A stretch of DNA of 64,000 bases. It comes from Calvatia gigantea (taxonomy: Eukaryota > Basidiomycota > Agaricomycetes > Agaricales > Lycoperdaceae). The stretch spans positions 1,860,001-1,924,000 of the forward strand of contig JACAAK010000003.1 of the NCBI GenBank assembly GCA_025093985.1. Direction: 5' to 3'. The translations under genes and the position numbers were made by a program. Below, piece by piece: positions 1 through 64,000 of this stretch (position 1 is its first letter; each line of letters begins with the position of its first letter). Below the pieces are notes generated by a model that was given only the letters and a program-made list of their open reading frames with translations, had not been told where the DNA came from and did not search any database.

Positions 1-159
1 TTACGAGGATGTTCAAACTTGGAACTTCGCAACTGTTCAGTTTCACGTCGCGTTTGTTTACGTCTGTTGATAGTCGTGTGACTTCCTCGCTCAGATCATG
101 CGGACAGTTGGCAACACTCGCTGAGCCACCGTAGCAGTTAACCTCCTTTTAAAACTAGT

Positions 160-2076
160 CTACCACATAAATCGTATATCGCCCCGCGGATAATACAAAA
201 ATACACCCATCGTTATCGCGTTGATGAGAACATACCAGATGCCTTCGAGAGCCAGCCCCCAGGTCGGAACATCCGATACCTGCGCCCGAAGCAGCACATA
301 TGGTATTAGGAAATACCGTGGCTCCAGTAGTGGCGTTGGCAGTAATGTAGGCACAACCGTCATGGGGAGAAGAAGTGTTTGTAGTAGCGTTTGATCACGA
401 CCTAGATATCGATCGGGTCCATTTTTACGTTCGTATATACGGTGAGCGACGAACGAGCACGCACCAACACGCAAGAACCACGCCCATGCGCAGGCAAGGT
501 ATATCGGTATGAGCAGATAGGGTACCAATGGATGAAACAGGTATACTCTCCTCCATACATAGAATGTATAATGTCTGTTATCAGCCAGCAAGAATGGATG
601 GTGGATTCTGTAGATACATTATTGCATCACGGAATTGCCGCCGAGCAGGAAGGAGAAGGAAAAACTGACGTGTAAAGTCTGACAGTGAGGCCCATAATAC
701 CTAAAACAACAGCAGTTATTGAAGCATGCCTGTTCCAGACCCAAATTTAGTCAAAGGATTCGCCATAATTCAAAAGCGGACACAAACATTTTACTGCCAA
801 GCATGCGCTTCCAGACATCATGAACCAAGTTAGTGAGACCCTGAGATCCGCTCAGAAGTACTGGCCATCCAAAAAAGGTGGTAGACGCGACAAAGTAATA
901 CAGTTGCGGAATGTGGAGGACCGGTACGTGATTCGACTTGTCGCCTGCGATTATCATTGATCCCTTACTCGCTTCCAAACAGTGCGGTGGCATACGTACC
1001 AAGGACTATGCCTCCATTCCAGATTATAAAGCCTCCGAAAGCAAGGAGAACCAGCGAATAAGGCATAAAAGATGGTAATATATCCGGAAGTACCCTTGGA
1101 AGGCTACAGATGCCTCGAAGCAGATCGGCTGGAATCTCCGAGTAAGTCCTGTCGCAACTGGAGAAGAAGAGAAGAGAAATAGCTCGCCCATGGATGCGTG
1201 AAGAGCTGGGGGATCGTGCAGTTTCGCGGGAGAGGTACCTGGCGGAGCGCGCCTAAAGCGCAGACGTGTGAGCTGGCTCGACGCATAAGCGTATATCACC
1301 CAGACGATGTTATTCTGTCTGAACGTGCAGCTGATCAAACCTAACTAGACCTTTCACTTCATACGAATGGGACAAAGCGTCAAGATGAAGAACCCACCAT
1401 AGCGGCCAGCCAATGTCGATCCTCCGTAGCAGCAACTATGGTAGTAACCACAAACAGCAAGCTAGGAACGTCTGTGTAGTAAAGGAATCCAAAGAACCAA
1501 ACAATGGGGAAAGTGGCCAGCACGATTGCTTCAGGAATTGGAGTCATGATTGAGGCAGGTGGTCGCTCTCGCTTATGATAAGACACAAGGCGAGTTAAGG
1601 CAATCGGTAAAGCCAGTAGAGACAAGAGAGTTGTGAGCCGAAGCATGGGTATATTGCACTTGAGGAGGAAGAGTCGTTTCAGCAACAGAGACATGATGTA
1701 ACTGATGCACGTCGTTTCAGTATTGTATTCATTGTGAAGACACCAGCGAGTCGCAAGAGAGGGAGGAGCAGATAGGCATCCTCAACACGCAAGCCACACG
1801 CTAGAAGCAATTGGGATGACGTGGTGCATGCAAAGCACTCACAGTCCGGGAGGAGTAGTAATTTTGGGATCCCAGGTTGAATATTCTCCACGACAATATG
1901 CCTGAGCTTGCGGTATGTGAAATGGCTCATCCTGGACACGGGGGAATATGGACTGAGCAGCGACGCGAAATAAAGGAAGGAATGTGACAGACCATATATG
2001 GTTGGTCGACGACCGCATTGAGCTCCTTGAGGACGCTGACTGCCGCGACACAAAATGCAACATACAAGGTAGCCAT
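160..2076 (-). CDS. ALG10: Alpha-1,2-glucosyltransferase ALG10 (DIE2/ALG10 family)
   Basis: Adds the last, alpha-1,2-linked glucose to the dolichol-linked oligosaccharide in the ER membrane, the final step before transfer to protein. The N-terminal hydrophobic stretch leads into P-Y-M-D-E-P-F-H-I-P-Q-A-Q and then DPKITTPPGL, the lumenal signature of the family. Later exons give FGFLYYTDVPSL, SCTFRQNNIVWV, GDKSNHVPVLHIPQLYYF, LADNRHYTFYVWRR and LLEPRYFLIPY. The protein ends in R-F-M-W, the family's usual C-terminus, so the 3' end is complete. The start at 2076 (MATLYVAF) puts the membrane segment right before the signature. At least six exons: the first intron spans 1932-1992, the second joins G-L to Y-I-M-S-L-L-L, and another probably joins A-P-P to A-D-L-L-R. 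Many membrane segments, as expected. It diverges from the F-box gene. Confidence 0.93.
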
Positions 2077-2475
2077 TCTGCAGCCGGCAATGAGCAAAAC
2101 GGAACAGATGACGGGACGAAGGTCCAAGGACTGTCTGGGAGTAAGCGATCGGCGACTTTGTGGGACGCCGGCCGTCGGAGGCCGGAGCGCCTGGAGCGAG
2201 TTGGGGCTGATACGAATTTCAGGATCTTCCCCTATAGTCGCTATAATCAGAAATCGTACATCCTTGTCGGACAATACTTAATACCGTTCTTAATATTCCC
2301 AATGGACGCACACACTCCATCAGACTTCACAATCGCTCAATTTTGGCCATGGCCGAAATGACACCATCTGCGCGTCGAGGCCGAGGTGCGTATCTTCATG
2401 CCTACCTACGCTCTCTAACCCTCAGAGGCAACGCAGGTACTTACTTGCGCCACGCGTTGATAGACATACTGGGCG

Positions 2476-2483
2476 TATAAAAG
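2476..2483 (+). promoter_or_regulatory. TATA-like box upstream of F-box gene
   Basis: TATAAAAG lies about 240 bp before the F-box start codon and upstream of a pyrimidine tract. The distance allows a long 5' UTR, but no transcription start can be read from sequence alone. Confidence 0.4.
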
Positions 2484-2516
2484 TAACTCCAAATCATGAC
2501 AACGAATCCCCAAAAC

Positions 2517-2546
2517 CTCTCTCTCTCCCTCTCTCTCTCTCTCTCT
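2517..2546 (+). repeat. (CT)n microsatellite
   Basis: Thirty bases of almost pure CT dinucleotide with one CCCT interruption. It lies between the TATA-like box and the F-box start codon. Pyrimidine tracts near transcription starts are common in fungal promoters, so it may be part of the core promoter rather than neutral repeat. Confidence 0.85.
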
Positions 2547-2718
2547 GTACTACACTGCTCTCGAGGCAGCTACTCCTTCCATACCTGATATATTCCTACT
2601 TCCATTCCTAGGGATCTTTCCTCCGTCCCTCCTGGTCATCACCACGCAATTTACTGCAATTCACCTTCATTGCACCACTCTCAACGTAGCCGATTGCCCT
2701 CCTCTACAATTCATCAAT

Positions 2719-3999
2719 ATGAATCCATTCCCCCACCACCAGATTCAACAGGGTTTTTTTCGACTCCCCGACGAAATTTTTTGCAAGATATTCGAGTTTT
2801 CCCTGTCCGACTCTCCATTCGATGAGTACGGAGTCCAAGAGGACGGCGACATCGAAATGTCATGGCCGACGTCCAAAATGACAACTCCTCTCACCCTGTC
2901 TGCTGTTTGCAGTCCATGGCGAAATATCGCCTGTGCAGAGCCGAGCCTCTGGAACTCCGTGTATCTCGTTGCAGTTCCCGGTAGGGCAGCACAACAGGCG
3001 TGCTTACTACGAGACTGGCTCTCCCGTACTGGCACCCTTTCCCTCAAGATCGAAATAGACTGTTCCGACGATAAGGACAGGAAATGGTTCCCTGAACACT
3101 CGGACGATGAGGACAGGAGGCAGTTTGCCGACCATTCCGAGAAAGCTAGGAATTTATTGCTAGTCATTCTCCCTAATAGCGCTCGAATCATAACATTCCG
3201 CACCCGTTTACCCCCTCCCTGCTTCCGCCTCTCCCTTCCAGAAGACAGTATTCCCAAATTCACCAAACTAACTACTCTCAGCATCGTTCCGCAAGGGCTA
3301 TCAAATGACGAGGACGACGAAGGGGAAGTGCCCATGGACGTGATAGAGCTGTTTAAGCACGCCCAAAATCTGCGCCAACTGCAAATTTGGGAAATTGATT
3401 TGGGGCAACTCACTATCCCCTGGGGGAACATCACCGAGGTGGCAATAGTGAATATGACCTTAAACGACTGTATCAGCATCCTCCGCGCCGTTGCCTTGAA
3501 AGCCGAAAAATGTGTATTCGAAGGCATTCTCTGGCCCGTGGAAGATCCCGACCCCACACCAATCCTTTTACCCCGGCTCAACTTGCTCCATTTGGATTTC
3601 GGAGAAGTGAACGTCTCTCAAGATCTCATCACTCGTATCATTACCGCACCGGACCTCAAAACCCTTGAATATATCACACCACCCTCCGACACTTTCCCCG
3701 TCCAGGATTTTGTCTCATGCATCGAGCGGTCCGGATGTGCTCTCACCGATCTCTCAATCATAAACCCCTTTATGATGGATACTGACTTGTGGTCATGTTT
3801 GGCTCGGGTGGCACCGTCTCTCGAGTATCTGAAAGTGGAAGTCACTTCTGGTCTCCCGGGAGTCCACATGACGAAGATTACGCCCTCCAGGCATGTACTG
3901 ACGCCATCTTTCCCCCGCCTGCAAAGCTCAATATTCAAGGGCCCGAGTGCAATCATCCAGTCATTTATCGACATGGCATCCCTGCCTCAGCTCTTGTAG
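2719..3999 (+). CDS. F-box domain protein, single exon
   Basis: A 426-residue protein in one uninterrupted exon, unusual in this intron-rich window. Residues about 14-65 fit an F-box: F-F-R-L-P-D-E-I-F-C-K-I-F-E-F, then L-S-A-V-C-S-P-W-R-N-I-A and P-S-L-W. The rest has irregular leucine-rich segments of the kind found in the large agaric F-box/LRR family. Two acidic, near-duplicate segments (around residues 113-137) each contain D-D-E/K-D-R. F-box proteins normally recruit substrates to SCF ubiquitin ligases through Skp1; the target cannot be read from sequence. Such genes often lie in expanded, fast-changing families in mushrooms. Confidence 0.85.
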   Translation: MNPFPHHQIQQGFFRLPDEIFCKIFEFSLSDSPFDEYGVQEDGDIEMSWPTSKMTTPLTLSAVCSPWRNIACAEPSLWNSVYLVAVPGRAAQQACLLRDWLSRTGTLSLKIEIDCSDDKDRKWFPEHSDDEDRRQFADHSEKARNLLLVILPNSARIITFRTRLPPPCFRLSLPEDSIPKFTKLTTLSIVPQGLSNDEDDEGEVPMDVIELFKHAQNLRQLQIWEIDLGQLTIPWGNITEVAIVNMTLNDCISILRAVALKAEKCVFEGILWPVEDPDPTPILLPRLNLLHLDFGEVNVSQDLITRIITAPDLKTLEYITPPSDTFPVQDFVSCIERSGCALTDLSIINPFMMDTDLWSCLARVAPSLEYLKVEVTSGLPGVHMTKITPSRHVLTPSFPRLQSSIFKGPSAIIQSFIDMASLPQLL

Positions 4000-4615
4000 T
4001 AGATTCTACCCTCTATCCCCAATGTTACTTTCCCGCTTCTTCTGGTCGTCATCGTTTTTTATCTACATCCATCAACATTCCATCTATGCTTTGCACCCCC
4101 TTTTATTTCCTTTACGTACTGATCTGTGCTCCGTTCCGCTTCCATGAATTGCTCGCGTTCCTCCCCACTTCCGCAACTGTTCATTACTATACTAGGCTTC
4201 CCATGATTTGCGCAGGACTCGTGTTTCGATCCGTTAGCTTGTAGTAGGTACCCATTGATATACGATGATAGACATGGTGTTTCTCTAATTCGGCTCATGT
4301 TACACCTTATAAGAATAGCAACCGCGTAGTCGTAGGTCGCGGGACTGAACCAAACCTTTTATAGTAAAAGAATTCAGCGTAGTTCTGGAAACCTTATCAC
4401 TTCAAGAGATATCCCCAGAGTTCCGCGGCTCTTTCATGACAAATATAGCGTCATTCTGAGTAATGTGAAGAGAGATTGTGGGGACATATCACATCACTCT
4501 TAAGGAGCTAAACGTCAATGTGATTTTCATGACGGCCGACATGAACAACAAATGGCGATAAGAGGTACTAAAACAAGTTGTGCGGTCGGAACTTGGCCCC
4601 CTTGAAATGGAGTAC
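4000..4615. other. Intergenic region between convergent genes
   Basis: Lies between the 3' ends of the F-box gene and the TauD-like gene. The open frames here are short and lack family features. Probably two 3' UTRs and a spacer. Confidence 0.6.
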
Positions 4616-6083
4616 TTAAACGCTAAGGTCGAGACCATCGAGGGCTGGGATAGGACGTTCGGCTTGAGGGGTGATACGGGCACCGTGGCGACGTTCGCCA
4701 GTGTCCTTGAAGTCGACAGTTGCGGTCTGTGAAGAAAAACACATGGATCGATCAATTGGTTTTCCAGGATGGACCGCAAAAATTTTCATGAACTTACATG
4801 ACCTGTAACCCTATTATCCCAGAGAACGACCGTATTCGGACGCCACTTGACACGAGCCTGGTTGTCGCTACTCTTATCGATATGGTCGAACAGGAACCTC
4901 AAGATCGCTTCTACAAATAGAGCAACCTTGACTCAGCATTTTCCGCAAGCCGCCATCGAGAAAAAAAGGAAAATGAGGGGGAAAAGGGTTCGTAACATAC
5001 CAGACTCTTCACGTTTAAGTCCCACAATCCTACGAGTGAACTGTCTATTGACATACAAGGCCTCTTCGCCAGTGACTGGGTGCCTTCTCACGACTGGGTG
5101 GACATGTTCCACAGGCTCACGGCGGACTGTAGCACCACGCTTTCCGGAACGGGAAAAGTCAGCTTGTTCAATCCCGGAGTGAAGGGCCTTGAGGGTGCGA
5201 AGGAATGCAACAAATTGAGGAGAGAGGTGCCGAAGAGTTGAGATTTGGGACGTGAAGAGTGTGTCACCGCCGGTGTCAGGTGAGGAGAGAAGGAAGAAGG
5301 TAGTTAAGCCGGGCGGTTGAAGTTCGTAGGATACGTCCGAGTGCCAGTTGGTCGTAGTAACACTTGCCTCGATCTCGAAGTTGAAGGTAGATTTAGCGTC
5401 CCTACGCCGAAAAAGAAAGCTGATAAGCCAGTAAGTACGTTCGGGAGGACTGCGAAGCAGCGTACCGATAGACAAGGTGGACTTCGGGATAGCCTGCAGG
5501 GTGGCCTGAGGTAGGATGGATATGCAAACTAAAGCAGACAAGGAAGAGAAAGGGACAGTCGGGTCATATTAGGTTTGATTTCAAATGAACAACAATCAGG
5601 TCTGACCGGCCGAAGTGTCTTCCCCACTCCAGGTAAAAATCGGGGCCGCGATCAATGAAGTCCTGTTGGTCTCTAAAAACTACCAGGCCGCGCCGCGCGA
5701 CCTAGAAAAGGTGGATATAGACCCAAATTTCTCGTGAGGCCTGAGGCCCAAGGTCTCACCTCTAAAGCTAACTGATCACGACCCGAGCTATCAAGCTCGG
5801 CAAGGTTGATTCCCGTGACCTCGGTACCAAGATGGGGTGTCAATTCGGTGACACTAGTAGCATTGTTAAGGAAGGCACGAGGGTTCGGGAGAGCAAGAGC
5901 TCGATGTCCGGGGTCAACATGGTCGAATGGTTCCAGAGGCGGGTAGCGATCCGCTGAGAAATGAGGTAAGAGATGGGAGTATCGGTATTCTGTCGCTCCA
6001 GCTTCCTCCCTGTCTTGGGGTCGTGATCGCAAACTGGCAGCCCCGGATGTTATACCGGAAACGGTTGTGGTCGCGGTAGCCAT
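4616..6083 (-). CDS. TauD/TfdA-family 2-oxoglutarate, Fe(II)-dependent dioxygenase
   Basis: Related to fungal sulfonate/taurine dioxygenases, which oxidise a sulfonate or similar acid using 2-oxoglutarate and Fe(II). The start at 6083 gives MATATTTVSG; exon 1 holds HLGTEVTGINLAELDSSGRD. Exon 2 gives VVFRDQQDFIDRGPDFY and W-G-R-H-F-G-R, and exon 3 LHIHPTSGHPAGYPEVH. Exon 4 has N-W-H-S-D-V-S-Y-E with the H-x-D iron ligands. The last exons give VLWDNRVTGH and TATVDF across a splice, where H is the distal iron ligand, then R-R-H-G-A-R-I-T with the likely 2-oxoglutarate-binding arginine. It stops after L-D-L-S-V. At least six exons; all metal ligands are present, so it looks active. The exact substrate is not known. 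Confidence 0.9.
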
Positions 6084-7936
6084 ATTTTGGAGTCGGGGAA
6101 GTGTTGCGGGAACACGAATGTTGATTGCACTTGTTGCACGTATTATATGGCTCACAGGCCGACCCGATGTGGGATACAAATCGCTATTTCTGCTTCTGAG
6201 AATGCGCAATGGTGCTAATAATGTGGTAGGATTGCATCCTGTGAGTATTGCGCATATGCTCGCAAGCAGCAGATGACGCCTACCTGATCCAAAAATACTC
6301 CCAGAGCTGCCTCTGCATGCCGTGATTACCAATGCCCAAGCACTCACCCTGAGAGAAGGGATTTTTTCGGAATTTGTTCCGGGTGGTGAACGTTGAACCG
6401 CAGCAGAAGTTTACAGAGAATCTCCTCAAAAAATTTCAAGTATTCCACCCCGTGAGTGCGGGCCCCAAGAGCCAATGGAGCTGCCCATACTTAATAAACA
6501 AATAATCCGATAAAATGGTTATGCTTGCCTACGTTGGCTCCGCAGGTTTCTCACTGCCGCCTTGTTTTCGGGCTCTCCAACCCGGGTGATCAGTACTTAT
6601 GGCACTTCCCCCTCCGTTTGGTAGATCCTTCTATTCAGAGAGTCGCCACCAATGCACTGTGGTTTTCATCAGAAAGATAAATATGTTGCTCCTCTCCTGT
6701 AACCAAAAGTTGTTCGCATTGGACCGCGTGGGGCTTGTTATTAGGTGGTCAACTTGACTAAAATATATTCTCTGATTCTTCTTTTAGTTCGGGCAGTGGA
6801 CTGGGTCACAGAACAGGAATTGTGGTTGGTGCCACATTTGTTGGCGAAGCGTGACAGGAGTTTTGTGTGACGCCAATTTGGGGAAGGGCGGTGGAGGTGA
6901 GTAACTGTCAGGACGTCCCTCCCCCAGCCAGGGCTTCAAGCTTCAAGCTTCCAAGGAACGTCGGTTAGCGACCAAGGAATACGAGTTATCATACCAAAGG
7001 GAAGGAAAACGTTGGTGTCATGTGTCGGACAGTGCTCAACGCCCGATAGTCTCAGGATTATTTGACATAGCCTTCCCTGTCGTGTATTGTTTGTGAGGCA
7101 TTGAGCAGGGAACACGGGTTACACAGTGGTAAATATGGACTGCAATGGTGATATCGGGGGAGGTGAGCGCGATGAACAGCGAAGTCGTTAAGCCGGAAGG
7201 TGGGCACTGGGTGGGATACTTAGAAGCTCAAGAGCAAAACCGGGTAATTGTGTAAGTAGATCCTCATCGGGGAAGACAAAAAGAAACGGATGTCACAGGT
7301 GATCACCTTCATGTGAAATTTCGGCAGCGATACACAATAACAACAATAAGCCCTCTTGACATCATCATTTTACACCTACTGCTTTTGCTCCAGCGCCGCC
7401 CCCCTTCCATCATCCCGGTCGATTCCTCTCAGGCCTCCATATCCATGTCTTGCAGTGCTGGCCTTATCCTTTCACCGTTTCTTGGCTCCCTGGTCCTCTC
7501 GTCAAGGGTATTCTCAAGCAAGAAGCTTTCCGAACGCGACAAAAGCATAACTCGGAAATTAACTTGAAAATAACACTCTGGAGTTAGCTTCTTTTGCAGC
7601 CTACTTCCGCCCGCCGTTTTCCCCGCGGTACCTCCTACGCGCCTATTGTGTTTTTGTGACTGGATGATCAGCCTTTTCCGGCACGGCTACCCTGCAAACC
7701 CATACACTATTGTCTAATTGTTTCCTGCAATGACACTGGCACTCCCTGTCCTTCTTGGATTCCGATTAAGCCTTCTGCGGAATGGGAAGTCCTGGCCAAT
7801 GCGGCGTCTTTCCTTACGCGGACGAGCATTCATAAAGACCATCGTGAATTCAGTCTCTATCCGCCTTTCTCCCTTACCCCCCAGCGGTTCACTCGTTTCC
7901 CCACTCCCATAGCTCCGCATAGGTCAGACTCTTGAC
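6084..7936. other. Long intergenic region between divergent dioxygenase and OPT genes
   Basis: About 1.85 kb with no supported gene. A short tandem CTTCAAG motif (about 2.5 copies) lies near 6933-6951, and pyrimidine-rich sequence nears the OPT start. It probably contains both promoters. Open frames around 7313-7567 are low-complexity and resemble no known protein. Confidence 0.55.
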
Positions 7937-10693
7937 ATGGAGGAGAATAAACATAGCGTTTCTTCCTCTATGGAGCCCGTCGTTCTTTCTGCTGTCCTCC
8001 GTAACAGACAAGTACCTGACGTACCAGAGGATGTCGACTTTCTCATGGAACATCTCAACGACCCTAACTTCGACCTCAAGAAGTCCTACCCTCCGTCCAT
8101 GAGGTCTGTGACCACGGATATGGGGGGCAAGAAAATCTATGCCTATGATCAGTCCGACTATGACGCCGAGTCCCACTTTGAATCTGAACGGCCTTCATCT
8201 CGAGTCTCAACAACCATTGAGTTCGATGAGTAAGTTGTTACATATGTTTCTCATCATTCAGCATGCTCATTACTCTTCAGTGAGTCTCCCTATCCCGAAG
8301 TCCGCGCCGCAGTTTCCAGTGTGGATGATCCCTCGATGCCCGTGAACACGTTCAGAATGTAGGTTTTGAATAATGTCATGTAGCTCCGGCTTATTGGTCT
8401 TTCAGGTGGTTCCTTGGCCTTTTGGCTACGATCTTAGTCTCCGGATTGAATCAGATCTTTTCTTTACGTTGTATGTGTCATTAGTATAATCCCGTTTGGT
8501 CATAACCTAACAACCGCCCAGACCCCTCCGTCTTCATCACCGGCATCGTTGTCCAACTAGTGACTCTCCCTGCCGGAAAGCTCCTGGAGCGCATTCTTCC
8601 AACTACCCGCTTCAACACCTTCGGTTACTTATGGTCCTTCAATCCCGGCCCATTTACCATTAAGGAACACGTCTGCATTACCGTCATGGCTAATGTCGTC
8701 GTCGGTGGTGCTTACGCGACGGATGTTATCCTTACCCAGCGCGTCTTTTACGGACAGAAGATTACCTACGGGTATCAGATCATGATCGTCCTATCTTCGC
8801 AGCTGATCGGTTACTCGATGGCGGGCATCCTCCGTCAATTTGTCGTCTGGCCGTCAAGCATGATCTGGCCTGGTGCCTTGGTCAACTCGGCCCTTTTCAA
8901 CACCTTGCACAAAAGCTATGGCAACCGTGATAAGGGGCACATGAGCCGTGAACGTTTCTTCCTCTATGCTTTCTTGGCCAGTTTTGTCTGGTATTGGGTT
9001 CCTGGGTACCTATTCACTGCCCTCAGCATGTTCAGCTGGGTTTGCTGGATTGCTCCGAACAACGTTGTCGTTAACACTTTGTTCGGTGTTAACACGGGCT
9101 TGGGTATGAGCGTTTTGACCTTCGATTGGAGTATGATCTCTTTCATTGGGAGCCCCCTCGTTACACCGGTGGGTTTCTCCCATGTCAATGTGGCTCAAGT
9201 ACTTGCGCTAACATATCTCCATTAGTGGTGGTCTGAAATGAACACCGGTGTCGCGTTCATACTTTGCTTCTGGGTCATTGCTCCCGCTTGGTATTGTGCG
9301 TAGATTAATTGGTTCTAGGCATTACTTTGCGTCTAACTCTATCTCTCAGTCACCAATACTTTCAACACCGCCCACTTCCCCATCTCTTCCTTCCTCTCCT
9401 GGGACAACACCGGTGCTCCCTACAATCCCCGCGCTGTTGTTAACGAGAATGGTGTCTTCGATCCTGTTCTGTACTCGCAGTACTCTCCCATCTTCATGTC
9501 TGCCACTCTCGTCATGGCTTACGGCATTGCTTTCGCGTCTTTCCCCTCTGTCTTCGTGCACACTTTCCTTTGGTTCCGCAAGGACATCGTCAAGCGCTTC
9601 AGGACCACTCTCAAAGATGAACGCGACGTCCACTCTCGCCTCATGCAGGTTTATCCCGAAGTCCCGATGTGGTGGTATGCCGCTATCGGTGTCGTGACTT
9701 TCATTCTCATGTGTGTTGGGGTTGAAGTCTTCCCCACTCAACTCCCCGCCTGGGGTGCTATCGTCGCCTTCCTCCTCTCCGCCGTTCTCGCGATCCCCTT
9801 GGCTATGCTCATGGCTATCACCAACCAACAAGTTCCAACCCAAGTTATGCACGAACTCGTTGCCGGTTACATGCTTCCTGGTCGCCCAGTTGCCAACATC
9901 CTCTTCAAGACTATTGCTTTCATTGGTACCCATCAAGCAGTTAGCTTTGCTGGTGACCTCAAGCTCGGCCATTACATGAAAATACCTCCCCGCATCATGT
10001 TCTCTGTCCAAGTCGTCGCGTCTGCCGTGAGCTGCTTCGTCGTCACGCTTGTGCAAGACTGGATGCTCGCAAATATTGAGGATATCTGTACCCCCCGCCA
10101 AAAGGACGGCTTCCGCTGCCCCGGTACCAACGTTTTCGCCACTGCGTCTCTTATTTGGGGTGGTATCGGCCCTCGGAGGATGTTTGGTCCGGGTGCGCCT
10201 TACAACGCCCTTCTCTGGTTCTTCCTCATCGGCGCCCTCCTTCCCATCCCATTTTACCTCCTCGCGCGTCGCTTCCCTCTTTCGTTCTGGCGATATGTTA
10301 ACATCCCCATCTTCTTCGCTGGCCTTGGTGCTATGCCACCGGCGTCTGGAATCAACTACATCTCATGGGCACTTTTGGGCTTCACATTCAACTATGTGAT
10401 TAGGAAGTACCACTTCAGGTGGTGGATGAGGTACAACTATATCTTGTCTGCTGCGTTGGATGCTGGTGTCGCAATTGCCGTCGTGGTGATTTTCTTCGTA
10501 TTGCAGTACCCGAAGGGCGGATTTGAGCTGAACTGGTGGGGTAACCTGTGAGTCTTACTACAGCATCGAGTTTCTGATTTTGAGACTGACTATTTCGGTG
10601 AAAAGGGTGTGGCAAAATACCGCCGATGCCAATGGAATTCCTTTGCGGCCCATCCCCGAAGGCGAGACTGTCGGTCCCAGCTCATGGTCATAA
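7937..10693 (+). CDS. OPT-family oligopeptide transporter
   Basis: Proton-coupled importer of small peptides, or related metal-peptide or glutathione conjugates, in the plasma membrane. It begins MEENKHSVSS with a hydrophilic cytosolic tail of about 100 residues containing V-P-D-V-P-E-D, then D-D-P-S-M-P-V-N-T-F-R-M leading into the first membrane helix. Family marks include S-F-N-P-G-P-F-T-I-K-E-H, the NPG motif; W-S-M-I-S-F-I-G-S-P-L; and K-I-P-P-R in the second half. About 12-16 hydrophobic helices are visible. At least six exons with short introns; the last adds VWQNTADANGIPLRPIPEGE and ends S-S-W-S. Length is about 830 residues, normal for the family. No frame break seen. Substrate specificity is not evident. 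Confidence 0.95.
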
Positions 10694-11381
10694 GCCGCAG
10701 TCGCATCGACATTTCGCTCCGCAGCACTCATGATCCCCGCACGCACTCTTGCATGCCACAATGCATTATATTCGGGCTTTCGACGCTGGGCGTATTCCAC
10801 CAATGACGCAAGAAATACTTGCTCTTTTTCAACCACTACAAACGCAGATCAATGATTCATATACCACCATTCAAGTCACTTTCATAGTTGTACTTATTGT
10901 AAAAACCAGCGACGCTCATCTCAAGATACCACTAATCCTTCTTGATTACGCGTTGTATATCAATGACTTTCTCTGACGCAGCACGAATTGCATTAGCTTT
11001 GTTCATATCTTTATTGTTTTGGGATTTTTCACTCTTTTCTACGCATTATGATGTCTTCTCATGTACTGACATACCATGAACGCAATGTAGTACCAATTGA
11101 AAAATGCCCGGAGTGAGTGTGAACTGAGCCCCCTCTGAAAAAAGCCAGATACTTTTTCAAAGATATGACCCGCAGGCACGACTAACGATGAGACCAGGGG
11201 GACCGCAGCGTCGAGCATAACTGCAGTCTCTTTAAACAGCTTGAGGTAGAGGAAAGGGGAATCTTTCATGTCATATTGTCGGCTCTGCGAATTTTGTGGG
11301 TTTTGGAGTTAACACATGTATGCAACATCCGGCACTCCAGTGAATTTACAAATGAACACATGTAAAGCAAACTCGATCAGA
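10694..11381. other. Intergenic region between convergent OPT and PRP19 genes
   Basis: Nothing beyond two 3' flanks is supported here; the small open frames are unlike any family. Confidence 0.6.
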
Positions 11382-12998
11382 TTAAGCAGAACCCCAAATC
11401 TTGACCTCCCTTCCACTCGCAGCCCAAATCTCCTTGCCCTGATTGCTAAATACCAGTTCGGCGATATCGCTACCTTCCTCGACACGCAACAATTCTTCCC
11501 AAGTCTTATGCGCGAAAACCTTCGCGCCATGGTTACCCGCAACACCTAGGAACTGTGCACTCTGATCATACACGACCCTGTTCACCTTGAAGCCTTCACT
11601 CAGGGAGATACTATGTGTGCTCGTGGCCTTACGTAGATCCCAGATAGATACTGACGATGAAGAGCCAGGAGCGAGCATGTGATACCCGTTTTCAGAAAAA
11701 GCAAGAGTATTAACAGTGAAGGGAGTGCGTTCGCTCGGAGTGAGGGCGGCTGCAACTGCACCGGTACGAATATCGTATATTTGGATGGTGGATGTTGGCG
11801 TGCCCGTGGCGATGAGTGTACCATCTGGATGAACGGCGAGAGAAGTGAAAGGCTCGTCTGAGGGTGCTGAACGGAAGACTTGAGTGGAGCTGGTCAAATC
11901 GTGGATGGAGTACGTCGCGTCAGAAGAGGAGTACACTGCGAGAGTGGATGTAGGATGGACTGCAAGGCCTGAGATTTCGCCTTTATGGGTGCGAAGGGTG
12001 TAGGTAGGTACATACTCCCCAGAGGCAGCGTCATGGGACCAGATTTTGGCAATCTTGTCAGCACCGGCAGAGAGGAGGAGCGTGTTCTCGCCTTCACGCT
12101 CTCGGAAGGCGACATGGTTGATTTTCTTGCTATGGCCTTTGAGAGAAGCCAGTACCTTGTCTGTACTCTTGTCATATAGCTGAACGATTTTGTCACTACC
12201 ACCGGTGAGGAATTGCGATGGGTTAAGACGAGAGACTGCGAGAGAGGTGATGCCAGAAGAGGCAGAATGGAGAGAAGAGATGGTATGTTGGGCGGTATAC
12301 GTTTTGACTTCGGTGGCGGTGGCATAACCTGTTGGGGGTTTGCGCTTCTTTCTCGCAGCGGAGAGGGTAGCATGCGTTTCGTCGATCTGAGAAACAACGG
12401 CTGCCGGAAGGCCTTCCTCAGTTGTGGCTCCTTCGCCCATTTCCACATCACCACCTTCTGTGGAAGCCGAAGGCGCAATACCCATAGAGGCTTGGACATT
12501 TGCTAATGCTCTATAGAAATGTCAGTGAGTGCTTTTTTCACAAAAATGTAGACGGCGTACTCTCTAGCAGCATCACGCTCACGAACCAGGCGGGCGACAA
12601 CACGAGTGGCTGCATCCTGAGAGTACAAAGCGTAGCTCAGCTCCTGACGGACAGAGTTGTACTTTTGCCGAAGGGAAAACAGCTCAAGGACAACGGCGTC
12701 GTATTCGTTTTGTAGAGTGTGCAGGAGAGCGGGAAGAGAAGTTTGATTTGGTGGGCGCGGTGGCGCGGTTTTGGGAGCTGTTCGAAGGTATTAACATTTG
12801 ATTTGGAAGGCGAAGAGAGATAAACTGACAAGCTTTGAGGTCGATGAGGTCCGTTTCCTCGAGTTTGTCACCAGTGATTGGGTCTGTGCCATTTTCTGTG
12901 ATATACTTTGTAATGAGCCTGCGCTCGTAAATATGCCCAGACTTGACAGAGACAACAGGATCCTGGGGAGGCTCGCCGGATATTGCGCAGAAAACCAT
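11382..12998 (-). CDS. PRP19: Pre-mRNA-processing factor 19 (U-box/WD40 E3 ligase)
   Basis: Scaffold and ubiquitin ligase of the NineTeen complex, needed for spliceosome activation. The start at 12998 gives [17 protein letters not shown], the typical Prp19 N-terminus that opens the U-box, followed by [10 protein letters not shown] and D-P-I-T-G-D-K-L. The second exon carries the coiled-coil tetramerisation region ([10 protein letters not shown] to [12 protein letters not shown]). The long last exon encodes the WD40 propeller ([42 protein letters not shown]) and ends V-K-I-W-G-S-A. Three exons, about 500 residues, full length. It diverges from SGT2 with only 108 bp between start codons. Acts in the nucleus. 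Confidence 0.96.
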
Positions 12999-13106
12999 TC
13001 TGGACGAGCGAAAAGACGCGACTTTGCCATTCGCATTTGTTGCAAACTTTGACTCCCGCGTCACCCTTGTTGACTCTTGTTTACTCTCCCCTCATCCTCC
13101 CTCACC
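12999..13106. promoter_or_regulatory. Compact bidirectional promoter of PRP19 and SGT2
   Basis: Only 108 bp separate the two start codons. The plus-strand side is pyrimidine-rich (CTCTCCCCTCATCCTCCCTC) just before the SGT2 ATG. Both 5' UTRs and core promoters must fit here or overlap the neighbouring gene. Confidence 0.5.
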
Positions 13107-14375
13107 ATGTCGGACAAGCAACAGCGCCTCGTCCTCTCTATTATTGACTTTCTCAATAACTCTATCGACAACGGCGTCATAAAGGCAGACGATAAGGAAA
13201 GCTTGGAGGTTGCCAGTATGTTCCTCACTTCAGTTATTGCCAAAATCTTATCTAATCAGAAGCGAATTAGTCCAGTGTATCGGTGAGGCCTTTGGCGTGG
13301 ATCCCTCGAACAAAGAACAAGTCGAAAAGCTTTCCGTCAAACCCGCAACTCTAGAGAGTATATTCGATGTCTATATGAAAACTCGCGACAATTTCGGCGC
13401 CCGTGGCCAGCCCTCGACCGCTACCGCGTCTGCATCTACGTCGAAGGAACCCTCGGCCGGGGATAAAACAAAAGCTAATAAACTCAAGCAGGAAGGAAAT
13501 TCTCTCATGTCAACGAAGAAGTACGACGAGGCTATCGAGGCGTATACGAAGGCGATTGCCTTCGACGGGTCGAATCCTGTCTACTACTCCAACCGTGCTG
13601 CTGCATACTCGAGCAAGAATGACCATCTCTCTGCTATAGGCGACGCAGAGAAAGCAATCACTCTTGATCCCTCGTTCTCTAAAGGATATCACAGGCTAGG
13701 GTGCGTATCGTTACATTCCACTGCGGACGCGCTGGGGTTCTCAGAATCTCCTTTCCAGACATGCACAGTACTGTCTAGGCGATTTTAAAGCTGCTGCAGA
13801 CGCCTTCGAACGCGGATTGAAAGTAGACCCAGGAAATACTGGCCTTAAATCTGGTCTCGCTAATGCCAAAACCAAACTTCCCTCTGTCAGCGACTCGTCC
13901 TCAAGGGCACCCCCATCGTCCTCGAACGTCAGTGCTAGTGCAGGGGCGGGTGCTGGAGCAGAGGCAGGGTTGGGTGGTATGGCGGACATGTTCAGGAATA
14001 TGGGCGGTGGAGGCGGAGGCATGCCTGATCTCGCGAGTCTCATGGGCAATCCTCAGATTATGGGCATGGCTCAGCAACTGGCCGCCAACGGCGGACTAGA
14101 ACGGTTAATGCAAAATCCCGCACTGGCTGACATGGTGCGTACCCTCCCCCTCCGCCACCATACTTGATAATAATAAAGTTGCCTTAGATGAATCGTGTAC
14201 AATCCGGCAACCTACCCTCGATGGAAGAGCTCATGGAAAATCCTGAGCTCAGACAAATGTAGTTTTTTGTGTTCATCCCGTGGACTAAGACGTTAAACTC
14301 TGTTTTAGGGCTTCACAGTTTGGGACTGGGCTAGGCGGTGCAGATCCTGGAACGGGGGGTACAGGAAGACCATGA
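13107..14375 (+). CDS. SGT2: Small glutamine-rich TPR co-chaperone SGT2 (SGTA family)
   Basis: Receives tail-anchored membrane proteins after synthesis and passes them to the GET pathway; also binds Hsp70/Hsp90. Residues 1-80 form the dimerisation domain (MSDKQQRLVLSIIDFLN, then I-Q-C-I-G-E-A-F-G-V). Three TPR repeats follow (ANKLKQEGNSLMSTKKYDEA, NPVYYSNRAAAYSSKND, Y-C-L-G-D-F-K-A-A-A-D-A-F). The C-terminal half is rich in Ala, Gly and Met with N-P-Q-I-M-G-M-A and N-P-A-L-A-D-M, and ends G-T-G-G-T-G-R-P. About five exons; introns join E-V-A to I-Q-C and R-L-G to H-A-Q-Y-C. The tail is Gly/Ala-rich rather than strongly Gln-rich. Cytosolic. Confidence 0.93.
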
Positions 14376-15936
14376 ACTCGCTGAGTCTCGTCGAAAGACA
14401 ATTGCAGAGGACTGCTCAGCTATACTGTGGATCAGGAGTACATTTACAACGGATATGCCACATGGTCATTGGTTTACATAGTTCAGTTCCACGCTCAAGG
14501 TTCACAATCTCATCCTGTCTATTTTCTTGGTCAAATCCGCCCATAACTCAAATTAGACAATCATCTTATCAACCGCGAGTCGGAAAGCGTATTGTTGGCT
14601 ATTGTATTGGTGGCCATTTATCTAATCGCTCAGTGAGGCAGGACGGACGTAAGTAGACATATATGTCGAGCTGTGTTGATACTTCCACTCGGCATGAGAA
14701 GCCAGAATCCGATTCTGAAAATAGTTACGGTACCTCTGTTGTTCGGCGGTTTGACTCAAGGTGGATCCGTTGACATCAGGTCCAGTGATCTTGATCGTTC
14801 GGGGTGTTGGTATGGGGAATTCGCCCGGGAACTGGACAAATTAAGTTGAACGTTCTGGCAGAGGTGAGCAGGAAATGCCAACCAGGGTTTGTGCACCTTA
14901 TCTCGTTGAGTGTCAAGATAGTCATCCTGGAATGAAGAGTTTTGGGTAGTCGAGATGTCGCTCAGGGGCAGTATTATTAGAGTCAGGGGGTGGTGGTGTT
15001 ATACATTCGTGATTAGAGACATATCGAAGGAAAGAGCATGAGCTAGGGAATGAAATGGGCGTAGAAAAAAAATAGGAAGGAGATAACAAAAAAAAGGAGC
15101 ATAACATGTCCAATGCAAAACATTCAGGTAGATAGTAATACCAGTATGGAAAGGGAGAAGGCCAGCAAGCAATAGGAAACCATCGGTCCCCGTGATTTGC
15201 CTTCCAAGGACAGAAAGATGGGGACGGGATCCGATCTCTCCACGCTTTTGTGCAGACCATCCAAATCAGACAGAAACCATGTCATACACCGTAAAGCCAA
15301 GACCAAAACGTGGAGGAACAAAACAACCAGATGCGTGCATGATGAAGACGACAACTTATTTCAAATAAGTGTCCGGGAGGAACAAAGCGTAAGTTGGGTA
15401 TATCGGTATACGTCGAAGATGCCAATAGAGATGAAAAGAAGCACGAAGGATGAATGGCACAACTCTGAGAACAGGTTAGAGCATTGACGTTGGATGCTGA
15501 ATTATTGTTGCCGCAATTCAAGGACCATTGTGAGTGAAGCAGTGGTGGCGCGGTGGGCTCAGCATTCGATGGTGCATCATCGATTAGCCATTGACCCATC
15601 GTGCATTGGTTGAACAGTACTGGTGTCGGTCGGTGGGCACAAAGTAAGATACCGATGGTCTAACGACCATGATGGTGAGATGATCAGTCGGCAGGCGCGT
15701 AAGGGCAGAAAAGTGGGGCTTTGAGAGCATGCGTAAGGGTTTACACAATTGGTGATACGCGAGCGCCGTTGGTCCGACCATCATGCGTGCCTTTTGTTCA
15801 CTACTTTCGCACTCCAGTCAGGTTGGCACGTAAAAAGCGTGCCGTGGGTATAACCAGTACGGTAGGGGCCAAAAGAAACCATGAGAAGCAGCACTGCAAT
15901 AGGCGAGTAATAATAGCAGCATCCAACACGCTGTCA
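14376..15936. other. Intergenic region between convergent SGT2 and Myb/zinc-finger genes
   Basis: About 1.56 kb with no gene I can support. Open frames on both strands lack homology or domain features, and stretches near 15060-15100 are A-rich. Likely 3' flanks and spacer. Confidence 0.5.
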
Positions 15937-18478
15937 TCATAGTTCCTCGGAATGCGCCTTCCGTCGCATTCGCCTTGTTTTTGTAGGGATCTGACGAGCC
16001 AAGGCTGGAGGAACTTCTGACAGCTGCGCAGGCAAGTTCTGCGGATGGCCCTAGAATTTTGACGGAGGTCAGCCATGATAAAAAAATTTGCGGGGGAAAA
16101 CTGACATGTTTCATGTGGTATCTTAAGCCGCTTGAATGTTTGTATGCTTTGAAGCAATCAGCAACAGGACAGACATATTCTCGCTCGTTGTCATCTGCTT
16201 CTGGATCTGTGCTTGATGCGTTCTCCTCGTTCAGCGATTGACTGGAAAATCTTGTGGACAACGCTGTCCGGAAGTGTGCTGTAGATCTGAGCAAGGGAAA
16301 TGTATTCAGCGAGGTCAGAAAATCATTCCCTTCCGGGGGGGAAACAAAAAAAAAAAAACAAGGAGCGCACATTTGGAGGTGATATTGAAGTCCATTGATT
16401 GACTACGGGAAGCGCATACGTTTTAGTTGATGGACGGAGGGATGGTCAGCTAGCCCACCTTCCATGATTTGCCACACCCTGCCAGTGCACACCGGAAAGG
16501 TTTTTCAGTGTATGGTTCATCACTATGCACATTCTTGTTGTGATCAAAAAGTTCTTTCGACGTCGCGAAGCAAGAACGGCTTGTTGAAGCGCCGACTGGC
16601 CAACATGTTTCCGTCCCACAGGCGTAGGGTTTGATGGAAGGGCTGGGACACCGTTTTAATATGCTTAACAGAAATACGAAACGGAACCGACTTACTCAGC
16701 AGTTAATGGGAGAGAAGAAGAAAGTCTCATCGGGGTCCCCGACTTGAGTAACTTCTTGGTAGAGGTCGGTCGATTCCTCCTTGGCGGCGGAACGTGGGAA
16801 CGAACCGGCTCTCTCGGCGTTGAGAAAAGCAGGGAACCAGTTGAACTTGTTGAGTGCTCGCTACCCGGTAGATCTACCGGTGAAGAGACATTTGGGCTCG
16901 AAGTCGGAGAAAGGGAAGATCCAAATAAAAACGGAGTAGACGAAGTCGAAGATATGTCCTCATAGTTAGTGTCTCCAAGCAAATGATTGTCCGTAGTGGA
17001 TTGAGGGGAATGCTCAAATAGCGGAGCAAGGAGATCGCTCAAGGGATTTGGGGATTTCCAGTAGTCGGTAATGTGGTCAACTTGAATAGGGTGTTCATTC
17101 GGGTGCGAGATAGGGGAAATTGGCAGTGATGGATGTTGTACACTGAAGGAAATCGGTGGTTGCAATAAAGGAGACGTGAAAACAGGAGGTAAAACGGGAG
17201 CCGTAAATTGTTCAATTGCGGGAGCCGTTTCGTCGGTAACAGAAATAGGCGGGTCGTCCAGCGACATCAAGCTGTTGTTGTTGTCATCGTTCTGATCCGA
17301 GCTTGCAACCCGATCCATCAAGAAAGGAGTTTCAGGAATTTCAGGTTCGGGTTGTACCTCCATTGATGGCAGCTCATTTGAAATAGGCGGTAGAGGTCGT
17401 GGAGGCTGCGGAGGGGCGGATAAAGCGGCGCTGAGGGACGATGAAGAGAATTGGAACGGCGCAATGTGGGGCGAGAGGGAAATAATTTCCGGCGAGGGTA
17501 ATCGGAAGGAGTGCGATGTGGTGGGGGGGGGTCCGGGTATAGGATATGATTCTGGGGGAAAGTATGGTGGCCATAGATCGAAGAGATGGTCAGTTTGTGA
17601 GTGTTCAGAATCCGTTGAATGCGTTTCTGGTAAGGAGATCTCCTCCGGAGGAGGCGGAGGTGGTAGCTGGACAGGTGACAGGGTCGTTTGGCTCATAGCC
17701 GGGGAGGCTAGTCGGCCGAGTTCCTGCAGAGCCAAGCTCCCGTCCTCAGGAAGAGCAACTGGGTGTGGGTCAGCAATACCCCCGGGGGCACCATGAGGGA
17801 CGTTGCCACAGGCGGCAGCTTGAGCTCCCGCCCTTAGTGCCGCTGCCTTCTTCCTTTCTAGGAGCCTCCATCTATAGCAGATTTAGAAGCCCAATCTGCA
17901 ACAATCTCAGTCAAAACCCACCTATTTCTACAGCCCAGTCCACTCCGCTGCATTTCTTGTCCAATCCGGCCCCATTTCCCTCCGATGCGACCAAAAACCT
18001 CGAGTAACTTTTCATCTTCTTGGGTTGTCCATTCATCTTTCTTGAGGCTCGGATCAAGAGCCTCTCTATACCGTTTGGAGCATGCATCGTCGGTTCTTCC
18101 TGGTATCGAGCGGGCTATTATAGACCACTTGGCACCATACTGTTCATAGAGGTCCAAGAGCAATTTGTCTTCCTCCGATGTCCAAGCCGTTTTCTTGACG
18201 CTAGGAGAAAGCGAATGCAGCCAGCGCTTTGCATAACGTTAAGTCCTAAAATTGAGACAGCACAAGAGAGAGTAAAGACCTTTCTGCACGCCTTGTTGGT
18301 CCGATTGGGAACGCATAGGGCGATGTTTTTCCAATTATCCTGCTCGCCATGCTTTGCCACAGCTTCCTTGAGTAATTGATCTGGACGGAACAAAATTCAG
18401 TAAAAGATATATGGCTCAAAAGAAAGTGTGCGTGCCTTCTTGTTCTGTCCACGGTCGACCGACACTTCTTTCTGCCAT
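15937..18478 (-). CDS. Transcription factor with three Myb repeats and C-terminal C2H2 (SFP1-like) fingers
   Basis: Start at 18478. Three Myb/SANT repeats occupy about residues 8-160: R1 from R-P-W-T-E-Q-E-D to R-K-R-W-L; R2 TAWTSEEDKLLLDLYEQYG to C-S-K-R-Y-R-E; R3 DEWTTQEDEKLLEVFGRIGG to C-R-N-R-W. A long Pro/Ser/Thr-rich region (17735-16692) follows and suggests an activation or regulatory segment. The last exons hold three C2H2-like fingers: Y-A-C-G-T-E-T-C with H-N-K-N-V-H; F-R-C-A-L-A-G-C-G-K-S-W-K with L-Q-Y-H; and YVCPVADCFKAYKHSSGL with Y-H-M-K-H-G-H. It ends K-A-H-S-E-E-L. The last finger pattern resembles fungal SFP1. About 700 residues. The first intron looks GC-AG. Probably a nuclear DNA-binding regulator; targets unknown. 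Confidence 0.88.
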
Positions 18479-18651
18479 GGAAGGTTGAATCACGAATTCA
18501 TGACCCAGAGGCCGGGTTGAGGCGCTCTGTCAACACTGCAATGAGTCTGGTGGCTGTCACGCCAACTCTTTCCCAATCTGGACAAGTGTGACCCCAAAGA
18601 CTGGAGTCACAGCCTGCCAAACACATTTCGCTTGTTCCCCAGCTCCTCACC
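18479..18651. promoter_or_regulatory. Short bidirectional promoter of Myb/zinc-finger gene and PRP17
   Basis: The two start codons lie 173 bp apart on opposite strands, so this stretch must serve both genes. No clear TATA box was seen. Confidence 0.45.
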
Positions 18652-20733
18652 ATGTCCCTCGCCATCGAATATTCATCCGACGATGACCAAATTGCTGAAT
18701 CCGTTGCAAAAGATGCTTTTGGTGTTTCCTTTTTGTCGAGCAACAAAAGATTCCGTGTCCAGGAATCGACTGAGCCCAGTTCCATAGCATCAGATGCTGC
18801 ACCGCACGTTCTGGCAGAGGTTCGCGAATATCCTTGCCCAAAGATCTTTTCCATACTAACAGAAACATATAGGATCCTTTGAAGATGACATCTCTTGTAA
18901 CTAGACCAACAGATACGCAAATGAATGTGAACATTCCCTATCAAGACATGATACTCCCACTTCAAGGGCCAGAAAACCCGTTCGGCGACCGGAGTCGTTT
19001 TCTTAATCAGAATGCACTTGCCGGTCACGTAGAAGAACAGTCGATGTCCGAACATGCTTTTCGTACCCAACACCTTACCCATTCCATACTTGGCTACTCG
19101 ACAAATCCTTCCGTTGACCCCAACGCTCCGGCTATTATAGGGTCGATTGAAGAGGCCAAGTCCAACGGCTTCCAGACCATAGACTCTCTAAGAGCACCAA
19201 AAAGTGAGCGGAAAAAGTTGAAGCGAAAGAGACAGAATAAGGGGGATCTCGAAGTCGTTGACGGAGAAGGTGCCTACGTTGGACCTTGGGCGTCTTGGCA
19301 GGGTGAGGACAATCAAGTAGATTTCCTTGCCGGTGTTACCGCCGGTGATGAATCGGAAGAGGAGGAAGAAGAAGAGGAACCCACCGGATACACGATTAAA
19401 AAGGCCAAACCCAAGAGGGGTGCTGTTGGACAAGAGAGTTCAATCTTCCATGGCACATCTTTGACCGACTACCAAGGTAGAACGTACATGTCCCCCCCAA
19501 CTGCGGAGGCACCGCAATTGTTACAAGAACCCGGTTCACAAGATTGTTTTATCCCCAAAGTTTGCATTCATACATGGACCGGTCATACACAAGGTGTCTC
19601 CGTTATTCGAACGTTCCCAGAGACCGGCCATTTGTTCATCAGTGGCTCCATGGATACCAAGATAAAAGTACGCGTGGACCATTTCGCGGTGTCTGTATGA
19701 TATTGATTATATTTTAGCTTTGGGATATTTACACGCATGGAAATTGCCTACGGACATTCCATGGCCATGTCAAAGCTGTCAAAGATATTTGCTTCTCGAA
19801 CGATGGCCGGCAGTTCCTTTCTTGCGGTTACGACCGCCAGATGAAATTGTGGGATACTGAAACTGGGCAGTGTTTAAAGCGTTTTAGCAATGGAAAGATC
19901 CCCTATGTCGTACGCTTCCATCCTGACGAAGATAAGCAAAATATTTTCCTGGCTGGAATGTCAGACAAGAAAATCATACAAGTATGTCCTTCGCAGGATA
20001 ACCGAAGTTGTCACTCACAAAATGATATGGCAGTATGACATGAACTCGGGCGAGATCACACAAGAGTACGATCAACATCTTGGACCGGTGAACACAATCA
20101 CCTTCGTGGACGAAAACCGGCGATTCGTGACTACCTCAGACGACAAGACAATCCGTGCCTGGGACTTCGATATACCCGTGGTCATCAAGTATATTGCAGA
20201 ACCGCACATGCACTCAATGCCTTCTGTGACACTCCATCCTTCAAGTATGTCGTTTGACTTTTCTGATTAACCTTGTTAATGTCTAACTTTTTTTTTGTCT
20301 TCAATAGAGAAGTACTTCGCTGCTCAATCGCTCGATAACCAGATCCTCGTCTATAGTACAGATAACTTCCGCCAGAACCGAAAGAAGCGATTTGCGGGAC
20401 ATTCCGTCGCTGGGTATGCGTGCCAGGTTGGATTTTCTCCCGACGGTAAATGGATAAGTAGCGGTGATGGTGAGGGAAATGTCATCTTCTGGGATTGGAA
20501 GACCGGGCGTATCAAGTCCCGGCTAAAAGCACACTCCAAGGTTGTAATCGCTCACGAATGGTTGCCGCATGAGACAGTAAGTCCATCCAACCGAGGATGC
20601 TGATCGGATTGCTCATCTTTTTACCAGTCAAAAGTCATTACCGCCTCATGGGATGGCCTTATCAAGTTATGGGTACGTCTTGTCTTCGCTTTGGCTCCCT
20701 TGTCATGCTAATGGTAACTACTATTAGGATTAA
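18652..20733 (+). CDS. PRP17: Pre-mRNA-processing factor 17 (WD40 protein, CDC40)
   Basis: Second-step splicing factor of the catalytic spliceosome. Starts [17 protein letters not shown]. Exon 2 holds conserved Prp17 N-terminal segments: [17 protein letters not shown] and G-P-W-A-S-W, with an acidic run of glutamates before [10 protein letters not shown]. The WD40 propeller begins at [20 protein letters not shown] and continues with [25 protein letters not shown] and [16 protein letters not shown]. The last exon adds only D and a stop after [10 protein letters not shown]. At least eight exons, about 580 residues. Full length and nuclear. It lies just upstream of the repeat-peptide gene on the same strand. 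Confidence 0.95.
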
Positions 20734-22031
20734 TGGTTTTCTCCTGTTCGTAATAATACTGGATAGGATACATGACATCATCCGGCCTTGCATTTAAAAA
20801 AATGAGCAGTCAAGACACCGCGGAGGATCGTAAATCTTGTTCGTCGGAGATAGCAGAGGATAGCAGCTGCAACATGTTCATGTCAGTTGCCTCTTCGAGC
20901 ATAACCCAGCCACCGATGATGTGAAAAAGAACTCATCAGAATATTTCTGGTCAACAACGCTAGCTAAATCTGTTGCCGATGTTTTTTTTGTGCATCCTCC
21001 CACATCATTCAATCTTGAACCGTTCCTGTTTATAATTACATCGTCGAAGGGAACTGATGGGCTTGTTATGACTGACCCACTGATCTCTGAGGGAAATTTC
21101 ACCCAAAATGGTACGTTTGCGAATGAATTTCCACTCCTCTCGCGGCTTATGGCGTTCCACAAGTGCTTCTTATCTTCAATATAACCGTCAACAATCTATA
21201 TGAAGGTAAAAAGTTTGCGCAGCTCATCAGGCCCATTTGATTTCACAGGAAAAAAAGTACGACCCCGGACATTGGACGAAAAGGCCTCTTTTTACCGTAT
21301 ATCCTTATTCCGCAAGAGAAAACAGAAATATCACTGCAGTACGAGCTGGATATGAAGTCAGCTGGACCTACGCGATGGGCACTTTACATCTGACCTGGCA
21401 GGACTTCTTACCCGAACATCACGCCAACCTTCAGGTTATAAGTATTGAAACATACGCGAACAGTGCGTGATGACAGGAGACATTCGGCTGGAGCATGGTT
21501 ACGGGCCTGCAGAACATGATGTGTGATTTCCGGGTCGTAAGGCACCACTGACTGGTAAGGTAAAGAAGTACCAAATTGGTCAGGTACGTCCACCACGTGA
21601 AATACATTGCTCATCCCACGATTCCACAGATGGTGATAGCAACATCCCAACAGATCAAGTAGATGGTTTGACGATGGTACGGTCAAACCTGCGCTGCTGT
21701 GTGTTGACGCCCCCACACCCTGCCAGATTAAACATCGGAAACAGAGTGGAGAACTGAATTACAGGTACCAGGGCTAGACATGGAATTCCATGATGCCGAC
21801 CAGCAGGTGAATTAGATTCCACGTGAACCTAGGTGACATGTACTCTGGATACCACATGCGGAAAAGCGGAAGGACAAAATTTCCCCGAATCCCAATCCTT
21901 GGTTTGGGGTTTGCACCCGTCTTGCCGGATCTGGGGGAAGGCATAAAAACAAGCCGGAGGATAGGTCCTGTTGCCCAACCCCAGTCAATCCGCCCCTTTA
22001 TTTTATTTTTTGCACACTGTTCGCCTCAAGC
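20734..22031. other. Intergenic region upstream of the repeat-peptide gene
   Basis: About 1.3 kb with no gene recognised. It must contain the PRP17 3' end and the promoter of the repeat-peptide gene. A few open frames of 65-100 codons occur but show no domain. Confidence 0.5.
21943..21948 (+). promoter_or_regulatory. TATA-like box of repeat-peptide gene
   Basis: ATAAAA in GCATAAAAAC lies 84-89 bp before the ATG at 22032, a fitting distance for a strongly regulated fungal gene. Most housekeeping genes in this window show no such box. Confidence 0.5.
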
Positions 22032-22603
22032 ATGCGACTTGCCATTCTCCTGTCTCTGGCCCTGGCTACTTTTGCCTCAGCACTTCCGGTATGTCGGGAA
22101 TTTATAACCCAGCTGTAGTACTTATTCACCTCTCAAGGCCGCTGAGCCCGTTGCTGCTGTTGCTGGTAACAGCGACTGGCGACGTGGAAACTCTGACTGG
22201 CGACGCGGAAACTCTGATTGGCGACGCGGAAACTCCGACTGGCGCAGGGGTAACAGTGATTGGAAACGTACGGAAATCGACGAGCGCGGAAATAGTGATT
22301 GGAAACGGTCAGACACCCAAGCTCGTGGCAACTCTGATTGGAGACGATCGGTTGAGGCTCGAGGGAATTCAGATTGGAGAAGAGACACAGCTTCGCCAGA
22401 ACTTGCGCCGCTAGATAGTCGCGGAAACTCTGACTGGAGAAGAGATGAAGTTGATATCCGCGGCGCTGGCAATTCGGACTGGAAACGCATGGCTGAGGAG
22501 GAAGCGCGTGGAAACTCGGATTGGAGAAGGCAGGGATCTGAACAGGTTCGTTTCGCCTGGTTGCTGTTCACCTTGATAACTTCTGACTCTGTTGCAGGCA
22601 TGA
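22032..22603 (+). CDS. Secreted Kex2-processed repeat peptide precursor (eleven GNSDW units)
   Basis: Predicted 156-residue precursor. Exon 1 (22032-22088) encodes a signal peptide, MRLAILLSLALATFASA, with likely cleavage after residue 17. Exon 2 (22138-22545) encodes a short Ala/Pro leader and eleven copies of GNSDW, each followed by RR (eight) or KR (three). Copies 1-5 are back to back; copies 6-11 have acidic spacers of 5-13 residues, all but one ending in a single Arg. A 52-nt intron (22546-22597) then joins G-S-E-Q to A and the stop. If that intron is retained, an open frame runs to about 22713. This layout matches fungal KEP precursors such as alpha-factor, Ustilago Rep1 and dikaritin precursors: cut by Kex2 in the Golgi, trimmed, secreted. 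The core peptide matches none I know; function unknown. Neighbours are PRP17 and MCM3, with no tailoring gene beside it. Confidence 0.88.
22165..22530 (+). repeat. In-frame GNSDW-(R/K)R coding repeat array
   Basis: Eleven units encode the identical pentapeptide GNSDW plus a dibasic pair, at residues 29-33, 36-40, 43-47, 50-54, 57-61, 70-74, 83-87, 95-99, 115-119, 130-134 and 144-148. The DNA has diverged: all four Gly codons, both Asn, both Asp and all six Ser codons are used. The peptide is therefore kept constant while the DNA drifts, which argues for selection on the product rather than recent slippage. The first five units are 21 bp tandem repeats; the others are spaced. Confidence 0.95.
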
Positions 22604-23387
22604 GTTATCCTTTGAATTGCTGCTTCCCCTGCCCCGTTCAGTATCATGACATGAACCCTTTCCCAAAATTCTTGCGGTTTATTTATTGTCTGTTCGGTTT
22701 TGTCCTCACTTGAGTACATAGTGACCGTTTTAAGTTATAAACCCCGCCCTTAACAAAGTCGTTGGAGGTTTTGTGGCGAGCTCACATCGTCATTAAGCGA
22801 TTATTCCCTTTTATCGGCCAGTCTCCGCGTCGTTATCAGAAATATGGGAACCCTGTCGGAACAAAGATAAAGAAGCTGAGAGAAGAGTCAAACCAGCGGT
22901 TAAAAAACAAGGGATGACCTACACATTTACCCTAAAACCCGGGTGTTGGGGAAGAGAAAGTGGTCTCACGCCCGTAAGTAAATAGAAGCGGACTCACGAT
23001 CTATAATGGATAGTTCTCAGGACCATTATTTATAGACGATGTGGGGATCGTCCGTGCTACTTATGTAACAGTAAAAACAGGAGACCCGAGTGGGAACTCC
23101 CAGGCAACGTCAACACTTGCTCCGGGCGGCCAGTGGAACGAAATGACAACTGCGCAGAATTCCATTCTCAAAATGTTCTCAAAATGGAAGCTCGTTATGT
23201 GCCCTGACCGGCGACTGCTGATAGTCTGCTAATGCACAAGTATGATTGACTACTTATTTGGCTGTAATGATAGTTGTTGACGCGTTAATGAGGACGCGGT
23301 CAACGTGACCTGATTGATCCCTCTCCTCGCCTTCTCGTCTTCTCCTCGTCTCTGGCTGGCTTTCCAGCCCGTTTCCCGCCTCTTATC
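22604..23387. other. Intergenic region between repeat-peptide gene and MCM3
   Basis: No gene is supported. It includes the 3' flank of the peptide gene and the MCM3 promoter, which becomes pyrimidine-rich (CCTCTCCTCGCCTTCTCGTC) before the MCM3 ATG. Confidence 0.55.
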
Positions 23388-26117
<2,730 letters not shown>

Positions 26118-28674
26118 TGCACCTAGACCGTACGTTCTGCTAGATGTCGTCGGGCCTCTCTATACTCGCGCCCATTATCTATAATGTTGTCGCTCTTATT
26201 CCGTTGTTGCAATGTATGTATTATACCCTCGGTCTGACCCCTGGAACAGATATCCGAAACAATGATGGTTTCAAATCCGAGCAGAGCTCCCGATTTACGA
26301 TTCTAGGCCGCTGTCCCTATAAAATTTCATCCGTATATAAGAAAAAGTCCGCTGTACGGTTGAAAATGCCCAACACCTAGTCCAAGAAACACCACCGGTT
26401 TATAGATGCAAATTTTGCTTTCTTTCCCTGATTCATATTGATTCCCGAGCCTGTTGAGACCTTGGACGTGGCACGGAGTCGCTCCTGGCAGATTCTTTGA
26501 AAAATTTCCAAGGTCAAGTCTTTCTGCTTGCCCCACAGAACGATGACTTGTAAATTTCGCACCCCCTGTCACAACACGGCGCCACCCAGATTTTTCACCC
26601 CAGGTGGTCCTACTTTTGCTTGATGCACAGGACAATATACAGTGTCCTCTTCTAGGGGTATCATGCCAGCCAGACTGACAAAGGTGTACCCTTGGTTAAG
26701 TCCGCAACACCAATCACCGTTCAAACTGCCTTCACCTCCATTGCGATCGCGAAGCACATGAATGTCATTGGCACAAATGACACGCCTCTCACTAGGACAG
26801 TCATTGGCGCAGATGTGGGCCGACCCTATCATGATCGCTGATTGACTATGCCCTGCGGGACAAGAACATTGAGAGGGGTGTTTTCAAAAATTAGGGCCGA
26901 TAGCCCAGCGTTTGACTGGTCGGTTGCGTGCTGAAGTATTCCCCGGTCGGAGAAAGGGAATGCATGGGACAGCCACTCTGGACCGGCACAGTGGATCCTT
27001 TCAAGCTTGGAAGATAGGGAAGATGTGGTTCGCTATCCCGTGGTATCGTCGACAGTTACGGACGCCATCGACAAACCGGTGGGCATTGGGTGGCGAATCG
27101 CATGAAACACGTAAAATCGCTTCTACGTGAAACACCGAAACCAAGCCAATCAAGCAAAAATCGCCCCCATGCGTGGATGCACTGCAACGAGACACTCCGA
27201 GGATATTCTGGCAGAGACTTCTGACCATAGGTGCGGACATGCGGCCATGACCATTTATTAATCCCAACCTATAGATGACGGAAAATACGATCACCTTGAC
27301 TTTATTCCAGAAATTCTAAGGGAGCAGAACATCCGATGATCTCGTTCCGACGGAGGTGGGGTGGTGGGAACTGATCAACGAGCCAGACAGAAAGTGGTGA
27401 CAGTGCATCAGATAGGAGAACTCTTTTTGATTGGATTCCGTAGAGAAATCTGTTTCCGATGCGTACCAAATTAAAAGGGAGGGGAAAGAGATAGGAGAAA
27501 TTGACATACCCCCGGGACCAAATCTCTAGCAACAGATGAGTAAGTCGCAGAACAAAATTCATGACTAGGCTTCGCTCGACTGTATCAAACCAATAACGAT
27601 GCCAACACGCTGTGCCATGGCGTAAACCATCTGTCTGTGCATCTGTACATAATACGTTCGGTGAACTAGGCGGGGGTCAGGGGCATGTCGGCTGGAAATT
27701 CTGGTGCGTGGGTCATGAAAGAGATAATGCGTATTCTGGTTGGTTTTTTCCCCAGCCAGCCGGCGTTATCATACTGGACTGCGTCCCAGGAAAAAGCCGA
27801 CTTTCTTGCACATCAACGGTATGCGGAGCGGCCGGCTATACTGTAGGATTTAATTGGCGAAGGTAAGCGACTGAGCGCCTTGGGCGGTCGTAGCACATTG
27901 TCATCGGGGTAAGTGGGACGTTCGAATACAGGCACAGCGTCCGTTGATCTCAAATTCGACACGTTCGCCCATTCCGACTAGCCACGTATTTTCGCTCAGT
28001 GGCCACTCCCTTGATGTAAGACTGCGCTATTGTACGTTGACACGCATCTGATGCTTCGCGAACGTTCGTCGAAGTGATTCATTCCGGGCAGTGAAACTGA
28101 TGTCCACACTCAATACACGTTAAGACCCGTAAAGGTATGTTTGTGCGACGCCGAACTACAAGGTTAGCTCGAGTTAACACAACGGCAATAATTCTAGCGG
28201 CGACCTGGACGTGTCAGCGAGGTGCCGATGCATCATTTCTGTTTGTTTGGCTGGTGGCGGTGGAAGAATGAAAGATATTCCACGCTGGAGATAAGAAGAT
28301 AAAACCGCCTTACCCAGCCGGCTCGTAGATAAGGCAACAAAGAAAAAACTAAAGAGGACGTCGACGTGGGGGCAGGATGTTGGGTGCCGTCACAACAGAT
28401 AATGCCACAACTTACCAGCCTAAGTGTCTGCACCTACCTATTTACGACCGGTAGAAAACAGGAGAAGTGTGTAATCGGGGAGCGGATTGGTAATTAGCAG
28501 GATATAGCCACTGACGCGCCACGATGTGGGCTTGCAATAGTACAAAAGGGTGTCATCGATAACCAACAATTCGCTCCCCGGCATCAATCCAACCTCTCTA
28601 CCTCCGCTTTATTGCGCCTTTAAAAAGTCTTTTGCTGTTTATATCCTCCCCCATCTCTCTCCTCTACATCCACC
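26118..28674. other. Long intergenic region, MCM3 to pyruvate kinase
   Basis: About 2.56 kb, the largest stretch without a gene. Open frames on both strands are short and unlike known proteins. No tRNA, transposase or terminal repeats were seen. The last 150 bp form the pyruvate kinase promoter. Confidence 0.5.
28619..28670 (+). promoter_or_regulatory. Core promoter of pyruvate kinase: TATA-like box and CT tract
   Basis: TTTAAAAAG at 28619-28627 lies about 50 bp before the ATG, and a pyrimidine-rich stretch (28644-28670) lies between. This TATA plus CT-block arrangement is typical of strongly expressed fungal glycolytic genes. Confidence 0.5.
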
Positions 28675-30860
28675 ATGTATCCCGTCGACGGAGTCCGTTC
28701 TCAGCTCGAATGGAATTCTAACCTCAATGTCTCTGATGCTCCCGTCCCTACTGAAAACACTAAATACCTTCGCAAGGTTATTTTTCATCCGACGCGTTTC
28801 TCTCTTTACTTGTTGCTTATGACGGCTATTTAGACCTCTATCATCGCGACCATCGGTAACAATTATCAGCTTTTGTCGATTTGTGCGCCCGCTCAACATG
28901 AACAGGTCCCAAGGTCAATAGCGCTGTTAAGCTCGCCGAGCTTCGTCGCGCCGGTGTTAACATTGGTTCATATTCTCCGCGCAACTAAGATGGGGCTCCT
29001 GATCAATTCCCGTTGTAGTCCGCATGAACTTTTCGCATGGGTCGTATGAGTATCACCAGAGCGTTATCGATAACACCAGGGCAATGCTCAAAGGTATTCT
29101 AGTCTTTTTTATTTTTGACCGCTGCCTTTACTTCCTGTCTTCCTAGCTGACCCACAAGGGCGCCCCGTCGCCATCGCTCTGGATACTGTCAGTATATCCA
29201 TGGCTTTTCCCCATAATTTAGCCAATTATCATCTAATTACAGAAAGGCCCCGAGATCCGCACAGGTGTGACCAGGGACCTGAAAGATGTAAGTCACTAAT
29301 CTTTGGGGTAACCATAATTGTCTCATCTTTTTGACCAGTTTCCCATCACCGCTGGCCATGAATTCATCGTCACCACCGATCCAAAGTACAGCGAAGCTTC
29401 CGATGACCATTATATGTATGTGGACTATGTAGGTGTCGCCTTCCTCCTTTGTTTTGTTAGGTGGTGCTGACACTGCCTAGGCCAATCTTCCTAGGGTTAC
29501 CGCACCTGGCAAGTTGATATTTGTGGATGACGGTGAGCATCCCAGGCCCCTCAGTCAAGGGGGGATTGACTGATTTTATCACGCATGCCTAGGTATCCTT
29601 TCCCTTCTTGTCCTTTCCGCCGGCGGTACCAACGTCCATGTCCGTGCTGTGAACAACGGCAACATCTCCTCCCGCAAGGGTGTCAACTTGCCAAAGACCG
29701 ACGTTGATCTCCCTGCCCTATCCGAGAAGGACAAAGCTGACTTGCAGTTCGGTGTCCGAAATGGCGTTGACATGATCTTTGCGTCGTTTATCCGCCGTGG
29801 AGATGACGTCAAGCAGATCCGTGAAGTTCTTGGTGCTGATGGCGCAAGTATCAAAATCATCGTCAAAATCGAAAATGAACAAGGCGTTGCCAATTTCGAT
29901 GAAATCCTCAAAGAGTGCGATGGCGTCATGGTCGCCCGCGGTGACCTGGGCATTGAAATTCCCGCAAGTCAAGTGTTCCTTGCTCAAAAGATGATGATTG
30001 CCAAGTGCAACATCTCTGGCAAGCCTGTCATCGTTGCAACACAGATGCTCGAATCCATGACAGTGGGTAGAGTTGCTATTCTTTCCTATTCTCCTATCTG
30101 AAATGGTTGCAGTACAATCCTCGTCCTACTCGTGCGGAAGTTAGCGATGTTGCCAATGCTGTCCTTGATGGCGCTGATTGTGTGATGTTGTCTGGTGAGA
30201 CCGCCAAAGGAGCCTATCCCATCCAATCTGGTACGTTCCCCAACGCAACAACAGTGCTTTTTACCGCCCTCTGATGGCGGACTAGTTTTGATGATGGCCG
30301 AGACGTGCTTGCTCGCGGAATCAGCGATTTGCTACCCGCCTTTGTACGATGATTTGCGCGGCATCCAACCTCGCCCTACCGAGACTGCGGAGACTGTCGC
30401 TATTGCCGCCGTTGCCGCTGCTTCTGAACAGAACGCCAGTGCGATCCTTGTTCTCTCGACAAGTGGAAACACCGCTCGTCTCGTTTCTAAGTATCGCCCC
30501 AAGATCCCCATCATTACTGGTCAGTTTATTTTCCTCCGGTAAGCCACCTTGCTGAAACTTTTTCGTGCAGTCACCCGCAACGAGCAAACTGCAAGGCAGA
30601 TCCATTTACACCGCGGCTGCTACCCATTCTGGTATCCTGAACCCCGTGGGGTCCAGACCCATCAGTGGCAGACTGACGTTGATAACCGCATCCGCTTTGG
30701 TCTTCGCAACGCCCTGAACCTCAAGATCATTACGCCTGGTACGACGATCATCGCTGTGCAAGGCTGGAAAGGAGGTCTTGGCCACACCAACACCCTCCGC
30801 ATCTTGTCTGTCCCTACTGATCCGGCTGACCTTGAAATCCAGCCTCTTGGTGCCCTTTAA
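28675..30860 (+). CDS. Pyruvate kinase
   Basis: Converts phosphoenolpyruvate and ADP to pyruvate and ATP, the last step of glycolysis; cytosolic. Motifs in order: [62 protein letters not shown] and [12 protein letters not shown]. These cover the substrate, K+ and Mg2+ sites. The C-terminal domain ends [14 protein letters not shown] and stops after P-L-G-A-L. About ten or eleven exons, the first five very short. The start at 28675 ([10 protein letters not shown]) is the first ATG after the CT tract. About 530 residues, full length. Confidence 0.96.
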
Positions 30861-31207
30861 AATCGCATGGTAACGTAGAACGTGTAATGAGATGGCATGT
30901 GAAGACTTGTTAATATACTTTGCATTTCAATTTTCTACTGTGGCAGCGTTAAGCGTTGAGCGCTGAGCTGTGATAGATTGATGCATCGATGACGACTATA
31001 GTAACTTATGTTGGAGTTCTGGAGTAGTTCTTGTCGCATCAATCAAATATTCCAACTTTGGCAATCAAATATGTACTCTTCTCACGCACCGAATTGTTGG
31101 TTCACTCTTAACACCAACACCGACTCTTCATTCCCAGACTTCAAGCAGCCCAAGTGGTCTCAAGCTGGGACTTCTGCGACCACCCATTCGAAAACGGCCG
31201 CGCTGGC
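30861..31207. other. Intergenic region, pyruvate kinase to GT32-like gene
   Basis: About 350 bp of 3' flank and promoter. The open frame of the next gene extends upstream of 31208, but with no ATG before that point, only a GTG. Confidence 0.6.
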
Positions 31208-33729
31208 ATGCCGTCTTTTTCTACTTATCTCCCTCGTCGGAGTCGTATCCACCGAGCTCGTCTCTCAATCAGCAACAGTCTTCCAACCTACGCCAATGGT
31301 TCTTCTGCAGTCCAGGAGAAACTCGCGTTACACAACCAACTCACGCCATGGTGGTTACGACTCAGGATAACCATTCCATTTCTTCGCACATGCCGCCTAC
31401 GGATATTCGTGCTAAACCCTAGAAAGGTTCACGATTATGCCACGACACGATTTGGTAGGAAGAGGGGATGTTCAATGTTAGTCGTATTGACGTTGTTGGC
31501 TTTCTTCTTTGTGTTTGCATTGGCAAGGAGGTTTGGAACACATGCAAAACAATGGCCACTTGTGAAGGATACAAGAACGCTGGTTTATGGACGGGAGGAT
31601 CTACAGAGGATCTGGAAATGGGAGGTTGCAAGTGGACATTATCCGAGCAGGAAAGGGAGTGCGTCTTTTTCGTTGCCTTCTTGCATGCGATGTCTGCTTA
31701 AACTACTCCTGCTGTTTAGTTCCTGAGCAAATCAGACTGAAGGAAGCGCTCGTAAATCCGGCGCTTCCACCAAGGAAAATGGTGATCCCTTCACCATTGA
31801 CGGGGGATGCTAGTCAATATGTGACAACGACCGAGGGACATGGACCGGAACGAATCTATTTGGATATTCAGAGTCGACCGCCTAATGTTGCATACCCTCC
31901 TCGACCTGTTGCGGGAAGTGTTGCAGACTTGGATATCGTCATGGAACATTGTGACTATTCGAAGAAAAAGGTGCGTAATTGCAATTGCTAGAACTCCAGT
32001 TTCTTGTGTTTATTGACAAGGCGGGGTTAGTTTGTCAGAGACTGCTTAGAGGTTCTGCGCGTAGGCGCAGGACTGGACAATGGCAAGCGGTTGCGAAGGG
32101 GAAAACTAGACGACTGGAAATACATTTACGTTGAGAAAGTGGACAACTCGACGACTCATCAAATATTTCGGCGACACGCGGTGGACGAGGACGATCCTTC
32201 CAATACCGCCATGGCACAGCGGGATTCACCGGTCCAATTCCAGGACGACTCTGATCCAGACTCAGGTCTGTACAAACGGCGTGGTGTCGAGCAAGAACAA
32301 CCCCCAATTAGTTTACCACCTCCCGTGGAATACAAAACCTATGCTTCACTCCCCCATCCATGCGACCCGGAGAATCCGCGGTTATTCCATATGTTCTGGA
32401 CAGGTCCCTTTACGGATAAACCCTACCTTGCGATTCTAAGTTTCCTCTTCACTCAAAATACTGGGTTACACATGAAACAGTGGCCCGAGAACGCCGCATG
32501 CAGACCAAAATTTTGGATGTGGATTAATCCCGGACCTGCAGCAGCGGTACCGAATCCGAACGCGGTGAAGGACATGTTCAATGAACTTAAATCAAACCCT
32601 TGGGCTTCCCCCTTTTTGCATCCGAGGTTCCGGGATATCGTGGAATTTAAGTTATGGAACACGACGGAGCAATTGGACGCAGTCCCAGAGCTGAGGCATG
32701 AATGGCGTTCGAGGGATTTGTTTTATTCGGGCGGTAACGTTATCAATGTCAACAAGAACAAGGCCCCGTCGATTTTCAAGAGGGATGAAAATGCAACAGA
32801 GACGGGGTTCATGGCAAAGGACGAATTGGTGAACCGTACAGGATCGAAGTCCGCTTCGTCATACGACAGACTCTCTGTCATCCTCTCGGACATGGCGCGG
32901 TTCATCCTGTGCCACCGGTTCGGTGGCGTGTACCTTGATGCAGACACTATTTTCCTCCGAGACTGGGAAGAGTTATGGGGCTGGAAAGGGGCATTTGCAT
33001 ATCGTTGGTCTCGAATTCCAAGGTACAACACGGCGGTCTTAAAGCTAAATAAGAATTCGGCGCTAGGCAAGTTCTTGTTTAGAACTGCGCTGAAGAATAA
33101 CTTGGACTTCCATCCGATGACTGTCTCAGTATACGCACGGGAGGCGCACCTAGAGGGTTTATTGCTGAGATTACCGGATGCACTATTTGATTCGGCGTGG
33201 CTGAACACGGAGAGCTATCAATTGTCGAGGCCGCCGCAGCCATTCTTTACCAAGTGAGGAAATAACAACATTGCATGTTCCATTATTGACTTAATATTCT
33301 TTCTTTAGTTTTGAACACTTCTTCAATACCCCTGTGACGGAGAGTGCTGCTCCACAGGTACTTGGATTCGAAGGTTTCTTCAGGGGAGCATATTCGTACC
33401 ACTTCCATAATTTTTGGTACGTTATGAAACCGTTCCAGGCCTCCTTTTTTTTGTTCACAGCATTTCTCAGGTGGAAACCCTTTGACCCTGCACGCAACTG
33501 GCCTGATCTAGGATCACGCTTTAAAGTTGGCGAGCAGGCAGCTCGTGCAGCGTTGAAGACAGTGAGTAAAGATGGACAACCTTCCAATGCAAACGTTCTG
33601 GAGGAGGAAGACGGTAGCATAGAGCAGGATAGACGGGATCTGGACTGGGCAACGGTGTTGAAACGGACGTTTGAGTCATATCTCCGTGAAGAACGGCCTA
33701 ACATGTATGGGGAGTGGTTAGTGTGGTGA
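31208..33729 (+). CDS. Type II membrane glycosyltransferase with DXD motif (GT32-like)
   Basis: A large protein of about 780 residues. The first in-frame ATG (31208) gives MPSFSTYLPRRSRIHRARLS. A basic N-terminal region precedes one membrane segment (M-L-V-V-L-T-L-L-A-F-F-F-V-F-A-L-A), which fits a Golgi type II anchor. The catalytic region has RLFHMFWTGPFTDKPYLAIL, the typical GT32 opening, and later M-A-R-F-I-L-C-H-R-F-G-G-V-Y-L-D-A-D-T-I-F with the DXD metal/sugar-nucleotide motif. GT32 enzymes such as Och1 and Sur1 transfer mannose or galactose to glycans or sphingolipids; the substrate here is unknown. Four exons; introns near 31660, 31970 and 33256. Ends Y-G-E-W-L-V-W. No frame break seen. 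Confidence 0.87.
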
Positions 33730-34068
33730 CCTGTGGTTTCTACTTTATTTCGCATAATTGTTCCCTCCCTTACTTTCCGTTATTCTGGTTTGGGATGGAC
33801 AGGGCCCTGGTCTCTTTTATCGTCACGGATTTTATTTGGTTTCACGATTGTATTAGAATATCTAGTTACTGACGTACGTAGAGTACGTTAACCCATATGA
33901 TCCTAATGACCTCTTAATTGGTTTCGATATTATCACCTCGTGTACAAGCTCATCACTCCAGCACCAGTACCCCTTGTAATTGGAAGAAACGATTAGATTT
34001 GTGTTCCAAGGAAGGGTATATTATAAACGGTTTGAATCCGCTAAACAGTCGGTTGATTACATGTGGGA
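33730..34068. other. Intergenic region between convergent GT32-like and RPE genes
   Basis: Two 3' flanks; no gene seen. Confidence 0.6.
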
Positions 34069-35191
34069 TCAGTCTATGGATTTTCCGGTCGTACCATTCG
34101 CCCCCTCTGCGGCAAACTTTGCTTGGGCAGTGTTTACTGCGGACTTTAGTGTGGCAATGACTTCCTCCGGATTTTCCGCGCCGAATATGGCGGTACCAGC
34201 GACAATAACGTTGCTTCCTGAGGGCGTAAAGGGCTTTGAGCACGGGAGAAGAGGGAAAATGAAAAGACAGAGAAACGCACCCGCGTCTGCACAACGATCA
34301 ATCGTCTTGGGACCGACACCGCCATCTACCTCGATGTCCTTGTTGGGGAAACGCGCGCGGAGTTCGGACACCTTAGGGAGACACCGCTCCAAGAACTTTT
34401 GTCCGCCACGACCTAAAAATAGATCGGAGGCGTCAGTGGATGCCGACAAATGTATGGGAGGTGTGTTGGGGACCGGACGAACCTGGATAGACAGTCATGA
34501 CGAGTAGCATGTCAGCGGCCGCACTAATTTCGTCCGTGATGGCGGTCGCTGGTGTATCGGGAGAGATGGCTATCCCGGCTTTCATGCCGCGTTTGTGGAT
34601 GGCGTGGATGAGTGATAATGGATCGGCTATATTTCAAAGGGCGTTGATATATATCTTGTGGGACCATGTTTTAAGAACTTACAAGTTGCTTCATAATGGA
34701 AACAGTAAAGGGCACCTCCTGCGTTTGCAATGTCGTCGACCCACTAATGCCCAATTGAGCCTGCAGCATAATTTTAAAGAGTGTTGTAATACCTTTTCTG
34801 GTTCAGATACCATCATATGACAGTCCATGAAAATGTTTGGTACGCTTTTGTGAACGCATTCGAGAATGGGTGCGCCTGGGGGTAGAGTTGTCGGCTGTTC
34901 ATGTTTGCATGCAGGGTCGATCGATCAAGAAGAAAAACTGACCAATGGTGATATTTGGTACGAAATGGCTAGTGAATAAACATCAATGGAGTGTGAAGAC
35001 ACATAGAAGTGATTTAGTCACCCGTCCATGACGTCTAGTTGTAAAAAATGAGCAAAATGACAGGGCTAGGCAGGTTGTAGCGTACCCATGTGGAGCCATT
35101 CAGCGCCTCCTTTCATCATACGTTTGCATTCTGCTGTGAGTTGACCAAAGTCTGAGGCTAGGACGGAGGGGGCGATGATTGCGCGTGGCAT
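34069..35191 (-). CDS. RPE1: Ribulose-phosphate 3-epimerase
   Basis: Interconverts ribulose-5-phosphate and xylulose-5-phosphate in the non-oxidative pentose phosphate pathway; cytosolic TIM barrel. The start at 35191 gives [20 protein letters not shown], the conserved first strand, followed by G-G-A-E-W-L-H-M. A middle exon gives [20 protein letters not shown] and A-D-M-L-L-V-M-T-V. Across a splice comes Y-P-G-R-G-G-Q-K-F, the phosphate-binding loop, where most family members have P-G-F-G-G-Q. Then [12 protein letters not shown] and [12 protein letters not shown]. Several introns separate these blocks; borders in 34620-35090 were not all placed. The C-terminal tail after L-K-S-A-V is longer than in yeast. 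Diverges from a secreted-protein gene with 227 bp between. Confidence 0.93.
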
Positions 35192-35343
35192 TCTGGGGAT
35201 CGGAAGGATGTTGACATTGAGCGACGCGTTCCATTAATACTTCCATTCAACTTACGTAATTCAGCTCCAACGCCGTTGCAACTTCGCCCTGCGAAATTAC
35301 ACCGCCTCTTTACAACTGTTGCGCCGCAGCCCCTGCACTTGCG

Positions 35344-35351
35344 TATATATA
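35344..35351 (+). promoter_or_regulatory. TATA box of small secreted-protein gene
   Basis: TATATATA, inside the palindromic GCGTATATATACGC, lies about 70 bp before the ATG at 35419 and is followed by a CT-rich leader. This points to a TATA-driven gene, unlike the epimerase facing the other way. Confidence 0.6.
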
Positions 35352-35418
35352 CGCACACCACACCGACCCCTCCTTTCTACTTCATTCGTTCCCTCCTTTC
35401 GTAGTCTGATATTTCGCC

Positions 35419-36137
35419 ATGTACCCCAAGTTCTTCGTCGCTGCCCTTCTCGCCTTTGTTGTTCCGTTCGCTGCAGCCTCGCCCAATCCCGTACCCACAC
35501 CGGTTGCCGAGGAGCAACAATTGCAGGTTCGCCAAGGTCGTAAGTTAGCGCGTCCGTCCGATATCGAGATTGACGATTGCTGACACCATACACACAGCTA
35601 GTGACGTTTTTAATTCTCTCACCAGTGCTGCTGCCTCAGCTATCACGGGCGATGGTACGATCCCTTCGGCCTCCGGTCCTATGGAATTCTAAATATCATT
35701 CTAGGTGGTTCAATCCTTTCCCAAGCCACTTCTGTGCTCGGAAGTGCGGGTTCTGAGGTCACCAGTTTCGCCGGTAGTGTGGGGAGCCAGGTGACAAGTG
35801 CAGCGGGTGGTGTCTTCACCACCGTAACTTGTACGCTGATTCCTATACCATCTGTTCTGATCGCGTGATTGCTAATAACATACATACTACAGCGGTTGGT
35901 GGTCAGGCATTGACCGTCGTCACTAGTGTCGGCGGACAGGGTCTTACCCTCGCGGGCTCTGGTGCCGGTGTTGCGACCTCTGCCTTCGGTTCCCTCTATA
36001 CCGTTGCCACGGCTGCCGCACAAAACAGCAATAACGCTGCACTAGGCTTGCACGCTGTGGGGCTATCATCGCCTGCCGTTGTCGGCTTGGTAACTGTCAT
36101 GGGCAGTGCATTGCTCGGCGCTGTTATTACCCTCTAA
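35419..36137 (+). CDS. Small secreted, probably GPI-anchored, Ala/Ser/Gly-rich protein
   Basis: About 180 residues in four exons. The N-terminus MYPKFFVAALLAFVVPFAAA is a signal peptide, with cleavage likely near A-A-S-P. A short Pro-rich pro-region (S-P-N-P-V-P-T-P-V-A-E-E) follows, then repeats of small residues: A-T-S-V-L-G-S-A-G, A-G-S-V-G-S-Q-V-T-S-A-A-G-G and V-V-T-S-V-G-G-Q-G. The C-terminus is hydrophobic and ends A-L-L-G-A-V-I-T-L, preceded by small residues (L-S-S-P-A), which fits a GPI-attachment signal. No cysteines were noticed in the mature part, so it is not a hydrophobin. Wall or surface role is inferred; no named family recognised. Confidence 0.75.
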
Positions 36138-37130
36138 ACGGATTTATATCCAGGGTGAGCTATATCTGGAACATACACCCGCTCTGAGCGCAGGACTTTT
36201 TCGTATTCATTCGCTCATTCACTACCTCACATACCCCTGCTTCCGGACCTTGTAGCTTATATCGCTTCATATTCACGTATTTAATTAATTACGTCATTCC
36301 TACCCACATATCAGACCCCAGGAATCTGAAGCACTACGTGCCCACCCAAGTTTCAACACCGCCCCAGAAGTGAATTGGGTCTGCATTGCATTGCCTTCAT
36401 AAGATGATATTCCATTTATACATCTGGCTTAGGGACCCGTCAATTCAGCTGACCTATCCTTCCGTTTCAACTTGCCGCACACCAGACAGCCATGCGACCC
36501 GGTCCATTGGTTGGCCTCAGCACGAATACAAATAATCCGGCTCATTGAATATTGAACGCTGTCAAAGGCCCCAGCAATTGTACCGAGTCCTCCTGAATGG
36601 ATAAGCAGCAGGCGCGCTATGTACCTAACTCGAAACTGGTTTGTGCGAACTACCAATGATTTTTCTAGTCCGTAGGGGGACGGTCTTCCTGGTGACCTGA
36701 TGGTGACGACACTACCGACACTCCCATCACCAGGCCATCTCAACGCGCTGCTCCAAGAGAACCGGTCTTGCTAAAGCATTCTCTAGTGTTTCATGGGCTT
36801 GAGTTGGTACTATAACGACCAGCATATCTGTTGTATCAGGGCTTGAAACTCCATGGCCAACGTCGCACTGGCAGTGGTATAAATTATGAATGACTCTGGA
36901 ATGAATCTCCTTGCTCTGGCTAGTGCAACGCGTTGACCGCGCCCCTCCCCCCCCGCCCACTCTTCCCTTCACTCCTCTCAGGCTGCTGCGCAGTCGATTC
37001 TATAGCCCTTTCGTTGTACGAAGGTCTTGCTCTTTATCTTTGCATTCCCTGGAGGAACGTTGCTTTACGGTACACCGTCAAACAGGCAATAAATATCCAA
37101 AAAAAAAAAGGAATATTGCAGCGAGCAACC
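36138..37130. other. Intergenic region between two secreted-protein genes
   Basis: About 1 kb without a supported gene. C-rich and pyrimidine-rich blocks (36940-37060) and an A-run (37099-37109) precede the next start codon and probably belong to its promoter and 5' leader. Confidence 0.55.
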
Positions 37131-38168
37131 ATGATCACGGTCACTAAATCCAAAGTTTGCATTTTCGCTCTGGTCGTCCTTTCGTCTTTATTCGATGGCG
37201 CTAGTATTGGAACCATTGGGTCTGGCTTGATGGTTCGCGCAACACCCACGCCTCAAAACCGAGGCTTTGCTACTCGGAATGTCGTTGAAAGGGATTATAA
37301 ACACAAGCCGGGACCAAGGAGGCTTGAATTTGGCCGTCAAGATGCAGAGGACGGAGATGGGGATACACTTGGAAGGCTGGTCAGAGATTATAACTTGTTG
37401 AGGGATGCTGTCCCTGCTGGTAAGTTCACTGGGGCATGTTTGGCTTACACTTTGAATACTGACCTGCTGATTAGCACCGGAGGGTAGTGACCTTCAGAAT
37501 GCATTGATACAGGAGGTCGATCAGAAGAAAGAAACCAGTACGTCTTCAGTTGGTGTACAGGTAAATACCAGATAATAATCGGGTCATATCTAGTCTTCCT
37601 GAAGTTCGGGCAAATAGTTCCAGACGATGGAACAGCCCCCGCACCTGGCGCGAGCACCGTCAACTGTAAGCTCAGGTTCCTCTCCCAATCCCACCTACTT
37701 CTGACTGTCACCACAATATGCAGCTGCGGACGGTGCCCTCGTAACTGTTATCCCAAATCCAGATGGCTCAATCATCATCGCTTCCAATGGACGAAATCAG
37801 ACCGTCTCTCTTGGTCCAACATCTCAGGCGGGAGCAGGCGATCAACAAGCCCCGCCAAGTCCGACTTCAAGTTCGATGACACCAACGAGTACAAGTACGG
37901 TTATGGCGATCAGTACGAGCACAGCGTCCGCGAGTGGGACGACGACTACACAGCCGCCTACAACTGCAAGTTCAACGACTGCTTCTGCTTCTGCGTGAGT
38001 TTTTACTTTTCCAAGTGTCTGGATGGAGCACTAATATAGGATTTTAGGTCGCGGAGCAATGCGGCAGTAGTTATGAGGCCGCTTGATATGTTGCCGACGT
38101 CTATGGCAATGAAGTCTTTATTTACTGTGACGGTTACAATGGCTTTGGGTGCCTGGAGCGTTTTGTAG
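37131..38168 (+). CDS. Secreted Ser/Thr-rich protein with likely GPI anchor
   Basis: About 270 residues in at least five exons. It opens MITVTKSKVCIFALVVLSSL, a signal peptide or N-terminal membrane segment. The first third is charged (K-H-K-P-G-P-R-R-L-E-F-G-R-Q-D-A-E-D-G-D-G-D). The second half has L-V-T-V-I-P-N-P-D-G-S-I-I-I-A-S-N-G-R, a possible N-glycosylation site N-Q-T, and a mucin-like run of Ser and Thr (S-T-S-T-A-S-A-S-G-T-T-T-T-Q-P-P-T-T). The C-terminus is hydrophobic, L-F-T-V-T-V-T-M-A-L-G-A-W-S-V-L, as for GPI addition. No catalytic domain recognised. Probably a heavily O-glycosylated wall protein; follows another such gene on the same strand. Confidence 0.72.
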
Positions 38169-38361
38169 TTTCCATTGGATGTTTCATAGTGAAGGGAACG
38201 ATAAATGAATTGTGGAAATAAAACCGATGTTCGCTGTTTAACCAAGGTCGGACTGAAAGTCAAGGGAAACTTAGACTTTTGAAAAATTCAGATCCAAACT
38301 GGAAGGAAAGTAATTATGCATCTCTAGAGCAAACATTCTAGTTCACATAGTCTCTTCCAGT

Positions 38362-39020
38362 TTATGCAGCATCTTCCATGTTCTTGTTAGTCTAGTAAAC
38401 ATAGATACAACGGTCAGAATGATTTGGGTAACGTGACTGATGTAAGGACGTACATGAGGATTGAAAAACAGTGCATTCATGCCCCAAGGGAAAGGCTTCC
38501 CCCTCTTGTTTAGGAAGTCGTAGCCAGGGGTCTCGGGGAGGTGGCCGCCGTTCTCCTCCTTGATATGTTCAACATGAGTAGCGTGCTCAGACTCGACGTT
38601 GTAGACCCATGCAGTGCAAACAGCAACTAGCCAACAAGAAAAAAAAAGTGAGCAAAACTATGATGCACACTAGGAGGTGGGGAAACTCACTAGCAGGGAC
38701 ACACACGTAGAAGCTGATTTTCAAAGAGAAGAGGATTAAGTGACATGCATGGGTTCACGCGGAAGAGAATGCACAGACCTGATCTTTCTCCAGAGGTCGG
38801 AGGTCTCTAAGAATTTTGAAGAAATTATTTAGCGTAATAAAATGCGGGTTGATAGACAAAGTAACTCACGAGCAGCGTGGTGTTGAAGGGCGTTATCCTC
38901 AGCAAGGAGTTTCTGTAGTCCGGAGTTCTCGGACTCGGCCACTGCTTGTGCAAAGCCGCGAGAACGGCGAGGCGCAGTACGAACGGCTGAGCGAAGGGTA
39001 GTACGAACAAGAGCAGACAT
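38362..39020 (-). CDS. COX13: Cytochrome c oxidase subunit VIa (COX6A/Cox13)
   Basis: Small regulatory subunit of mitochondrial complex IV in the inner membrane. The start at 39020 gives MSALVRTTLRSAVRTAPRRS, an Arg-rich mitochondrial targeting peptide. Across introns follow H-H-A-A-Q-T-S-D-L-W-R-K-I-S-F-Y-V-C-V-P-A, the start of the single membrane helix, then TAWVYNVESEHATHVEHIKE and KRGKPFPWGMNALFFNPH, the family's C-terminal signature. The last exon adds T-N-K-N-M-E-D-A-A. Four or five exons, about 140 residues, complete. It diverges from RPN2 with 199 bp between start codons and converges with the secreted-protein gene. Confidence 0.94.
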
Positions 39021-39219
39021 GTTGAATGTGTTAAAGGAACGGAAGGCGAAAACGGATTTGGGTGGTCGACTGAGGGTTATTTCGGAGTGAACAAACGCGG
39101 GCTTATTTGACTTTGTTATGATCAGAAGCTCCTGTCCGGATTTGGAACATGGGGGAGGACGCGTCACCTTCGTGAGGCGAAAACTCGTAAATAGCATATT
39201 TCGCTTTCACTCTCTAACG
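39021..39219. promoter_or_regulatory. Shared promoter of COX13 and RPN2
   Basis: A 199-bp stretch between two divergent start codons. No TATA box or copy of the yeast proteasome element GGTGGCAAA was found. Confidence 0.45.
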
Positions 39220-42200
39220 ATGGTTCGCCAACAATCGTCTGCTGCTGGTGTCCTTGCACTTCTCCAGGAGCCAGATATCGTCTTCAAACGCCATGCGCTT
39301 AAGGCCCTCAACCCACTTGTCCCCCAGTTCTGGGCGGAGATATCTGATCATATTGCGTTAATGTCAGTACCCTGATATGTTTTGTCTATTCTCCGCATAC
39401 CTATACTCCCGTCCTTAGTGAGTCGTTGTATGAGAATGACGAACTCCCAAAGGACGCACGGGACCAGGCAGCGTTGTTAGCCAGCAAGGTGTACTATTAT
39501 CTCGGTGAATACGATGACGCACTCGCCTTCGCGCTTGGAGCTGGAAAAGCATTCAACGATGAAGCTCGTACACCGGGATCAGAGGAGTATGTTGAAACTA
39601 TCGTGTGTGGGTGCACCTATCTTCTGTGGTCGAATCTCCGCTGATTAACTGTCCACTAGCTAAAGCGATTGACCGTTATATTGAGCTTCGGGCTGAAGAA
39701 CAGTCCGGCACAAGTAAAGAAAAGGTCGACCCCCGACTGCAAACAATCATTGAGGGCATATTTCAACGGTGTATCTCCGAAGGCGAATTCAAGCAAGTAC
39801 GTATATATACATAATTCGTAGCAATGGGATAATTTCTCAATCCATCTACCTCGATATTCTTAGGCAATTGGCATCGCTCTGGAATCTCGCAGACTCGATA
39901 TTGTCTCCGCAATCTACCAACAAATAAACGATGTTTCTTTAATCGCATATGCTATGGAAGCCGCTCTTGATACCGGATTCTCACTATCATACCGCGACCA
40001 TGTCCTTCGGTTCCTATTCCCCTTGTTTCCGCATTTGACAACCGGGGTGGGCTCGGCACATCTACACGCATTGACAAGATTACTGGTCACTCTCAGCGAC
40101 GTCTCATTAACCGTTCCCCTTCTGTCCTCGTTAGTCGAAAAAGAAAAACTTTTAGCTTATCAGTTAGCGTTCGATTTGGTCGAGGGAGGCTCGCAGGATT
40201 ACTTAGAGCATCTTCGCACTGAGCTACCGGAGGGTGATTTGGTATGTATCTGGTTCACGTCCAATTGTCACCCATTTATTCACTGAACTTTTTTTCGACC
40301 GCAGAAAACAAAGGAAATTTATGACAAACTTCGCGCAATCCTGACCGGAAAGGAATCCGTGAAATTGTACCTCGAGTTCCTCAAGCGAAACAACCAGACA
40401 GACCTCTTGATTCTCAAAAACTCCAAAGTAGGGCTAAATTTGGATTTGTTAACCTCTGATGCTCATTTCTTCGATTTAGGATGCCTTAGATCCCCGCTCA
40501 TCTGTATACCACGTCGCTCTGACACTCCAAAATTCCTTCATGCACGCCGGTACAACTTCGGACGTTTTCCTGCGTGAAAATCTCGAGTGGCTTGGCCTTG
40601 CCAACAACTGGTCTAAATTCTCAGCAACTGCAGGTCTTGGCGTTATCCACAAGGGTTATTTTGAGCAGGGGATGACCATTCTCAACCCATATCTGCCAAC
40701 CAGTGGTGGTAGTAACATACAAGGAGCCAACTATTCTGAAGGCGGTGCGCTTTACGGTCTTGGTCTCATAAACGCTGGGTGTGGAAGTGATGTCACAAAC
40801 TATCCTCCGCGAGGCTCTTCGCAATGCTTCCGGGGAAGTCGCGCAGCAGGGTGAAGTCGTCCAACATGGGGCCGCACTCGGTTTGGGTATTGCTGGCATG
40901 GGATCAAAAAGTCTGGAGGCATTTGAAGATTTAAAAAATGTGTTGTTCATGGATTCGGCCGTCGCCGGTGAGGCATCTGGATACGCAATGGGTCTCGTCA
41001 TGTTGGGCACTGCAGCTCCAGAACCTGTTCGCGAGATGCTGCAGTATGCTCACGAAACGCAGCACGAGAAAATCATCCGTGGCCTTGCAATGGGAATTGC
41101 GTTTATTTATTATGGACGCCAGGAGGAAGCAGATGAGATGATCAAGACCATGCTGGCCGAGAAGGTATGTGTATATTCGTCCGGATATACCGCAACATGT
41201 TGATTTTTTGATCAAGGATCCTATCCTCCGATATGGAGGTGTTTATACCCTCGCACTGGCCTACGCAGGCACCTCCAACAACAAGGCCGTCCGCCAACTC
41301 CTACACATTGCCGTATCAGACGTTTCTGATGATGTACGACGAGCAGCCGTCACATCGCTCGCCTTCTTGCTCTTCAAGAACCCCAGCCAAGTACCCAGGA
41401 TCGTGCAGCTGCTGAGTGAGAGTTATAATGCCCACGTCCGTTGTGGTGCAACCCTCGCTCTGGGTATTGCCTGTGCGGGAACAGGCCTCCAGGACGCCGT
41501 GGAAATCCTCGAGCCAATGACGAAGGACAGTGTTGATTTTGTTCGTCAAGGCGCATTTATCGCGCTTGGCATGATTCTCGTCGAGCAATCTGAGATGTCG
41601 TCGCCCTCGTTCTCGACAACTCGCAGCCGCTACCAGAAGATAATTGGGGACAAGCATGAAGACCCCATGGCACGCTTTGGTGCTGCTATCGGTCAGGGCT
41701 TCATTGACGCCGGTGGTCGCAACGTCACGATCAGTCTCCAGAGTAGGGCAGGGAGCTCAAACACCAGTGCTATTGTTGGTATGGTTCTGTTTTGTCAATT
41801 CTGGTACTGGTATCCTCTTGCTCTCTCTGCTTGCCTGGCCTTCTCGCCAACCGGTATCATTGGCCTGAACGGTGACTTGAAGGTACCGTTTTATCATCGT
41901 CCTCCACCATCGCTGCTGATGTGTATCTATAGGCGCCTAAGTTCGAGTATATCTCGAACGCTAAGCCCAGCTTGTTCGCCTACCCTGTATCGACGAAGCC
42001 GCCGAAGAAGGAAACTATCACCAAGGCTGCCACTGCGGTTCTTTCAACCACTGCAAGGGCTAAGGCAAGGGAGAAGAAGAAGGCTGCCGCTGACGGCGAG
42101 GTGATGGATGTGGTAAGAAACTTCTTACTTTTGATGTCAAATCTCACCTCGTCGTAGGACGAAAAGCATGAACATAAAGCCGCTGAACCCGACGCAATGG

Positions 42201-42807
42201 AGGTTGAGGAAGCGGCTTCACCAAAAGACGGCGATGTCTCCCCTATCAACCGATCAATATCTAACCTTATCGACGAACCCAAGCCGTCATCTTCGTCCAT
42301 ACCCAAAAAGAAAGCAGAACCATCCCACGAACTTCGGCCTAATTTTTCGCGTGTAACGCCAGCACAGATAGCTTACATCTCGTTCCCCCCTAACGGGAGG
42401 TACCAACCCGTACGACCCGTCTCAACTCAGCCTATGGGGTCCAAGGGCACTGCAGCCACTAGCACGAAAGCCCCCAGTAAGCCTGGGTCGGCAGAGAAGT
42501 ACGCGGGAGGGGGTGGAATTCTTTTGCTCAGGGATTTGAGGCCGGATGATGAGGCCGAGTTTATTGAACTTGAGCCACCCCCAGTGCCTACTGCACCTGA
42601 ACCTCTCGCTCCCGTACCTGCGGCCCCGAATGGGGACGCTGTAGGATCTCAGTCCGGTCCTGCTGGGCCACATATCGCTCTTGATGAGAATGCGCCTGAG
42701 GCCGACCCCCCTGCTTCATTCGAGGTGCGTGTTGACTCTTGGATGTTTATCATATATTTGTTGCTGATGTTAGTAATTCTCAGTACCCTTTTGATAATGA
42801 TTCATAA
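39220..42807 (+). CDS. RPN2: 26S proteasome regulatory subunit RPN2 (with an apparent 1-base frame break)
   Basis: Largest scaffold of the proteasome base, carrying ubiquitin-receptor docking sites. Starts MVRQQSSAAGVLALLQEPD. Long helical PC repeats follow, for example E-G-G-A-L-Y-G-L-G-L-I-N-A-G, V-V-Q-H-G-A-A-L-G-L-G-I-A, A-F-I-A-L-G-M-I-L and A-R-F-G-A-A-I-G-Q-G-F. The Lys/Glu-rich C-terminal region (K-A-R-E-K-K-K-A-A-A) leads to S-F-E-Y-P-F-D-N-D-S across a last intron, so the stop lies at 42805-42807 rather than at the longer open frame's end. About ten exons and 1000 residues. Near 40799-40806 the frame moves by one base inside conserved sequence (V-T-N-Y, then L-R-E-A-L-R in another frame) with no room for an intron. 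Confidence 0.93.
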
Positions 42808-42939
42808 GGCGTCAATACCGATTGATTTGTGTCCAGCTGCTAGTTTCATAGAGTACAGTCACGATTACATATTGCCGCAATTCCCATTGTCTGTTCTTTC
42901 GCGGAATCCCACCGTTACTGCGAAAATTCCTGGCGGACT

Positions 42940-45074
42940 TTAGTCCTCAACATCCATTTTTTGGAGTAGTTTCAACGCTTTCTCTGATCGAGGGATGATA
43001 TCGGCTTCGAATGGGGCTGGGTGTCTATTTCAAGCCGTGGCTTGAGAACCATCGCATATGACGCAATAAAGGGGAGGGGGTCAGATACTCACACAACCAA
43101 CCCGCTGATAAAGTCCGGGGACCCGAGCTTCGCTTTGCCGTTCTCATCTCGTTTTGGAGAAATTGTAAACACTGCGAGTATCTGAACGATAGCTAGCCAA
43201 GCAGAATTAAGGGTTACGTAGCGACCAGGACAGATCCTGGAACAAGGTCAGTCCATGGTCAACGCGATATAAGATATATATGACCACACCGGCGACCGTA
43301 ACCGAATGCACCCATTGCAATTGGATCAAAATCCATGTTCTCGTTGAGGAAACGTTCAGGTTTGAACTTAAACGGTTCCGAGAATTGGCCTTCATTGTGG
43401 AAGACACCGTGAACGTTGGGTACAAAGACGGTACCTGGAGGGATGGGAGCATTGAATGAATTTCGAAGCTGGCTGGGGTGGTACAGTAACAACGTGAATT
43501 GGCGCACCAGCCGGGAAGTAGTAGCCCTTGTAAATATCTGGTTGTAGTAATCGATGGGGTACGGCTTCAAGTTCTTCTCAGCGGAAATTAAGACACTTTA
43601 ATAAAATGGTGAGCTGACCCAGCGGAGTCGGCGGAGCCCAGCGCAACAATTCTGAGATAATAGCATCAATGTATGAGAGCGAGGGGCGGTCGTCAAGGTC
43701 AGGAACTCTAGAACCACCCGTGACAGAATCGATTTCTTCGCGAGCGCGAGCCTGGACTTCAGGATAGTGAATCATCACAAGGATGAATGATGTGAGGACG
43801 GAAACGGTCTGTTATCATAAATGAAGGACGGTCACAACGCGAAAAGGAGATGGACGCACAGTGTCGGATCCAGCTGGAAGAGCAAATGGTCAACCCAATC
43901 GATGAAGTCCCATGAGGCAGGGCGAACCTAGATATGCTATGCCAGCTGCGTTCCGGATGATCGCTTCCTCGGTTTCATCCTTTGTCAGGTTATCCGATAC
44001 AAAGCAAGACCCAATATTTCCTGAATTCTAAGGGAACCTGTAAGTTGGAAGCCAGACACGAGAGGTGCCTCCTACTAATTGCTCCTTTGCCTGGTTGAAT
44101 GGAACGTCCCGTAGTTCCTTGGCATATCGCCCGTTTGCCAAAGCATTTGCTTTGAAGCCAGCACCTGGGAACCACGCTAAATTACGACAATCTACTGTTA
44201 ACGAGCGGGACGGGTACTGTTGATTTGATTTTTGGCGTACTTGGGATATATTTGAGAATCGGCATTACGTCCACAATGTTCGAACCAATGTGCACGGCTT
44301 GCAAAAGTCCTTTTATTGCTCTGTCTGCTAGCGCAACATAATAATCTTCCTCTGTTGTGACGTCGTGATCATACGTGAGCTTGAGAATGATTGTCCCAGC
44401 AAATCTGGGGGGGATATAGGGGAAATTGTTCTTTACTACTTGGGAGTACTCACTGTCGTATGTGGCCACGGAATTTATCTGGAGATTTGAGAAACTGATT
44501 CAGGAGAGTTTTTGCTGCCTTGCGGATAACCGGGAAATGTGTGGGTATGTTTTTCTGCTGAAAATACTGATGGAAAACCTTGCGGTGTTTCCTAGCTTCG
44601 GCTCAGCTCCGTGGTGTTACCATCACGGGCAGGAGCTTTACATACCTCCAACGTTCGCCGTAGCGCATATGTGCAAAATCCCAACCCCAGCTCATGAGCT
44701 CGTTTGCCAGGACCTGATTAACAAGGCTTGACCTCGCCCCAGAACAATAAAGAATACCAGGCACATACCATTCGAGGACGATCAGCTGTGATGGCAGACC
44801 TACGATCCAGAAGTTCACGAATGTCTTCGAGGTTGTTCAGAATGACGGTCGGTGAACCCAAGGTTTCGACGTAGACGATATCACCATAAACTTTCTTCCA
44901 TTCTGTGTATGTGAGCCAGGAGTTCTTGTGTGGTATATCAGAGATGTTCCCAACAATAGGCCAGCCTTTGGGTCCCGGGGGTAGGCGCCTCAAAGAACCC
45001 TTTCCAGATCTCCGGACCAGATATACGGCCAGGAGTATGGTAGAAGTTAGCAATGAGGCCTTCCAGGTGAGCAT
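42940..45074 (-). CDS. Cytochrome P450 monooxygenase
   Basis: Heme-thiolate monooxygenase, anchored in the ER by the hydrophobic N-terminus (MLTWKASLLTSTILLAVYLV); an upstream in-frame ATG at 45182 would add 36 residues. The proline hinge R-L-P-P-G-P-K-G-W-P follows. Helix C has W-G-W-D-F-A-H-M-R-Y-G-E-R-W-R. The I-helix has A-G-S-D-T, the K-helix E-L-L-R-W (ExxR), and the region before the heme P-E-R-F-L. The heme loop F-G-Y-G-R-R is joined by splicing to I-C-P-G-R, with the cysteine ligand. Ends K-M-D-V-E-D. About ten exons. It resembles the large agaric P450 families using O-methylated or other secondary metabolites, but substrate and family number cannot be assigned. Stop codon 132 bp from that of convergent RPN2. 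Confidence 0.92.
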
Positions 45075-46336
45075 GCTATACACGGGGAGGTAGAATCTAT
45101 GGCTCGTTTTATGTTCCGGGTGCTTTTGTATTGGGAAGTTGGGAAGATTTGTCACTTGAGGCTTGACTAAGGAGGAACTCATCGCAACTATATTATCTTT
45201 GTGGAAAGCTCCAATCAGCTGCCTGGCTCCCGCTCCTGTCGGGCCGTTACTTCTTTTGATCCCCCCTTCAAGCTTCTATCATGAACATGGATGAAGGCTT
45301 CACAGGACCGCTAGCAGGGTCCTCTCCTAATCCCCGATCGTCTCCGCATGGGGAGACAGATAGCTGAGAGGCGGCGGGTGTTGAGTGTGAGTTGCAAAGC
45401 GAAAAGACACTCGGAACCTCAGCAAACCGTGGGAAGGCTGTTAAATCGCGAAGTCTTTGCAGCAAAATAGGAAGTTTTTTCAGTTCAGCGCGGGAGAAAC
45501 TGTTAATATTTCAGTAATAACTTAGTTAGATCATCGATCAACATCCCCCATATTACAGACTCTCGCCGAGGGAGGATATTGACCTTCTGCTCGTGTCCTT
45601 CATGTGCACATCCATTCTTGATCTTGATCCAAATTCGGGTTGATCATAAATATAGACCCTAATATTGATCAGTCGGTGGACACCCCTGTCGAGAGTTGGC
45701 ACCTTCGGCTGTAAAAGTTGTGTTCAAACTACAAAAATTGCCCCGTCCAGCAGGGTTGATAAATGGTTGATATTGGGGACTTCTCGGGGTTAGGGCGATG
45801 GGGCCTTCCAGAGTTTGAAGATATTGTGTGCACACTTCTCCGGGGAATCGGCCGGGCAGGGGTGCACAGCCAAAATATCATCCTTAAGGGACTTCCAGTT
45901 CCGGAACCCTTCTGGGACGTAAATTTGCAGACTTGTGGCGGCTCGTGGCCTCGTTTCGGGTGGAGACCCCCGAGGATCACAGCACACTGCATCAATATCC
46001 CTCAATACGAGATTATTCCGCGTGATATGTGATAGGATGTGAGTAAGCTATGTACTGAAGAGGCGGAAGGATGCTTCAAACATAACAGGTGAACGTCATC
46101 GTGTGTGTACGACGGGATGAGGTAGAACTGGTGTCCGTATATGTTTGTCAAGGGGGAGATAATGATGAAGTTATCAAGTGACAGGGTCACAATCTTGGAT
46201 GATAATTGATCACGTTCTTTGTGTCACAGCTGCAATGGAGATCGAAGGGGGTTGAACCAACTTTCTTCCCTTTCTTTCTTACCTCCATCCTTACAACTCT
46301 TTCACCTCGTGTCTCTGGAATAGATCAGCTAAAGCA
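45075..46336. other. Intergenic region between divergent P450 and importin alpha genes
   Basis: About 1.26 kb with no supported gene; 45075-45182 may belong to the P450 if the upstream ATG is used. CT-rich sequence (46260-46310) lies before the importin start. Confidence 0.55.
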
Positions 46337-48232
46337 ATGGATTCTCTTTCTGAGTCGCGCACCATGAAGGCTAGGAGAGAGGGTACGTTGTTCAATTGTC
46401 TCATCGTGATTAGCAGACCAACACACGCGCCTCAACAGCCTACAAGGGCAAGACCGGCCTGAAGACCGATGAGCTCAGGCGTCGCAGGGAGGAACAGCAG
46501 GTCGAGATTCGGCGACAAAAACGGGAGGAGAACATTTCTAAGAGGCGTAACTTCCTTCCTGCTTCAGGCGGCGACTCAGACGATGAAATTGGTGGTGGCA
46601 CATGGGATCTTCCCGTATCTATTTATTTCCTTCCCGTTTTCTGTGTTCGAATCAACTAATGCATGCTTTATCAGCTTGCAGAAGAGATGATCCGTGGCGT
46701 CTTCTCGGATGACCCTGAAGGCCAGCTAGACGCGACTACCAAGTTCCGAAAGTTACTATCGAAAGAAAAGAATCCTCCCATTGAGCGTGTAATTGAGTGT
46801 GGAGTTGTTCCTCGGTTCGTGGAATTTCTGAGGACTGGGCATTCCATGCTACAGGTATGCCGCTCGTGCCGGTGCCAATAAACTCAGGTGTCTTATATCC
46901 TTTCAGTTTGAGGCTGCTTGGGCTTTGACTAATATCGCCTCCGGCACCGCTGAACATACCCAAGTCGTCATCAATGCTGGGGCCGTCCCTGAGTTCATCA
47001 ATCTCCTTTCGTCCCCCGTCCTGGATGTCCGTGAGCAGGCAGTCTGGGCATTGGGTAATATTGCTGGTGACAGTCCACAATGTAGGGACTATGTTCTCCA
47101 AGCCGGTGCCTTGCGCCCTCTTTTGGCTCTCTTGAGTGAGCAGCATAAACTCAGCATGCTCAGGAACTGCTACCTGGACGTTGAGCAACTTCTGTCGTGG
47201 AAAATCGCCCCAGCCCGACTGGGAACTGGTAAGTACTCTGTTCTCGAGCCGTTCTGGATTTCTCACTGGTCGTCCGCTTAGATTTCCCCTGCCCTCACTG
47301 TTCTGACCAAGCTCATCTACTCCCTTGATGACGAAATTCTCATTGACGCTTGCTGGGCTATCTCCTACCTCTCTGACGGTTCAAATGACAAGATCCAGGC
47401 CGTCATAGAATCGGGTGTCTGTCGGCGCCTTGTCGACCTCCTCATGCACCCGTCCACGGCTGTCCAAACTCCAGCACTCCGCTCCGTCGGCAATATCGTT
47501 ACCGGTGACGATCTCCAAACTCAAGTGGTTATAGCCTCCGGTGCCCTTCCTGCTCTCCTGTCTCTCCTGTCTTCACCCAAGGATGGGATCAGGAAGGAAG
47601 CCTGCTGGACTATCTCCAACATTACAGCTGGGTCCCCTCCCCAAATTCAGGCAGTCATCGATGCAAATATCATTCCTCCTCTGATCAACATTCTCTCGAA
47701 CGCTGATTTTAAGACGAGGAAGGAGGCGTGTTGGGCAATCTCCAATGCTACGTCTGGAGGCTTGCAAGAACCCTCCCAAATTCGGTACCTCGTTTCCCAA
47801 GGGTGCATCAAGCCTCTTTGCGATTTATTAACTATGATGGATAACAAGATTATTCAAGTCGCTCTCGATGGCCTTGACAACATCCTGAAAGTTGGAGAAA
47901 TGGACAAACTTGCGACAGGCCCTGGTGTAGTCAACCAATACGCGCTCTTTGTTGAAGAAGCCGGAGGAATGGTCACTATCCACAACCTCCAACAACACGA
48001 TAACTTGGAGATCTATAAAAAGGCCTTCAATATCATGGACAAATACTTCCCTGATGAGGAGGAAGTTGATACTAACATCAGCGCTCCCACAGTCGACTCG
48101 AGTGGCGCTTTTGCTGTGAGTCTTTGTTCTCCTATAATCTGGCGTCAAGGAGGCAGCGTCTCACGAGTTTGTTTCTAGTTCCACTCCGACGTCAATGTTC
48201 CTCAAGGTGGATTCAGCTTCGGCCAGCAGTGA
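46337..48232 (+). CDS. SRP1: Importin subunit alpha (karyopherin alpha, SRP1), with an apparent 1-base frame break
   Basis: Adapter that binds classical nuclear localisation signals and imports cargo with importin beta. Starts [20 protein letters not shown]; the importin-beta-binding domain follows ([20 protein letters not shown]). Armadillo repeats then run through the protein: [39 protein letters not shown] and [14 protein letters not shown], with the Trp/Asn ladder that contacts cargo. The last exon gives G-G-F-S-F-G-Q-Q. About seven exons and 530 residues. At about 47168 one extra T shifts the frame between L-R-N and [12 protein letters not shown], an invariant stretch without room for an intron. 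Confidence 0.93.
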
Positions 48233-48665
48233 GCGGAAGATTTCTGTGGATTATGTTGTAATGAATGTCCCTTCCGCTGTTGCCTTGATCCTTGTATCAT
48301 GTGTTTCATACTTCTCTGTTTTTTACTATTTTTACAACCTGTTTCCATGGTTGGCGGCGACCAGTCTGCGTGTTACTCTCTTCAATTCTTGATCGAATGA
48401 GCAAACTATTCTTTACACGTCTCCCGTCCCATGATAACTTGTATCTTTGCCCGCTTCCCTCTTCTTCCACTCGCTTCGTATTCAAGTTCAATTAGTCTAG
48501 AGTTCACTTTTATTTTCCACGATGCCACACGATTGCAATTTTCTTTCAACTCACCGTCGCAGTTAAACGAATTAATTGATCCCGAACTATACATCACATC
48601 CCTTGTTTACATAACCTCACTCAGAAAGCAAAATACGCTGCCCTTACTTTCAAGCATTGTACTTC
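48233..48665. other. Intergenic region, importin alpha to LSM5
   Basis: About 430 bp of T-rich 3' flank and promoter; no gene seen. Confidence 0.6.
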
Positions 48666-49189
48666 ATGGCATCACAGATTCTGCCACTCGGTCTGTACCT
48701 GAGCTCATTCGCCCTACAAATCAAAAGCTCAATAAACATTAGAACTCATTGATAAGTGCATTGGCTCAAAGATATGGGTTATCATGAAGAATGATCGAGA
48801 GTTCTCTGGGACACTGCTTGGGTTCGATGATTTCGTTAGTGAGTAGCTGTAGGGGGGAGGAGGGGTGTAATTTTGCATAGTGCGTGTTGTCTGACACCGT
48901 CATAGATATGGTTCTGGAGGACGTCACAGAATAGTGAGTCTCTAATCGCCCTCCCGAGTAGGACGTCCGAGGCCAACCTCATTTGCCCGTGCTTTTCTGG
49001 ATCGCCTTATTTTGCATGGATAGCGAGGTGACACCACAAGGAAGGAAAGAGACAAAACTTGCACAGACCCTGTTGAACGGGAATAACATCTGCATGGTAT
49101 GCTAGTCCATCTCGTTTTTGTGATCGCGATTGTTCTCACAGATTTTTTTGGTATAGCTAGTACCTGGAAGCTCTGGTCCTGATGACTAG
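48666..49189 (+). CDS. LSM5: U6 snRNA-associated Sm-like protein LSm5
   Basis: Member of the Lsm2-8 ring that binds U6 snRNA 3' ends and of Lsm1-7 in cytoplasmic mRNA decay. The 84-residue protein is built from five small exons: [26 protein letters not shown] with [43 protein letters not shown]; and [10 protein letters not shown]. The Sm1 (L-G-F-D-D) and Sm2 (I/L-N-G-N-N-I) motifs are intact. The first intron splits the E codon; this tiny first exon gives no long open frame. Complete. Confidence 0.94.
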
Positions 49190-49522
49190 GCCTAACAAAT
49201 CCGTGTCGGACAAAACACCGGCACAAGGATCAATAAAGATTAACGTTGCTCCGTCGTAAGAGGGGTATCCTTGATTTGTGATACGGCTTTTGAAGGCGTC
49301 TAGCAACTGTGCTGAGAGCCACAAGAAAAATGGTATCCAGGAACATGAGTCTGCGAAATTGACTCTTCAATAATGCCAATAAATTAGAATTACAGTAGAA
49401 AACATAAGAACCTGGGAGTTTGGGGCGATCCGAGCGGCGAGTTAGGACGCACAAGTCACATGACCACAAATTTGGACGTCCTGGCACGCTATCCCGCCAA
49501 CCTCTAACACAAACCTCCAACC
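49190..49522. other. Intergenic region, LSM5 to bS16m gene
   Basis: About 330 bp; 3' flank of LSM5 and promoter of the next gene. No gene seen. Confidence 0.6.
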
Positions 49523-49940
49523 ATGGCTATCAGGCTAAGATTTGCCAGTGCACGGCATTCGGAACAATCGTATCCTCCACCTTGTCGCTATCGACCACCG
49601 CAGAGCGCGTAACGCCAAGCCTGCAGAACTTCTCGGCGTCTTTAAACCGCGTATTGACGGCCCACAAGGCAACAAGACTTTGGAATGGAGTGTAGACAGG
49701 ATTAGATATTGGCTGCAGGTTGGGGCGGTGCCGTCAAAGTCTGTTGTGAGAGTGCTTGAACTGGTATGTATACACAGGAAGTGTTTGGAATATCTGAACT
49801 AATGGACTCTGTTCCAGGGTGGTATTTTGAAGCCTGGGTCACCCTACCATACCGGTCAGAAACCCGTCGGGACACCAAAATCGACATCAGTGCAGCCTAC
49901 TACGAAATCCAAAGCTGCTCCTGTCAGTTCGACATCATAG
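49523..49940 (+). CDS. MRPS16: Mitochondrial ribosomal protein bS16m, with an apparent 1-base frame break near its start
   Basis: Small-subunit protein of the mitochondrial ribosome. The ATG at 49523 gives MAIRLRFA, matching the S16 N-terminus. The conserved body continues in another frame: V-H-G-I-R-N-N-R-I-L-H-L-V-A-I-D-H-R-R-A-R, then A-K-P-A-E-L-L-G-V-F-K-P-R, then S-V-D-R-I-R-Y-W-L-Q-V-G-A-V-P-S-K-S-V. One extra base at about 49545-49548 separates the two, with no space for an intron. A normal intron (49763-49818) follows V-L-E-L and joins G-G-I-L-K-P-G-S-P-Y. About 120 residues if the shift is ignored. Sequence error is more likely than a dead gene, since the rest is well conserved. Confidence 0.82.
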
Positions 49941-50122
49941 CGTGCATTCACCCTCGGGCTGTACCCCTTTCCTCCACTACATATCTTAATGGAAGCACGC
50001 GTCGAACGTGAAGTCAAACGTCGGAGAAAGAGGCTAGGACAAAGCCTATGGACCGAGAGGAGCTTAGATCGTAATAATGCGGGTTCTCATCCCATATTCT
50101 GTGCACATCTGTCTTCTTACAC

Positions 50123-51069
50123 CTAGCTCGAAAGAGCTGACACTATTTCTTTGTGCCCCACTATGCGCGCTAGTTCCAGTGCAGTCATATCGTCAGGATC
50201 CTACCACGGAGAGCTCAATGCCCCATAATCCAGATGCCAATGCGGGACCTACCTTTATTGACCTGTCAACCCCTTTACCTAGGAGAAGCTTCACAACATT
50301 CAAATGTCCTCTATCCGCCGCAAGGTGGAGTGGTGTATACCCCTTTTGCACGTATCAGTCGAAAAGGAAAAGGGTATCATCCTTATTCTACTCACATGTT
50401 CATCCACTTCATTCAAGTTCAGATCTGGCACAATACGCAATAACTCTTCTATCCCCTCCACGTCGTTCTCGACAGCAAACCCGTGCAAGGTATTCTCGCT
50501 TGCTTCTCTTGTATACGCCATTGTGCTTACCGATCCCCCAAGTCCACCACTGCTCTCTGCGTTTGCAGCATCGTCTTCTGAGTCCCATATATCTCCTTCC
50601 TCGTCTTCCATTGTTCCCCTCTGTGTTTCTTTTTCTTTGCCTTTAATTGAAATCCCTGATTGAACTTGCTTCTGACTGGTTTCGTTTTCGCTCCATCCCA
50701 ACCCCCTCGCAATTTCCAAGTATCGTGCCTCTGCTCCTTCAGTGTTGGTATATTTCTTCCCAGTCGTATCCCACGCGTCCCATTTGGCTCGTCCCGTCAT
50801 GTCGAAGATTGAGGGACGAGAGGTGTTAGGCACTGGTCCGACTGTCACGCATTTGAATAATCCATATATCTGAGCATCGCGGATTCGTCGCGGCACGATT
50901 GTCCATTAGAAGAAAAAGCAAAGAGGGGAGTAGTCAGGTTTCAATACAACCATCAAGAATATTGAAACGAGCTGTTAACAACCTCAAGTTTGGTGGTGTT
51001 GGGAACCTTGACCAGGGATGGGGCACTTGACAGATACGCAGCAGCGGCTTCGAAAGTTGATGTGGGCAT
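50123..51069 (-). CDS. Acyl-CoA-binding protein with ankyrin repeats (ACBD6-like)
   Basis: Binds long-chain acyl-CoA esters. The start at 51069 gives MPTSTFEAAAAYLSSAPSLV, the first helix of the ACB domain, then K-L-E joined by splicing to I-Y-G-L-F-K-C-V-T-V-G-P, the Y-x-x-F/Y-K ligand motif, and F-D-M-T-G-R-A-K-W-D-A-W, R-Y-L-E-I-A-R-G-L-G-W. A charged linker with D-E-E-G-D-I-W-D-S-E-D-D follows. Two ankyrin repeats end the protein: G-Y-T-P-L-H-L-A-A-D-R-G-H-L-N-V-V-K-L-L and D-M-T-A-L-E-L-A-R-I-V-G-H. Four or five exons, about 270 residues; stop after L-S-S. It converges with the bS16m gene. Cytosolic role in lipid handling is inferred. Confidence 0.9.
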
Positions 51070-51227
51070 GGCTGGAATACCTTCCGTTGAATCAAGACAC
51101 AGGAGTGTGGTATCTTCAATTAGGTAAGCTAGGCTTAATCCACTCGAAAGATAAGTATAAGTAAGCGGTATGTATCGACGAGGTATCCTAGTCGAATCTA
51201 ATCAACTCTAGAAAGAATACTAGTCCA

Positions 51228-52739
51228 TTAAGCCAACCCTGCAGCCTGCATAGCCTGTAAAATCCGCATTTTAGAAGTCAGCTCGTTCACAAAGAAACAT
51301 TCACTCACTTTCAACATCTCCAGCCCAATTTTTGCGGGACTGTCGGTAACAATCACACCAGCTCTTTCGAGAGCCTTTACTTTATCTGCTGCACCGCCCT
51401 TTCCACCGGCAATAATCGCTCCAGCATGCCCCATACGACGCCCAGGAGGTGCGGTCCGGCCTGCAATGAAGCCTACTATGGGTTTAGGTTTAGCGAGACG
51501 CTTGTTGTACTGTTCGATGTATTCAGCGGCTTCTTCCTCCATAGATCCGCCAATTTCACCAATGAGGACAATACCTACAGCAAGGCGCAGATGAATATAC
51601 TGCCTTGCGGAGTTTTATTTTTGAAGGAAACTTACCCTCCGTATTGGGGTCCTCGAGGAACACTTTGATGACGTCGATGTGTTGTGTTCCGGGGAATGGG
51701 TCACCTCCGATACCAACACACACGGATTGACCAAGGCCTACACTAGTTGTTTGTCCGACGGCTTCATAGGTTAGAGTACCCGAACGAGAGACAATGCCTG
51801 GGGTAGTAGGTTTCAGCCGGAGCGGGGGTGCAGTGATGTACAGAAGTCGACACACCGATCTTTCCAGGCATATGGACATGGCCGGGTTGGATGCCCATTT
51901 TGCACCCAAGGGGATTAATGACTGGACAAAATGAAGGCAGTCAGAATTAATCCGTGTTTTGCGGAAGAGAAGTTTTTGGCTTTTCTTCCATGTGCACGTA
52001 ATGTTTGTAAACTCACCCCCAGGACAGTTGGGACCAACTAGCCGAGATTTCGACTGGCTTTTGAGCGCGTTCATGACCTAAAGACACTATTACCCTGTTT
52101 CACTTCTAAATTGAAGTCAAATACCCACCCGAATCTCATCAGCCTGAGGAATGCCCTCCGTAACGCACACAATTAAACCAATTTCATTTTCAATGGCTTC
52201 AATAATCGCGTCGGCAGCAGTGGGCGGGGGGACATAGAGGATTGACGCGTCAGGTTGGGTCTCCTTCACAGCCTAAACCGAGTAACCCAGGGCACACAAA
52301 ACATTTTAGTAGCAGTTCCGAGCAGGGATAAAAAACTCGGGCACACTCGCCTCGCGGACAGTGCCAAAAACTGGGAGCCCAAGATGGGTCTGGCCGGCCT
52401 TCTTGGGCGAAACACCTCCGACCATCCTGGTACCATACTCCAAAGCCTCCTTGACGTGGAAGGTACCCTACATCGCACAACAAATTCCTTGTGAGCCTTA
52501 GTCGATGTAACTGTTGGCAAAACTCACGGTCTTCCCAGTCAACCCCTGGCATAAGACCTTGGTGTCCTTGCTTATTAGTAGATTTTTAATTGTATCTTCA
52601 TAGCTTTGTCTCGAGGCAGACTGGGAGAACGCCCGGCGTCCTGTTTAGCACAAAATTTGCAAAATAAGTTGGTTGTCCGCAGAGCGAAACTGGAAGCACA
52701 TACCGGTATTTATCAAAGACTGGCCAGTATGACGCAGCA
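51228..52739 (-). CDS. LSC1: Succinyl-CoA ligase alpha subunit, mitochondrial
   Basis: Citric-acid-cycle enzyme making ATP or GTP from succinyl-CoA. The start at 52739 gives [12 protein letters not shown], then [11 protein letters not shown], an Arg/Ser mitochondrial leader. Exons continue with [11 protein letters not shown], the CoA-binding start, [17 protein letters not shown] and [20 protein letters not shown]. The segment [10 protein letters not shown] carries the phosphohistidine. It ends A-M-Q-A-A-G-L-A. At least seven exons, about 335 residues; all catalytic segments present. Confidence 0.95.
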
Positions 52740-53098
52740 TCGTGGAGGGAATGTAAAGGAAAGGGACAGCAAAGTACACAAGGGATAATGGGTGTCCGTT
52801 GTTTAGAGTTATTTGCGCTACGCAACTTTACCGAGGAACGGTTCTGTTCCGACGTCATCCGTTCCATCCTTAATATTCCACCATCAGAGATTTTCGGAGA
52901 TGGCATTCTCAAGGTTTTTTTTATGGAATGTTCTCCTCCGCAGGCGCTGCAATACATGAGTCCTCATCAGGAATTCAATACGAACCGTCCGCAGTTCTTT
53001 GTGTAAATACAAGACACAAGAAACTTCGAGATTTCCGTGATAAAAAAAATTACCTTGCTAATTACTAAATGTACCCCCGGTGAATTAATCTTCTACTT
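52740..53098. other. Intergenic region between MTR10 3' end and LSC1 start
   Basis: About 360 bp. Small open frames on both strands carry no domain. Holds the LSC1 promoter and MTR10 3' flank. Confidence 0.6.
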
Positions 53099-56000
53099 TT
53101 AAACCCCCATACGCCTCCTATCACGAGCTTTTCGGGATGCCCTGTTGAAAGTGAGAATTGAATGTTTGACTCTATCGTAATTCCTTTCGTTTACAGCACT
53201 GAAAAGTGTATCAATCAACCTGATGGAAGTGGATTGTGAAACAACTTACGTGGTAAGATCCACGAGGAACTGATTCTTCGCTTGATTGGGAGCAGACACC
53301 GCTGGCAGTTGTTGCAAGACGTTGGGCAGCCACTGAATCATCTCTTGCGGGAACATGGTAGTCAACACCCGGAAGATTGACACCACATTTGCGATCGCAT
53401 CCTCTGGAAAATCTCCAATCATGCCACTCAGCAAATAACCCGTCAAAGCGAACCCTTGTTCGCGAATGACACCGCGCACCACCGCCGCCCACTGGGTATA
53501 CTCCAATCCCTGCGCATCCGGCCTCAGGCAATCGTGCATTACAATGGCACGGAAGAGGTCTAGCGTGGCAAAGACGATGTCGCTATGAACGACTGTCAAG
53601 CCAGCAAGAGATGCACGGAAAACAGATGGAAAGATGCTCTGGTGGAAGAAAATGTCAGGTGAAATGTCCACTACTTGTAGAAGCATTTGAATATAATCCT
53701 GAACGACTGGATATAGGTCAGTACGCGCTGCCAGTAGAGAAGAAAGAATATGCTGCCAACCGTCTGGTACATCCCCTGGTGTCTTGACAGACAAGATTGA
53801 AATAACTTTCTTCGACACTTGTTCATACATTCCACGAATCGCAGTCTGCAATTCCACGTTCTGCTTCTGATCTCCATACCTCCCCACAATCTTCCCACCG
53901 ATCCAGACGTAACTGGGAATAGCGGTCGCATCGAATGCTTGTGACATCCTAGTGGCGACAGAAGGGGCAACAGGGAGTCCCGCACTTCCGAACAGTGTGA
54001 TTCCATGCCTGATGACACGGGTGGCCCGTTCCGCGAGCTCATAATTCGTGCCAAACTTTAGAATAAAACCATCAAACACCGTCCACGCTTCACCGCAGGT
54101 GCCCTGACAGGCTGACGGCAGTTCGTCACCAAAGCTCCGAATCACGTAGAGCATAGTTTCCAGGTTCTCAAGCGCATCTAAAAAAGAGTCAGCTCCAGAG
54201 TCCATTGACGACAAGGACGCTACTCACCGCCAGCTTGACCGATTTCTACCTTTGTCGGATCTGGCTTAGTGGTAACTTCGTGGATCAACGAGAGAACATC
54301 AAGGGAAAAGAGGCGTAACGACTCTGCTGCACGCTCCATCGGCATTGCAGAGATTACATGGGCGATGGCCTCGTAAACTTGACGACGATCATCCTGAATT
54401 AATTTCGAACCAGTGGTTTTGAGGAAGGTGTGCAAGGTCGGCAGAAACTCTACGAGATGCTACACGGTAAAGTTCATTCAACCAAACGAGAGCCATCGAA
54501 ATATGACAGGGTACTTACTTGTTTGCAATCTTGACACAAGTATTTCAATGCCTGCCCAGCAGCTGCATTCACCTCGGCATCCGAATCTTCAAACCCAGCC
54601 GAAATGTACTGTAATTGAGGCTGGAGATACTCTGGGTGTTGATTTATCCATTCCGTATACCGAGCGATGATCAATAAAGCTGCATAGCGCACGCGTGGGT
54701 GACTTGGTAGTTGTGGTATCAGATCTAGAATCTTGGGCACAGCAACGGTGTCCCCAATGTCAAGTTCTGCGCCCATTGATCGTAATGCGAATAGAGGCGC
54801 CTCGATCTCCTGCCAAGTGACTCCGCTAGGCCCCTTTGCAAGAGAGGTACTGATCATCTGGTACGTCGCAAGCAAGCAGTTGTCCGTCCGGAGAACTGCG
54901 CAGCAATCTTTCAACGTATCACCCATAACATGACGGAATGAGCGAAAGTTGTCCAACTCTTGACCTGTAAGCGTCGAAATATCCGTAGGGAAATGCAGAT
55001 GTTCGATGATGACCTTCATCAATGCCTTGAAGGCATTCTGGAAGAACGGTGGAACCGTCCTCTTCTTTCCGAACATCTGAGCCAAACGCATCCAGAACGG
55101 GAACGTGATAGGGACGATGTCGAGATCAGAATACGCTGAGCACTCTCCTATAGCGTCCACAAGCGGAAAATACATATCCGGGTCGTCCACGAGCAGGGTC
55201 CTATACGTCTCTCCTGCTTCCGAGAACAGGCGCGCAAATCCCCGGATCTTGTCCACATCATCTCGGTCGGTAACGAGCCTTGACTTGAGGTCAATCACCC
55301 TCGGCAGAAGAACTTGAATGACGTGGCTGTTCTCGTGAACCTCCTGTGTCTCGTGAACGAGTTCGCACAAGACGTCAATGGCGGAGTCGAACATATCTTC
55401 AATGCGAAGTGCCTCAAAGGCAGTTGTAAAGAGAGGAGTGTTGACGAGGTCCACGGGGGGGATTTCTCCTGCGACTAGCCAACTTCGTAAACAGGCAAAT
55501 ATTTCCTTTTGTATGGCGGTCGTAACTCCTGAAGTCATTCATCATACATTAAGAGGGATCACAAAGAGTGGGTAGGAGGGGAACGTACCGGGAGCTTGGA
55601 TGTACATTGATAATATATCTAATACCTTGTGTGCGTTTTGTGTTAATAACTTCGGCGCCCTCTCATTGTACTCGTCATCCTGTTTCGCAGTATTGAAAGC
55701 ATCGTGAGTGAACTTTGATCAAATCCCAAACGATAACACCCCACCGTAATCGGAATCCTTGTATTCGTATTCAGCTCCTCAGGCAACAATGTCAAAAACT
55801 GCAGCAGAATTGGTACAGTAGCCGGATTCCTCCCAAACGTCTCGATCATCGTTTGGACAGGAAGTTCCCAAGAGGGCAACTGCAGCGCCAAACCAGCCAC
55901 AGCTAAACACAACTGCACGATTATAGTGCGAGGTCCCGTGTGGTATGTCTGTAACGCTGCCAATAGCGTCTCTCTCAACGTAGGGAGGTTGGCTGAGTCG

Positions 56001-56374
56001 ACTTGATGAAGGTCATAAATCACCTAATAAACAGGGCAGCAATCAGAAGGACTATCAACCATCAACCCTTCCGCGGAAATTGGGTAAAACTAACCTTTGT
56101 ACGAAAAGTTTGTGCAGCGAAGAGCTTCGCTGGAGTGGGAGCGTCGGGTGAGAGGAGGAGGACATTACAGGTCGTCCATGCCTCAGGCTAGGACAGGAAG
56201 AGAGCGCGTTGAGACAAGAGTCAGACGGGTTGGTCGTGATTGTGTCCAAGGCGAGAGATAATTTACAGAGTGCTGAAAATCCTGGAGCCAGGTGTTTGCT
56301 CCCTCTAGCGAGGCTTTGTCGGGTGCACCGTTGAAGACTTGGAGAGCAGATAGCACAGCCTGAACGTCGGCCAT
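53099..56374 (-). CDS. MTR10: Nuclear import receptor MTR10 / transportin-3 (karyopherin beta family)
   Basis: Imports SR-type and other RNA-binding proteins into the nucleus. The start at 56374 gives MADVQAVLSALQVFNGAPDK, the typical transportin-3 opening, and A-N-T-W-L-Q-D-F-Q; a splice gives P-E-A-W-T-T-C-N-V-L-L. HEAT-repeat helices fill the protein, for example Q-L-C-L-A-V-A-G-L-A-L-Q, F-A-C-L-R-S-W-L, Q-A-L-K-Y-L-C-Q-D-C and F-A-L-T-G-Y-L-L-S-G-M-I. The last exon, joined across an intron at L-T-T, gives N-Y-D-R-V-K-H-S-I-L-T-F-N-R-A-S-R-K-A-R-D-R-R-R, ending M-G-V, as in homologues. About seven exons and 930 residues. No frame break found. Confidence 0.95.
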
Positions 56375-56794
56375 AACAGAAGAAGACAATGAGGAAAAGA
56401 TGAGTGGTGCTAATTGGATGAGATAATCCACAGCTGTTCAATGTTTATGTACGTCTGTTGGGGCTCATCGATCACAGACGGTTGCTGCAAACCGTGGTAT
56501 ATTGTTATCGCTAGGGTGATCAACCTACGACAACTCCAGTAACAAAAAAATATTTTCAGACGACAGAAGGGTACTAAAACGTGGAATAGCAAGGAGGCGG
56601 GGATATCCATGTAACGAGCGTGGCAAAGTTCGCAGGGAATCAAGATAAGACGGATGAAAGAGGATAATATAGCCGATGATATACAATGAAGACAATCGCC
56701 TCGTGAAGTAGGTGCACAAGTAAATGTCAACATTAGGTTCCAAGGCGAGAAGAAAGGCAAAACGAAGTAGGAAGCAGAGTTTGTAGCAATCGTC
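56375..56794. other. Intergenic region, septin 3' end to MTR10 start
   Basis: About 420 bp holding the CDC3 3' flank and the MTR10 promoter. No gene seen. Confidence 0.6.
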
Positions 56795-58558
56795 TTACGT
56801 ACGGAGGAAGCCTTTCTTCCTCTGGGTCTAGGGGAATGTATCAGTTTCTCGGCCACACACAGTGAAAAGCGACGTACAGATCCCTTCTCGGGCGTCAGGG
56901 GCCGACCGCTTTCGAGCCTCCTCTTCTTCTCTTCGAGCTCGGAACGCTGTTTCTCCAAGGCATCCCTCATTTCCTTGTGGCGGGCATAAAGCTCCTCCTC
57001 AGATTGCTTGAGTTTCGCCTCCTTTTCTTGCACTTTTTGTTGGAAAACCATCTTCATCTCAGCCTCCATCTTAGAGAGCTTAGCTTCGTGCATGACGCGC
57101 TCTTCCTGCAACCTGGCAGCAGGGCTAGAAACAAAATAGTGTAAGGCTTATAAACGTATAAAGACCGCGGAGAAAACCCAGACGTACTTGATCTCCTTGA
57201 AGACGGAAGAATCCTGAGCAACACCCATGCTGAGGAGCTTCTCCGTTCGCCAGTTCTCGTAGAGAACATCGTTAGTATACTCGCGCAACTCCTCCATGTA
57301 AGTTCTGACAAGCATCTGGCGGAGCTTAACGAAATCGCAGTGCTCCTCATTGTCAACCTCAACGACACCCCAGGGGTAGGCACGGCCACGGACGTGGCGA
57401 CCATCAGGAGTCTGAACGAGTTGATCGGAACCAACAACAGCAAAAGGAATTTTGCTGGCAATTTCCTCGGCCTCGGCAATTGTCTCCTCATCCTCATTCT
57501 CGTAGGTGGGCGCCTGGAAAATGTGGATGTTGTGGTAAGCAATATCGGCAAGAACCTAACGGAACACTTGAGTGAGTGATAAACTGAAACTGTAAATGAA
57601 ACCATCAACGAACACGTTGCTTGAACTGGAGGATTTCTTCATCCGTGAGAGTATCGGCCTTAGCTATGATGGGGATCAAGTTGACCTTGGTGTGCAGTCT
57701 ACGCATCACTTCGATGTCAAGCTGCTTCAACCTGAATTATATCTAAGTAATTATTTGACAGAATGAGGACAGCGTAGACGTACGAGTGGCCTGTGGGCTG
57801 AATGAAGTACAAGCACGCATGGATACGGTTGTCAACGATTTTGCTCCTATTGACGCGGTTCTCCTGTTCCAAATACGAGTCAAAGCGGGACTCGATGTTC
57901 TCAACAATAGGCCTCCAGCTGAGAAACGCGAAAATATGCATCAGAACGCCACCTGCAACCAGGGCAAAAAAAGAAAACAGCATCACCTGTCATCATTGTT
58001 CACAAAGTCGCCGAATCCTGGCGTGTCAACGACAGTTAGATGTAGGCGAACACCGTTCTCCTCAATATCTACGCGTTATAACGAAGAAACTAGTCTTGAT
58101 ACGTGGTCGCAAACACGGGACAAATATAGACGCACCAGCACCAATGCTCTCAATGGCGACCGTTTTGGGCCTCTCCTCTGAAGGCGCCAAGGGAACCTTG
58201 GGGGGATACAGGGTGGTATTGAAAAGGGTGTTAATGAGAGTGGATTTTCCAAGGCCGGACTCGCCTAGTACGCATGGCAACGCGAAAGTATTGTTGTTGA
58301 GATTCAGGACCCTGAGCCGGAGAGTGAAAAAAAAAGGAAGTACTGACCGACAACCATGGCGGTGAACTGGAAACCTTTGCGGACGCTCTTGCGGTGGACC
58401 TGGTTAGGGAGGTTCGCGAAACCAACATAGCCCATGAGCTTTTTACGGATTATGGGGACGGCGGGTAGTTGGGGCTGGCCAAAGGAAGCCTCCGAGCCGT
58501 TGGGATAGCCACTGTGGTTAACGCCGGCGTCGTAGGAGGAGACGTAGGAGTCTGTCAT
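56795..58558 (-). CDS. CDC3: Septin, Cdc3/AspB type
   Basis: GTP-binding filament protein of the septin cytoskeleton at septa, hyphal tips and branch points. The start at 58558 gives [17 protein letters not shown]; then the polybasic region and [20 protein letters not shown]. GTPase motifs: G1 [10 protein letters not shown], built across a splice; G3 D-T-P-G-F-G; G4 A-K-A-D-T-L-T. The septin unique element includes [15 protein letters not shown]-terminal coiled coil follows ([15 protein letters not shown] to R-R-L-E-S-G-R), and the last exon ends K-K-G-F-L-R-T. About eight exons and 445 residues. The AspB-like C-terminus separates it from Cdc10 and Cdc12. Confidence 0.93.
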
Positions 58559-59017
58559 CTAGGAGGAGTGAGGAGGTGAGAGGGAGGAAGGAAGAGGTGA
58601 AAATTACTTTTAAGTTGAGGTGGATGGGAGGGAGGAAAGAAGTCGGGTGATGTTGGTCTTGTTTGGCCTCCGTGGCATCCACCATGTCCAATTTGGGCTT
58701 GGGTAGTAGCAGGGACTACCATGGCATTAGTATGTAAGTCAGCATCCAGCCCTTGAAACTTTCAAATACACCCACCCATGAGAGTTGTCCCCGGCTGTGG
58801 CTCTTGCGGCTCTTTGTTGTCATCGTGTTGTCGTAGCCTTCCTGGGATATGTACTTTTATGCCCGGGGCATGCGTTTCGCGCGCGGTCTGCTCTAGTACC
58901 AATCTGCCAGGTCCACCCTCTCTCCGCTTTAATGCATTCATTCGACCATTGAAAGGAGGCTGAAATCCCTCCTGAATATCTACCAAAAATAAAACATCCG
59001 TCTAATCCAGCTGCTCT
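58559..59017. other. Intergenic region upstream of septin gene
   Basis: About 460 bp. Purine-rich on the plus strand just above the septin start, so CT-rich in the septin direction. No gene seen. Confidence 0.6.
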
Positions 59018-59866
59018 TCAACTCGTGCAACCCCTAGCTTGCGTCATTGCCTCCTCGTTAATGTACATGTGATACATCTCCTCTGCTAAACGCTCTGAAA
59101 GGTTATCACCGTGCTCTGCCTCATTCTGTAGTCTAACATTCATAACACCAACAACCCCGCGTTCGGCACCTATTAATTGCCCAGTCGCCATTTGCTGCAT
59201 GATCCAATGCTCCTGGTATCCCTGTAGATCCTGCGGCTCCGGGCCAATTCTCCAGCCAAATTTTGACATAGGTTCGTTGTCAAGCAGCTCCCAAAGCTTA
59301 AGTTCCCCTCGATACGGCGACGCACCATCATAATTATAATCATGTTGGAGGGGTGCCCGAATCATCCTCCCGTCCGCCGCGTGCCGTAATGGCTCATCCA
59401 AAAGAAAGGCTTGTCGTCCGATAATCTCCCTGTCGACAACCTGCCTGGGTTCTTTTTCAACCCCTCTTGTTTCTTCGGAGAACAAACGCCGTTGATAGTC
59501 GCTTGGAGTAGCTAGTTGCTGTAGCTGGGGCGGGAGAGGGAATCGAGAGTCATACATAGCCTGGAAGGCGACTCGAGCATCAGCAGAATCCCAGGCGCTG
59601 TTGAGCATTCCCGTAATGACAAAGTGGACTGGCCCACATCCTCTCGTGCTTGGGTCCCCTTTTATTCGCCAAATGAAGCGAGTACTCAACAGAGTCTGCG
59701 AGAAAACTGGACGTGCGATAACACACTACGAACATAAACACCCACCAGTAGCAGGAGAGTGGCTGATCCTGCACGTTTTGGGTTTGGGTGGTGGAGAGGC
59801 AGTGTCAGCGTTGGCAAGGTTTTTTCCGGTCAAAGCAAAAATGATAACACAAGTGGCCTGAGCCAT
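59018..59866 (-). CDS. Conserved-looking protein of unknown function
   Basis: I do not recognise this family. The start at 59866 gives MAQATCVIIFALTGKNLANA; one 39-nt intron joins S-P-A-T to V-F-S-Q-T-L-L-S-T-R-F, giving 269 residues. The middle is rich in Gln, Pro and charged residues (L-P-P-Q-L-Q-Q-L-A-T-P-S-D-Y-Q-R-R-L-F), followed by H-D-Y-N-Y-D-G-A-S-P-Y-R-G-E-L-K-L-W and W-I-M-Q-Q-M-A-T-G. The C-terminal end is helical and acidic, finishing T-Q-A-R-G-C-T-S. No convincing signal peptide or membrane helix. The long open frame and a single clean intron make it a real gene. A short distance from the mitochondrial mS35 gene on the same strand; any mitochondrial link is only a guess. Confidence 0.7.
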
Positions 59867-59926
59867 CCACTCTCTTTTTCATAACAACGAACATTGACAA
59901 AAAGCATATGAAAATTGAAATTAGCA

Positions 59927-60833
59927 TTACGATGAAGACAATATAGGGTGCTCATTAGTAGGAGGTTTCGGTAGCCACTCTTGAGGGAAATCACGAATGG
60001 TTGGTTTGGCGAGGATCCTGCCTCGCAAATGTTCGCCCTTCTTCGCCTTTCGTGATTTGGCAAATACGTGGCGCAAGTCGACCGGAAGGCCTTCCCACGT
60101 CTTATCGGGTGTCTAGTTGCCAAAAAAAGACACGCATGGGTTAGAAGTTCAGCAAAAGCGGAAAATATATCCGCTTACATTAGCTTTCTCGACCAGTCTA
60201 TCCAAGGTGTCACTTATCCATTTGAGGTTCATCGCCGGCTGAGGATAATCTTCACAAGCAATTTTGATGAACCCGTGTCCCCACTCGGCGTACTTGCTAA
60301 TACCAGCATCCGCAGGCGGATTGGGCGTCCAACGAGGTCCGGCGAGCAATATCATTCTCTTCTTCGCCATTTCACCCTTCAAAGGCAAGTCATCCACAGC
60401 TACGACCATTGTCTTTTTATTTTGCACAGGGTTGACTTCGCCTAGATAGTCAACAGACCGCACAATAAGTGGCTGTGCACGCGCGGGTGGCACAAATGGT
60501 TTCCTTAAAACTAAACCCAACACATGGTTGTCAATGCACGTATACCGGGCACCCAAAACAACGGAACGCACCGACCAACTTTGGCATCTCATTCTCAATT
60601 AACCGCATGTAATGCCTGACAGTCCTCTGCTCCTGTAACACTAAATGCGCGGATGAAGGTGAATCCTGAGTGGCCACAGGATCATTCACGTAGTCCATGA
60701 TGTCGTCCACGGACACATCCTCCTCTAGCCTGGAACGGCGCGCAAACGCAGGAACAGACGTACTAAAGAGCCTAGAAGAAGCAGAGTAATTGAGCAGAGT
60801 GCGTCGCGGCAAACTGTTAAGGGAGGATGCCAT
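59927..60833 (-). CDS. RSM24: Mitochondrial ribosomal small-subunit protein mS35 (Rsm24/MRPS35)
   Basis: The start at 60833 gives MASSLNSLPRRTLLNYSASS, an Arg/Ser targeting peptide continuing R-L-F-S-T-S-V-P-A-F-A-R-R-S-R. The conserved domain has R-K-P-F-V-P-P-A-R-A-Q-P-L-I-V-R-S-V-D-Y, L-A-G-P-R-W-T-P-N-P-P and G-H-G-F-I-K-I-A-C-E-D-Y-P-Q-P-A, followed by N-L-K-W-I-S-D-T-L-D-R-L-V. The last exon runs P-D-K-T-W-E-G-L-P-V-D-L-R-H and stops at 59927 after L-S-S-S. About three to four exons and 260 residues. It shares a 206-bp divergent promoter with the DUF866 gene. Confidence 0.92.
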
Positions 60834-61039
60834 TTCGAACTCTTCGCTGGCTGGGCGTCGGCCTGAATTTCGACGAAAATGAATTCGGTCGGATCGCGCC
60901 AAGTCACGCATGCTGCATGCAGACCGGAAAATACCGTTCTATTTGGTGTCAATCCCAAATACAAACAATGATATAGGGGCTTGCCCGGGTACGATAACCG
61001 ATACCACCCAACGGAAGGCTGATACTCAAATATTCAGCA
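60834..61039. promoter_or_regulatory. Shared promoter of mS35 and DUF866 genes
   Basis: 206 bp between divergent start codons; no TATA box seen. Confidence 0.45.
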
Positions 61040-61833
61040 ATGGTCGTAGGTGTCATCTTTCACTTCCTAACACCGTTCCAACGTCTGATATTACACACTT
61101 AGCTCCTCAAACTTTCTATTAAAGCCGAGCTCGAAGAAGTAACCGAGCTCCAGCCTGCCTCAGAAGGCTTTGAATACTTCTTCAAAGTCCGTGTTCCGCG
61201 TCAGGCTACAAGTACAGCGGTACTCACGAGGCCGCGCGTCAGGTGAAATGCACCAGCTGCAACGAAGTTCATCCTAAGCTCGTGTCCTTAAATCGCATTG
61301 TGGGTACTAATCACCATGCCCACTTCAAACACTGATCAGATTCCAGGAAGAACATGAAGTATCCGGAGGCAAACACAGCACAGCCCACTTCGTGTGGAGA
61401 TGCGGCCTGTGTATGCCCCCTCCCTTTCCCCGCAACGCTCAAGAGTACTGACAGATACTGTGTCAGGCAAGCGAGAGACCTCTGCCAAATTCGATAAGTC
61501 ATACAAAATCCGACCCTATTGCGACGAGAATGCCCAATTACAACCACTGCTAGTCATCGAATGTAGGGGGCTCGAGTTCATCGGCTTTAACCCCCGAGTG
61601 AGAAAAAATCTTGATGTACACAGGACCATTGTTTTGAAATCCTAGTTTTCAGGGTACTTGGAAATGTGTCGGACGAACTGGCACACCCTTTAACGAGGTC
61701 GATTTGTCGGATGACTGGACAGACTATGATGAGAAGGTAAGATATTTTCCCCCCTTTACACTCGCTTACACGACAACAGGCAGCCCTCCCCGTTGGTATA
61801 TCAGGCTTTGAGAGCGAGTGGTCCAGAGCATGA
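61040..61833 (+). CDS. CXXC-motif zinc-binding protein of the DUF866 (UPF0587) family
   Basis: Small conserved eukaryotic protein with two CxxC zinc motifs; molecular role poorly known. It is spread over seven small exons, so no long open frame shows it. Exon 1 is just M-V; then LLKLSIKAELEEVTELQPAS; then V-K-C-T-S-C-N-E-V-H-P-K-L-V-S-L-N-R-I, first CxxC; then E-E-H-E-V-S-G-G-K-H-S-T-A-H-F-V-W-R-C-G-L-C, second CxxC; then L-L-V-I-E-C-R-G-L-E-F-I-G-F-N-P-R; then G-T-W-K-C-V-G and D-D-W-T-D-Y-D-E-K. It ends G-F-E-S-E-W-S-R-A. All joins keep frame with GT-AG introns. About 165 residues, complete. Converges with the IQM-like gene 150 bp away. Confidence 0.92.
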
Positions 61834-61983
61834 GGGTGCTCGGCACTGTAAGTTAGCTGATGGGTTCGGGAGTCTGTTCACAAAGATACATATGAGTGCA
61901 TAACATGTTACATTATGGTTGTTTGCGCTGGCAACACTCAAGGACCCCCCCACCTCCCCAACAACTCGGGACGGCGAGAAAAC

Positions 61984-64000
61984 TCACGATTTCCCGCCTT
62001 CCACTGTCTCCCCCGGTCGCGAGCCCCTCATCGTTGGCAGGAGCGACTTAGCCTTCTCTTCCCCAGCACTCACAGCTTTCGATTGCCTTTTCTTCGCCTT
62101 TGCGAGGTGCTCAACCCTGTGAGTCAAATATCTCAGTAATTGATATATCGACGCAAAACCAGCGGCACACACCCCCAAGGTGCAATCTCCGCCTTGCTAA
62201 TCTTGACCTTGCTGATATCCAAGCCTCGCTCTTCCAACACCTCAATAAATCTATGAAAGTGCTGGACCAAACTTTCAGGATGAGCTCCCGACGAATTCGC
62301 AAGTGCCACATACATCAATGGAAGTCCTATTTATTGCGGGAGATTCATCTTGTCAACATCAATCATATGATTGCGGTGAGATGGGGCTTACCTGTAGTGT
62401 CCAGAGAGTGGCGATAATGTATGTATTTGTCCTTGCTTAACGGTGATGAGCCCTGCCGAAGTAAAAATCCCTCCAGCAGTGAAGGACGAATGTTGAAAGG
62501 CCCCGGTTTCTTCGGTATCGCGAGCCGCTGTCAGTCAATGTCCAGGTCACTGATTAAACCCCCACCTTTGATACCAACGAAAATGTTGACTGTAGATATG
62601 CGTCAATCTTTTAATATTGATATACTGATATCCGGGTAGGACGCACAGTGCTTATCCTGGATAGGGGACTATTAGTATTCACGTTATTAGGCACATTGTT
62701 ACACTTACAGAAACATAGATCCATGTATTCCTTTTCACTGTCTTCCTTAGAAGCCTTTCCACGATTCCCCTCGAGGTAAACACCCTTCTCAAGGCTCTAG
62801 TCCAGCTAAAGCTTCCTTTTTTTCCGCCTCCAGCATAGTGGGTTGCTTCGTGTGCCTGCATCGAAGACGCACTACTGCTCGAGCGAGAAATATGCTCCGG
62901 TCTCCGAAATCTTGGGAACGTGCCCGGCATACCCATGGGGACAATTCCTCGACCATCTCCAGCATCTTTCCAATGACCCGCCGTTGCGTCAACGGGCTGG
63001 TTATTTTTGACCCAGAGAAGCTTCCCATCGTCGCTAATTTTCACGAGATAATTCAGTCCTGGGGAACCCGAGACAGTCACTCCCGCCGATAGATGTTGGA
63101 GAACGGACAACGTACTTTGCTCTGTTGAAAGGTATCTTGGTGTAGAGTCAACATAAGTGTCAGGAAATAAGGTGCTTGGATATGGTCCAAACATAATTCT
63201 CTGATCTGCTCAGTTCGTATGTTTTCTCGACTGGAAAGTGAAGCTCACTAACTTCCTGCTCCAGTCGTTCTCTAGGGCACTCGCTCAGCGAAATAATTTT
63301 CCCAGCGCCATGGTCCAACCTGCGACCAGGTAACGAAATGTCGCCCGGCTAAAGAGGAGGTGCTTACCACCGAAAGAAGTTGTCTTTGGTATCATCATCT
63401 TGCCAACGTTTGTGGTAATACTATCCGGTCAGCGACTCGGAAATCAGCCGAGTAAAACACGGTTAGACTGTCTTTAACAGCACACCTTCACTGTGGCTGC
63501 CTGTCAACAGCACCGAACTAGCCGAGGAACGACTGGTACTCAACAATTCGATCCATATCGGTGCTTGTTATATACCCAGTAAACAGCCACGGAACCTGGG
63601 GCATGAGCACCAAACGTTGCATGTCCCTGGACAGGGGAAAGGAAGAAAGGAAGCCAAGAAACTCACACGTCAATCAACTCCAGCCAATGTTGCATCTCAA
63701 GGTGCTTCACTTCTGCATCCGGGGTGTCGATATCTGTCACATCCTCCAGAACTTGGTTCTGGTCTCGCAATCTCCCGGCCATAAAGGCTGCGCGACGCCA
63801 TCTTGCCAAAAGGGAATTTCGCCCGTCAAAAGCGGCGTCTCTGTCAACCTATACTTTCTCGTGAGGTACAAAAATATTGGGATGTTCAATTGTTGTCAGC
63901 ATGTCGTGGATGTCGGAAACGAGGGATTCAATTCTCACCTGTAGTTTTGCTTGTGTGGTTGCATCCTGCCATCGTATCCGCGGCGTTATAAATTCATCCT
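61984..64000 (-). CDS. IQM-like (IQ calmodulin-binding type) protein, 5' end outside window
   Basis: The protein runs off the right edge, so its start and any IQ motif are not visible. Exons from the edge inward give T-P-R-I-R-W-Q-D-A-T-T-Q-A-K-L-Q; A-R-W-R-R-A-A-F-M-A-G-R-L; H-L-E-M-Q-H-W-L-E-L-I-D; H-R-Y-G-S-N; then YYHKRWQDDDTKDNFFRWLD joined to H-G-A-G-K-I-I-S-L-S-E-C-P-R-E-R-L. These match a fungal family related to plant IQM proteins. Next come N-Y-L-V-K-I-S-D-D-G-K-L-L-W and D-A-T-A-G-H-W-K-D. The end has G-A-F-Q-H-S-S-F-T-A-G-G, L-S-P-L-S-G-H-Y-R and E-R-G-L-D-I-S-K-V-K-I-S-K-A-E, stopping after E-G-G-K-S. At least ten exons; some borders near 63100-63250 are uncertain. Function unknown; calcium/calmodulin link inferred from family. 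Confidence 0.83.

Follow-up and report, generated by a model that had tools for sequence, protein, structure and literature searches.

The window analysed here, a 64,000-nucleotide stretch of the Calvatia gigantea genome (46 Mb in 77 contigs), carries a small gene on the + strand whose predicted product contains eleven copies of the pentapeptide GNSDW. The gene lies between PRP17 (CDC40) and MCM3, as the first-pass annotation had placed it; both neighbours are identified by structure matches and by their domains, WD40 matches in 19878-20267 for PRP17 and, spread across four open frames, MCM_N, MCM_OB, MCM and MCM_lid domains for MCM3. The bounds given for PRP17 are those of an open frame at the 5′ side (18873 is not the start of the gene) and of a 3′ end placed by eye near 20735. 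The features are as follows.

18873-20735, + strand: exons of the upstream neighbour PRP17 (CDC40), the best solved-structure matches being pre-mRNA-processing factor 17 (E = 1.5e-41)
22032-22088, + strand: predicted exon 1 of the GNSDW precursor gene, encoding the signal peptide MRLAILLSLALATFASA and residues LP (from translation)
22089-22137, + strand: predicted intron 1, 49 nt, GTATGT...CAAG
22138-22545, + strand: predicted exon 2, encoding the leader AAEPVAAVA, eleven GNSDW-(R/K)R units and six spacers
22165-22269, + strand: units 1-5, direct tandem GNSDW(RR/KR) without spacers (from unit starts and Tandem Repeats Finder)
22270-22530, + strand: the six later GNSDW(RR/KR) units, each preceded by a spacer (from translation; pattern kept in the relative P0001)
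22546-22597, + strand: predicted intron 2, 52 nt, GTTCGT...GCAG
22598-22603, + strand: predicted exon 3, the codon of the last residue (Ala) and TGA
23388-25929 (end approximate), + strand: exons of the downstream neighbour MCM3, the best solved-structure matches being MCM3 (E = 1.8e-101)

Exons of an OPT-family oligopeptide transporter are also present in the window (8506-10548, + strand), about 11.5 kb upstream of the GNSDW precursor. OPT-family transporters take up short peptides; the proximity of the two genes is probably due to chance.

The three predicted exons (22032-22603, stop codon TGA at 22601-22603) join into a protein of 156 residues, the length claimed at first pass for a gene with two introns. 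Both predicted introns have GT/AG ends and are in phase 0. Left unspliced, intron 1 stops translation after 28 residues. For intron 2 we tried the donors 22546 and 22550 against a single acceptor, 22597, yielding ends at 156 and 194 residues, respectively. The gene model is supported by two relatives, because they read on through extra residues at the intron positions: the open frame of P0002 does so at the position of intron 1, after ASALP, and P0003 at that of intron 2 (EQ-VRL...AG-M). Judged from sequence, the precursor gene is very probably real, with a predicted transcript and predicted splicing.

The signal peptide was recognized by inspection, with a hydropathy maximum of 2.52 over 12 residues and several candidate sites, one of A-x-A type following residue 17, and the N terminus of P0002 closely resembles that of the GNSDW precursor. 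A short Ala/Pro-rich leader separates the signal peptide from the repeats. All eleven units are identical (starts at 22165, 22186, 22207, 22228, 22249, 22288, 22327, 22363, 22423, 22468 and 22510), and every one of them is closed by a dibasic pair, RR in eight cases and KR in three. The first-pass description of a signal peptide, a short leader and dibasic-closed repeats is thereby borne out, both at the signal peptide and at the Kex2 sites. Units 1-5 are picked up by Tandem Repeats Finder as arrays of period 21 and 42. The six spacers that precede the later units are TEIDER, SDTQAR, SVEAR, DTASPELAPLDSR, DEVDIRGA and MAEEEAR, five of them ending in a single Arg and one in Arg-Gly-Ala. The precursor terminates in GSEQA and has no Cys or Tyr after residue 28. 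There is no CaaX box at its C terminus, making it unlike the farnesylated CaaX pheromones of basidiomycetes, as had been noted at first pass. The pentapeptide itself has a calculated MH+ of 578.22. Searching six proteins against Pfam (E up to 1) returned no family for any of the six; a single NCBIfam match, far below its cut-off, was taken as chance.

Comparison of the eleven copies

To set the repeat against chance, we took the commonest five-residue word in each stop-free stretch of 60 codons or more in six frames, setting aside words with fewer than four different residues. The top count is 11 here, 2 in the window minus the gene, and 1 or 2 in each of 20 Markov-resampled windows.

At the DNA level the eleven copies exist in ten distinct versions, at the protein level in one. 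Pairwise differences between copies amount to 24, 24 and 130 at codon positions 1, 2 and 3, and all of those at the first two positions reflect the AGY/TCN serine switch. Because the DNA of the copies differs only synonymously, the pentapeptide looks constrained, its coding DNA apparently drifting while the peptide stays. The mean amino-acid identity among copies is 0.93 in the frame of the gene and no higher than 0.64 in any other frame; the antisense frame of 22125-22604 is also open, and its repeats vary. A neutral star model, in which the copies are independent descendants of one consensus and gene conversion is ignored, gives a log10 P of about -21.7, a crude value that indicates direction alone.

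The comparison with P0001 separates core from spacer. No difference occurs at 50 core sites (ten paired units, counted by eye), versus 12 differences at 40 sites of the five spacers that align without gaps (Fisher P = 2e-5, a nominal value, as repeat copies are not independent sites); the sixth spacer, which has a length change, was omitted. Each of the six spacers in P0001 retains its closing Arg, or the Arg-Gly-Ala where the window protein has it.

A known precursor class and its GxxDW relatives

By its sequence the GNSDW precursor is a Kex2-processed repeat protein (KEP), an already described class of which GNSDW would be a new member: it combines a secretion signal (by inspection) with identical repeats (11 of 11) and a Kex2 site after each (11 of 11). 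KEPs of basidiomycetes, alpha-factor-like ones included, have been described (PMC6339444, PMC7329392, PMC9769878), and a conserved repeated XSDW motif was reported in Basidiomycota, in an ectomycorrhizal fungus and in saprotrophs, in 2019 (Le Marquer et al., PMC6339444). The eleven GNSDW copies, a repeated motif ending in SDW, fit XSDW, and the two share a signal peptide, repeats and intervening Kex2 sites, in a comparison made by motif alone and not by sequence list. The first-pass proposal of a different class of secreted peptide therefore holds with respect to CaaX mating pheromones but not with respect to KEPs, whose class and XSDW motif were already published. Similarly, its statement that no fungal peptide with this core had been described stands for the exact string GNSDW, for which we found no paper (survey figures and supplementary tables, outside the scope of the search, may list it), and has to yield where the 2019 motif is concerned. 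Searches with GSPDW, GDPDW, GQTDW, NSDWRR and SPDWRR likewise gave no paper apparently on fungal peptides, and KEP terms are absent from the portions of PMC9233826 covered here.

Peptides from such precursors have been seen directly. Mass spectrometry of fruiting bodies identified the W-ended KEP products SGTGEASAADW in shiitake (Lentinula edodes) and SGVAADW plus longer forms in Pleurotus (Vogt et al. 2022, PMC9769878). These are short linear -DW peptides from a repeat precursor, as proposed for GNSDW, but their cores span 7 to 11 residues as opposed to five. The Pleurotus precursors also carry Ste13 dipeptides, which the GNSDW gene lacks save for one Gly-Ala and the Ala/Pro-rich leader. The most widespread KEP type, G-1/P-2 of Umemura, covers 49 genera and is described as high in tyrosine (PMC7329392); Pleurotus, Hypsizygus, Pluteus and Gymnopilus are among its genera, and we find -DW precursors there too. 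Since that type is Tyr-rich and the GNSDW protein is free of Tyr after residue 28, a comparison by description, GNSDW probably represents another type.

The first protein search (3225 candidates scored) gave six matches, including P0001 (78% identity over 90%), P0002 (59% over 87%), P0003 (73% over 33%) and a match in Pholiota molesta (E 0.012); the three closest relatives look like unspliced predictions. Two alignment searches followed, each scoring only the candidates that shared most words (7997 and 7995), with E-values that are not independent for proteins in the query alignment and with scores inflated by repeats. The first added Crassisporium funariophilum, Gymnopilus dilepis and Pluteus cervinus, and the second added Rhizodiscina lignyota, Cytidiella melzeri, Volvariella volvacea, Pleurotus ostreatus, Tricholomella constricta, Hypsizygus marmoreus, Pleurotus djamor and, at E 0.49, Vararia minispora. 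Species are named for 12 of the 23 relatives among the matches listed. In Pluteus cervinus the precursor holds four units that are exactly GNSDW, so that the core is identical in the window protein, P0001 and P. cervinus; a search for such repeats in other Agaricomycetes was among the checks suggested at first pass. One relative, P0010, comes from an ascomycete, the dothideomycete Rhizodiscina lignyota; this precursor, encoded on a contig of 1.3 Mb, has seven GQTDW units, and its likeness to the mushroom family could be due to transfer or to convergence.

Within the C. gigantea genome, a whole-protein search (E up to 10, best candidates scored) returned this locus only, as did P0012 used as query (again with the best candidates scored). 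With P0019 as query, a match at C6:2014184 (E 0.07) proved to be proline-rich and not a KEP; a second weak match lies at C34:2319040 (E 3.0). A degenerate DNA pattern for the unit occurs at 146 places and its reversed form at 23, mostly through the word GGGAACAGGGATTGG, and among the matches listed the GNSDW locus is the only one at which copies crowd into a few hundred bases. This 15-base word is scattered over dozens of genome places (for example, L001-L003) and is probably part of a dispersed repeat.

We counted units in 20 precursors, the window protein and 19 of the 23 listed relatives. P0005 (E 0.033), P0006 (E 1.4), P0022 and P0023 (E 5.7 and 9.8) were left out; we retained P0020 (E 0.21) and P0021 (E 0.49) for their -DW-(K/R)R units, so the counts lean slightly towards the motif. 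Of the 105 DW units in this set, 92 have a pair of basic residues after them, 7 form the C terminus and 6 stand in other contexts. GxxDW units number 71 and are distributed over 15 of the 20 precursors. They are preceded by two basic residues (29), a single basic residue (25), xP (5), xA (5) or other residues (7), giving a processing-like residue (basic, xP or xA) before 64 of 71.

Both ends of the unit can be judged from these relatives. Because seven of the 20 precursors end in DW, tryptophan is suggested to be a natural free C terminus; the last unit is GxxDW in two of the seven and another sequence in five, and P0011 and P0020, both among the seven, are near-copies on short contigs and not independent. 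In Pleurotus djamor, EP, SP or TP stands between the Kex2 site and GSPDW, a Ste13 pattern, and in Pleurotus ostreatus RR or KR directly precedes GSPDW; the two species would thus have apparent separate routes to one N terminus of the same pentapeptide. We propose GxxDW as the mature peptide because of the -DW ends and the xP before GSPDW in P. djamor. There are exceptions to a clean GxxDW unit, with a longer GSGSADW in Volvariella and no GxxDW in Tricholomella and Vararia. The mature unit proposed here, the constraint on the core and the relatives, one ascomycete included, are what this analysis adds to the known class.

Proposed processing and function

The repeat architecture, the constraint on the core, the relatives with the same core and the enzyme-family matches are read from sequence; splicing, cleavage, secretion, mature ends and a signalling role we infer. 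The signal peptide would route the precursor into the secretory pathway, where a Golgi kexin would cleave after every RR or KR. For the six spaced copies, the kexin would also cleave behind the spacer's closing single Arg, and in one of them Gly-Ala would then be trimmed off as a dipeptide. A Kex1-type carboxypeptidase would then strip the C-terminal basic residues, leaving up to eleven copies of linear H-GNSDW-OH outside the cell. Candidate enzymes for the Kex2, Kex1 and Ste13 steps appear to exist, because the genome has a kexin-type gene on contig C12 (P-domain at 1,347,814, S8 domain at 1,348,486), 47 exon matches to the S10 carboxypeptidase family and a DPP-IV-type gene match on C45. Cutting after a single Arg has a parallel in C. 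cinerea KEPs expressed in Pichia, which gave products that appear to be cut there (PMC9769878).

We hold it likely, with good confidence, that the gene encodes a KEP yielding the linear secreted pentapeptide GNSDW, which would belong to a family of GxxDW peptides distributed mostly among Agaricomycetes, with signalling as its likely role. The role taken by itself is put at about even chances; GNSDW would most likely be a small extracellular signal, acting between hyphae or towards other organisms through a putative receptor. Several points weigh against this reading. Five residues are very few for a specific ligand, 7 of 71 GxxDW units have no processing-like residue before them, 5 of 20 precursors hold no GxxDW, and 5 of 7 DW ends are not GxxDW. 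Knockouts of six kep genes in C. cinerea gave no phenotype, and the KEP peptides tested did not inhibit bacteria (PMC9769878); none of the product sequences in the portions of that paper covered here is GxxDW.

The same processing could instead serve another target, the peptide being an effector or a competitor-directed compound for bacteria, animals or plants. The lack of a phenotype in the C. cinerea kep knockouts, seen in axenic culture, led their authors to suggest a role towards the biotic environment (PMC9769878). P0001 and Pluteus cervinus share the identical core, a strong conservation unlike what we would expect of typical fast-changing effectors, and we regard this target as a possible but minority explanation.

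It is improbable that many copies of the peptide assemble on the hyphal wall as a surface or matrix component in the manner of Rep1. Rep1 of Ustilago maydis is cut by Kex2 into peptides that form amyloid-like fibrils and attach to hyphae (PMC9769878, PMC6339444), and the high copy number of GNSDW would suit bulk production; the Rep1 peptides, however, are 37 residues long (PMC6339444), and a polar pentapeptide would be an unlikely fibril former.

We give an equally low probability to a dikaritin-like RiPP, whose cores would be modified and cyclised, for example through tryptophan, by UstYa-type enzymes from another locus. Dikaritin precursors (ustiloxin type) share the architecture of secreted repeats with dibasic sites (PMC9769878), and the genome does contain UstYa matches, at C23:782-788 kb, C7:335-337 kb and C23:4.38-4.39 Mb, with repeats near one of them. 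Yet all seven UstYa (DUF3328) matches fall outside the window, the closest one on its contig being about 1.1 Mb away, and GNSDW has neither a Tyr in its core nor any Tyr or Cys in the precursor beyond residue 28; the RiPP-core option raised at first pass thus finds no support here. The survey of PMC7329392 places a DUF3328 gene close to only 103 of its 1680 basidiomycete KEPs. A crude single-open-frame scan of seven stretches around the three UstYa places (L054-L060, 68 kb), which would miss intron-split precursors, detected no KEP-like repeats. Direct repeats occur in three of six stretches examined and, when translated, contain no units parted by dibasic sites. In one of these regions, L059:9518-9709 (C23 near 4.3915 Mb), a 33-base unit is repeated in tandem some 1.8 kb away from a UstYa match; read in one frame, it gives an 11-residue NNGTDTSDVNA-like repeat with no dibasic sites between units.

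A function as an alpha-pheromone, with GNSDW serving mate recognition, is very improbable. The precursor architecture and the C-terminal W recall ascomycete alpha-factors, and such KEPs have been discussed for Basidiomycota (PMC6339444). Precursors of the MF-alpha type have the secreted repeats and the Kex2/Kex1 logic in common with GNSDW but differ by a regular Ste13 signature; here Ala precedes the core only in units 1 (leader ...AVA) and 10 (R-GA), Pro precedes it in none, and the precursor has no Pfam match. STE2 gave no match in the genome, but gave none in any of 14 control genomes either, and STE2-class receptors are reported in Ascomycota only (survey, PMC12842992). The same tool found 16 STE3 exon matches, 14 on C74 and 2 on C1. 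The 14 on C74 form a cluster (C74:1034092-1083985), probably the P/R mating locus, and four Homeobox_KN matches in both orientations at C23:3645427-3650233 probably mark the HD locus; one more homeobox match lies on C67. At C23:1.88 Mb, the GNSDW gene is near none of the UstYa, STE3 or homeobox matches, about 1.76 Mb from the C23 homeobox cluster and on another contig than the STE3 cluster. The first-pass label 'alpha-factor-like' is therefore apt for the architecture, and fails on the regular Ste13 signature and on closeness to candidate mating loci.

That the locus is no gene, but a tandem-repeat accident carrying an open frame, is scarcely credible: the gene is known from sequence alone and the antisense frame is open too, but the synonymous pattern, the signal peptide, the homologues sharing the core and the two that read through extra residues at the intron sites all speak against it.

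Returning to a secreted GNSDW pentapeptide, we tentatively suggest a wider, rather doubtful extension. GxxDW peptides (GNSDW, GSPDW, GDPDW and others) may form a conserved pentapeptide hormone family of Agaricales and Polyporales, reached by two processing routes (Kex2, or Kex2 plus Ste13) to the same N terminus, recognized by an orphan receptor and present in at least one ascomycete (GQTDW) by transfer or convergence.

Many mushroom KEPs have no assigned purpose, and a gene detected once in its genome, with an invariant five-residue product and relatives in other mushrooms, offers a clean test case. GNSDW is easily synthesised, its mass is predictable and both of its ends are suggested by the comparative data. 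Activity on the producer would speak for a mushroom peptide-signalling system in addition to the mating pheromones, and the search for a receptor would become possible.
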